This document shows, piece by piece, positions 1-36,504 of a stretch of 36,504 bases of DNA. A program made the translations under genes and the position numbers. Positions within the stretch are counted from its first letter, which is position 1, and each line of letters starts with the position of its first letter. The DNA is from Armatimonadota bacterium (GTDB lineage Bacteria; Armatimonadota; Fimbriimonadia; Fimbriimonadales; ATM1): NCBI GenBank assembly GCA_022567555.1, contig JADFGT010000018.1, positions 1 to 36,504 of the forward strand. Direction: 5' to 3'. The notes beneath the pieces were generated by a model. The model was not told the DNA's origin. It did no database searches and saw nothing but the letters and a program-made list of their open reading frames with translations.

Positions 1-894
1 GCCCCCGACCAGGCTGGCCCCGCCGACGACGACAGCCGCTATCGCGTCCAATTCCATGCCGATCGAGCCGCCGGGCTCGCCGTTGTCAAGGCGCGCGGTC
101 AGTAGGAGCGCCGCGACGGCCACGCACAGGCCGTTCAGCGCGTAGGCCATGACCTTCACGCGCCGGACGGGGACGCCGCTCAGTCGCGCCGCCTCCTCGT
201 TACCGCCGACGGCATAAACGTATCGCCCGTATGTCGTCTTGGTTAGAAAAGACCATCCGCACAGCACCATCGCCGCCAGGAGCACGGCCTGCATGGGCAC
301 GTCGCCCCATCTGCTCTCGAGCGGATCGAAGATGGGCGGGAAGCCGCTGATGTTGTTCTTGGTGTAGAGAAAAGCGATTCCGCGAAGGCTCACCATCGCC
401 GCCAGCGTCACGACGAAGGGCTGCATGCGTGTGTATGCGACGACCAGGCCGGTGACCGCGCCGAGCGCCAGCCCCAGAAACAACACGTAGGGAAGGACGA
501 CGTGCAAAGGCTGGCCGGACGACGCCCACTGCGCCGCCACCACGTTCAGCAGCGCCATCATCGAGCCCACGCTTAGGTCTATGCCGCCGGTGAGGATCAC
601 GAACGTCATCCCCACGGCCAGCGCGCCGGGCACGGCCAACTGCGCAGGGATGTTCTCCAGCGTCGCGCTCTGAAAGAACGCCGCGCGCGACTCGGGGATG
701 ACCGCCGCCGCGACGACGAGCAGTGCGACGCTGATGAGCCCCTGAAACCGCTGGCAGAGGAACAGCAGCCGGATGCGCGTGGACACCACGAGCCAGCATT
801 TTACGCAGGTTAACAACCTCTTGCCCGGCGTGCCGGCCTCTGACGGCCGCAGACTCGCGTCATAATCGGGCCTGCCTGGGCGCGCCGCGACCAT
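1..894 (-). CDS. Sugar ABC transporter permease, RbsC/AraH type (partial, C-terminus off the window)
   Basis: Inner-membrane permease of a ribose/sugar-type ABC importer (BPD_transp_2 family), which forms the channel that works with a periplasmic binding protein and an ATPase. The visible 298 residues contain the family hallmarks: a hydrophobic first segment, then MTFVILTGGIDLSVGSM, a long run of membrane segments, TLAAMVSLRGIAFL, and close to the window edge LDAIAAVVVGGASLVGG, the conserved GG loop. The reading frame is open to base 1, so the C-terminus is missing. I chose ATG at 894 because GAGG lies just upstream; a GTG at 789 nearer the first hydrophobic segment is possible. The substrate cannot be told from sequence. 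It is divergent from smc, with 153 bp between the starts. Family assignment is firm; the start is moderately sure. Confidence 0.88.
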   Translation of the reverse strand, partial: MVAARPGRPDYDASLRPSEAGTPGKRLLTCVKCWLVVSTRIRLLFLCQRFQGLISVALLVVAAAVIPESRAAFFQSATLENIPAQLAVPGALAVGMTFVILTGGIDLSVGSMMALLNVVAAQWASSGQPLHVVLPYVLFLGLALGAVTGLVVAYTRMQPFVVTLAAMVSLRGIAFLYTKNNISGFPPIFDPLESRWGDVPMQAVLLAAMVLCGWSFLTKTTYGRYVYAVGGNEEAARLSGVPVRRVKVMAYALNGLCVAVAALLLTARLDNGEPGGSIGMELDAIAAVVVGGASLVGG

Positions 895-1047
895 CCGGCC
901 TCGATTCACGTCCTTAATCGAGGCAGAAACCCGGAGCATGAGGGACGGGGAAGTGACAGGGAAGTCTGAAGCCGTCGGCTCATACCGATGCGATTCCATG
1001 TGCCCTAAACCGAAGCCGCAAATCCAAAGAAGAGAACTGACGAACCG
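895..1047. other. Divergent intergenic region, ABC permease / smc
   Basis: A 153-bp gap between two divergently read genes, so it must hold both promoters. I see no convincing -35/-10 pair and no strong palindrome. An AAGAAGAGA stretch lies about 15 nt before the smc TTG and is a weak candidate ribosome binding site. Confidence 0.4.
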
Positions 1048-3789
1048 TTGAGACTCAAGAGCGTAAGAATATACGGCTTCAAGTCGTTCGCCGACCGCAC
1101 GACCGTGGACATGGACGGCGACGTGGTCGCCGTCGTCGGCCCCAACGGGTGCGGCAAAAGCAACCTGGTGGACGCGATCCTGTGGGCATTGGGCGAGTCC
1201 AACGTACGGAACCTGCGGGGTCAGGCCGCCACGGACGTGATCTTCGCCGGGTCGGCGAAGCGCAAGCCGCTCGGCTACGCCGAGGTCATCCTAACGTTCG
1301 ACAACGAAGACGGCGCGCTGCCGATCGCCTCCTCCGACGTAACGGTCGGAAGGCGGCTGGCCCGGCAAGGCGAAAGCGTCTACTCGATCAACGGCCGGAC
1401 CTGCCGCCAAAAGGACGTTTATGAACTGTTTGCCGACTCCGGCCTGGGCCGAACCGGCTATGCCGTGGTCGGCCAGAACGACATCGCCGCCGTGCTCTTC
1501 GCCTCGCCCCAGGAGCGGCGCATCTGGCTGGACGAGGCGGCGGGTGTGCAGAGGTACCGCACCCGCAAGGCGGAGGCGCTCAAGCGGCTCGACAGCGCGC
1601 TCACGCATCTCGGGCGCGTGGGCATCGTCATATCTGAGATCGAGACCCAGCGCGAGCCGCTCAGAGAGGAGGCCGAAGCCGCGCGCCAGTTCAAGGAGAA
1701 GAACGCGTCGCTGCGCGAGATGGAATCGGGCCTGCTCGTGGTGGACGCGGCGAAGCTCAAGGGCGAGATAGCCGGCCTTGAAACGAAGATAGACGAGCGC
1801 CGGAGCCAAGCGACCGGAATGAGGAAGGAGGCCGACGAGGCCGAGCGCCGGTCGCAAGACCTCGGCAAGAGCCTGAGCGTGCTGGAGGGCCGCCTCGAAG
1901 ACCTGCGCACCGGCTTGCAAGACGCCCTAACCACCCTGGAAAGGGCTGAGGCGAGGCGCGCACTCTCCGAGCAGCGCCTGGGGAGTCTGCGCGAACTGGA
2001 GGCGAATCGGGAGCATGAAGACCGGGCCGTGACAGAGCGTGTCAGGCGGGCGCAGCAGGCCGTCGAGTCGGCCGACAGGGAGTGCGCCGGCCAGAAGAAC
2101 GCCGTGCAGGTTCTTCTGGAGGTCATCGCGCGCTCGCAGGTGGAGGCGGACAATTCAGCCAAGAGCCTCGATGAGGCGGAGACGCGGCTCGCCGAGGCCC
2201 GCAACGCCGAGCGGCAGAGCATCCACCGGGAGGCCCGCCGCACGCAGACGCAGGAACTGCGCGAGCGGCTCTCCGGCGAATTGGGCGCCGCCGAAACCGC
2301 ATTGCCCGCCCTCGAAGGGGCCCTCGCCGGGGCGGAGCAGCACCTTCAGACTGCAAAGCAAGCAATGCAAGAGGCGCGCGCCGACGCGGGGACGAACGCG
2401 GCCCTTCGCGCGAAGATCGGCGAGGCCCAGGCCGCCCTTTCCGACGCAGTCAAGCGCCTCGGCGGCGCGCGCAAGCAGAAGGCGGCCGCAGAGGGCGCGA
2501 TCGCCCGGCTGCGTCAGGAATTGCTGGACCTGGAAGAGGGGCTCGCCCCGGAACCCGATGCAGTCCAGGAAGGGCCGCCGGTCGAGGAGCTGGAGGCGGA
2601 GCGGAACGAACTGCTGACCCTGGCGGGCGCGAAAGCCGCCGACGCCGAGCAGGCACGCCGCGCCCTGAAAGAGACCGAGGAGCGCATGGCCGCCGCCGAT
2701 GCGCGCCTGCGCGAGGGCCGTACCGAACTGCAAGGGGCCGAGTCCGCCGTGCGAGACAGGACCGGGCTGCTGGAAGGCGTGGACTCGGAACGTGAGGTCC
2801 AACGGCGGGCGTTGGATGACGCCGCGAGCGACGCCGTTAGGCTGCAAAAGGAGCGCGACGAGGCCAAGGCCTCGGTCGCCGACACGCGCGACCGGCGGCG
2901 CGAACTGCAAGAGGAAAGCGCGCGCCTCGCGCGCGAGGCGAACGAATGGCGCGAAACCGCGCGCACGCTGGAAGAGGCCGCATATGAAGACGATATCAAG
3001 CGGGCCAGGGCGGAAACCCGGCGCGCCGGGCTGCTCGCTCGCCTTCTGGAAGAGTACGCCACTTCGGAAGAGGAGGCGGATGCCCGCGCCCCGCTCGTCC
3101 AACTCCCGCCCGACGCTTCAAAGGTCGCGTGGCGGCTGCGCCGCGAACTCCGCGCGCTCGGCGAGGTCAACTTAGGCGCCATCGAGGCATACGAGCGGCT
3201 GACCGAGCGGTATGAGACGCTCACCACCGAGCGCGAGGACATCTTGGCGGCGAAAGCGGAATTGGACAAGAGCGTCATGGAATTGGATCGCATGACACGC
3301 GGCGCGTTCGGCGAGACATTCGAGAAAGTAGACAAGGCGTTCCAGGAGACCTTCCGGTTCCTGTTCGACGGCGGCGAGGCCAGGCTGATACTCACCCATC
3401 CGGAAAGCATGCTCGAGTCCGGCGTGGAGATAGATGTGCAGATCCCCGGCAAGCGCACACAGAGGCTGGAGTTGCTGTCGGGCGGCGAGCGCGCGCTGGC
3501 CGCGTGCGCGCTCCTGTTCGCGCTCTTGAAAGTGAAGCCGAGCCCGCTCGTGATTCTGGATGAGTTGGACGCGCCGCTCGACGGCCGCAACGTCGAGCGC
3601 TATGTGAAGTTGCTGGAGGACTTTTCGCGCAACTCGCAGTTCATTGTGGTTACGCACAACCCGGTGACAATCGAGGCTGCGCCCGTGTGGTTCGGCATCA
3701 CGATGCAGGAGCCGGGCGTCTCAGCCGTGCTTCCGTACCGGGGCGAACTCGAGCCGGCCCAACCGGCCACGCAACCGGCTGCGACTTAG
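1048..3789 (+). CDS. smc: Chromosome segregation ATPase SMC, hinge domain apparently absent
   Basis: SMC ATPase for chromosome organisation and segregation. The N-terminal head (about residues 1-165) has MRLKSVRIYGFKSFADRT and Walker A GPNGCGKSN. The C-terminal head has the ABC signature LSGGERA, Walker B LVILDELDAPLD and the H-loop FIVVTHN. LGEVNLGAIEAYERL (near residue 705) matches the conserved coil-to-head junction. Between the heads lie about 530 residues of Glu/Arg/Ala-rich coiled coil. At 913 residues it is much shorter than typical bacterial SMC (about 1,150-1,200). Where the roughly 150-residue globular hinge should sit (after residue 497) there is only a Pro/Gly linker (498-511, PEPDAVQEGPP), then coil resumes. 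No Cys hook of the Rad50 type is present. The TTG start at 1048 is set by alignment of the first residues with SMC N-termini. No scpA or scpB is in view. Confidence 0.93.
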   Translation: MRLKSVRIYGFKSFADRTTVDMDGDVVAVVGPNGCGKSNLVDAILWALGESNVRNLRGQAATDVIFAGSAKRKPLGYAEVILTFDNEDGALPIASSDVTVGRRLARQGESVYSINGRTCRQKDVYELFADSGLGRTGYAVVGQNDIAAVLFASPQERRIWLDEAAGVQRYRTRKAEALKRLDSALTHLGRVGIVISEIETQREPLREEAEAARQFKEKNASLREMESGLLVVDAAKLKGEIAGLETKIDERRSQATGMRKEADEAERRSQDLGKSLSVLEGRLEDLRTGLQDALTTLERAEARRALSEQRLGSLRELEANREHEDRAVTERVRRAQQAVESADRECAGQKNAVQVLLEVIARSQVEADNSAKSLDEAETRLAEARNAERQSIHREARRTQTQELRERLSGELGAAETALPALEGALAGAEQHLQTAKQAMQEARADAGTNAALRAKIGEAQAALSDAVKRLGGARKQKAAAEGAIARLRQELLDLEEGLAPEPDAVQEGPPVEELEAERNELLTLAGAKAADAEQARRALKETEERMAAADARLREGRTELQGAESAVRDRTGLLEGVDSEREVQRRALDDAASDAVRLQKERDEAKASVADTRDRRRELQEESARLAREANEWRETARTLEEAAYEDDIKRARAETRRAGLLARLLEEYATSEEEADARAPLVQLPPDASKVAWRLRRELRALGEVNLGAIEAYERLTERYETLTTEREDILAAKAELDKSVMELDRMTRGAFGETFEKVDKAFQETFRFLFDGGEARLILTHPESMLESGVEIDVQIPGKRTQRLELLSGGERALAACALLFALLKVKPSPLVILDELDAPLDGRNVERYVKLLEDFSRNSQFIVVTHNPVTIEAAPVWFGITMQEPGVSAVLPYRGELEPAQPATQPAAT

Positions 3790-3814
3790 CCGCCGGCGCC
3801 GGCAGAGGTTTTTT

Positions 3815-3843
3815 CTCCCTCAACACGCGCCGTGTTGAGGGAG
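3815..3843. repeat. Perfect hairpin CTCCCTCAACACG, 13-bp stem, copy 1
   Basis: A 13-bp perfect stem (CTCCCTCAACACG / CGTGTTGAGGGAG) with a 3-nt loop, 25 nt after the smc stop codon and preceded by a T run (3809-3814). A near-identical element lies at 13025-13053, also just after a stop codon, so this is a recurring element, probably a terminator or a REP-like repeat. Confidence 0.75.
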
Positions 3844-3906
3844 TTCTATCACCGCATCCCATTGACGTAGGCCCCCTGCGGATGTCGAGGCATGAATGAC
3901 TCGCTG

Positions 3907-3930
3907 CCGCGACCGTTCCACCGGTCGCGG
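3907..3930. repeat. Perfect hairpin, 8-bp stem
   Basis: CCGCGACC and GGTCGCGG pair perfectly around an 8-nt loop. It is the second of five hairpins downstream of smc. Confidence 0.55.
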
Positions 3931-3941
3931 ATGATGGGCCG

Positions 3942-3965
3942 CCGCGTCCCGTGGAAGGGACGCGG
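3942..3965. repeat. Perfect hairpin, 9-bp stem
   Basis: CCGCGTCCC and GGGACGCGG pair perfectly around a 6-nt loop. It is the third of five hairpins downstream of smc. Confidence 0.55.
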
Positions 3966-3989
3966 GAGCGATGAACCCATGAACAGAGA

Positions 3990-4015
3990 GCCGCCACCCG
4001 GGGACGGGTGGCGGC
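3990..4015. repeat. Perfect hairpin, 10-bp GCCGCC stem
   Basis: GCCGCCACCC and GGGTGGCGGC pair perfectly around GGGGAC. A hairpin of the same design (GCCGCCGCCC stem) lies at 17541-17567, also beside GACGA-type repeats, which suggests that the hairpin and repeats form one composite element. Confidence 0.6.
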
Positions 4016-4090
4016 TTCGTCAATCGTCTGTCGTCAATCGCCCGTCCCCCTCCCCCAGCCCCTTCCCGCCAGGGGAGGGGATTGGGGACT

Positions 4091-4113
4091 CCCTCCCCCT
4101 TCACGGGGGAGGG
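4091..4113. repeat. Perfect hairpin, 9-bp CCCTCCCCC stem
   Basis: CCCTCCCCC and GGGGGAGGG pair around TTCAC. G/C-rich elements of this sort are common repeated extragenic sequences in GC-rich genomes. Confidence 0.55.
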
Positions 4114-4167
4114 CAGGGGTGGGGGTGTCCGGTCGCCAATCGCCAATCGTCAGTCGTCTATCGGTTT

Positions 4168-4818
4168 TTACGCCGCTACGCCCACGTACGCGTCGTCAAC
4201 CTCGCTCCACGGGCCTTGCTCGCCCTTGGAGTTCAGGTACGCAGCGCGATACTCGACGGTCTGCGCCGTGGTGTTGCCCACAACGTGCACGAACGGCGAA
4301 TTAGAAGTCACGCCTAAGTGCTCAAAGTTGCCGCCGGTCAGTTTGAATTGCAGCGCGACGTTCTCGGCAAACTGCCCGAACTTGTTGAGCAGTTCGTTGT
4401 TGGGCGTCTCGCCCACATGTATCGTGACCTGTCCGCGCTGGCTCCAGTCGAGCTCGATGAACGGCGCGGTCGGAGGCACCTGCGTCGGCGTCTTCGGGTC
4501 AGGGATGTTGACGCCCAGGCCGGCGCGGTGGATGTCGGTCGTGGCGGGGTTCGCCTGGACCTGCTTGACCAGAGGGCGAATCACGTCCATGGAGGTCTGC
4601 CGCTCGTTGCGCTGCGTCTGGGCGGTGCCTTCCGCGGCTGCCTGCGCCGCCTGGTTGGCGACGAATGCGGCGTGCCAGTCGTTATAGGCGTTCAGCACTG
4701 CGGTGGACTCGGGGACTCCGAATCCCCAGGTGCCGAGGTTCGCCTGAAAATACGTGTTGAACGCGTTCATCCACGCGTCAAAGTCCGCGTTTGCGGGTGG
4801 AGGCCAAGTTGATGGCAT
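4168..4818 (-). CDS. Uncharacterised protein with Fn3-like C-terminal half
   Basis: A 216-residue protein of unknown function. The N-terminal half (about 1-110) is Ala/Gln-rich and predicted helical, beginning with WPPPANADFDAWMNAF; the second half (about 115-212) looks like a beta-sandwich ending YRAAYLNSKGEQGPWSE, a fibronectin-III-like signature. Proteins with this plan (helical start, Pro-rich linker, then YR.....GE.GPWS) occur widely in planctomycete- and verrucomicrobia-like genomes, but I know of no assigned function. There is no signal peptide or membrane segment. The ATG at 4818 has GGAG about 9 nt upstream. It stands alone, convergent with smc and divergent from the methyltransferase gene. 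Confidence 0.8.
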   Translation of the reverse strand: MPSTWPPPANADFDAWMNAFNTYFQANLGTWGFGVPESTAVLNAYNDWHAAFVANQAAQAAAEGTAQTQRNERQTSMDVIRPLVKQVQANPATTDIHRAGLGVNIPDPKTPTQVPPTAPFIELDWSQRGQVTIHVGETPNNELLNKFGQFAENVALQFKLTGGNFEHLGVTSNSPFVHVVGNTTAQTVEYRAAYLNSKGEQGPWSEVDDAYVGVAA

Positions 4819-4873
4819 TTTCTGTGTCTCCTACGTTAAGTCGCCCAAACCCTGAAGCCCGAGCGCTACCCAA

Positions 4874-4893
4874 GATTCTCGGCGGATTCCCGG
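4874..4893 (+). repeat. 20-bp direct repeat, left copy
   Basis: GATTCTCGGCGGATTCCCGG occurs here and again, base for base, at 6764-6783. The two copies bracket the methyltransferase-nuclease gene. Looser relatives occur in other gaps (for example near 12000, 13070 and 16460), so it may belong to a dispersed family rather than be an attachment site. Confidence 0.7.
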
Positions 4894-4927
4894 GAATCTG
4901 GAGGTAGTGGAAAACCGCGGCTACGGC

Positions 4928-4936
4928 TGGTATAAA
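4928..4936 (+). promoter_or_regulatory. Extended -10 promoter for the methyltransferase gene
   Basis: TGG-TATAAA is an extended -10 (TGn plus hexamer) ending 8 nt before the GTG start at 4945. The predicted transcript would therefore have almost no leader. No good -35 is seen, which extended -10 promoters can tolerate. Confidence 0.5.
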
Positions 4937-4944
4937 GCAGGGTT

Positions 4945-6657
4945 GTGAACCGGCTCTACTTCGGCAACAACCTCAAGGTCCTGCGTCAGGACATCGAAGA
5001 CGAAGTCGCAGATCTGATTTACCTCGACCCCCCGTTCAACTCGCAGAGAAACTACAACTTGCTCTTCAAACGACAAGAGGGCCAGGCCCCTGCAGCCCAG
5101 ATCATGGCTTTCGAGGACACTTGGCAATGGAGCGATCTCGCCTACGAAGAGTTCAAGATCGAAGAGCGAAACGCGTCGCTTTTCGGCCTCGTGGACTCGC
5201 TCTATCAAGTCCTTGGAAAGTGCGAGATGATGGCGTACATTGTCATGATGGCGCCTCGTCTTCTCGAATTGCATCGAAAACTAAAGAAAGCAGGCTCCCT
5301 GTATTTGCATTGCGATCCGGTCGCCAGCCATTACTTGAAAGTAATCCTTGACTCGATCTTCGGAGCTGACAGGTTCATCAACGAAATCGTATGGAAGCGA
5401 TCAAGCGCCCACAACGATACAAAGCAAGGCATGAAACGCTGCGGGCGTATCCACGACGTACTACTCTTCTACGTGAAGGGTAAGCCACATAAGTGGAACC
5501 CCCAGTACATGGATTACGACGAGGATTACTTGGAGCAAGAGTACCGACACACAACGGATGAGGGACGACACTACAAAGAAACAGACCCCACTGCAGCTAA
5601 GCCGGGCGGTGATACCGAATTCCTGTGGAGGGTCAAGCGAAGGATCGACTGCGACGAACGATGGCAGCCGGATCTCCAAGATGAGTATTTGAATCCGAAA
5701 GGGGAGTGGGAATACCGGGCCGTTCCTCCGTATAAAGGACGATACTGGGCGTACAAAAAGGAGAATCTGATCAAGTTTTGGCGCAGCGGGACACTGATCC
5801 ACCGGAAGACGGGCATGCCGAGGATCATGCAATTTGCGGATGAACAACCCGGTATCAGCCTCCAAGATATTTGGCACGATATCACACCCGTGACCGGCAA
5901 AGAGAGGCGCGGCTACCCTACGCAAAAGCCGCTCGCACTGCTGGAGAGGATCATCGCCGCCAGTACAGATGAGGGCGATCTTGTCCTCGATCCTTTTGCT
6001 GGATGTGGAACTGCCATTGTCGCCGCTGAACGAATGAACAGGAAGTGGATTGGCATTGACGTCACGTACCTTGCCATCAACGAAATCATCAACCGACTTC
6101 AGGAAGAGAAACGTGAGGGAGTTGCCCTGGAATATGAACTCCACGGCACGCCTATAGACGCCCAAGATGCACAAGTTCTCTTTGAAACCACGAGGGATCA
6201 GAACCACAAGCCGTATGAGCAGTGGGCCGTGTCATCGGTCGGCGGGCGTTGGAACGAAAAAGGCGGGGCAGACGCAGGGATTGACGGTCGTCTTGGCCTT
6301 TGGCATCCGACGACCGGCCGATACCTGGAAGCGGTGATTCAGGTGAAGGGCGGGAATGCTCTCACACTGTCCGCAGTACGTGACTTCGGCCGGGTTATCG
6401 AACGTGAAAAGGCTCCGATGGGTTTCATGATATCGCAGAAGGAGCCCACAAAGAAGATGATCCAGGAGGCCGAATCCCTTGGCTACGCGGATTGGCCGTC
6501 GAAGAAGAAGTATCCGCGATACCAAGTACGAAGCGTGAAGCAGTTATTGGAAGATCGCGAGCCGTTCGAGATCCCAGACTCCTATCGGCCGCCGCCTGAG
6601 GGGGGTGTCGGCAGGAAGAAAGACGCACGCCAATACAACCTGGGCGTCGAATCGTAA
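4945..6657 (+). CDS. Site-specific DNA methyltransferase fused to a C-terminal Mrr-like nuclease domain
   Basis: A 570-residue fusion. Residues 1-400 are an N4-cytosine/N6-adenine methyltransferase with catalytic motif IV DPPF near residue 29 (YLDPPFNS) before the SAM-binding motif I (VLDPFAGCGTAIVAAERM, about 347-364). This is the beta-class order. Residues 425-535 resemble an Mrr/PD-(D/E)xK restriction endonuclease: GGADAGIDGR with D447, then AVIQVKGG with Q466 and K468 as the Q-x-K half of the site. One protein may thus modify and cut DNA, or the nuclease-like half may serve another role. The GTG start is supported by the family N-terminus (MNRLYFGNNLKVL). It is AT-richer than its neighbours and flanked by 20-bp direct repeats, pointing to horizontal gain. 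The recognition site is unknown. Confidence 0.9.
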   Translation: MNRLYFGNNLKVLRQDIEDEVADLIYLDPPFNSQRNYNLLFKRQEGQAPAAQIMAFEDTWQWSDLAYEEFKIEERNASLFGLVDSLYQVLGKCEMMAYIVMMAPRLLELHRKLKKAGSLYLHCDPVASHYLKVILDSIFGADRFINEIVWKRSSAHNDTKQGMKRCGRIHDVLLFYVKGKPHKWNPQYMDYDEDYLEQEYRHTTDEGRHYKETDPTAAKPGGDTEFLWRVKRRIDCDERWQPDLQDEYLNPKGEWEYRAVPPYKGRYWAYKKENLIKFWRSGTLIHRKTGMPRIMQFADEQPGISLQDIWHDITPVTGKERRGYPTQKPLALLERIIAASTDEGDLVLDPFAGCGTAIVAAERMNRKWIGIDVTYLAINEIINRLQEEKREGVALEYELHGTPIDAQDAQVLFETTRDQNHKPYEQWAVSSVGGRWNEKGGADAGIDGRLGLWHPTTGRYLEAVIQVKGGNALTLSAVRDFGRVIEREKAPMGFMISQKEPTKKMIQEAESLGYADWPSKKKYPRYQVRSVKQLLEDREPFEIPDSYRPPPEGGVGRKKDARQYNLGVES

Positions 6658-6763
6658 CACGCCGCGCTGATCCACGCATGGGGCAGCATTCCCTTGCATT
6701 GAAGGGGGCACGGGCTGTCGTGACGCCGGCGCGTTTGAACCCGAAAGGCCGACCGCAACCAGC

Positions 6764-6783
6764 GATTCTCGGCGGATTCCCGG
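6764..6783 (+). repeat. 20-bp direct repeat, right copy
   Basis: An exact second copy of the 20-mer at 4874-4893, 106 nt after the methyltransferase stop codon and between it and the end of the convergent four-gene operon. Confidence 0.7.
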
Positions 6784-6809
6784 CAGCCTGGACCTGATCC
6801 CAAGGCGCT

Positions 6810-6838
6810 CACCCCGCCCGCCCGCAGGCCGCGGGGTG
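6810..6838 (-). terminator. Hairpin after the DUF3326 gene
   Basis: CACCCCGC and GCGGGGTG form an 8-bp stem with a 13-nt loop, beginning 2 nt past the stop codon of the last gene of the minus-strand operon. There is no U tract, so an intrinsic terminator is plausible but unproven; it may instead protect the 3' end. Confidence 0.45.
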
Positions 6839-6839
6839 G

Positions 6840-8189
6840 CTAAGTTACTTGTTGTTCCCTCTTGCCATGGCGTGCCGCTTCCTCTTGTAATCGCACACTC
6901 GCAAGCGGCCTGCGAACACTTCGCGGATCGAGACCCGCATTCATTGCCAACAGTAGCCCACACGCTTCCAGGTAGTTCTCGACCTGCCAGAACTGCCCGT
7001 CAGGCCATGGCAGTGTGCCGAGGTCGTTCTGCATACGGTTTCGATTCTCTTGGACGGCAATCACGGGAATGCCTTGCTCCAAAGCCGCGAGCGTCGGTAG
7101 TCCGATACAACCATCGGGGATGACAAGGCAGCTCACGTTCTCGACCCCAAGTGACGCTGGCATACCCGGGCCAGTGTCTGCCCTCACGACCTGAGGGCTC
7201 CGATGCAGCCCTTCAAGCAGGCAGTTTATGAACGTCAATGAGACCGCCTCCGCGGCCATTCTGGAGTCTACGCGTCCCGGATCCATCTCTTCCACCTTCC
7301 GTGAGTCCATCATGGGAGCGTGTGCAACGGGAAGGTCGTACGCGAGCGAAACCGCGTGTGTCAACATCGCTTCCACGCCGCCCCAAGGGTTCACCATCTC
7401 GCCTCCGCTCTTGAAATAGTCCTCGTGCCATGAATCTGGTACATCAATGACTGAAGTCAGCGCCACAGCATCATACGTGCCCTTGTGGGCATCCAGCACA
7501 GCGAAAAGGCCCTCGAGGCCTTCGATCGATCCCGCTGCTGAGCCAGTCTGAGTGAAGATAGCCTTCGTATCGAGGGGTGGGTCAAGAATAACCACGGCTG
7601 GGCACTTCATGCCATAAGTCGCGATCGCGCCGTTCACCGAGTTGATCGCGGCATCGATGAAGCGCTCATCTTGGTGTTTCTCGATGATCACCAGGACGCG
7701 ATTCGATCGCACCGACTTGAGTCTGATCGTCCCCAGGAGTAATCGCGAGAGCGTGCTACCCTCAACGTATAAGCCGTTGCCAGGGAGTGCATTGATATCA
7801 GAGGCGTTGACGACATTCGGGTGCGTGATTAGCCTGTCGCAGCACTCGCCCACGAGCTTGGCAACTGCCCCAGCGTCGCCTGCATGTCCGCCGATCTCAC
7901 ACCCGATCCCTGTCGGCACGATGAGAGCAACGTTGAAACTCGTCTCATCTTCCCACTGGCGCTGCCTTATGCCAAAGATATCCTTGAATAGCCCTGCACG
8001 GTCCGGCCAGATGTCCGTCACGAAGCCAATCTCACATCTGGCCCGCGAGCTGTCGGTCATCGTGATCGCTGCCCTTATCGGCACTTCGCGCTCCTTGGCG
8101 TGGGCTACTACTCCCGTCTTGAACTTGTCGAGAGGGGAGGACCCCCATCCGTTCAGCGCGATATCAAACTCTTTCTCGTAGACTCTCAT
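6840..8189 (-). CDS. DUF3326 family protein with N-terminal extension
   Basis: A 449-residue protein. Residues from about 88 match DUF3326, a family of unknown function known from cyanobacteria, plants and scattered bacteria: LIVPTGIGCEIGGHAGDA (89-106), ITHPNVVNASD (121-131), YVEGSTLSRLLLG, and NPWGGVEAMLTH (267-278). Residues 1-85 form an extra N-terminal segment that I do not recognise. There is no signal peptide. The ATG at 8189 has GGGAG about 8 nt upstream and lies inside the end of the upstream PLP-enzyme gene (26-nt overlap), so translation is likely coupled. It is the last gene of a four-gene operon headed by Septu-like ATPase and nuclease genes. It shares operon and base composition with them, so an accessory role is inferred, not shown. 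Confidence 0.85.
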   Translation of the reverse strand: MRVYEKEFDIALNGWGSSPLDKFKTGVVAHAKEREVPIRAAITMTDSSRARCEIGFVTDIWPDRAGLFKDIFGIRQRQWEDETSFNVALIVPTGIGCEIGGHAGDAGAVAKLVGECCDRLITHPNVVNASDINALPGNGLYVEGSTLSRLLLGTIRLKSVRSNRVLVIIEKHQDERFIDAAINSVNGAIATYGMKCPAVVILDPPLDTKAIFTQTGSAAGSIEGLEGLFAVLDAHKGTYDAVALTSVIDVPDSWHEDYFKSGGEMVNPWGGVEAMLTHAVSLAYDLPVAHAPMMDSRKVEEMDPGRVDSRMAAEAVSLTFINCLLEGLHRSPQVVRADTGPGMPASLGVENVSCLVIPDGCIGLPTLAALEQGIPVIAVQENRNRMQNDLGTLPWPDGQFWQVENYLEACGLLLAMNAGLDPRSVRRPLASVRLQEEAARHGKREQQVT

Positions 8190-9348
8190 CCTTTTTTACT
8201 CCCATTCTGCTCGCGTAGTCCTCGTATGTGAACTCACGTTCCATCACTAGCTCTCCGCTCGGCAGCCTAACGTATACGGTTGGCAGGTTGATTCCGTTGA
8301 ACATGTGGGCCTTAACGAAGCTGTAAGCCCCAACAAATTTGAAGGTTAGCCGCTCGCCGACCCGCAACTCACGGTCGAATCTATACTCGCCGAACACGTC
8401 CCCAGGCAGGCAGGTACAGCCAGCGAGTACATAAGTCCACTCTCCGTGCTCGCTTGCCTCCGCAACGGCAGGTGAATACTGATATTCGAACACTTCGGGC
8501 ACGTGATTCACACTGGTATCGACAACGGCAACGGCCTGTCCATCCGATCGTAGGATGTCCACAACGCTAGTTACGATATCACAGGAGTTGTTCACTATAC
8601 CAAAGCCCGGCTCGATGAAAACCGTCAGCCCATATCTTTCGTTTAGCCGTTGGATTACTGAGCGCAGGGGAGTAATGTCTGTAGTTCCTTCGATGATATA
8701 ACCCCCGCCAAGGTTTATCCACTCGCAAGCATGTAAGGCGTCTGGAATTAGCCCCTCACACTTGCCAACGACCGCTTCAAGCTGCGACCAGTCCTCCGAT
8801 TCGCTGTTGGAATGAATCAGCAGGCCGCTGACATTCGACACTGCGGCTTCATCTTTCTTCCATTGCTCTGCAAGGAACTCGATCGGTACACCAAGTTTCG
8901 ATGACGGGCGACACGGATCAAACTTTGGATCCTCTACAAACGACATCTGGGGATTCACTCTTAGGCCTACCGCGAAGGGCTCTTTCCGCTCGAGGCTGAA
9001 GTTCGGCCCTGCGCGCCTTAGCTGTTCCACGCTGTTGAATGCCACGTAGTCACACAAGGTTGCAATCTCAGACGTGGCCATGTCCGACAGCCCCGGCGAG
9101 GTAAAGTGAACGGTCTGATCGCCGTGGGCCAAGCCTCTCGCAAGGCGCGCCTCAAACAACGAGCTTGTCGCGAAGCCGTTAACTCCGAGGCCAACCTGCT
9201 CAACCACGCTTGCAAGAGAGCAGGCCTTCACCGCATACAGTACCTTGCTGTTTAGTCCCTCAACCGCAATAAGGAACCGGCTAACCGCATCGTTCAGATC
9301 AAGGATGTCAACAATGAATGCCGGGCTATGACAGTCGTTCGTGGCCAC
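8164..9348 (-). CDS. PLP-dependent decarboxylase, carboxynorspermidine decarboxylase (NspC)-like
   Basis: Fold-type III PLP enzyme of the alanine racemase/ornithine-DAP decarboxylase group, closest by eye to NspC. Visible features are the PLP lysine K41 in LYAVKA, GLRVNP (128-133), FDPCRPSSKLG, H179 in LLIHSNSES, LGGGY (213-217), EPG (246-248), the partner-subunit active-site loop GCTCLPGDVFGEY with C313, and GAYSFVKAHMFNGINLP. NspC normally works with a carboxynorspermidine dehydrogenase, and none is present here, so the substrate may differ. I chose GTG at 9348: it lies 2 nt after the HNH stop codon, GGAG precedes it, and the start fits the family. An ATG at 9390 would overlap the HNH gene by 40 nt. 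It is the third gene of the operon. Confidence 0.85.
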   Translation of the reverse strand: MATNDCHSPAFIVDILDLNDAVSRFLIAVEGLNSKVLYAVKACSLASVVEQVGLGVNGFATSSLFEARLARGLAHGDQTVHFTSPGLSDMATSEIATLCDYVAFNSVEQLRRAGPNFSLERKEPFAVGLRVNPQMSFVEDPKFDPCRPSSKLGVPIEFLAEQWKKDEAAVSNVSGLLIHSNSESEDWSQLEAVVGKCEGLIPDALHACEWINLGGGYIIEGTTDITPLRSVIQRLNERYGLTVFIEPGFGIVNNSCDIVTSVVDILRSDGQAVAVVDTSVNHVPEVFEYQYSPAVAEASEHGEWTYVLAGCTCLPGDVFGEYRFDRELRVGERLTFKFVGAYSFVKAHMFNGINLPTVYVRLPSGELVMEREFTYEDYASRMGVKKDESLRERV

Positions 9349-9350
9349 GC

Positions 9351-9995
9351 TCAGTCTTTCTCCAGAATGGGCAGTCCATACGACTCCCAAAGAAACCGCA
9401 AGTATGACCCGTGGGCGCCGCTGAACTTACCAGGAAGCTCCTTTGCTAAGCTCGTTTCGCTAACCGTGGAAGTACCTCCTGGCAAATGTATCAGTTCCAT
9501 CAAGTAGCGCTGAACGACGCAATAGATACCTTGTCGTGCCTCTTCTAGTGCTTCGCGGTCCAGGCGCGCATGACAGATGGTTGTCTTGCCTCTTCTTGTC
9601 ACGTAATGAATCCTGAAATCTAGGGTATCTGGGGCCCTGTATCGCAAATGACACTCGATGTTGTCAATACCCGCATCAAGGATGGGATTGGCGTCATCCC
9701 ATCGTTCGTCCTTTGTCCCATTGCAGTCTCCGCATGCGAAGTGCAGATTCGTCCACTCGTTCTTGAGCTGCGGGAAATGTTTCTGCGGCTTGCGGTGTTC
9801 GACTTGCGCCTGGCGTTTGACCGCCAATCGAGTCTCGCAATAACAGCAGATGACGCATCCTTCACCGTCACTATACATCTCGGTCAACGCCTCCCGAACG
9901 GCCGAACGATTGTAGCGGTCCGGTTCGGTGCCGTCCGCGTTGGGGCCCCGTGTCAGAATGCTCGGTACTTTCTCAGGTCTCTTTCTTCGCTGCAT
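9351..9995 (-). CDS. HNH endonuclease, PtuB-like (Septu)
   Basis: A 214-residue HNH nuclease. The zinc-binding pairs are C50-x-x-C53 (CCYCE) and C88-x-x-C91 (ACGDCN). The HNH site is EH at 66-67 (QVEHRKP), N83 (WTNLHF) and N92. The pattern C..CE ... VEH..P ... W.NL..AC..CN..K is that of PtuB in Septu defence and of the HNH partner in retron Ec78-type systems. The ATG at 9995 is preceded by AAGGAG at good spacing, whereas the in-frame ATG at 10043 has only a weaker GGAG and would overlap the ATPase gene by 71 nt. With the chosen start the overlap is 23 nt. The order ATPase then HNH matches Septu. Defence function is inferred from family and pairing. Confidence 0.87.
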   Translation of the reverse strand: MQRRKRPEKVPSILTRGPNADGTEPDRYNRSAVREALTEMYSDGEGCVICCYCETRLAVKRQAQVEHRKPQKHFPQLKNEWTNLHFACGDCNGTKDERWDDANPILDAGIDNIECHLRYRAPDTLDFRIHYVTRRGKTTICHARLDREALEEARQGIYCVVQRYLMELIHLPGGTSTVSETSLAKELPGKFSGAHGSYLRFLWESYGLPILEKD

Positions 9996-11271
9996 TGCTC
10001 TCCTTACCCGATCGGGTACGCTGGACTGCTTTGCGTAATTCATCGATCTCCGTCGTAAGCGCGATCGGATCGCTCTCGTGCAACTCTGTCATCTTGTCTC
10101 TGAGCCGTTCCAATTCCTGCTTATCCACAGGGCTAAGTGGACCGGTTTCGCGTTTTGCCAATAGCTTACGGTAGGGCTCAATGACCTGCTGGACGTAAGC
10201 CGGAGATCTCAGGCTAGATAAGCCCATCTGATAGTACATTCCCGCAGGTTGCCATCCAAACGGCTGGGCCCTCTCCACCCCATCTTTCTCCAAGAAATAG
10301 ACTGTTGACCCTTCGCAGCTGGCAGCAATTAGGGGTGAGTGGGTAGCGACGATAAACTGAACCTTCGGAAAGCTCTCGGTGAGCCGTTGAAGAACGGTCA
10401 TCTGCCACTTAGGGTGGAGGTGCTGTTCAATCTCGTCGATAAGAACGATGCCTCTCACATCAGTTGCCGAACTGCCGCGTCGATAGCCCCTATATAGGAA
10501 CCACCACGAAATCAGGTCGAGCACCCAGGTGAACGTTGCGCGATACCCATCTCCAAGTTCCGCCAACTGCACCGGTACACCGCGCCGAATGACTTGGATT
10601 CCAGGTGCGCCAAGCTTGATCCTCGTATCCTCGTCTAGGTCAATGATGTTCGCAAGGAGCGACGTGATGCTCTCAAGCATTTCGGCGCCAGCCTTTGCCT
10701 TCTTTCTCTTGTCAGGCTGGTCCTCCTCGGCAGCGCGAATCAATCGCCGCATCGCCAGTTCCGGATTCTGCATGTGGGCGTCATACACAAACAGTGGATA
10801 GACAGCGTCAATGAGGCGGTACTCTATGTAGTCCTCCGAACCTTCAACTCTTATTCCGGCCCCGTAGGCACTGGCGAACAAATCCTCCCATGGGAATCCT
10901 TCGGGCTCCAGCTTTGGCCATTTTCCAGAACGCTTGTTGAATTTCTGCGTTAGCTGCGATAGCTGTTCGAACGCCTTTTCGTTCCGCAATGTAGTGCTGA
11001 TTCGGTAGGGTCCTTCTGTCTCCTGCAACTCTACTTTTATGATGCCCTGAGGCGCATCCTTAGCGCGGTTGATGAATCGTCCGGACAGTTCTCTAAGAAG
11101 TCCAGCGGCACTCGATTCATCGCACAATCCCATAGCCAAACTACGAAGGATTGTCGTTTTACCGGCCCCATTATCACCGTAGATCAACGTCACGCCCGGC
11201 TTGCCGCCGAAGTCAAGGGTTAGGTCTTCGAAGCACCGGATACTCGTAAGTATCAGCTTTGAGATATACAT
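9973..11271 (-). CDS. AAA/ABC-type ATPase, PtuA-like (Septu), first gene of a four-gene operon
   Basis: A 432-residue SMC/ABC-like ATPase of the AAA_21/OLD-related kind. MYISKLILTSIRCFEDLTLDF begins the domain; Walker A is GDNGAGKTT (32-40); a signature-like LAELGDGYRATF follows; Walker B is GIVLIDEIEQHLHP (about 275-285); the H-loop is FIVATHSPL (about 310). The C-terminal 90 residues are charged and helical. No TOPRIM domain is visible, so it is not a full OLD nuclease; the nuclease is the separate HNH protein encoded next. The ATG at 11271 has GGAG 8 nt upstream. An open frame continues upstream to 11724, but that part is repeat-derived and not protein-like. In Septu, PtuA and PtuB assemble into an anti-phage complex; the same is inferred here. 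Confidence 0.87.
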   Translation of the reverse strand: MYISKLILTSIRCFEDLTLDFGGKPGVTLIYGDNGAGKTTILRSLAMGLCDESSAAGLLRELSGRFINRAKDAPQGIIKVELQETEGPYRISTTLRNEKAFEQLSQLTQKFNKRSGKWPKLEPEGFPWEDLFASAYGAGIRVEGSEDYIEYRLIDAVYPLFVYDAHMQNPELAMRRLIRAAEEDQPDKRKKAKAGAEMLESITSLLANIIDLDEDTRIKLGAPGIQVIRRGVPVQLAELGDGYRATFTWVLDLISWWFLYRGYRRGSSATDVRGIVLIDEIEQHLHPKWQMTVLQRLTESFPKVQFIVATHSPLIAASCEGSTVYFLEKDGVERAQPFGWQPAGMYYQMGLSSLRSPAYVQQVIEPYRKLLAKRETGPLSPVDKQELERLRDKMTELHESDPIALTTEIDELRKAVQRTRSGKESNAAKKET

Positions 11272-11344
11272 GAGCGCCGCTCCAGGATGCCTAACGATAC
11301 CCCGCGCGTCCGCATGAGACACTCTGCGTCCTCCATGATGGACC

Positions 11345-11378
11345 CTCGAGCGACCTCTGAGAGTCGGGGGGATGGCGG
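11345..11378 (+). repeat. 34-bp direct repeat, copy A
   Basis: Begins CTCGAGCGACCTCTGAGAG and continues into a G run; it matches 11618-11651 with a few substitutions. Both copies lie upstream of the Septu-like operon. Confidence 0.6.
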
Positions 11379-11594
11379 CAGCGGCTCCGGTCCGATTGGC
11401 GGGATACGGCGGGGTCCTTGGGGGCCCGGGTTGCTCGTCCGGCTTCGCGATCGTCAGGCCGGGGGTGAGGAGGGACCGGAGGCCGTGGGGGTCGTCGTTG
11501 GTGCATTCGTCCCCCGGGATGAAGAAGATCAGGGCCATGACCACGGTGCCCCGCGCCGGTCGTTGGGCCCGAAACGGGCCTGACACGGCCGCCA

Positions 11595-11623
11595 CTCGAG
11601 GTTTTTGAACGTAAAACCTCGAG
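11595..11623. repeat. Perfect hairpin CTCGAGGTTTT, 11-bp stem
   Basis: CTCGAGGTTTT and AAAACCTCGAG pair perfectly around a 7-nt loop. The right arm runs into the second 34-bp repeat. Confidence 0.6.
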
Positions 11624-11651
11624 CGGTCTCCGAGAGTCGGGGGGATTGCGG
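11618..11651 (+). repeat. 34-bp direct repeat, copy B
   Basis: Begins CTCGAGCGGTCTCCGAGAG; it is the counterpart of 11345-11378, 273 bp away. Confidence 0.6.
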
Positions 11652-11708
11652 AGGGATTCCGGGGGATGCCGGCGAGAATCAAGGGACTATTTGAATTATT
11701 CACCTCTC

Positions 11709-11918
11709 TACTCCGAGTAGGCACCTGCCTACTCCGAGTATCCCCCTGCCTACTCCGAGCATTCCCCTGCCTACTCCGAGTATCCCCCTGCCTACTCCGA
11801 GCATTCCCCTGCCTACTCCGAGTATCCCCCTGCCTACTCCGAGCATTCCCCTGCCTACTCGGAGTATTCCCCTGCCTACTCGGAGTATTCCCCTGCCTAC
11901 TCCGAGCATTCCCCTGCC
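11709..11918 (+). repeat. 21-bp tandem repeat, ten units, each with a TACTCCGAGTA near-palindrome
   Basis: Ten head-to-tail 21-bp units with no spacers. Each begins with a version of TACTCCGAGTA (palindromic except for the central base) and mostly ends CCCCTGCC. From unit 2 to unit 7 two variants alternate strictly (GTATCCCC and GCATTCCC), giving a 42-bp higher-order period. Units 8 and 9 carry the core as TACTCGGAGTA. The array also reads as an open frame of seven-residue repeats, but without start signals. It could be a protein-binding array or simply a minisatellite. Confidence 0.85.
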
Positions 11919-11947
11919 GGACTCGGACAGGGAAGGGGCAGATTTCG

Positions 11948-11968
11948 GTTTTCAGTTTTCAGTTTTCG
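11948..11968 (+). repeat. GTTTTC[AG] triplicate repeat
   Basis: Three adjacent 7-bp units (GTTTTCA, GTTTTCA, GTTTTCG), AT-rich compared with the flanks. Confidence 0.5.
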
Positions 11969-12205
11969 GTAGGGAGGGGACGATTGACGAGAATCGCTTG
12001 CCATTCTCGGAGAGTCCCCTGCTGATCGCGACCATCCCCCTGGATCGAACCGCCTGCCGGCCGAAGACGCGCACTGACGCTCCCCGGCGGGCGGGGTGGC
12101 CGGCGAGGCAGCCCTGGCCCCTCGACGCGAGCCCGAGGCGCCCCCTCACAAGGGCGGGAGTGTATAGCGTATAGTCATCTATGCTAAGGGTCCCCGCGTG
12201 ACGGC

Positions 12206-12217
12206 CTGCGTACGCAG
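12206..12217. promoter_or_regulatory. 12-bp perfect palindrome, possible operator
   Basis: CTGCGTACGCAG lies 30 bp before the ATG of the isochorismatase-like gene and about 30 bp after a TATAGT hexamer (12170-12175). Its position suits a repressor site, but no regulator is encoded nearby and the -35 region is not convincing. Confidence 0.3.
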
Positions 12218-12247
12218 AGACCATCTTGCGAACCTGTGAGCAACAAA

Positions 12248-13003
12248 ATGAAAACACATAATCAAATAATCTCGTTATCCGCCGCAGCGGCGCTCATCGC
12301 CGTTGCCCAAGCCGCAAACGCACAACTTCCCGACCCAGGCGTCGAGGTCGTTGCAGGACGGACGGCGCTCGTGATCACCGACCCGCAGAATGACTTTCTG
12401 AGCCCTAAGGGAGTTACTTGGGGCGTCGTCGGCGAGAGCGTAACGGAGAACAACACGGTCGCGAACATCGAGACCCTGTTGCGCACCGCCAAAGCGAACG
12501 CCATTCCGGTGTTCATCTCGCCCCACTACTACTATCCAACCGATCATGGCTGGAAATTCGAAGGCGCGCTCGAGCGACTGATGCACGACATCGGCATGTT
12601 CGACCGTAAGGGGTCCCTGTCGCTGGAAGGGTTCGAGGGATCGGGGGCGGACTGGCTGGCAAGCTACAAGAAGTACATTGAAGACGGGAAGACCATCGTG
12701 GTCAGCCCGCACAAGGTGTATGGCCCCGAATCGAACGACTTGGCGCTGCAACTGAGGAAGCGCGGAATAGACAAAGTCATCTTAGCGGGCATGTCCGCTA
12801 ACCTGTGCGTAGAGTCCCACATGAGGGAGTTGCTGGAGCAGGGTTTCGAGGTCGCCGTGGTCAAGGACGCGACGGCGGCAGCCAAACTGCCGGGGTTGGA
12901 CGGCTACGCAGCCGCCTTGATCAACTTCCGCTTCATTGCGAATACGGTCTGGACGACTGAGGAGGCCGTCGCGGCGATAAAGAAGGGAACGGCGAAGAGA
13001 TAG
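12248..13003 (+). CDS. Exported isochorismatase-like cysteine hydrolase
   Basis: Cysteine hydrolase of the isochorismatase/nicotinamidase superfamily. The catalytic triad is visible: D45 in LVITDPQNDF, K156 in SPHKVYG and C187 in GMSANLCVESHMREL. The first 25 or so residues (MKTHNQIISLSAAAALIAVAQAANA) look like a cleavable signal peptide ending AQAANA, so the enzyme is probably periplasmic or secreted, which is unusual for this mostly cytoplasmic family. The substrate is unknown. I chose ATG at 12248 because it starts the signal peptide directly; GTG at 12236 is an alternative that adds MSNK. No strong ribosome binding site is seen. The gene stands alone and is followed by the recurring hairpin at 13025. 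Confidence 0.87.
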   Translation: MKTHNQIISLSAAAALIAVAQAANAQLPDPGVEVVAGRTALVITDPQNDFLSPKGVTWGVVGESVTENNTVANIETLLRTAKANAIPVFISPHYYYPTDHGWKFEGALERLMHDIGMFDRKGSLSLEGFEGSGADWLASYKKYIEDGKTIVVSPHKVYGPESNDLALQLRKRGIDKVILAGMSANLCVESHMRELLEQGFEVAVVKDATAAAKLPGLDGYAAALINFRFIANTVWTTEEAVAAIKKGTAKR

Positions 13004-13024
13004 CTGGCTGTTTCGCAGACTAGA

Positions 13025-13053
13025 CTCCCTCAACACGCGGCCTGTTGAGGGAG
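13025..13053. repeat. Hairpin CTCCCTCAACA, 11-bp stem, copy 2
   Basis: CTCCCTCAACA and TGTTGAGGGAG pair around CGCGGCC, 22 nt after the preceding stop codon. The outer 11 bp and total length (29 nt) match the hairpin at 3815-3843, while the inner bases differ. Confidence 0.7.
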
Positions 13054-13059
13054 TTAAAC

Positions 13060-13209
13060 GGTCCTCCCTTGCCATCCCCGGAGAATCCCTTGCCGGACTC
13101 CGACCGGCGACTGCCGACTGACGACCGGCAAGGGCCAATTGGCGATATCCGATTGGCGACACCCGGGGGTGGCGCAGGGGGCCGACCTGGGGCTGCCTTC
13201 AGCCCGGAG
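13060..13209. repeat. Degenerate GACxGGCGAC-type intergenic repeat
   Basis: Contains GGACTCCGACCGGCGACTGC and then further GACTGACGACCGG and ATTGGCGA units. Similar blocks occur near 14900, 17480 and 18400. No gene is seen. Confidence 0.5.
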
Positions 13210-13572
13210 CTATCGGCGGAACCCGTATTCCAAGGTGTAGAACCGAGGGCCCAGCTCGGCCAGCGGCTGCCGGAGCTTCTGCAACTCCTCTTCCGGCCCG
13301 TGGACCTCCAGCCGAATCAGGTCGGCGATCTTGAGCGCCTCGCCGATCAATGCCCCGACGCTTTCGAGATGCGCCAATAACGCGTCGGCGTCCTCGTACC
13401 CCTCGCGGCAATGCGCCTCATCGCCATCGAAACTGAAGCCGTAGAAATAGCATTTGGGTTCGCCGCGGGTCTTCTCTACAAATTGCTCACACACAGCATG
13501 GAACGCGTCGAGCTGGCCGCTGTGCACCTTGAAATAGGGCACGAACGTACAGCACTTGTCTTCGGTTGCCAT
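13210..13572 (-). CDS. Small ABM-like (dimeric alpha/beta barrel) protein
   Basis: A 120-residue cytoplasmic protein that looks like a single dimeric alpha/beta-barrel (antibiotic-biosynthesis-monooxygenase-like) domain: TFVPYFKVHSGQLDAFHAV, then CYFYGFSFDGDEAHCREGYEDADALLAHL, and a C-terminal LEVHGPEEELQKLRQPLAEL. Proteins with this REGYxDA...HL...LEVHGP pattern are widespread, but I know no proven function; heme or small-ligand binding is only a family possibility. ATG at 13572 is chosen over the in-frame ATG at 13620 because AAGGAGG lies 6 nt before it. The gene stands alone on the minus strand. Confidence 0.82.
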   Translation of the reverse strand: MATEDKCCTFVPYFKVHSGQLDAFHAVCEQFVEKTRGEPKCYFYGFSFDGDEAHCREGYEDADALLAHLESVGALIGEALKIADLIRLEVHGPEEELQKLRQPLAELGPRFYTLEYGFRR

Positions 13573-13781
13573 GAAGCCTCCTTTTGGCCGAATCGGTTTG
13601 CTTCGGCGGGCGAAGCCCAACGCACACGGAGCCGCCGGATCACCGGCGATTATGCCACCTTCTCACCGAAGGATGGCGCCCTGCAGATGAGAATCGGGCC
13701 GACGTTAGGATTGCGGTCGGTGCCTACAGCGAGCATCCAGATGCCGGTTGGCGAAAGGCTCCCCGCAATATGTTTGAACGG

Positions 13782-14315
13782 CTACGCGGGCTTCTTCTTC
13801 CAACCGCCGTCCGCGACTTTCGACCAGGAGCCATCCACCTGAAACTCCAGCACGAAGGTTATTTCCGTGTCGCTCTTTTTCATCATCGTTGCACGGCTCA
13901 CCGTCAGCCCCCCGTCGGGCACATCCCATGGTTCGCTGATGAAGACAATCTTGTTGCCCGTCATCGTGCCCTTTTCTATGCGCGGCATCGGAGCGAAGCT
14001 CGCAAACGTCCACGATACGAGTTTCTTCTCTTTCGCGTCCCAAGCCATATAGGCAACCTCTGTGAACGTCATTCCCATATGCTCGCCAGTAGCGGTGGTC
14101 TTCATGAACTGGCCTTCCCACTCATTCTTTAGGGCTAGGGTCATCTCACCTTCCATGCCCTCCATGGTCCAGTTCATCGAGCCGCTCCACTCGCCGATCA
14201 TCCAGTCGAGCTTTTTCAACTCCGCGGGCGGGCCCATCTCCGGCATCTGTTCCTGGGCCATGGATGCACCGACGGCCATCACGCAAAGAACGGAAACCAT
14301 CATCTTCATTTTCAT
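13782..14315 (-). CDS. Secreted DUF1579-like protein, paralogue 1
   Basis: A 177-residue exported protein. It has a signal peptide (MKMKMMVSVLCVMAVGASMA), then PPAELKKLDWMIGEWSGSMNW, the LxWMxGxW motif of DUF1579-like lipocalin-type barrels, and an alternating-strand pattern to the end (SKVADGGWKKKPA). The function of the family is unknown. GGAGGGGG lies directly before the ATG. A close paralogue is at 17709-18236 in the same orientation, and about 45 bp upstream of the two starts are also similar, including TAAAAT/TAGAAT hexamers. It probably arose by duplication. Confidence 0.83.
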   Translation of the reverse strand: MKMKMMVSVLCVMAVGASMAQEQMPEMGPPAELKKLDWMIGEWSGSMNWTMEGMEGEMTLALKNEWEGQFMKTTATGEHMGMTFTEVAYMAWDAKEKKLVSWTFASFAPMPRIEKGTMTGNKIVFISEPWDVPDGGLTVSRATMMKKSDTEITFVLEFQVDGSWSKVADGGWKKKPA

Positions 14316-14394
14316 CTGCCCCCTCCAAAGTGGTGTTTCAGATGGCCGATTTTACCCTAACGATAGGCGAGTAGCGGTAGGCGACCCGGAACCG

Positions 14395-14682
14395 TCACTC
14401 TCGAGCCGAGGAGCGGACGTCGTCGGGCGCGAGGGCTTGCTGGTTGACCTTCTCACTAACATCGGCTACGTCGGCTGTGAGGTCGGCGACGTGGGCCTCG
14501 AGTGCGTCGAAGCGCGCGGCGAGCTTTGGGTCCTCGCGCCGGCCGCGCATTGCTTTGGTCATCTCGACCTGAAGCCAAACCAAGACTGAGATGACGCCGA
14601 CGAGTAGGCCGCCCACAATAGCGATGATCGCTATCCATTGGTCGGAATCAAAACCAAGCAGGGAAAGCAGAGAGCCGTTCAT
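14395..14682 (-). CDS. Small single-span membrane protein with coiled coil
   Basis: A 95-residue protein of unknown function. One hydrophobic helix (about 16-38, WIAIIAIVGGLLVGVISVLV) is followed by a basic stretch (RGRRED) and an amphipathic coil (ARFDALEAHVADLTADVADV). The arrangement suggests an inner-membrane anchor with a cytoplasmic coil. GAG lies about 10 nt before the ATG, which is a weak ribosome binding site. Support is the coherent membrane-plus-coil composition, not family recognition. Confidence 0.6.
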   Translation of the reverse strand: MNGSLLSLLGFDSDQWIAIIAIVGGLLVGVISVLVWLQVEMTKAMRGRREDPKLAARFDALEAHVADLTADVADVSEKVNQQALAPDDVRSSARE

Positions 14683-15018
14683 TCTTCTGTCTCATGATAC
14701 TACGGACGGCCCCTCCGGGGCGTTGCCGGTGAGCGAGGCATCAGGACGTTTGGGTTCCCTGATGGCTGGGTACGTAGAGCGCGGCCCGCCCCTGAGGGAG
14801 GGTTTGTGCAAGGGGACGAGCAAGGGCAGAGGACGATAGACGATAGACGATTGACGATCGACGAGAATGCGGGGGGGGCGATTGACGTGCCGGAGGGGAG
14901 GGACTCCGACCGGCGACAGACGACTGACGACTGGCGGGGGGAGATTGCGGAGAGCGACACCGGCACACCAGCCCTCCCGCGCAGGGGAGGAGGGAGGGAC
15001 CGGGCGGAAACGGGCGGA
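14683..15018. repeat. Repeat-rich gap with GACGATTGACGA family
   Basis: A 336-bp gap without a credible gene. From about 14826 to 14956 it is built of degenerate units such as GACGATAGACGATAGACGAT and GACAGACGACTGACGACTGG, interleaved with G runs. This is the clearest block of a repeat family also seen at 4017-4164, 13084-13163, 17436-17530 and 18395-18445. Confidence 0.6.
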
Positions 15019-15897
15019 TCAGGATTGGTCGCTGAGGCGAAGGCGAATGTCTTCCTCCGTCTTCTCTACCTTGTCGGCGGTTTCATCTGCCGTTTGATCG
15101 TATTCAGTCAATTGCACCGGCGGCGACAGTTCTTTAGCAATCCGCGCATCAGTCGCTGCGCTTGCGGCGGCGACCTCCGTTTGAGACTTACCGGACAGAA
15201 GCACCCCCTGTACCGAATCCACGAGCGCGAGAAATCTCCGGCGCCTGTCCAGATACCAGTTGTGCAGACGAGACCTGAGAAAAAAGAGCAAACCTACAGT
15301 CCCAACGGTGGCCACACCGAGCAATGCGGGAACGGAGAAGCCGTTCTTCGCCATCAGTACGACGAAGGCTCCGCCCAAGAAGAGCGAACAGATCAGGGCG
15401 GAAAAGTAAGTCACAAATATGAGATCGGTTATCTGCATGGCAAGTCGCGCCTTCGTGCGCCCGGAGCGCGGCGCGAAAGAGACGTGCGTCTTTGTGACGT
15501 CGGTTCCGCGCTTCCATTCAAACGAATTTCCTACGCGGTCGGCTTCTCCGCCGGCGGCGCCGAGACTCTTTCGAATCTCGTCGACGACGTCGCCCCACTG
15601 CTCTTCGGAGACTTCGCCCTCCAATAGCCGTTCGACGTCGAAGTTGGCCGGGCATCCCCATATATGAAATGCGCCGGGCGACAGGCCGGACTGGTCAACA
15701 CACTTGGCAGCGGCGCGGACATCTTCCGGCGGGATACCCACTTCGGCTGCAATGCCCACTAATTTGTCGAGCGTGACGCCATCCAGCGCATCTTCGGCCT
15801 GTTGCAGCTCGTTGTCGGCGTGCTGCTGGTCCAGCGCACGGCGGAGAATGGCGCTCACTTCCTTCTCGGTGTAGCGGCGTTCGGGCTTTTCGGTCAT
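15019..15897 (-). CDS. Two-span membrane protein with YTEKEV N-terminal motif
   Basis: A 292-residue protein. The N-terminal cytoplasmic part begins ERRYTEKEVSAILRRALDQQ and continues with VTLDKLVGIAAEVGIPPEDVRAAA, a helical module that recurs at the start of many uncharacterised bacterial membrane proteins. Two hydrophobic helices follow (about 155-182 and 187-209), then a basic LRSRLHNWYLDRRRR, and an acidic, charged tail. Function unknown. No clear ribosome binding site precedes the ATG at 15897, but the start fits the motif. It is the only gene between two repeat-rich gaps. Confidence 0.78.
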   Translation of the reverse strand: MTEKPERRYTEKEVSAILRRALDQQHADNELQQAEDALDGVTLDKLVGIAAEVGIPPEDVRAAAKCVDQSGLSPGAFHIWGCPANFDVERLLEGEVSEEQWGDVVDEIRKSLGAAGGEADRVGNSFEWKRGTDVTKTHVSFAPRSGRTKARLAMQITDLIFVTYFSALICSLFLGGAFVVLMAKNGFSVPALLGVATVGTVGLLFFLRSRLHNWYLDRRRRFLALVDSVQGVLLSGKSQTEVAAASAATDARIAKELSPPVQLTEYDQTADETADKVEKTEEDIRLRLSDQS

Positions 15898-15996
15898 GTC
15901 GTTCGGCAGGTGGGTTTGCGTTGCGGGATGACGGATTTCACAATGAGTCTACCGTCCTGGCAGCACGCGGGGTTGCGGACGGAGGCGACAAATCCC

Positions 15997-16365
15997 TCAG
16001 ATTCGCTCGAGGTCCTCGGGTTCGATGGTTCGGGCGTTCACGACGTCGCCCGTGTTGCGCGTGGTCGCGGGCTCGAAGAGCAGCATGTGGCACTCTTGGT
16101 CGGCAACCGGCTTGTGCTCGACACCGCGCGGCACGATGACGAACTCGCCTTCTGCTAACTCTACGTCGCCCTCGCGCAGGCAGACCCGCAGGCGGCCTTT
16201 GACGACGAGAAACATCTCGTCCTCATCGTCATGTTTGTGCCACACGTACTCGCCCTTGCACTTCACGAGTTTGACGTACTGACCGTTCAATTCGCCGATC
16301 ACCTTCGGCGACCAGAGGTCGTCGAAGGAGTCGAGTTTTTCGGTTATGTTTACCTTTCCTGTCAT
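15997..16365 (-). CDS. Cupin domain protein
   Basis: A single-domain cupin of 122 residues. The metal-site motifs are clear: GEYVWHKHDDEDEMFLVVKG (first cupin motif, H-x-H...E) and GEFVIVPRGVEHKPVA (second motif with the third His). Small stand-alone cupins of this type start MxxxVNIxEKLxxFDxxWSPKVIxEL, as here. Their substrate is generally unknown. I placed the start at ATG 16365 from that family pattern; ATG 16386 has AAGGA almost touching it and is an alternative, and ATG 16440 is less likely. It is followed by nothing on the same strand for 99 bp. Confidence 0.85.
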   Translation of the reverse strand: MTGKVNITEKLDSFDDLWSPKVIGELNGQYVKLVKCKGEYVWHKHDDEDEMFLVVKGRLRVCLREGDVELAEGEFVIVPRGVEHKPVADQECHMLLFEPATTRNTGDVVNARTIEPEDLERI

Positions 16366-16699
16366 GTCGATCCGTGCAGCATCCATATCCTTGCATTGTG
16401 CCTCAGGCCGCCGATTCGCGGATTCTCGAGATGTCCCCACTCAGGACCTCCGGAAGCCGCCGAGATTCGGCGGGATCTCGGACCGGCATGGGGCCCGACT
16501 GCCGACAGGCGGGGAAGGGCTGCCATTACGGGTAACGCGCTGGTTATCGGGCTGGAGGGAGTCCGGCCGGGCGCGCCGTTGCTCGATGGCGCTCGGGCCT
16601 CCCCGGAATCGGCCGCCGGGAGTGCCGGGACCTATGCCGGCCCTGAGGGCCCGGGCCTGCGGCCTCGTGGTACGATGCCGGAACACGGAGGCGAAGAAA
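16366..16699. other. Intergenic region with dispersed ~115-bp repeat, copy 1
   Basis: A 334-bp gap between divergent genes. From 16497 to about 16613 it resembles 18429-18549: both run GACTG-C/G-CGAC-GG..GGGGAAGGG/GGGGAGGGG, then ATCGGGCTGGA-GGAGT-CGGCCGG, then GGGCCTCCCCGGAA-CGGC. Each copy sits upstream of a small plus-strand gene. No gene is seen. Confidence 0.5.
16668..16676 (+). promoter_or_regulatory. Extended -10 promoter for the secreted protein gene
   Basis: TGG-TACGAT lies 24 nt before the ATG at 16700, which leaves room for the GGAGG ribosome binding site in the leader. No clear -35 is seen. Confidence 0.45.
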
Positions 16700-17413
16700 A
16701 TGTTTGTACTGCTAACCTGCGCCGCACTGCTGACCGCATCCAGCCCGAGCGCACAATCCCCTCCCGCCCCCCCCTCGGGCGGGCAGGAGCGCGTGAACCT
16801 CGTCCGCACTTACGAGGAAGGCAAAGTCAACACGTACCAGTTGAATCTCGTCCTCTCCGGAGAAGGGGCGGAGATGGCCGTCAGCGCCGACATCGTCATG
16901 AAGGTCGAAAAGAAACTTAGCGGCGGCGCGGCGCAGATGGCGGTTAGCGTAAGCAATTTCACCATGGTGAGAGACGGCGTAGAGATGTCCCCCGAGGAGG
17001 TCGAGCAGTTCAGCGCGAAGTTCGACAAGCACGGCCTGCCTGTGCCCGCTTCCATTGCGGGAGTTGAAAGCGCCGAGTTTTTCTACTTGACCGTCTTCGC
17101 AGGATACGTGCCGGCGAAAGAGGTGAAGGTCGGCGAGACCAACTCGTTCACGTGGGATGACGAATCGGGCACGCGCATAGAGGGGACGAGCAAGTTTGAG
17201 GGCATCGAGACGATTGACGGCGTGAAGGCCGCGAAGCTGACGGTTCACTTGGATATCTCGCCGGAGAGCGGTGAGCCGGGGACCCTGGACTTCACATCCT
17301 ACGTGGAGATCCAGTCGGGCAAGCTGCTGAAGGCGGACGGGAGATTGGACGTGCCGGGGGAAGCGTCGGGCACCGTATCCGTGAAGCTGAAGAAGCCGCC
17401 GACGGACGGTTGA
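16700..17413 (+). CDS. Secreted protein of unknown function
   Basis: A 237-residue exported protein. MFVLLTCAALLTASSPSAQ is a signal peptide, followed by a Pro/Ser-rich stretch and about 200 residues of strand-rich sequence (VNLVRTYEEGKVNTYQLNL to GTVSVKLKKPP). Two-fold alternation of strand-forming segments suggests a beta-barrel or beta-sandwich fold; I do not recognise the family. ATG 16700 is chosen because GGAGG lies 8 nt upstream and the signal peptide begins there; the frame is open further upstream but that part reads as non-coding repeat. Confidence 0.8.
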   Translation: MFVLLTCAALLTASSPSAQSPPAPPSGGQERVNLVRTYEEGKVNTYQLNLVLSGEGAEMAVSADIVMKVEKKLSGGAAQMAVSVSNFTMVRDGVEMSPEEVEQFSAKFDKHGLPVPASIAGVESAEFFYLTVFAGYVPAKEVKVGETNSFTWDDESGTRIEGTSKFEGIETIDGVKAAKLTVHLDISPESGEPGTLDFTSYVEIQSGKLLKADGRLDVPGEASGTVSVKLKKPPTDG

Positions 17414-17708
17414 GGCCCGCTCGGATTGAGCCTCCGCTGCCGACAGACGAGAGACGATTGACGTGCGGGAGGGGACGGGATCCGACTGGCGACTGGCAGG
17501 GGCCGATTGACGGTATACGATAGACGATTATTGGACGCAAGCCGCCGCCCGGGTGGAGGGCGGCGGCGGAGAGATAGAGAGGCACCTTTCCTGTGACGAA
17601 GCGACCGGCGGGGCGCCTGTGCTACACTTCTATGCACCGCCACCGGAGAAAGGGCGGCGGCAATGCAACAGATATTATTGAGAGGCTGCTCGAAATCTTA
17701 TCGAGTGG
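17414..17708. repeat. Intergenic GACGA-type repeats and GC hairpin
   Basis: A 295-bp gap between converging genes. It holds degenerate GACGAGAGACGATTGACG and TACGATAGACGATTA units (17436-17530) and a perfect 10-bp-stem hairpin at 17541-17567. CTCGA/TCGAG arms close to 17690-17706 lie just past the stop codon of the minus-strand gene. An extended -10-like TGC-TACACT (17620-17628) is present, but no gene follows it. Confidence 0.5.
17541..17567. repeat. Perfect hairpin, 10-bp GCCGCCGCCC stem
   Basis: GCCGCCGCCC and GGGCGGCGGC pair perfectly around GGGTGGA. It is the same design as the hairpin at 3990-4015. Confidence 0.6.
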
Positions 17709-18236
17709 CTACGCGGACTTTTTCTTGTAGACGGCGTCTGCGACCTTCGACCAGGAGTCACCCACCTTAAACTCGAGCAGCAAGGACATTTCCGAGTCGC
17801 TCTTCTTTATCATTGTAGCCCGGCTCACCACCGTTTCCGTTTCGGATACAGTCCATGGTTCGCTTAGGAACACAATTGTGTTGCCCGTTATCGTGCCCCA
17901 TTCAATCCGAGGCATTGGGGCAAAGTTCGTGAACGTCCACGATGCGAGTTTCTTCTGTTTGGCGTCCCAAGCGAGATAGGAAACATCCGTCATCTTCACT
18001 CCCATGAATTCGGAATTACTGGTCGTCTTCATGAACTGGCCTTCCCACTCGACCTTTATGGCATCGGTCATCGGTCCTTCCATTCCCTCCATAATCCAGT
18101 TCCAAGAGCCGGTCCACTCGCCGATCATCCAGTCGAGCTCTTTCAACTCCGCCGGCGGGCCCGTCTCCGGAACCTGGGCCGTGGCCGTGCCGAAAGCAAT
18201 CACGCAAAGAACGGAAATCATCGTCTTCATTTTCAT
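17709..18236 (-). CDS. Secreted DUF1579-like protein, paralogue 2
   Basis: A 175-residue paralogue of the 13782-14315 product. It has the same signal peptide type (MKMKTMISVLCVIAFGTATA), the same PPAELKELDWMIGEWTGSWNW core, and the same order of strand motifs (WEGQFMKTT, LAWDAKQKKLASWTF, FAPMPRIEWG, SWSKVADAVYKKK). By eye well over half of residues are identical. GGAGGGGG precedes the ATG. An extended -10 (TGG-TAGAAT, 18270-18278) lies upstream. Function unknown. Confidence 0.83.
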   Translation of the reverse strand: MKMKTMISVLCVIAFGTATAQVPETGPPAELKELDWMIGEWTGSWNWIMEGMEGPMTDAIKVEWEGQFMKTTSNSEFMGVKMTDVSYLAWDAKQKKLASWTFTNFAPMPRIEWGTITGNTIVFLSEPWTVSETETVVSRATMIKKSDSEMSLLLEFKVGDSWSKVADAVYKKKSA

Positions 18237-18269
18237 TTGCCCCCTCCATAGCGGAGATTCAGATGGGCG

Positions 18270-18278
18270 ATTCTACCA
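18270..18278 (-). promoter_or_regulatory. Extended -10 promoter for DUF1579-like paralogue 2
   Basis: On the minus strand TGG-TAGAAT lies about 33 nt before the ATG at 18236. The paralogue at 14315 has TAAAAT at the corresponding place (14349-14354). Confidence 0.5.
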
Positions 18279-18568
18279 CGATGGGTTCTTTCGAGAGTCG
18301 CTTCATCGGGTGGAGCCTATCCGGACATGGCGGGTTCGTTCCATGTCCTTTTCCGTTTCTCACTTCACGGCCGGCGAACGCAGGTTGCACGTCGCCGGCT
18401 GACGACCGGACTCGGACCGGCGACGGACGACTGGCGACCGGCGGGGGAGGGGTGCCCGTAACGGGAAGGGGCTGGTAATCGGGCTGGATGGAGTGCGGCC
18501 GGACGCGGCATCCGCTGATGCGGCCGGGGCCTCCCCCGGAACGGCGAAGGAGGCGGCCCGCTGCACCG

Positions 18569-18597
18569 TTGACGCCGCCGGCGAAAAACTGTACTAT
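18569..18597 (+). promoter_or_regulatory. Sigma-70-type promoter, leaderless arrangement
   Basis: TTGACG (18569-18574) and TACTAT (18592-18597) are separated by exactly 17 bp. The ATG at 18604 starts 6 nt after the -10, about where transcription should begin, so the mRNA is probably leaderless. The same box set and spacing recur at 19913-19941 in a duplicated remnant. Confidence 0.65.
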
Positions 18598-18603
18598 GGA
18601 GCC

Positions 18604-19284
18604 ATGAACAGTACACTCGAAAACAGGGTCCAGCGGTTGGAGAAGGCGAACCGCTGGCTGATAGTCGCGTGCGTGGGGCTGCTGACTCTTGCCTCTCTCA
18701 TCTTCTTAGTACGCCTGCGGCAGGATGACGCCGAATTCGGAATCGTTGAAGCGCGAGCGTTCGAGCTCGTGGACGAAAATGGCGAACGCCGCGCCTCTCT
18801 CGGGACTTCGGAGTACGGGTCATGGCTCCAACTTTACGACGGTGCAGGACAGCGCCGGATAGAACTGGTTGCTTCCGGCAGCGAGTGGTCCCATGTGAGC
18901 GTGATCGGGAAGTTCCGTAGGGACCGAGCGATGCTGGTGCTTACAGAAGAAGGCTCTGCTGTGCTCGTCGGCGATGAAACGGGGAAGTTGCGAGGGATGC
19001 TCGCATGTTACAACGAAGAGCCAACAACGGCCGTGAATCCCATTGACTGGACCGATGGTCCGCTGCTACCGACCTCAACATACGCATTGCCAATTATGCT
19101 GGGCGATATGCGCGAAGTGAGGAGATCTCTCGCCCAGTCAAACAGGCTGGGTTCAGTCCTGGGGCTCCTTGACGGCCAAGGACGAATGCGATTGTTCATG
19201 AAGGCGGACGTAGGCAGCCCGTTCATGATTGTGCAGGACGAGGTCGGGAAGGTGGTTCACCGCATCCCGCCGGACAAGCCGTGA
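18604..19284 (+). CDS. Membrane-anchored protein with repeated beta motif (duplicated gene, intact copy)
   Basis: A 226-residue protein. MNSTLENRVQRLEKANRWL is a short coiled coil, followed by one membrane helix (about 20-38, IVACVGLLTLASLIFLV) and an exported C-terminal region with repeated FELVDENGERRASLG / LQLYDGAGQRRIEL / VLVGDETGKLRGML units. These D.G..RA.L repeats suggest a repeated beta structure seen in many uncharacterised planctomycete-like proteins. The function is unknown. A sigma-70-like promoter ends 6 nt before the ATG. The first 22 codons and the promoter are duplicated at 19913-20016 as a broken copy. Confidence 0.78.
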   Translation: MNSTLENRVQRLEKANRWLIVACVGLLTLASLIFLVRLRQDDAEFGIVEARAFELVDENGERRASLGTSEYGSWLQLYDGAGQRRIELVASGSEWSHVSVIGKFRRDRAMLVLTEEGSAVLVGDETGKLRGMLACYNEEPTTAVNPIDWTDGPLLPTSTYALPIMLGDMREVRRSLAQSNRLGSVLGLLDGQGRMRLFMKADVGSPFMIVQDEVGKVVHRIPPDKP

Positions 19285-19296
19285 CCCGGTGCGCTT

Positions 19297-19827
19297 ATGA
19301 AGAGCGGTAAGCGGAAGCGGCTTTGGAAGTGGGCGGCGCTCGGTGGTGCAGCGGTGCTGCTCCTCGGTGTCTGGCTGTACGCGGCCTCCTTACAGCCGCC
19401 GAGCAAGTATGAGTTTCTCGGGAGCCATCGGCCCGTGCGGATCGCATCCAATGATGCACCGGTTGTCATGGGGCTTGGTGCAGGACCCCATTCCCACGAG
19501 GTCGTCAAGACCTACACGTTTGAAGGGTCGGTCGCAGTAGTCGTCGCAGCGGCAGAGGCCGAACTTGGGGATGACGCCGCGTATGTCCTCTATGCCTTCA
19601 CGGCGAATGCCGCGGCTGGCCGAACAGGGCCGTTTAGTTCTGAAGTGACTCTTGCCCGTCGTAACACGCAGATCAGGATTGAGAGCGGCCGCTGGGCGTC
19701 TGAGAGGGAGCGTTCGCAGTCCGGTTACTTTTCCGTTGCGGGCTGGGTAACGGTTTACGTCACGGAGTACCGAGACGCGACGTTCTTGGAGCGACTGGGG
19801 GCATGGTTCCACGGCTTGTGGATGTGA
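19297..19827 (+). CDS. Small exported or membrane-anchored protein, duplicated family member A
   Basis: A 176-residue protein with a basic N-terminus (MKSGKRKRLWKWA), one hydrophobic helix (about 14-30), then a periplasmic domain starting PSKYEFLGSHRPVRI and ending GWVTVYVTEYRDATFLERLGAW. I do not recognise the family. It follows the 18604 gene by 12 bp and probably shares its transcript. It is a clear paralogue of the 20518 product: the first 17 residues, the YEFL..HRPV motif and the GWVTV.VTE end all match. No ribosome binding site is obvious. Confidence 0.7.
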   Translation: MKSGKRKRLWKWAALGGAAVLLLGVWLYAASLQPPSKYEFLGSHRPVRIASNDAPVVMGLGAGPHSHEVVKTYTFEGSVAVVVAAAEAELGDDAAYVLYAFTANAAAGRTGPFSSEVTLARRNTQIRIESGRWASERERSQSGYFSVAGWVTVYVTEYRDATFLERLGAWFHGLWM

Positions 19828-19912
19828 CAAGCATCTTATCCCCACGTGTTTCGACCGGCGGCGGCGACTCAGCCCTTGCCGCCATTCCTTCGGGGACGGG
19901 GCCGTTCCTCGG

Positions 19913-19941
19913 TTGACGCCGCGGCCGAAGACCTGTACCAT
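19913..19941 (+). promoter_or_regulatory. Duplicated promoter before the gene remnant
   Basis: TTGACG (19913-19918), 17-bp spacer, TACCAT (19936-19941): a copy of the promoter at 18569-18597. The -10 has one change (TACTAT to TACCAT), so it may be weaker. Confidence 0.5.
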
Positions 19942-19947
19942 GGAGCC

Positions 19948-20016
19948 ATGAATAGCACACTCGAAGACAGGCTCGCGCGGTTGGAGAAGACGAACCGGTG
20001 GCTGGTCGTGGTGTAG
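19948..20016 (+). pseudogene. Remnant of a duplicated MNSTLE-type gene
   Basis: A 22-codon frame (MNSTLEDRLARLEKTNRWLVVV, then TAG) nearly identical in sequence and upstream promoter to the start of the 18604 gene, after which homology stops abruptly. The stop codon TAG (20014-20016) forms the first three bases of a TAGAAT hexamer that can act as the -10 of the next gene. This is direct evidence for duplication followed by loss of most of the second copy. Confidence 0.8.
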
Positions 20017-20019
20017 AAT
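20014..20019 (+). promoter_or_regulatory. -10-like TAGAAT before the 20029 gene
   Basis: TAGAAT ends 9 nt before the ATG at 20029 and overlaps the stop codon of the remnant. No good -35 is seen; GTGGTG lies just upstream. Confidence 0.35.
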
Positions 20020-20028
20020 GAGCCACCC

Positions 20029-20430
20029 ATGAGCGAAGCCTGGTTTCTTGAGGGAGATCCATGGATTGTGCTGGCTGGCTTCTTTGTGGCCATTTTCGTC
20101 GGTGCACTGGTGTTGTGGCTCGTGATAGACAGATGGGCTTGGCCTGCAATTGCCGACCGGCAATTGGGAATCAAGCGACATGCCGGTTTGACGCTCGCCA
20201 TGGGGATGGTTGAGCGGGGCCTTTACACGACGGCCCTTCTTTCTGGAATGCCGAATCTGATTTATCTATGGCTGTTCCTCAAGGTCGTCGTGCGGTGGAA
20301 ACGATGGGCGTCAGAGGAACCGGCTTACAACGTCTTTCTAATCGGAAGCGGACTGTCGCTTATCTTCGCCATATTCGGTGCCATGATCGTGCTGTGGGCA
20401 GCGCCGATTCCGTATTGGCAGTGGCGTTAG
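20029..20430 (+). CDS. Small membrane protein, three predicted spans
   Basis: A 133-residue hydrophobic protein. Predicted helices are at about 12-34 (WIVLAGFFVAIFVGALVLWL), a middle region about 68-86 (SGMPNLIYLWLFLKVVV), and 101-124 (VFLIGSGLSLIFAIFGAMIVL). I do not recognise the family. It lies inside the second unit of a duplicated block, in the place where the rest of the MNSTLE-type gene should be, so it appears to be an insertion or replacement. There is no recognisable ribosome binding site, and a short-leader transcript is possible. Confidence 0.65.
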   Translation: MSEAWFLEGDPWIVLAGFFVAIFVGALVLWLVIDRWAWPAIADRQLGIKRHAGLTLAMGMVERGLYTTALLSGMPNLIYLWLFLKVVVRWKRWASEEPAYNVFLIGSGLSLIFAIFGAMIVLWAAPIPYWQWR

Positions 20431-20517
20431 TCGGCGCTTTTGGACAGTGGGCGCAGGCAGATTGACGGTGTCATTCGAGATCGGCTGCTAATGCAGGCCC
20501 TTGACCCCGGTGTGCTT

Positions 20518-20991
20518 ATGAAGAGCGGTAAGTGGAAGCGGCTTTGGAAGTGGGCGGCGCTCGGTGGCGGCGTGATGTTGCTTGGCGTCGGGACATTCCT
20601 TGTGCCTATGCGAAGTGGACATGGCCAGTACGAGTTCCTTGCGGGCCACCGGCCGGTCAGTCAAGACATTGACTGGCAATCTGATGTCCGGACTGCGGCA
20701 TATCAGTTTCGGGCTGATTTTGGGAACTTTGTGGATGAGGCGTCCACGGAACTGGCGCAGGAGCGGGGCTGGCGGGTGACTGTCTCGAACCGGGACCGGA
20801 TCTGGACTTTCGGTTCAGCCGAGAAGGGTACGGCTGTCGTTATTCATAAGGGCTACTATGCATTCGCCGATGAATTCGGCGAGGTCCGCTGGTGGACTGC
20901 TCCCAAGGAGGGATGGGTGACAGTGTTCGTCACAGAGCGTCTGAACTCTGTCGAGCGATTCTGGGGTTGGGTAATGCGGCGGCTAAGCTGA
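20518..20991 (+). CDS. Small exported or membrane-anchored protein, duplicated family member B
   Basis: A 157-residue paralogue of the 19297 product. MKSGKWKRLWKWAALGG is almost the same start, followed by a hydrophobic helix, QYEFLAGHRPVSQDI, a less conserved middle, and GWVTVFVTERLNSVERFWGW. The DNA around the start (TGTGCTTATGAAGAGCGG) is nearly the same as at 19297, which decides the start; an upstream in-frame ATG at 20440 is not supported. Function unknown. Confidence 0.7.
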   Translation: MKSGKWKRLWKWAALGGGVMLLGVGTFLVPMRSGHGQYEFLAGHRPVSQDIDWQSDVRTAAYQFRADFGNFVDEASTELAQERGWRVTVSNRDRIWTFGSAEKGTAVVIHKGYYAFADEFGEVRWWTAPKEGWVTVFVTERLNSVERFWGWVMRRLS

Positions 20992-21135
20992 GTGAAGACT
21001 GCTCCCTACGCATCCGCCAACTCGACCGTCGGGCCGGGCGTCCATTGCGCGGCCGGGTTTTCCGGGTGGGCGGACGCCTGCTGTCATCCCCGGTCAATGC
21101 CGTAAGTCGCGCCGCGTGCGCGTTCCGGCCGTGGT

Positions 21136-21141
21136 TATACT
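21136..21141 (+). promoter_or_regulatory. -10-like TATACT before the GH4 remnant
   Basis: TATACT ends 6 nt before the ATG at 21148, the same leaderless geometry as at 18604. It may now serve as the promoter for glnE and plsY. No -35 match is seen at 17-bp spacing. Confidence 0.4.
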
Positions 21142-21147
21142 AAGCGT

Positions 21148-21426
21148 ATGCCGAAGATTGCCTTCATAGGGGCCGGCTCCGTGGTGTTCGCCAAGAACCT
21201 GCTGGGCGACATCCTGCTTTTCGATGAACTGAAAGAGAGCGATATCGCCCTGATGGACATTGACGCCGAGCGACTCCGCGCCGCTGAACGCATGACCCGT
21301 AAACTGGCCGAGGCGACCGGCAGCAGTCCCAGGGTCGCCGCCACTCTGGACCGCCGCGAGGCGCATGGGGAGTTCATCCTGCCGCTGGACCGGGAGCGGA
21401 TGCCGGAGGATGCGGCCCTTGCCTAA
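21148..21426 (+). pseudogene. Truncated GH4-family glycosidase (N-terminal NAD-binding part only)
   Basis: Ninety-two codons. The first 70 or so match the start of GH4 alpha-galactosidase/6-phospho-glycosidase proteins: MPKIAFIGAGSVVFAKNLLG (NAD-binding GxGSxxF), DIALMDIDAERL, then TLDRREA. After that the sequence no longer resembles the family and ends at 21426, whereas intact GH4 enzymes have about 430-480 residues including the Cys/His metal site. No continuation exists downstream because glnE starts there. It is therefore a broken gene. Its last codons overlap the proposed glnE start, so its promoter and translation may be reused by glnE. Confidence 0.8.
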
Positions 21427-24118
21427 CGGATTGCCGGTAACGGCCGGCTTTGACCGGCCCGAGAAAGCGGCCGCTGTCTTCGAGCGACTCGGGGATTGCG
21501 GGCACGAAGGCTTCTGGGACGCCGTTCTGCCCAAACTGCTTGCGGCGGCAGACCCGGACCGGGCGCTGGCAAGCCTCGAGAGATGGCTTCTGGCGGGCGA
21601 GGCAGCCGGCGCGAGGGCGCGCGTATTGCTGGACAGCCCCGCGTTGCGCCACCGGCTCGCCGTCATCATGGGCGCGAGCCAGGCGCTGGCGGACTCGATG
21701 ATTCAGAACCCCGAACTGGCCATGATTCTGGGCGACGCCGATGAACTGAACCGGTATACCGGCGTTGACTCGCTTGTGGCCGAAGGGGGGGAACTGATGA
21801 AGGCCGCCCGCTCCTTCACACACACTCTCGACCGCATCCGTTACTTGAAACAGCGCACACTCCTGCGCATCGTCTGGCAGGACGTCAGTGGGTCGTGGGA
21901 GCCGGAACGCGTCTGGGAAGCGCTCTCGGCCCTGGCGGACGCCACAGTGCAACTCGCGGCCGGCGCGGTCTGGCGAGAACTGTCCGACGAGGCCCTCCCG
22001 GTGGCCGTCATCGCGTTGGGAAAGCATGGCTCGGAGGAACTGAATTACTCCTCCGACATAGACCTTATGTTCGTCGCCGAGCCTGAGACGGAGGACATGG
22101 ACGCCGCCACGCGCTTCTGCGAGAAGTTGACGCGCGCATTGTCCGGCCGTATGGGCAGGGGCGCCCTTTATCGCGTTGACCTTCGGCTTCGGCCGCTCGG
22201 CAGCGCGGGACCGCTGGTCCAGCGATGCGGCGCCGCCGTGGGCTACTACAAGAACTATGGGGAGCCCTGGGAAACGCTGGCGCTCATCCGGGCGCGGCAC
22301 TGCGCGGGAAGCCGCCTCGCGGCCACGCAGTTCTTAGAAGGCGTCCGCGAGGAAGTGTATCGAGGGGCCAGGAGCGATCTTTTTCTGGAAGGCCTGGTCA
22401 AGGCCAAGAGGCGTTACGAACGTGACGTCGCAATACGCGGTGAGGCGGATGCAAACCTGAAGCTGGGACCGGGTGGAATCCGCGACATCGAGTTCGTCGT
22501 CCAACTTCTGCAACTGCTGACGGGTCACGCGAAACCGAACCTGCAAGGGGCGCCCACGATGAGCGCTATATCGCAGTTGGAGGCGGCGGACGACCTAAGC
22601 GGCACGGAGGCGCGCGACCTCAGCCGCGCATACCGCCTGCTGCGGCAGGTCGAGCATCGCATCCAACTATTGCACGATTTGCAGTCTCACAATCTGCCGG
22701 CTGACCCGAGGGAACGGCGGGTGTTGGCGAGGCTGATGGGCGCGGAAAACTGGACCCGTCTCCATGCGGAGCTGCGCCGCGTGCGCGCTCAAGTGCGAAC
22801 GGTCCTTGAAGACCGGGTCCCCACGCTGGCCGGGGCGCCGGGCGGGCCGGAGGACCTGCCGTCCGAGCTGCGCCTCCGACCCGGCTCGCCGGAGGCGAAG
22901 GCGGCCGAACGGTTGCTGAGTGCGTCCGACGATCCGGCGGCGATGCGGGGCGAGATCGAGCGGCACCCGCCGACCGCCGAAAGGGTCGCCCTCATCGCTT
23001 GCCACGCGCAGCGCGTCGTTTCCGAGATCTGCTTTCACAGCGAGCTCTGGGACGTGGCGTTCTCCGAAGAGGTGGAGCTCAAGCCGGAGGACGAGACCGG
23101 CGTGGAAGACGGTATGTCGGCGCGGATGGAGGCCGCCGGGGCCAACTGGGAGGCGGCCCTGGCGCACATACTGCGCCGCGAGTGGGTGGTGTCGGCCCTC
23201 AAGGAGGCGTATCACCGGGACGCTCGCAGGACGTGCGAGCGCCTTACGCAGGTCGCGGAGAAGGCGCTCCTAATGTTATTGGATCGCGTTGGCGGCGAGG
23301 ACCTGGACGTGGTGGCACTCGGGCGGCTCGGCGGGCGTGAGCTGCTGCTCTCTTCGGATTGGGACGTTATGCTGCTCGCGAAGCGTCCGGAGGAGCAGCG
23401 CCGGGCGGAGGGCGTAGGCGAGGACTGGATCCGGGCCGCCCGCCGCATCGCGCTGGCGTCCTCCCACCTTCTGCTGGATACGCGGCTGCGCCCCGAGGGG
23501 AGTTCCGGTCTCGTCGTTCGCTCGCTGGCGGGATTCCGGACATACTCCGAATCCGCGATGGAGACTTGGGAGCGACTGGCTTTCACACGCGCTCGGTCGC
23601 TCAGGGGCTGGCCGGAAACAGAAGCCGCAATGCGGGATGCAACCTATGGACCACCATTTGGTCCGAGGGAGGAGCGGGAACTGGCGGACATGCGATATCG
23701 GATTCGAACAGAGCGCGTCAGGCCCACCGAGCAGGACCGCGACCTGAAGTTGGGCGACGGGTTCCTGCTGGATATCGAGTGGATCTGCGCCGTCCTCAAG
23801 ATGCGCATGGGCCGTGACGCCCCGGGCTCGCCCGGAACTGAGTCTACGCTGCGGGAATTGGCGCGGCTGCGCATCATCACGGCGCACGAGCGCGACGACC
23901 TCCTGGAGGCCTCATTGCTCTTTTCCCGCCTCCGAAACGTCCTTGTTCTTTTGGAACTCGAATCGGACTCGGTGTTGCCGCAGAACCCGGCCAAACTGGA
24001 GCGTATTGCCGCCTCGATGCGCCTGCCCGGTGCGAACGCGGTGCTTCGCGAGGTGGAGGAGCGACGACTGGCTGTCCATGGAACCTACTGCCGGCTGCTG
24101 GAGATGAACACGCAATGA
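21419..24118 (+). CDS. glnE: Bifunctional glutamine synthetase adenylyltransferase/adenylyl-removing enzyme
   Basis: Controls glutamine synthetase by adding and removing AMP on a tyrosine. Two nucleotidyltransferase domains are visible: the N-terminal (adenylyl-removing) domain with ALGKHGSEELNYSSDIDLMF and the C-terminal (adenylylating) domain with ALGRLGGRELLLSSDWDVMLL. Each is followed by its helical domain (LKLGPGGIRDIEFVVQ and LKLGDGFLLDIEWICA). At 899 residues it is close to the 946 of E. coli GlnE. Start: TTG 21419 has GGAGG 9 nt upstream; ATG 21410 touches that GGAGG, and ATG 21365 adds a Cys/Ser/Arg stretch that is not family-like. The stop overlaps plsY by 4 nt (ATGA). No glnA or glnB is in view. 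Confidence 0.93.
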   Translation: MPNGLPVTAGFDRPEKAAAVFERLGDCGHEGFWDAVLPKLLAAADPDRALASLERWLLAGEAAGARARVLLDSPALRHRLAVIMGASQALADSMIQNPELAMILGDADELNRYTGVDSLVAEGGELMKAARSFTHTLDRIRYLKQRTLLRIVWQDVSGSWEPERVWEALSALADATVQLAAGAVWRELSDEALPVAVIALGKHGSEELNYSSDIDLMFVAEPETEDMDAATRFCEKLTRALSGRMGRGALYRVDLRLRPLGSAGPLVQRCGAAVGYYKNYGEPWETLALIRARHCAGSRLAATQFLEGVREEVYRGARSDLFLEGLVKAKRRYERDVAIRGEADANLKLGPGGIRDIEFVVQLLQLLTGHAKPNLQGAPTMSAISQLEAADDLSGTEARDLSRAYRLLRQVEHRIQLLHDLQSHNLPADPRERRVLARLMGAENWTRLHAELRRVRAQVRTVLEDRVPTLAGAPGGPEDLPSELRLRPGSPEAKAAERLLSASDDPAAMRGEIERHPPTAERVALIACHAQRVVSEICFHSELWDVAFSEEVELKPEDETGVEDGMSARMEAAGANWEAALAHILRREWVVSALKEAYHRDARRTCERLTQVAEKALLMLLDRVGGEDLDVVALGRLGGRELLLSSDWDVMLLAKRPEEQRRAEGVGEDWIRAARRIALASSHLLLDTRLRPEGSSGLVVRSLAGFRTYSESAMETWERLAFTRARSLRGWPETEAAMRDATYGPPFGPREERELADMRYRIRTERVRPTEQDRDLKLGDGFLLDIEWICAVLKMRMGRDAPGSPGTESTLRELARLRIITAHERDDLLEASLLFSRLRNVLVLLELESDSVLPQNPAKLERIAASMRLPGANAVLREVEERRLAVHGTYCRLLEMNTQ

Positions 24119-24879
24119 ACCTGGAAACAGCCCTTTTCTGCTCGGGGGCGTACCTCGTCGGGTCACTGCCTGTCGGCGTCTGGACCGGGCGGGCGTACGG
24201 AGTTGACGTCCGCAGCGCCGGCAGCGGCAACGTCGGCGCAACAAACGTCTGGCGGACTGTCGGACCGCTGCAAGCGCTTTTCGTACTGCTCCTCGACGTG
24301 GCAAAAGGATACGCTCCTGCGGCGCTTGCCGGATGGCTGCTGTCGGCGGAGGGCTTCTCCCCGGTCTATGCGCTGGCGGCGGGCGGCTTCGCCGTCTTGG
24401 GTCACACGGCGTCGCCGTTCCTCCGGTTTCGTGGGGGCAAAGGCGTGGCAACGGGTCTGGGTGTTTTGGTGGCCGCGACTCCGGAAGTCGCCGCGGTCGC
24501 ACTTATGGTCTGGGCGGCGCTCCTCCTCGCACTTCGGTACATGAGTTTTTCGAGCGTTTGCGCGGCGGCCAGTGCGCCCGTGACGGCCGCGCTTCTCGGC
24601 AAATCGCCTCCCGTAGTGTATATATATATAGGTTTAGCGATGCTTGTTGTAGTGAATCACAGATCCAACATCCGCAGGCTTCTACGGGGGGAAGAGTCGA
24701 AGTTTTCTTTCAAATCTACACCAAAAGGAGGTAGGAACTCGGACGCGGGCAACCTATGTTCTGACGAACGGGAGAATGGCGATTCCGAAGGCGGTGCTCG
24801 TATGCAGGGAGGAGATCACCACGCGAGCGAGAGCGAGACCCCTAGGCTATCCGGGAAAGGAAAAGGCCGCCGGACGTAG
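24115..24879 (+). CDS. plsY: Glycerol-3-phosphate acyltransferase PlsY with C-terminal extension
   Basis: Inner-membrane acyl-phosphate:glycerol-3-phosphate acyltransferase, the first step of phospholipid synthesis. The signature loops are intact: SAGSGNVGATNVWR, GHTASPFLRFRGGKGVATGLG and NHRSNIRRLLRGEE, between hydrophobic segments. PlsY normally ends shortly after RLLRGEExKF, at about 200 residues. This one runs on for about 55 hydrophilic residues rich in Gly, Ser, Asp and His (from SFKSTPKGG to GKGKGRRT). The extension contains AAAAGGAGG at the DNA level, so it may cover the ruins of another gene. A TATATATATA run lies within the coding region. The start overlaps the glnE stop by 4 nt. 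Confidence 0.92.
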   Translation: MNLETALFCSGAYLVGSLPVGVWTGRAYGVDVRSAGSGNVGATNVWRTVGPLQALFVLLLDVAKGYAPAALAGWLLSAEGFSPVYALAAGGFAVLGHTASPFLRFRGGKGVATGLGVLVAATPEVAAVALMVWAALLLALRYMSFSSVCAAASAPVTAALLGKSPPVVYIYIGLAMLVVVNHRSNIRRLLRGEESKFSFKSTPKGGRNSDAGNLCSDERENGDSEGGARMQGGDHHASESETPRLSGKGKGRRT

Positions 24880-24946
24880 AACGAATGAATTCCGTGGGTA
24901 CGTCTGAGGGCGTGGGTACGCCGTCGCCCTGAGCAACAGCAATCCA

Positions 24947-25729
24947 ATGCCACCCATTCTTGACAGTCCGACGCTATTCTTCGCGTTCCTCGCGATCGGC
25001 CCGGCAGCAGCGTGGATCGTGTCCATCGCCGGGTGGATGATCACCGACGACGTAGGGCTGTTTGAAGGGCTCTTTGGGATCGGGACCGTCTTCGGATTGT
25101 TCATTCTCGCCATCAGTACTGCCGAGCCGTTCTTGTCAATGGCTGCGGTCACGGCGCTTGTGATCGCCGCCGTGCTCTATCCTCTGGTCCGTGTGGCGCT
25201 CTACACGCGCGCCCACGTGCGGATTGACATCGAACTGATGTGGTCCGCATACCGGCTGCTGGACGCGAAGCGAACAAACGTGGGCGCAAAGGTTCAATTA
25301 GCCAAGATGTGCTATAAGCGCGGCCTGAATGGGCCGGCGATAGCGCTTCTGAAGGCCGCCGTGGAGTCGGCGCCGGAGATGCTGAAGGATGAACGAAAAG
25401 TGCTCCGGCTCTGGGAGTCCGAGCACGGACCGAAGGTCGCGCAATACGATGTGCGCTGCCCCAAGTGCGGGCGGCCTAACGCGGCCACAAGCCGATACTG
25501 CCGCAAGTGCGGCACGGCGCACCTCATCCAGCTGGCGGGCGGAACGTGGCTGGGTTCAGGCGTCGCTCTGCGGGCGTTCTGGATCTGGGTGGTTTCCGTC
25601 GCCGCATTCGTGCTGGCCCCGGCGCTCGCCGTGACGCTCCCGCCGGTCGTAGCGATCATGAGCGTCGTGGGGGTCCTCGTTGTGTCGGGTGTCATGTTCT
25701 TCCGTGTACTCCGCGGCTACCAGACGTGA
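24947..25729 (+). CDS. Membrane protein with zinc ribbon and TPR-like segment
   Basis: A 260-residue protein of unknown function. Three hydrophobic helices (about 8-30, 38-60 and 66-88) come first, then a helical, TPR-like region (IDIELMWSAYRLLDAKRTNVG to PAIALLKAAVESAPEMLKDE), a zinc ribbon (CPKCGRPN...CRKCGT), and two more helices at the C-terminus. Zinc ribbons flanked by membrane spans often occur in uncharacterised envelope proteins. No clear ribosome binding site precedes ATG 24947. Its stop codon overlaps the GTG start of the LptF/G-like gene by 4 nt (GTGA), so the two are translationally coupled, and an envelope role is inferred. Confidence 0.75.
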   Translation: MPPILDSPTLFFAFLAIGPAAAWIVSIAGWMITDDVGLFEGLFGIGTVFGLFILAISTAEPFLSMAAVTALVIAAVLYPLVRVALYTRAHVRIDIELMWSAYRLLDAKRTNVGAKVQLAKMCYKRGLNGPAIALLKAAVESAPEMLKDERKVLRLWESEHGPKVAQYDVRCPKCGRPNAATSRYCRKCGTAHLIQLAGGTWLGSGVALRAFWIWVVSVAAFVLAPALAVTLPPVVAIMSVVGVLVVSGVMFFRVLRGYQT

Positions 25730-26817
25730 TCCGTCTACTCGATCGGTACATATTTGGAGAGCTGATGGCGCCGTTTCTCGTCGGAACGGTATCCGTCGTC
25801 ATCATGTTTCTGGCCAACACGCTCATCACTTATTCCCAGCAGTTATTCAAGAAGGAGATCGAGCCTGAAGCCGTTGCGCAACTCATTCTCTTCAGCATTC
25901 CCACCGCGCTGAACCTAACGCTGCCCATCGCTGTTACGATTGCGGCCGGCCTTGCCGTCTCACGCCTCACCCGCGAAAACGAACTGACGGCCATGCGCGC
26001 CGCGGGAATATCGTTGAAACGGGCCTTCGCTCCAATACTGTTGATGGGGCTGGTGGTCTCGGTCTTCAGTTTTTGGTGGACTGAATCGGTGAGGCCGGAG
26101 GCGGAGGCGCGCGCGAAGGACACGCTGCGAAAGATATTCGCCGTGGAGGAAGCATTTACGGCCCGCTCTAACATCGTTATCAAACTTGACGACGGAAGGT
26201 ATCATCTCAGCATCGGCTCAGCCCAAAAGGGCCCCGGCGGAAAGGTTCTCATCAAGAACATTCTGGTCTTCAGCAAGCCGGCTCGCGGCAAAGACCAGAT
26301 AGTTCAGGCGGCAACAGCGGAGTACGACGGGAGGCTGCTCATTCTTGAGCAGGCAAGAATCTGGGAGTTCGACGGCGACCGCTTCGCTGAGTTCAAGGTG
26401 AAAGGCCAATACATCATCAGCCCGCGCATATCTCTCGAGACATTCTTCGGACAGCCGCTCCCGGGAGAGCAGACAATACAGGAACTCCGAGAAAAGGTGT
26501 CCGAACTGAAATCAATGGGAATACTTCACCGTGCCCGCGAGTATGAGGTCGAGTATCACAACCGATTTAGCATTCCGTTTGCGTGCCTTGTCTTTGCGCT
26601 CTTTGCTCCAATTTTCGCCGTCCGTTTCTCCCGGGGCGGCGCGTTTATCGGCGTGCTGCTCAGCATCGTGATCGTCTTCCTATACTACAATATGTGGCTG
26701 TTCTCGGCGGAAGTGCTCGCCAACCGGCTCGGCTGGCTGTCTCCCGTGGTCGGTTCATGGCTCCCGAACGTCCTATTCCTGTTCGTGGGACTCGTTGCGC
26801 TATGGCGTTCAGAATGA
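25726..26817 (+). CDS. LptF/LptG-family permease (YjgP/YjgQ)
   Basis: Inner-membrane permease of the lipopolysaccharide transport ABC complex, which extracts LPS and passes it to the periplasmic bridge. The 363 residues begin IRLLDRYIFGELMAPFLVGT. They have the family layout: three N-terminal helices with ENELTAMRAAGISLKR in the first cytoplasmic loop, a periplasmic beta-jellyroll (about 135-255), and three C-terminal helices with HNRFSIPFACLVFALFAPIF. Only one LptF/G protein is in view; bacteria with a single copy may use it as a homodimer or keep the partner elsewhere. GTG 25726 is chosen because it overlaps the upstream stop by 4 nt. The stop overlaps lptD by 4 nt. Confidence 0.92.
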   Translation: MIRLLDRYIFGELMAPFLVGTVSVVIMFLANTLITYSQQLFKKEIEPEAVAQLILFSIPTALNLTLPIAVTIAAGLAVSRLTRENELTAMRAAGISLKRAFAPILLMGLVVSVFSFWWTESVRPEAEARAKDTLRKIFAVEEAFTARSNIVIKLDDGRYHLSIGSAQKGPGGKVLIKNILVFSKPARGKDQIVQAATAEYDGRLLILEQARIWEFDGDRFAEFKVKGQYIISPRISLETFFGQPLPGEQTIQELREKVSELKSMGILHRAREYEVEYHNRFSIPFACLVFALFAPIFAVRFSRGGAFIGVLLSIVIVFLYYNMWLFSAEVLANRLGWLSPVVGSWLPNVLFLFVGLVALWRSE

Positions 26818-29060
26818 AGACTGTCCTGTGCCTCGCTCTGTTGGGCGCGTGTGCGGCCGTGTTCGGCCAGAACCCATTGGAGCCGTCAGGGTTTCCGTTG
26901 AGTCCGGTAAAGGACCAGCGACTTCCGCCCCCCCTTCCGGCAGATGAGGCCGCATATAGCCTTCGATTAGAGGCGGGCGTTCTTCAGGTGGAGGAAAACG
27001 AGATACATGGATCGCCCCTGAAGTTCGAGTTTCGCGGGTACCGCGTTACGTGCGACGAAGGTGTGGGGGACCTCGACACAAGCCAGTTCGTTCTGCGAGG
27101 AAACGTAAACATTCTCGGCCGGGACCATGTGATTCGCGCCGACAGCGTGTTCGTAGACTTCGAGAATCAGACTTTTCGTCTCGACGATGGCGAGATGGAC
27201 TTGCGGGCGGCGCTGATGAAGGGCAGACTGCTTAGCGATCTCTATGTGTCCGCACTCGCCATTGAGGGTCGGCCCGGCCGCCTGGAGGGCCATGTGTGCC
27301 GCCTCACAACCTGCGAGTACGACGACCCGCACTATTCATTCGAAAGCCATCAGCTCACGGCGATACCAGACAAGAAACTCGTCTTTCGCAACTTTCGACT
27401 GCGCATCAACGGGAAAACGATCTTCCAGGTGCCGAAACTCGTGGTGCCGATTACGAGGGCCTCGCGCGGGTTCGCGCCGGAAGTCGGGCAGTCTCGCGAC
27501 GAAGGGTTCTACATGAAGTTGCGATACGGCGTACCGGTAGGCAACGACACCGCCACAATACGGGCCGACCTGATGACCAGAAGGGGGTTCGGCCTGGGCG
27601 CGGACTATGAGTACTCGTCCCGCACTTCGAGCGGCCTCATCCAGGCTTATTCCGATTTTCAGCGGGTCACCGGCGACATCAGCCTTACACTGCTGGCACG
27701 GCATAAGCAGGATTCATCGTGGGGCCGCTTCGAGGGTTCGCATGAGACCAGGCAGTTCAACTATCTTAGCGGACCAGGAATCGTGCTCCACAGGACGACG
27801 CTGCGGTTCGCACCAAATCCGTACGCCGGGGGAACGACGACCCTCTCCTACCGGCGCTCTGAGAACCGTTCCTCTTTTTCGAGGAGCGTGCAGTCTACAC
27901 TCACGCTTTCAGACAACAGGCGGTGGTCAGACAATCACACGACTACGCTGCAGCTGAATCTGACCGAGAGCAGCGGCTCGTCCGGCGGGAACGTCATATC
28001 GTCCCGCCGCGCGCTGGACGTCCGCTTAAGGGAACGCGTGGAGTTCTCCAAGTATGTCGCAGAACTCAATTACACCCGCCAGGTTCCGATCGGTTCGACC
28101 GTCAACTTCTTCAGCGGGATCGACCGCACGCCCGAGTTGACAATCTCCACTGACCGCGGTCGACTGGTGGGCGAAAGCAGCGGATGGCCGGATTTCCGGC
28201 TGGGGTTTACAGTCGGCAGTTTTTTCGATCATTTTACAGACGCCGACATCATCCGATATGCGTTCGATCTGAAAGTTAACCGCCGTTCGACTTCGCCGTC
28301 AGGCGTAACCCTCGACTATGATTTGGGCTTGCGCCAAGGGTTCTACAGCGACGGCGGGGCGCAATACACTCCGCGGGCCAACGTTCGCCTGAGTTACAAG
28401 CCTACAGAGCGACTCACTGCCAACCTTCGTTACAATTACATGCGTCCCCACGGTTTCACACCGCTCCAGTTGGATAGGACGGGCCGCTACAACACGACAA
28501 CTCTGGACGTGTTGGGCGACCTCGGATTCGGTCTGCGCATGGGCGGACAGGCAGGCTTCGATTTCAACCGCGATCGCACGGATTCGGTCGCGTGGCAATC
28601 GCCGTCGGTACGGTTGGAATACGAGCCGAAAGAGTGGTTCCGGTTTCGGGGTCTGGCAAACTACGATCCGAGACGAGCGCTCTGGAGCAACCTTCGGTTC
28701 GATGTATCATGGAAGGCGGGCGCCACCACATTCATGGCCGCCGCCCGCTACGATTCCCGGCGGAACTCATGGGGTAGCGTGAACGTTCTGGTGGACGGCC
28801 TCAAGTGGGGGCGTCTAAAGGTTTCCGCCCTCATGCTGTATAACGGCTTTCTAAAGCGGTTCGACTCGACGCACCTTTCGTTCACTTACGATCTGCACTG
28901 CACCGAGGCCATCCTGCAGATCATCGATAACCGCACCGGCTTTCGCTCCGGCCGCGAAATCCTGTTCTTCTTCCGCATCAAGGCTCTGCCGTTCGATTCG
29001 GGATTTGGTCTGGGCCGGTTCGGACAACCGCTGGGCTTGGGCGCCGGGCGCAATTGGTAG
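26814..29060 (+). CDS. lptD: LptD-like outer-membrane LPS assembly protein
   Basis: Outer-membrane protein that inserts LPS into the outer leaflet. The 748 residues start with a signal peptide (MKTVLCLALLGACAAVFG). An OstA/LptA-like jellyroll follows at about 45-170 (VTCDEGVGDLDTSQFVLRGNV, IRADSVFVDFENQTFRLDDG). The conserved LptD stretch CRLTTCEYDDPHYSFES, FRLRINGKTIFQVPKLVVPI and a long beta-barrel region of alternating strands run to the C-terminus. Cys residues are present in the LTTCEYDDPHY stretch, but the inter-domain disulphides of E. coli LptD cannot be confirmed. ATG 26814 overlaps the LptF/G stop (ATGA) and starts the signal peptide. Its presence makes the cell a diderm with LPS-like lipid. 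Confidence 0.83.
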   Translation: MKTVLCLALLGACAAVFGQNPLEPSGFPLSPVKDQRLPPPLPADEAAYSLRLEAGVLQVEENEIHGSPLKFEFRGYRVTCDEGVGDLDTSQFVLRGNVNILGRDHVIRADSVFVDFENQTFRLDDGEMDLRAALMKGRLLSDLYVSALAIEGRPGRLEGHVCRLTTCEYDDPHYSFESHQLTAIPDKKLVFRNFRLRINGKTIFQVPKLVVPITRASRGFAPEVGQSRDEGFYMKLRYGVPVGNDTATIRADLMTRRGFGLGADYEYSSRTSSGLIQAYSDFQRVTGDISLTLLARHKQDSSWGRFEGSHETRQFNYLSGPGIVLHRTTLRFAPNPYAGGTTTLSYRRSENRSSFSRSVQSTLTLSDNRRWSDNHTTTLQLNLTESSGSSGGNVISSRRALDVRLRERVEFSKYVAELNYTRQVPIGSTVNFFSGIDRTPELTISTDRGRLVGESSGWPDFRLGFTVGSFFDHFTDADIIRYAFDLKVNRRSTSPSGVTLDYDLGLRQGFYSDGGAQYTPRANVRLSYKPTERLTANLRYNYMRPHGFTPLQLDRTGRYNTTTLDVLGDLGFGLRMGGQAGFDFNRDRTDSVAWQSPSVRLEYEPKEWFRFRGLANYDPRRALWSNLRFDVSWKAGATTFMAAARYDSRRNSWGSVNVLVDGLKWGRLKVSALMLYNGFLKRFDSTHLSFTYDLHCTEAILQIIDNRTGFRSGREILFFFRIKALPFDSGFGLGRFGQPLGLGAGRNW

Positions 29061-29139
29061 CAGGTAGACTGAAGGCGTTCTGATTCGTGAACCGGGAAGT
29101 ATCCGCTCGGCTGCGGCTGAGCGCAGTCCCGGAGCGTTG

Positions 29140-32022
29140 ATGGAATCCCGTATGTCCGATAAGACGAATAACGACCCGAACCAAACCACGTCGGCGCAGG
29201 AACCGGCCGGCCGTTCGCCATCGGAGGCCCCAAACAACGCAGAAACCCAGGACCTTCCGGAAGCCGGAAAGCGAGGGTCTAACGAGAGCGCACAAAGATC
29301 GGCGGAGATTGAGGTTACGTTCCGCCCGCGGAAACCTGCACCGAAACGAGCAAAACCGGCGGCGGCGGCACCTGCGGGCAAGGTACGGCGCCCTCCCCGA
29401 GCTCGCCGAGCGCCCGCGGAACAGGACCAGGACACACGCCGGCCGACTTCAGAGCCCCCCACACGACAGAGGCCGGGCCCTGCGGCAAAGCGCAGAGTGA
29501 CCGGCCGGACGCGTCGCACGACATCCGCACCCAAGAAGCCGGGCGCCGACCGTCCCTACGCATCGCCGTTCGTGCACAGCCTGAAACCGGTGCGTTCGCC
29601 CAAAGGCGCGCCCCGCGTGGTTCGACACAATGGGCGGCCGACGCTCGTCATCGGCAAGAAGGTGATTCCACCCTTCTTCTTCTTCGGTAACCCGAGCGAC
29701 GAGGAACGGGCAAAGACGGTTTTCGACGAGATTCGGAAGGCGGGCGCCGCCGGAGTTCACCTGCACATTCTAATGATCGAATTCACGGTGGATTCAGCCA
29801 AGGTGCAAGAGGCCCTGGATTCTGCCGCGTACCTACTGAATGAAACGCTTTCTGCGGACCCCGAGGGCCACGTTATCTTCCGGGTCGTGTTCGGCGGAGG
29901 GGCCGGATGGGAATCGAAGTATCCAAACGCGGTGTTTCGCTGCGCCGACGGTACGCCTGCCGAGCCGAGCGTGTGCGACGACGGATTCTGGGGAGAGGCT
30001 GAGCGCCTGCTCGGTGACTTCGTGCGCGCCATAAGGGACCTTAAAAAAGCCGACAGAATAATAGGCCTGCACCTGGACCGCGGTGAGTGGTTCTTCGCAG
30101 ACGGTTGGGGCTATGACACGAGTGCCGCCGCCGAGGAGAAGTTTAGGGAATGGGTGAGGTACCGGTACTCCGACGACTCAGTGGCGCTGCGGTCCGCATG
30201 GTTCGACGGGAAGGTGCGGTTTGAGACGGCGAAGATTCCCGAGTTCACTCAGTATCCCGTCTCCGGCGAGGGCTTTCTCCGCGCGAGCCGTAAGGAGCGG
30301 CGATGGGTTGACTATCACCTGTTCCTAAGCGACGCTATCGTTGGGCGCATCCAGCGCCTCGCCTGGCAGGTCAAGAGCGCGAGCAGAGGCCGGCTGCTGG
30401 TGGCCGTCAGTTACGGCTACACGCTCGAGTGGTCGCACCCCGCCAGCGGCCACCTCAGCCTCGGCAAACTGCTGAGAACGCGCGAGGTGGACATAATATG
30501 CGGACCGCCCAGTTATCGCGACCGGCGGGCCGGCGGTGCGGCGCCGTTCCCTTCACCTATAGACAGTTTCGCGCTGAACGGGAAACTGTTCATCAGCGAA
30601 GAGGACTTCAAGACACCGATGGCCGCAGTCGCCGAACCGGATGACTTCAACCCCGTTATGGAGACCCCACAAGAATTGGAGGCGGCCCATTGGAGGGGTG
30701 TGGGCGCTGCCCTGGCGCACTCGGCGGGAATCGCATGGATGGACCTCTGGGGCAACGGCTGGCTGAACACATCCGCCATCTGGACTCGGGCGGAACGCGC
30801 ACGGAAGGCGCTCATTTGCGCGATGGCCGCCCCTCCCAAAGACCCCGACGTCGCCGTGCTGATTGACGAGCGCAGCCTCGCATATCTGAGCGACGCCCGC
30901 GCGTTCAAGCAGTTGATACAAGACGCGCGTGAAGCCGTGCTCAGGGCCGGAGTCAGCGCCGGTTTCTACCTGCTCAGCGACCTTGCGCACCGCACGCGAT
31001 TCCCGGAAGCGAAACTGTACATCTTTCTGAACGCTTGGGACATTCGGCCCGAGGTGCGCGCCAGCATCAAGGACCGGCTGCAACGCGATGGAAAGACACT
31101 GTTTTGGGTCTACAGCGCGGGCCTGTTTGAATCGGGGCGCCCTGCGTTGGAGCGGGTGCGCGAGGTGACCGGCATCGCCATCAGACCCCAACCGTTATAC
31201 AGCCACTCAGGGACCGCGATTCTCAACCGGAAGCACCCACTTACCGAACCGATCGAGCAGAGCGAACTTAGCACTGCGGAACAACTCGAGCCCAGCTATT
31301 TCGCCATCCCGGAAGAGGGATGCACCGTGCTGGGTGAGTACATCCAAACCGGGCTTCCCAGTCTCGTCGTTCGTGAGATCGCTTCCGGCAATGACCCGGC
31401 GCGCGCGTGGCGAACGGTGTTCCTCGGTGAGCCGGTAATCACGGAGAGAATCATCCAGGGATTGTGCAACCTGGCGGGTGTACAAATCTGGAACCATAAC
31501 GGAGACGTTGTGCATCTGCGGCCGCCCTTCCTGGCTGTGCACTACTCGGGGAGCGGGCACCGCATCGCCACGCTGCCCGACCGCTGGCACGCGTTCGACC
31601 TGACACGCGAGAAGATGATTGGATCCGACAGCGCCGGCCTCCAAAGTGAAACCGTCGACGGAGCCACAACCGTGCTGCTGATAGGCGAGGAGGCCGAAGT
31701 GCAGGAATTGGTGAACCTGGACACGGAGCGCCTTCTCACACTCGACGAACTTCCGGAACCGGAGCAAGACACTGTTGAGCAGGAGGACCTTGACCTGGAA
31801 GTGCCGATCATGCCGCTCCCCGACGCGGACGAGTTCCTCTCAATCCTCGCCGACACCATCGAGGAAGTGCCGGAGGAGCGGGACGTGCCGACGGCCCCCA
31901 AGCAGCGCGGGGCGGCAAGCCCCGGCCAGCGGAAGAGGGCGGCGCCGAGAAAGCGGCGTGCGACCAAGACGAGAGAGGATGCGCAGACGGTCATCGGCGT
32001 GACTTTCCGCGAGAAGGGGTAA
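29140..32022 (+). CDS. GH42-like (clan GH-A) glycoside hydrolase-like protein with disordered basic tails
   Basis: A 960-residue protein. Residues 1-155 are a low-complexity Pro/Arg/Lys/Ala tail. Residues about 165-560 look like a GH-A clan (beta/alpha)8 barrel close to GH42 beta-galactosidases, with candidate acid/base E316 (DRGEWFFADGWGYD) and a candidate nucleophile in ISEEDF (E487/E488). Residues about 580-790 resemble the GH42 trimerisation domain (VAVLIDERSLAYLSDARAF, then KLYIFLNAWDI). An acidic then basic tail ends the protein. Both tails carry VTFR (59-62 and 954-957). There is no signal peptide, which is odd for a hydrolase of this size. ATG 29140 has GGAG 5 nt upstream. It lies between lptD (79-bp gap) and era (4 bp). 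Substrate unknown, and activity unproven. Confidence 0.72.
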   Translation: MESRMSDKTNNDPNQTTSAQEPAGRSPSEAPNNAETQDLPEAGKRGSNESAQRSAEIEVTFRPRKPAPKRAKPAAAAPAGKVRRPPRARRAPAEQDQDTRRPTSEPPTRQRPGPAAKRRVTGRTRRTTSAPKKPGADRPYASPFVHSLKPVRSPKGAPRVVRHNGRPTLVIGKKVIPPFFFFGNPSDEERAKTVFDEIRKAGAAGVHLHILMIEFTVDSAKVQEALDSAAYLLNETLSADPEGHVIFRVVFGGGAGWESKYPNAVFRCADGTPAEPSVCDDGFWGEAERLLGDFVRAIRDLKKADRIIGLHLDRGEWFFADGWGYDTSAAAEEKFREWVRYRYSDDSVALRSAWFDGKVRFETAKIPEFTQYPVSGEGFLRASRKERRWVDYHLFLSDAIVGRIQRLAWQVKSASRGRLLVAVSYGYTLEWSHPASGHLSLGKLLRTREVDIICGPPSYRDRRAGGAAPFPSPIDSFALNGKLFISEEDFKTPMAAVAEPDDFNPVMETPQELEAAHWRGVGAALAHSAGIAWMDLWGNGWLNTSAIWTRAERARKALICAMAAPPKDPDVAVLIDERSLAYLSDARAFKQLIQDAREAVLRAGVSAGFYLLSDLAHRTRFPEAKLYIFLNAWDIRPEVRASIKDRLQRDGKTLFWVYSAGLFESGRPALERVREVTGIAIRPQPLYSHSGTAILNRKHPLTEPIEQSELSTAEQLEPSYFAIPEEGCTVLGEYIQTGLPSLVVREIASGNDPARAWRTVFLGEPVITERIIQGLCNLAGVQIWNHNGDVVHLRPPFLAVHYSGSGHRIATLPDRWHAFDLTREKMIGSDSAGLQSETVDGATTVLLIGEEAEVQELVNLDTERLLTLDELPEPEQDTVEQEDLDLEVPIMPLPDADEFLSILADTIEEVPEERDVPTAPKQRGAASPGQRKRAAPRKRRATKTREDAQTVIGVTFREKG

Positions 32023-32026
32023 TTGC

Positions 32027-32932
32027 TTGGCTTATAGGTGTGGAGTCGTCGCTGTCGTGGGAAAGCCGAACGTCGGCAAAAGTACCCTTATCAACTTTGT
32101 CGTCGGCAAAAAGGTCGCGATCGTAACGCCCCGGCCCCAAACGACTCTCAAACCGATTCTGGGTGTAGCAAACCTGCCGGATGCTCAAATCCTGTTCCTG
32201 GACACGCCCGGCATCCACCGGCCGCGCACCAGACTGGGCAGGGCGATGGTGAATTCGGCCATACATACGCTTGGCGACGCAGACGCCGTGCTTTTTGTCG
32301 TGGACGTGTCGCGCCCTCCCGGTGAGGAGGACCGGAGAATAACGAACCTGCTGGAGGAGTACGTGCGCGGCAGGGTCGTGGCCGCCCTCAACAAGATGGA
32401 CCGGCTTCGCGCGGAACACGTGGAGCGAAACTTCACCGCCTATGAGCAACTCACGCGGCCGGCGAAGATGATGTACACGAACGCGCTCGACGGCGAAAAC
32501 ATCGACAAATTGACCGACTTGATTAGCGAACTTTTGCCCGAAGCGCCGGCCGCTTTCGATGACCCGTCTCGGTTTACCGACCAAACGACGCAGGAAATGG
32601 CCGCCGAACTGGTACGAGAAAAGGCGCTCCTCTTCACGCGACAGGAGGTTCCGCACAGCATCGCGGTGTGCATTGACGAGTGGCAAGACGCGGACCCTCA
32701 GGACGAGAAGCCGCTCGTCTGGATCGAGGCGGTAATTTTCGTAGAGCGAAAGTCCCAGAAGCCGATCCTCATCGGGCGTGGCGGCTCAATGCTGAAGCGC
32801 ATCGGGACCGCCGCGCGCGAGGACCTCGAACGGCTCCTTGCGAACCATGTCTATCTGGGGCTCCGCGTGAAGGTACGTGAGAATTGGCGCGACAATCCGG
32901 CCAACCTGCGCGAACTGGGGCTGACGCGATAG
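32027..32932 (+). CDS. era: GTPase Era
   Basis: Essential GTPase for 16S rRNA maturation and small-subunit assembly. G1 is GKPNVGKST, the switch region is TPRPQTT, G3 is DTPGIH and G4 is NKMD. The C-terminal KH RNA-binding domain has ILIGRGGSMLKRIGTAARED. Length, 301 residues, is normal. The TTG start at 32027 (MAYRCGVVAVVGKPNVG) is supported by AAGGGG about 7 nt upstream and by the family N-terminus. It starts 4 nt after the stop of the glycosidase-like gene, so the two are probably co-transcribed. Confidence 0.95.
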   Translation: MAYRCGVVAVVGKPNVGKSTLINFVVGKKVAIVTPRPQTTLKPILGVANLPDAQILFLDTPGIHRPRTRLGRAMVNSAIHTLGDADAVLFVVDVSRPPGEEDRRITNLLEEYVRGRVVAALNKMDRLRAEHVERNFTAYEQLTRPAKMMYTNALDGENIDKLTDLISELLPEAPAAFDDPSRFTDQTTQEMAAELVREKALLFTRQEVPHSIAVCIDEWQDADPQDEKPLVWIEAVIFVERKSQKPILIGRGGSMLKRIGTAAREDLERLLANHVYLGLRVKVRENWRDNPANLRELGLTR

Positions 32933-33060
32933 GGTCGCGGCGTTAGAGATTGCGTGCATCCAGTCGGTCCTCGCACCGCCCACTGCGCCTGAGGGCTGTG
33001 TGCCTTGAAGCCGCGCACTGAGTAGAATGGAAAGACCTGAACCCCCAGGAGGACCCTGAC

Positions 33061-33438
33061 TTGAACATCCCCGACGACCTGAAATACACGAAGACTCACG
33101 AATGGATCCGCCTGGAGGGCTCGGTCGCAACGATCGGCATTACGGACTACGCGCAGTCTGAACTCGGAGATATCGTTTACGTCGAACTCCCCGAGGCGGG
33201 CCGCATACTGGCGGTGGGCGATACATTCGGAACCGTAGAGTCGGTGAAAACTGTGTCAGACGTGTACGCGCCCGTGTCCGGCGAGGTCGTTGAGACGAAC
33301 CCCGAACTGGAGTCCGCAAGTGAACTGCTCAACCAGGAGCCCTACGGAGAGGGCTGGATGGTGAAGATTCGTATGGACGGCGACGTGCCGGATGCATTGA
33401 CGGCCGACGCCTACAGAACGCTCCTGGAGACCGAATAG
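33061..33438 (+). CDS. gcvH: Glycine cleavage system H protein
   Basis: Lipoyl carrier of the glycine cleavage complex, which moves the aminomethyl group from P to T protein. The 125 residues match the family from MNIPDDLKYTKTHEWIRL, and the lipoylated lysine is K63 in ESVKTVSDVYAP. The TTG start at 33061 is preceded by AGGAGG at 8 nt, a strong ribosome binding site. The gene is followed by gcvPA after 8 bp. The 128 bp upstream show no recognisable glycine riboswitch. Confidence 0.95.
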   Translation: MNIPDDLKYTKTHEWIRLEGSVATIGITDYAQSELGDIVYVELPEAGRILAVGDTFGTVESVKTVSDVYAPVSGEVVETNPELESASELLNQEPYGEGWMVKIRMDGDVPDALTADAYRTLLETE

Positions 33439-33446
33439 GAACCGAT

Positions 33447-34772
33447 ATGCGTTACATTCCCCACACAGACGCCGACCGCCGCGAGATGTTGAAGACGATC
33501 GGCGTTTCATCAATTGAAAACCTGTTCGAGGACATCCCGCCGGAACTTCGCCTGCAAAAACAGCTGAACATACCCGGAAGCCTGGACGAATATGCCTTGG
33601 TACGCGAACTCAGCCGTATCTCGGCGGAAAACTTGGATCCGGCCGAGACAGTGAGCTTCTTGGGCGCCGGAGTCTATGAGCATTACGTGCCGGCGACTGT
33701 AATGGAACTCGTCAGTCGGGGCGAGTTTTTGACCGCTTACACTCCCTACCAGCCGGAGATGAGCCAGGGGTACTTGCAGACCATCTACGAGTTCCAGTCG
33801 CTCATCTGCGAAATAACCGGGATGGACGTGGCCAACGCCTCGATGTACGACGGGGCGACCGCCGCCGCCGAAGCCGTGCTGATGGCGTCCGGAATCAATA
33901 AACGCAAGAGGGCCCTCGTTTGCGACTCTCTTCATCCGCACTACCGCGAATGTATACGCACGTTCGCGGATTCGCTTGAGATCGAAGTGACAGAGGCGGA
34001 GACGCGCGAATTGGCGGCCCTGATAGACGACGAGACCGCGTGCGTCGTCGTGCAGTATCCGGACTTCTACGGGCGTGTCCGCTCTCCCAAACCCATAATC
34101 GAGGCGGCCCAGCGCCACGGCGCGCTGGCGATTGCAGTCAGCGAACCCGTAGCCCTCGGGGTCCTGCCGCCGCCCGGAGGCATGGGCGCGGACGTGATGG
34201 TCGGCGAGGCGCAACCGATGGGCGTGCCCGTCGGGTTTGGCGGGCCGATGGTCGGCTACTTCTGCACAAAGCGCGAGTTTGTCAGAGCGTTGCCCGGGCG
34301 CATAGTGGGGAAGACCCGCGACGAAAAGGGACGGCGGGGCTTCGTGATGACCCTTCGCACGCGGGAACAGGACATCCGGCGCGAGCGCGCCACCAGCAAC
34401 ATCTGCACAAACCAGGCGTTGATGGGGCTCGCGGTCACGGTCTGGATGTGCGCCCTGGGAAGGAACGGTTTTCGCCAATTGGCCGAGACCTGCGTGCAAA
34501 AAGCGCATTACGCGGCGAAGCAACTGTGCCGAGTCCCCGGGGTAAAACTGAAATGGCCGGAGGAGACGTTTGCGTTCGAGTTCACGCTCGACGTCGGCTT
34601 AGACGCCGCTTCGGCGCGCGATAGGATGTTGGAGCGCGGATACCATGCCGGACTGCCGTTGGGTCCTTATTCTGAGGACCTGCGCAACTGCCTGCTCGTT
34701 GCGGTGACGGAAGTGCGCACAAGGGAAGAGATTGACGGCTTTGCGACCGCTCTGGCGAAGGTGGTGAACTGA
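33447..34772 (+). CDS. gcvPA: Glycine dehydrogenase (decarboxylating) subunit 1
   Basis: N-terminal half of the two-subunit P protein, which decarboxylates glycine with PLP. The 441 residues begin MRYIPHTDADRREMLKTIGV and include FLGAGVYEHYVPATV, TAYTPYQPEMSQGYLQTIYE, MYDGATAAAEA and GFGGPMVGYF, all typical. AGGA lies about 7 nt before the ATG. The stop codon shares one base with the gcvPB start (TGATG). Confidence 0.95.
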   Translation: MRYIPHTDADRREMLKTIGVSSIENLFEDIPPELRLQKQLNIPGSLDEYALVRELSRISAENLDPAETVSFLGAGVYEHYVPATVMELVSRGEFLTAYTPYQPEMSQGYLQTIYEFQSLICEITGMDVANASMYDGATAAAEAVLMASGINKRKRALVCDSLHPHYRECIRTFADSLEIEVTEAETRELAALIDDETACVVVQYPDFYGRVRSPKPIIEAAQRHGALAIAVSEPVALGVLPPPGGMGADVMVGEAQPMGVPVGFGGPMVGYFCTKREFVRALPGRIVGKTRDEKGRRGFVMTLRTREQDIRRERATSNICTNQALMGLAVTVWMCALGRNGFRQLAETCVQKAHYAAKQLCRVPGVKLKWPEETFAFEFTLDVGLDAASARDRMLERGYHAGLPLGPYSEDLRNCLLVAVTEVRTREEIDGFATALAKVVN

Positions 34773-36244
34773 TGGCCGACTTCCCGCTGATCTTCGAAAG
34801 GTCCCGGCCCGGACGCATCGGCGCTTCACCGCCCAGGTGCGACGTTCCCGAGCGTCCGCTAATGGAACTCCTCGGAGAAGAGAACATCCGCGAGCCGGCG
34901 GCGCTGCCGGAGGTCGGCGAAATGGAGCTGGTCCGCCACTTCACAAACCTCAGCCGGAGGAATTACGGCATCGATAACGGTTTCTATCCGCTCGGCTCAT
35001 GCACGATGAAATACAACCCGAGGGTCAACGAGGTCGTTGCGGCGCTCCCGGGCTTTGCCATGATTCATCCCATGCAGCCGGAGGGCACTGTGCAGGGCTG
35101 CCTGCGCGTTCTGCACGACGTGCAGACCTGGATGGCCGAAATCACCGGCTTCGACACGGCGACCATGCAGCCCCCCGCGGGCGCGTCCGGAGAACTGATG
35201 TGCCTGCTGATGATCCGCGCATTTCACGCCGAGCGCGGGGAATCGGAGACCCGGCGCGTGGTCCTCGTTCCCGACAGCGCCCACGGCACGAACCCGGCCA
35301 GCGCCGCCCGCGCAGGCTACGCCGTGCGAGCCGTGAAAACCGACGGCCGAGGCGGAACCGACATCGAGGACCTGAAGCGAAACGTCGGCCCTGACGTCGC
35401 CGCGATGATGCTCACCAACCCGAACACGCTCGGCCTGTTTGAAACTGAGATTCTGCGCGTCAACGAACTGCTCCACGACGCCGGGGTGCAGGTTTTTCTG
35501 GACGGCGCCAACATGAACGCGATGCTCGGCGTCACCCGGCCCGGCGACGCCGGCTTCGACTGCATGCACCTGAACCTGCACAAAACGTTCAGCACGCCCC
35601 ACGGCGGCGGCGGTCCCGGATGCGGGTGCGTCGCCGTGAAGGGCCACCTTGAGCAGTTTCTGCCGCGGCCGGTCGTGACGAAACGCGACGGCCGCTACGC
35701 CCTGCTCCGTGACCGGCCCCACAGCATCGGCCGTGTCCACAGTTTCTTCGGGAACTTCCTGATGGCGGTGCGCGCGTGGGCCTATGTGCGCGCCTACGGC
35801 AGGGAACACCTGGCCGAAATCGCCCGCCACGCGGTCCTGAATGCGAACTATATCCAGGCGCGTGTCAAACATGAGTACCCGCCCGCATTCGACCGGGTCT
35901 GCATGCACGAGTGCGTTCTCAGCGCCAAACCTCTCAAAAAGCATGGGGCTCGCGCCTTCGACGTGAGCAAGCGCCTCATGGACTTCGGCTTTCATCCGCC
36001 CACCAACTACTTCCCATTGATCGTGCGAGCAGCACTCATGATCGAGCCGGTTGAGACCGAAAGTAAGCAAACACTTGATGCGTTTGCCGAAACAATGATC
36101 ACCATTGCGAAGGAAGCTCACGAAAATCCGCAAGTGTTGCAGGAAGCACCGCATGTAACGCCCGTCGCGCGCCTGGACGAAGTGCGTGCTGCCCGCCAAC
36201 TCGTGCTCTGTTGCCGTCCCATCCCCGCTTGGGCTGAAGATTAG
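34772..36244 (+). CDS. gcvPB: Glycine dehydrogenase (decarboxylating) subunit 2
   Basis: C-terminal half of the P protein, carrying the PLP-binding lysine K271 in NLHKTFSTPHGGGGPG. Other matches are NYGIDNGFYPLGSCTMKYNP, MQPPAGASGELMCL, DSAHGTNPASAARAGY and LTNPNTLGLFE. The 490 residues are normal. The split P form is common in thermophilic and many deep-branching bacteria, whereas E. coli has a fused GcvP. gcvT is not adjacent and must lie elsewhere. Confidence 0.95.
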   Translation: MADFPLIFERSRPGRIGASPPRCDVPERPLMELLGEENIREPAALPEVGEMELVRHFTNLSRRNYGIDNGFYPLGSCTMKYNPRVNEVVAALPGFAMIHPMQPEGTVQGCLRVLHDVQTWMAEITGFDTATMQPPAGASGELMCLLMIRAFHAERGESETRRVVLVPDSAHGTNPASAARAGYAVRAVKTDGRGGTDIEDLKRNVGPDVAAMMLTNPNTLGLFETEILRVNELLHDAGVQVFLDGANMNAMLGVTRPGDAGFDCMHLNLHKTFSTPHGGGGPGCGCVAVKGHLEQFLPRPVVTKRDGRYALLRDRPHSIGRVHSFFGNFLMAVRAWAYVRAYGREHLAEIARHAVLNANYIQARVKHEYPPAFDRVCMHECVLSAKPLKKHGARAFDVSKRLMDFGFHPPTNYFPLIVRAALMIEPVETESKQTLDAFAETMITIAKEAHENPQVLQEAPHVTPVARLDEVRAARQLVLCCRPIPAWAED

Positions 36245-36340
36245 TTCGCCGTGGACTCTCTACCCGTATTCGATAAATGGAGAGGGGCGCTGTAATCCCC
36301 ACCTCCGAACGAATGTTGTGTATCTGGAAGTTATTCCCGC

Positions 36341-36369
36341 CCCGTCCAGTGTGGGCTGCACTGGACGGG
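36341..36369 (+). terminator. Hairpin after gcvPB, 11-bp stem
   Basis: CCCGTCCAGTG and CACTGGACGGG pair perfectly around a 7-nt loop, 97 nt past the gcvPB stop. There is no T tract afterwards, so it may be a Rho-assisted terminator or a 3' stabiliser. The rest of 36245-36504 shows no gene. Confidence 0.5.
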
Positions 36370-36504
36370 TGTGACATGTCCGAGCAGCAAACTTCAGCGC
36401 TACTGCGTAAACCCAGATAGTAAGTTGCCTCATGGTGGTATATCCGGGCGGTGATAAACTCAGAGGAAGAGCCATCACTTCAGCCGTGGTGGTCGATCTC
36501 GTTT

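Follow-up and report, generated by a model that had tools for sequence, protein, structure and literature searches.

Four adjacent genes in the DNA analysed here, a 36,504-nucleotide stretch from an Armatimonadota bacterium (the window), form an operon in which a Septu-like PtuA-PtuB pair is followed by a decarboxylase and a DUF3326 protein. Our preferred reading, to which we give about even weight, takes all four genes as one Septu variant, with PtuAB predicted to be governed by an amine that the last two enzymes make.

Operon layout and Septu genes

The existence of the four-gene operon is well supported. On the minus strand, from position 11271 to 6840, lie in order the genes for a PtuA-like ABC/AAA ATPase (432 aa; 9973..11271), a PtuB-like HNH nuclease (214 aa, ATG start; 9351..9995), an NspC-like PLP decarboxylase with an alanine-racemase fold (394 aa, GTG start; 8164..9348) and a DUF3326 protein (449 aa; 6840..8189). 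The PtuA and PtuB genes overlap by 23 nt, a 2-nt gap separates the PtuB and decarboxylase genes, and the decarboxylase and DUF3326 genes overlap by 26 nt, exactly as the first-pass annotation had described these four genes and their junctions. A GGAG motif is found 6 nt upstream of the ATG of the HNH gene. The neighbouring genes outside the operon encode an isochorismatase-family protein and a DNA methylase.

PtuA and PtuB matched the PADLOC profiles PtuA1 (E = 9e-51) and PtuB1 (E = 4e-25), respectively. Known Septu systems protect against phages, depend on their ATPase and nuclease activities and assemble PtuA and PtuB into an oligomeric complex. Two sequence features of a Septu system are present here, namely a Walker-bearing ATPase of the ABC/AAA15 type and an HNH nuclease adjoining ptuA. 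PtuA contains a Walker A motif (GDNGAGKT, K38), a Walker B motif (LIDEIEQHLH, D279/E280) and an ATHSP motif with His311; K38 and D279/E280 are invariant across the PtuAs linked to DUF3326. In PtuB, the residues C50xxC53, E66-H67, N83 and C88xxC91-N92 are invariant in all 10 linked proteins, H67 and N83 being part of the HNH motif. The predicted PtuB model was weak (pLDDT 66), and its top fold matches in the PDB were PtuB chains. PtuA and PtuB thus carry intact catalytic motifs, and we predict from their sequences that they form the nucleic-acid-cleaving part of the variant.

The decarboxylase and DUF3326 proteins

The decarboxylase, assigned from its domains and motifs, contains both Pfam domains of the group IV PLP decarboxylases. 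The PLP lysine and the catalytic cysteine, which that group requires, are each present in 39 of the 39 linked NspC-like enzymes. Its match to the NCBIfam nspC model TIGR01047 (E = 1e-74) reached 251 bits, under the 409-bit cut-off. Moreover, the window enzyme lacks the EPGE and VKxN motifs of solved carboxynorspermidine decarboxylases (CANSDCs); the glutamate after EPG occurs in all four solved CANSDCs, in contrast to none of the 39 linked enzymes. Because residues common to all solved members are altered, the enzyme should be called NspC-like only and should not be taken as a carboxynorspermidine decarboxylase. AdoMetDC and spermidine synthase are absent from the genome of the window, and its saccharopine-dehydrogenase-like proteins did not appear CANSDH-like by eye. 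Norspermidine biosynthesis was rejected on all these grounds: the score below cut-off, the altered active-site motifs, the absence of AdoMetDC and spermidine synthase, and the lack of a CANSDH-like homologue.

At other loci, the place of this enzyme is taken by an unrelated, pyruvoyl-type AdoMetDC-like decarboxylase. It retains the equivalents of S63, H68 and C83. The mark of a true AdoMetDC is a proline after the catalytic histidine, within WPE (PMC10407285); here LD replaces WPE, so that the protein does not qualify as a bona fide AdoMetDC.

The DUF3326 protein matched Pfam PF11805 (E = 4e-88; 296 bits against a gathering score of 25), with the core at residues 87-425 preceded by an N-terminal domain of approximately 86 aa. 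All 45 family-invariant columns are kept in the window protein, and the family is enzyme-like and unclassified, with strictly conserved polar residues. Neither a profile search of the PDB nor fold searches yielded a solved relative. Searches for DUF3326 in plasmid and phage records, and for DUF3326 and NspC in PHROGs, returned nothing useful.

Recurrence of the decarboxylase-DUF3326 pair

We surveyed DUF3326 loci from many phyla. A decarboxylase adjoins DUF3326 in 76 of 78 loci that were full-length and scorable; it is of the NspC-like PLP type in 41 and of the AdoMetDC-like pyruvoyl type in 35. The pair occurs mostly without PtuAB, which is present at 9 of 80 genome loci. Its other partners include a glutathionylspermidine (GSP)-synthase-type ATP-grasp ligase and a glutamine-synthetase-type enzyme, and it also neighbours PspA and DUF350 membrane-stress genes. 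Furthermore, phages encode the AdoMetDC-like version of the pair without PtuAB; no DNA-modification genes were found among the gene clusters most common to these phage loci.

Judged by these neighbourhoods, the pair is a portable amine-pathway module of general rather than defence-specific use, since it is found mostly apart from PtuAB, either with glutathionylspermidine-synthase-like ligases or in phages. An amine metabolite is a plausible product, because both interchangeable decarboxylases come from polyamine-enzyme families and the other partners are amine-ligating.

Association of PtuAB with the pair

PtuA and PtuB lie immediately upstream of the pair at nine further loci, distributed over six further phylum-level lineages: four in Planctomycetota and one each in Alphaproteobacteria, another 'Proteobacteria', Bacteroidetes, Zixibacteria and Dadabacteria. 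Gene order is identical in all 10 loci. The co-occurrence in distant genomes that the first-pass annotation proposed to look for is therefore real. In addition, two broken remnants of the operon, both adjoining DUF3326, were found in G282, a further Armatimonadota genome.

The linked PtuAs, including that of the window, form one clade (support 100/99.5) separate from the 27 unlinked PtuAs in the tree, which come from two phyla only, and the clade was retained after two Planctomycetota PtuAs were added. A PtuA-based search of 291 genomes of the window's own phylum recovered clade members in G000 and G282 only. Among 392 genomes from the phylum to which G291 belongs, scores in the range of the clade were reached at the two linked loci only. 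A search for linked PtuAs in viral contigs and plasmids yielded nothing useful.

Chance adjacency or an assembly artefact, for which one could point to the single MAG contig that holds the window's operon, is rejected as practically negligible, because nine assemblies made independently, from phylum-level lineages other than the window's, show the four genes in this order, and because the association holds at the level of the PtuA clade; this also disposes of the earlier suggestion that two neighbouring modules merely happen to abut.

The DUF3326s of the PtuAB-linked loci do not form one clade (nine changes), and a single union of PtuAB and DUF3326 through common descent of DUF3326 was rejected (AU test, p = 6e-5). 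Likewise, the type of decarboxylase changes at least three times on the PtuA tree, inside the linked clade. These two results indicate that the partnership was kept while its pieces were exchanged. Since PtuA is one clade, DUF3326 is not and the decarboxylase is swapped, this Septu subclade seems, from the trees, to depend on having a decarboxylase of one kind or the other together with DUF3326. The original proposal of a Septu-like pair working together with the two enzymes thus gains support from recurrence, from the monophyly of linked PtuAs and from the non-orthologous replacement of the decarboxylase. One half of what the same proposal had named as counting against it, the pair occurring mostly apart from PtuAB, is nevertheless what the survey found.

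Proposed mechanism and alternatives

We propose that the decarboxylase and DUF3326 would act as a two-enzyme pathway to an amine-containing small molecule, starting from a basic amino acid or from some conjugate of an amino acid. A GSP-synthase-type ligase and a glutamine-synthetase-type enzyme, both among the partners of the pair, are what one would look for beside an amine pathway. This compound would be made constantly and would either keep PtuAB in check or mark nucleic acid as safe; infection would disturb the compound or its producers, and the nuclease would be released. The amine nature of the product, its action on PtuAB and the sign of that control are inferred. As most pairs occur without PtuAB, PtuAB need not be the target of the product. 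A more specific version, which we put forward as a rather long shot, is that a new amine compound restrains PtuAB or protects the targets that carry it from PtuAB, and that pair-bearing phages make the same compound. If true, phages with the AdoMetDC-like enzyme and DUF3326 could silence the PtuAB defence.

Two alternatives are unlikely to a similar degree. According to the first, DNA or tRNA carries an amine modification that the pair attaches or prepares, and PtuAB cuts the unmodified form, in the manner of a restriction-modification system based on an amine; phages would carry the pair so as to shield their nucleic acids or adapt them. Nucleic acid is the known target of PtuAB, as in the Septu system EcB88, which cleaves tRNA-Tyr (PMC13096335); the presence of the pair in phages and the enzyme-like character of DUF3326, with its conserved polar residues, are also consistent with it. 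However, a nucleic-acid-binding domain is recognisable in neither enzyme, the pair occurs beside ATP-grasp ligases, PspA and DUF350 genes, where base modification makes little sense, and DNA-modification genes are missing from the gene clusters that the phage loci share most.

The second alternative is that PtuAB is an ordinary Septu system and the pair an independent metabolic or stress module, sharing a promoter and inherited as a transferred cassette. The pair is indeed mostly found without PtuAB, beside polyamine or envelope-stress genes (compare the PspA survey, PMC11237479), and elsewhere ptuA and ptuB suffice for Septu (PMC13096335). Against this stand the fixed gene order and the contrast between one PtuA clade and its exchanged partners; a passive cassette is not favoured because it would retain its own decarboxylase and DUF3326.

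Less probable still is that the enzymes produce an alarm signal upon infection that activates PtuAB, with signalling as in CBASS or Thoeris. In signalling defences, small-molecule pathway genes usually lie beside effector genes, and the operon has this layout. Yet neither enzyme contains a sensor domain, and phages that encode the pathway would set off the alarm themselves. Since phages carry the pair without PtuAB, a product that does the phage no harm, or even benefits it, fits better than an alarm signal.

Comparison with known systems

The operon shares with type I Septu an adjacent PtuA-like Walker ATPase and PtuB-like HNH nuclease, in the same order and with PADLOC matches, but it adds two metabolic enzymes and its PtuA falls in a separate clade. 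The literature searched contained no Septu type with a decarboxylase or DUF3326 and no link between Septu and polyamines. As far as that literature shows, no Septu-type system would have been linked with the biosynthesis of a small molecule before this one. Type II Septu and type I-A retrons (Ec78, Eco7) have related ATPase and HNH effectors, whereas the accessory genes in the window encode enzymes of amino-acid metabolism. Type I-A retrons have a reverse transcriptase and an msr-msd RNA beside PtuAB; identity with them was ruled out, as none of the neighbouring genes encodes a reverse transcriptase and positions 6500-12500 gave no match to Rfam families.

The window decarboxylase resembles NspC/CANSDC in fold family, PLP lysine, catalytic cysteine and overall length, but differs in its score below the NspC cut-off and in the missing glutamate. 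Neofunctionalised SpeD proteins, which are pyruvoyl ornithine/arginine decarboxylases, are like the AdoMetDC-like substitute in their residues and in their occurrence in bacteria and phages. The substitute, in contrast, is tied to DUF3326, which is absent from the main text of the papers on neofunctionalised SpeD. The operon offers an entry point to the widespread DUF3326 family, which is almost always partnered by a decarboxylase, with either of two unrelated folds, and the same pair in phages makes metabolite-based defence and counter-defence directly testable. Finally, the DUF350-DUF1190-GSP-synthase (YjfLMC-like) membrane-stress operons of Rhodospirillales share the decarboxylase-DUF3326 pair, but combine it with membrane proteins and an ATP-grasp ligase instead of the nuclease and PtuA.

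Gene arrangement in the window

The first-pass annotation had placed four genes on one strand as a single operon, and their placement, both overlaps and the gap were reproduced. On the minus strand, the operon encodes a PtuA-like ATPase (11271-9973; PADLOC PtuA1, 9e-51), a PtuB-like HNH nuclease (9995-9351; PADLOC PtuB1, 4e-25), a decarboxylase (9348-8164), with nspC as its best match at 251 bits versus a cut-off of 409, and a DUF3326 protein (8189-6840; 296 bits versus a cut-off of 25). The PtuA-like and HNH genes overlap by 23 nt, the HNH and decarboxylase genes are 2 nt apart, and the decarboxylase and DUF3326 genes overlap by 26 nt. The catalytic motifs of PtuA (Walker A K38, Walker B D279/E280) and the HNH motif of PtuB (H67 and N83) are intact; the same motif positions were shown to be necessary in the Escherichia coli Septu EcB88 (PMC13096335).

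An N6/N4 DNA methylase gene (4945-6657, plus strand) is convergent with the operon, and its C-terminal region shows a weak restriction-endonuclease-like (Mrr/NA-iREase1-like) match. The operon and the methylase region may form a small defence island. Between the operon and a divergent isochorismatase-family gene lies a 21-bp tandem repeat of 10.6 copies (11697-11918); copies of its unit on three further contigs of this genome show it to be a dispersed repeat.

The decarboxylase-DUF3326 pair

Scanning GTDB genomes yielded 80 full-length DUF3326 loci from many phyla, of which 78 were scorable and two were cut off by contig ends. A decarboxylase adjoined DUF3326 in 76 of the 78 loci. This was either an NspC-like PLP enzyme (41 loci) or a small AdoMetDC-family protein (PF02675; 35 loci), which is pyruvoyl-dependent and non-homologous to the NspC-like enzyme, and the type switched at least seven times on the DUF3326 tree. 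Two unrelated folds in one slot imply the same chemistry there, namely the decarboxylation of either an amino acid or a conjugate. Of the two full-length DUF3326 genes that lack a nearby decarboxylase, one (locus L001/L026) has an asparagine-synthetase-like neighbour, as judged by eye.

Judged by conserved residues, neither decarboxylase type looks like its textbook namesake. The PLP lysine and a cysteine were kept in 39 of 39 NspC-like sequences, whereas the glutamate of EPGE, present in four of four solved carboxynorspermidine decarboxylases, never occurred among these 39, and 38 of them have VK-A where the solved enzymes show VKxN. The AdoMetDC-like set retained the equivalents of S63, H68 and C83, with LD where true AdoMetDC has WPE. 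Loss of this proline marks neofunctionalised arginine/ornithine decarboxylases (Li et al. 2023; PMC10407285), so that L-ornithine or L-arginine, yielding putrescine or agmatine, would be the simplest shared substrate. A distinct AdoMetDC-like subfamily without WPE is tied to DUF3326 in 35 genome loci (L059:1428-1799 and 34 others); it may act on ornithine, on arginine or on a novel amino acid.

DUF3326 itself is probably an enzyme. Across the family, 45 columns are invariant, and many of them hold His, Asp, Asn or Glu; the AlphaFold model of the protein is confident (pLDDT 88.6, pTM 0.90). Structural searches of PDB and BFVD gave no match below E = 0.001, and the profile search gave none.

Other partners and phages

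PtuA-PtuB lies upstream of the pair in nine loci besides the window, and a glutathionylspermidine-synthase-type ATP-grasp ligase with DUF350 and DUF1190 in 20 loci. DUF350-DUF1190-GSP_synth-(AdoMetDC-like or NspC-like)-DUF3326 operons were seen in Rhodospirillales (L020, L023, L025, L031, L035, L070, L081 and others), in an envelope-stress-like context. In five loci from several phyla (L030, L034, L037, L041, L060) the pair is preceded by a membrane protein of ~400 aa with no Pfam match, and in two to three loci (L051, L054, L079) by a PRMT-like methyltransferase with a cyclase-like/TPR protein, possibly a further signalling or conflict system; other upstream genes also occur. In Dehalococcoidia, PspA/DUF4178/DUF350, glutamine-synthetase-like or AMP-ligase genes lie downstream. 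Given these varied partners, the pair is a portable module, and the amine-ligating partners would fit an amine product. Polyamine genes have been described alongside PspA, DUF350 and ATP-grasp ligases, in a study that does not name DUF3326 (PMC11237479).

IMG/VR contained 66 DUF3326 loci (L088-L153). In at least 51 of these, an AdoMetDC-like gene lay no more than ~2 kb away, in most cases immediately upstream. The contigs are up to several hundred kb long (including 100-550 kb), with phage genes around. Most phage DUF3326s were short and lacked the N-terminal domain. PtuAB was absent from all 66 loci, and DUF3326 was not found in public phage and plasmid records. As a phage auxiliary gene pair, the AdoMetDC-like gene with a short DUF3326 is undescribed; SpeD-derived ornithine/arginine decarboxylases are known from phages (PMC9992855).

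Evolution of the PtuAB-linked loci

Co-occurrence of PtuA/PtuB with the pair extends to distant genomes. The same PtuA-PtuB-decarboxylase-DUF3326 order was found in nine other loci, from Phycisphaerales (L008), Planctomycetota (L010, L021, L072), Alphaproteobacteria (L012), Bacteroidetes (L019), Zixibacteria (L036), Dadabacteria (L039) and 'Proteobacteria' (L059). The NspC-like enzyme named in the first-pass annotation accompanies PtuAB in four of the ten linked loci (window included), whereas the other six have an AdoMetDC-like enzyme. In the alphaproteobacterial locus, a gene with a Tle1-like phospholipase domain lies directly downstream of the operon (L012:11553-12713).

The ten linked PtuAs formed one clade (support 100/99.5) in a tree with 27 unlinked PtuAs from Armatimonadota, the window's own phylum, and the clade was kept when two Planctomycetota PtuAs joined the tree. 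A survey of Armatimonadota with a PtuA query independent of DUF3326 recovered clade members in genomes G000 and G282 only. The latter, an Armatimonadota genome, holds two remnants (L184, G282:C11:86000-94000; L185, G282:C49:1-6000), each with a truncated clade PtuA beside DUF3326 fragments and other genes inserted between. Among 392 genomes of the phylum of genome G291, listed as Planctomycetota, only the two linked loci matched in the clade's range; the next two PtuA matches were ~26% identical and unlinked.

The ten linked DUF3326s did not form one clade (nine changes; AU p = 6e-5), and the decarboxylase type switched at least three times on the PtuA tree. Retention of decarboxylase and DUF3326 by the PtuA lineage despite this enzyme exchange suggests that PtuAB depends on their product, and would be hard to explain otherwise.

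Proposed mechanism and relation to known systems

A housekeeping polyamine role of the window decarboxylase is unlikely, since the host genome (2.9 Mb, 91.5% complete) contained neither AdoMetDC nor spermidine synthase, and its two saccharopine-dehydrogenase homologues were, by eye, unlike carboxynorspermidine dehydrogenase. It has a single NspC-like gene and one other alanine-racemase-fold decarboxylase, which reads as LysA; DUF3326 is rare in the phylum (4 of 291 genomes).

We propose that the four genes form one system with PtuAB as effector, in which the decarboxylase and DUF3326 would make an amine compound that sets PtuAB activity. The earlier idea of a metabolite made or removed by the two enzymes is upheld in part, in that the pair reads as the putative amine-making part of one system with PtuAB. 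The compound might serve as an alarm signal, but a constitutive compound that restrains PtuAB or marks self fits better, because a sensor domain is missing from both enzymes and the pathway is also encoded by phages.

A retron was ruled out, as there was no reverse transcriptase among the neighbouring genes and no Rfam match in 6500-12500. The literature searched contained no published link of Septu to a decarboxylase or DUF3326. The PtuAB half of the operon has the sequence features of Septu, with a predicted anti-phage role, and we rate the whole as a candidate Septu variant with decarboxylase and DUF3326, new relative to that literature.
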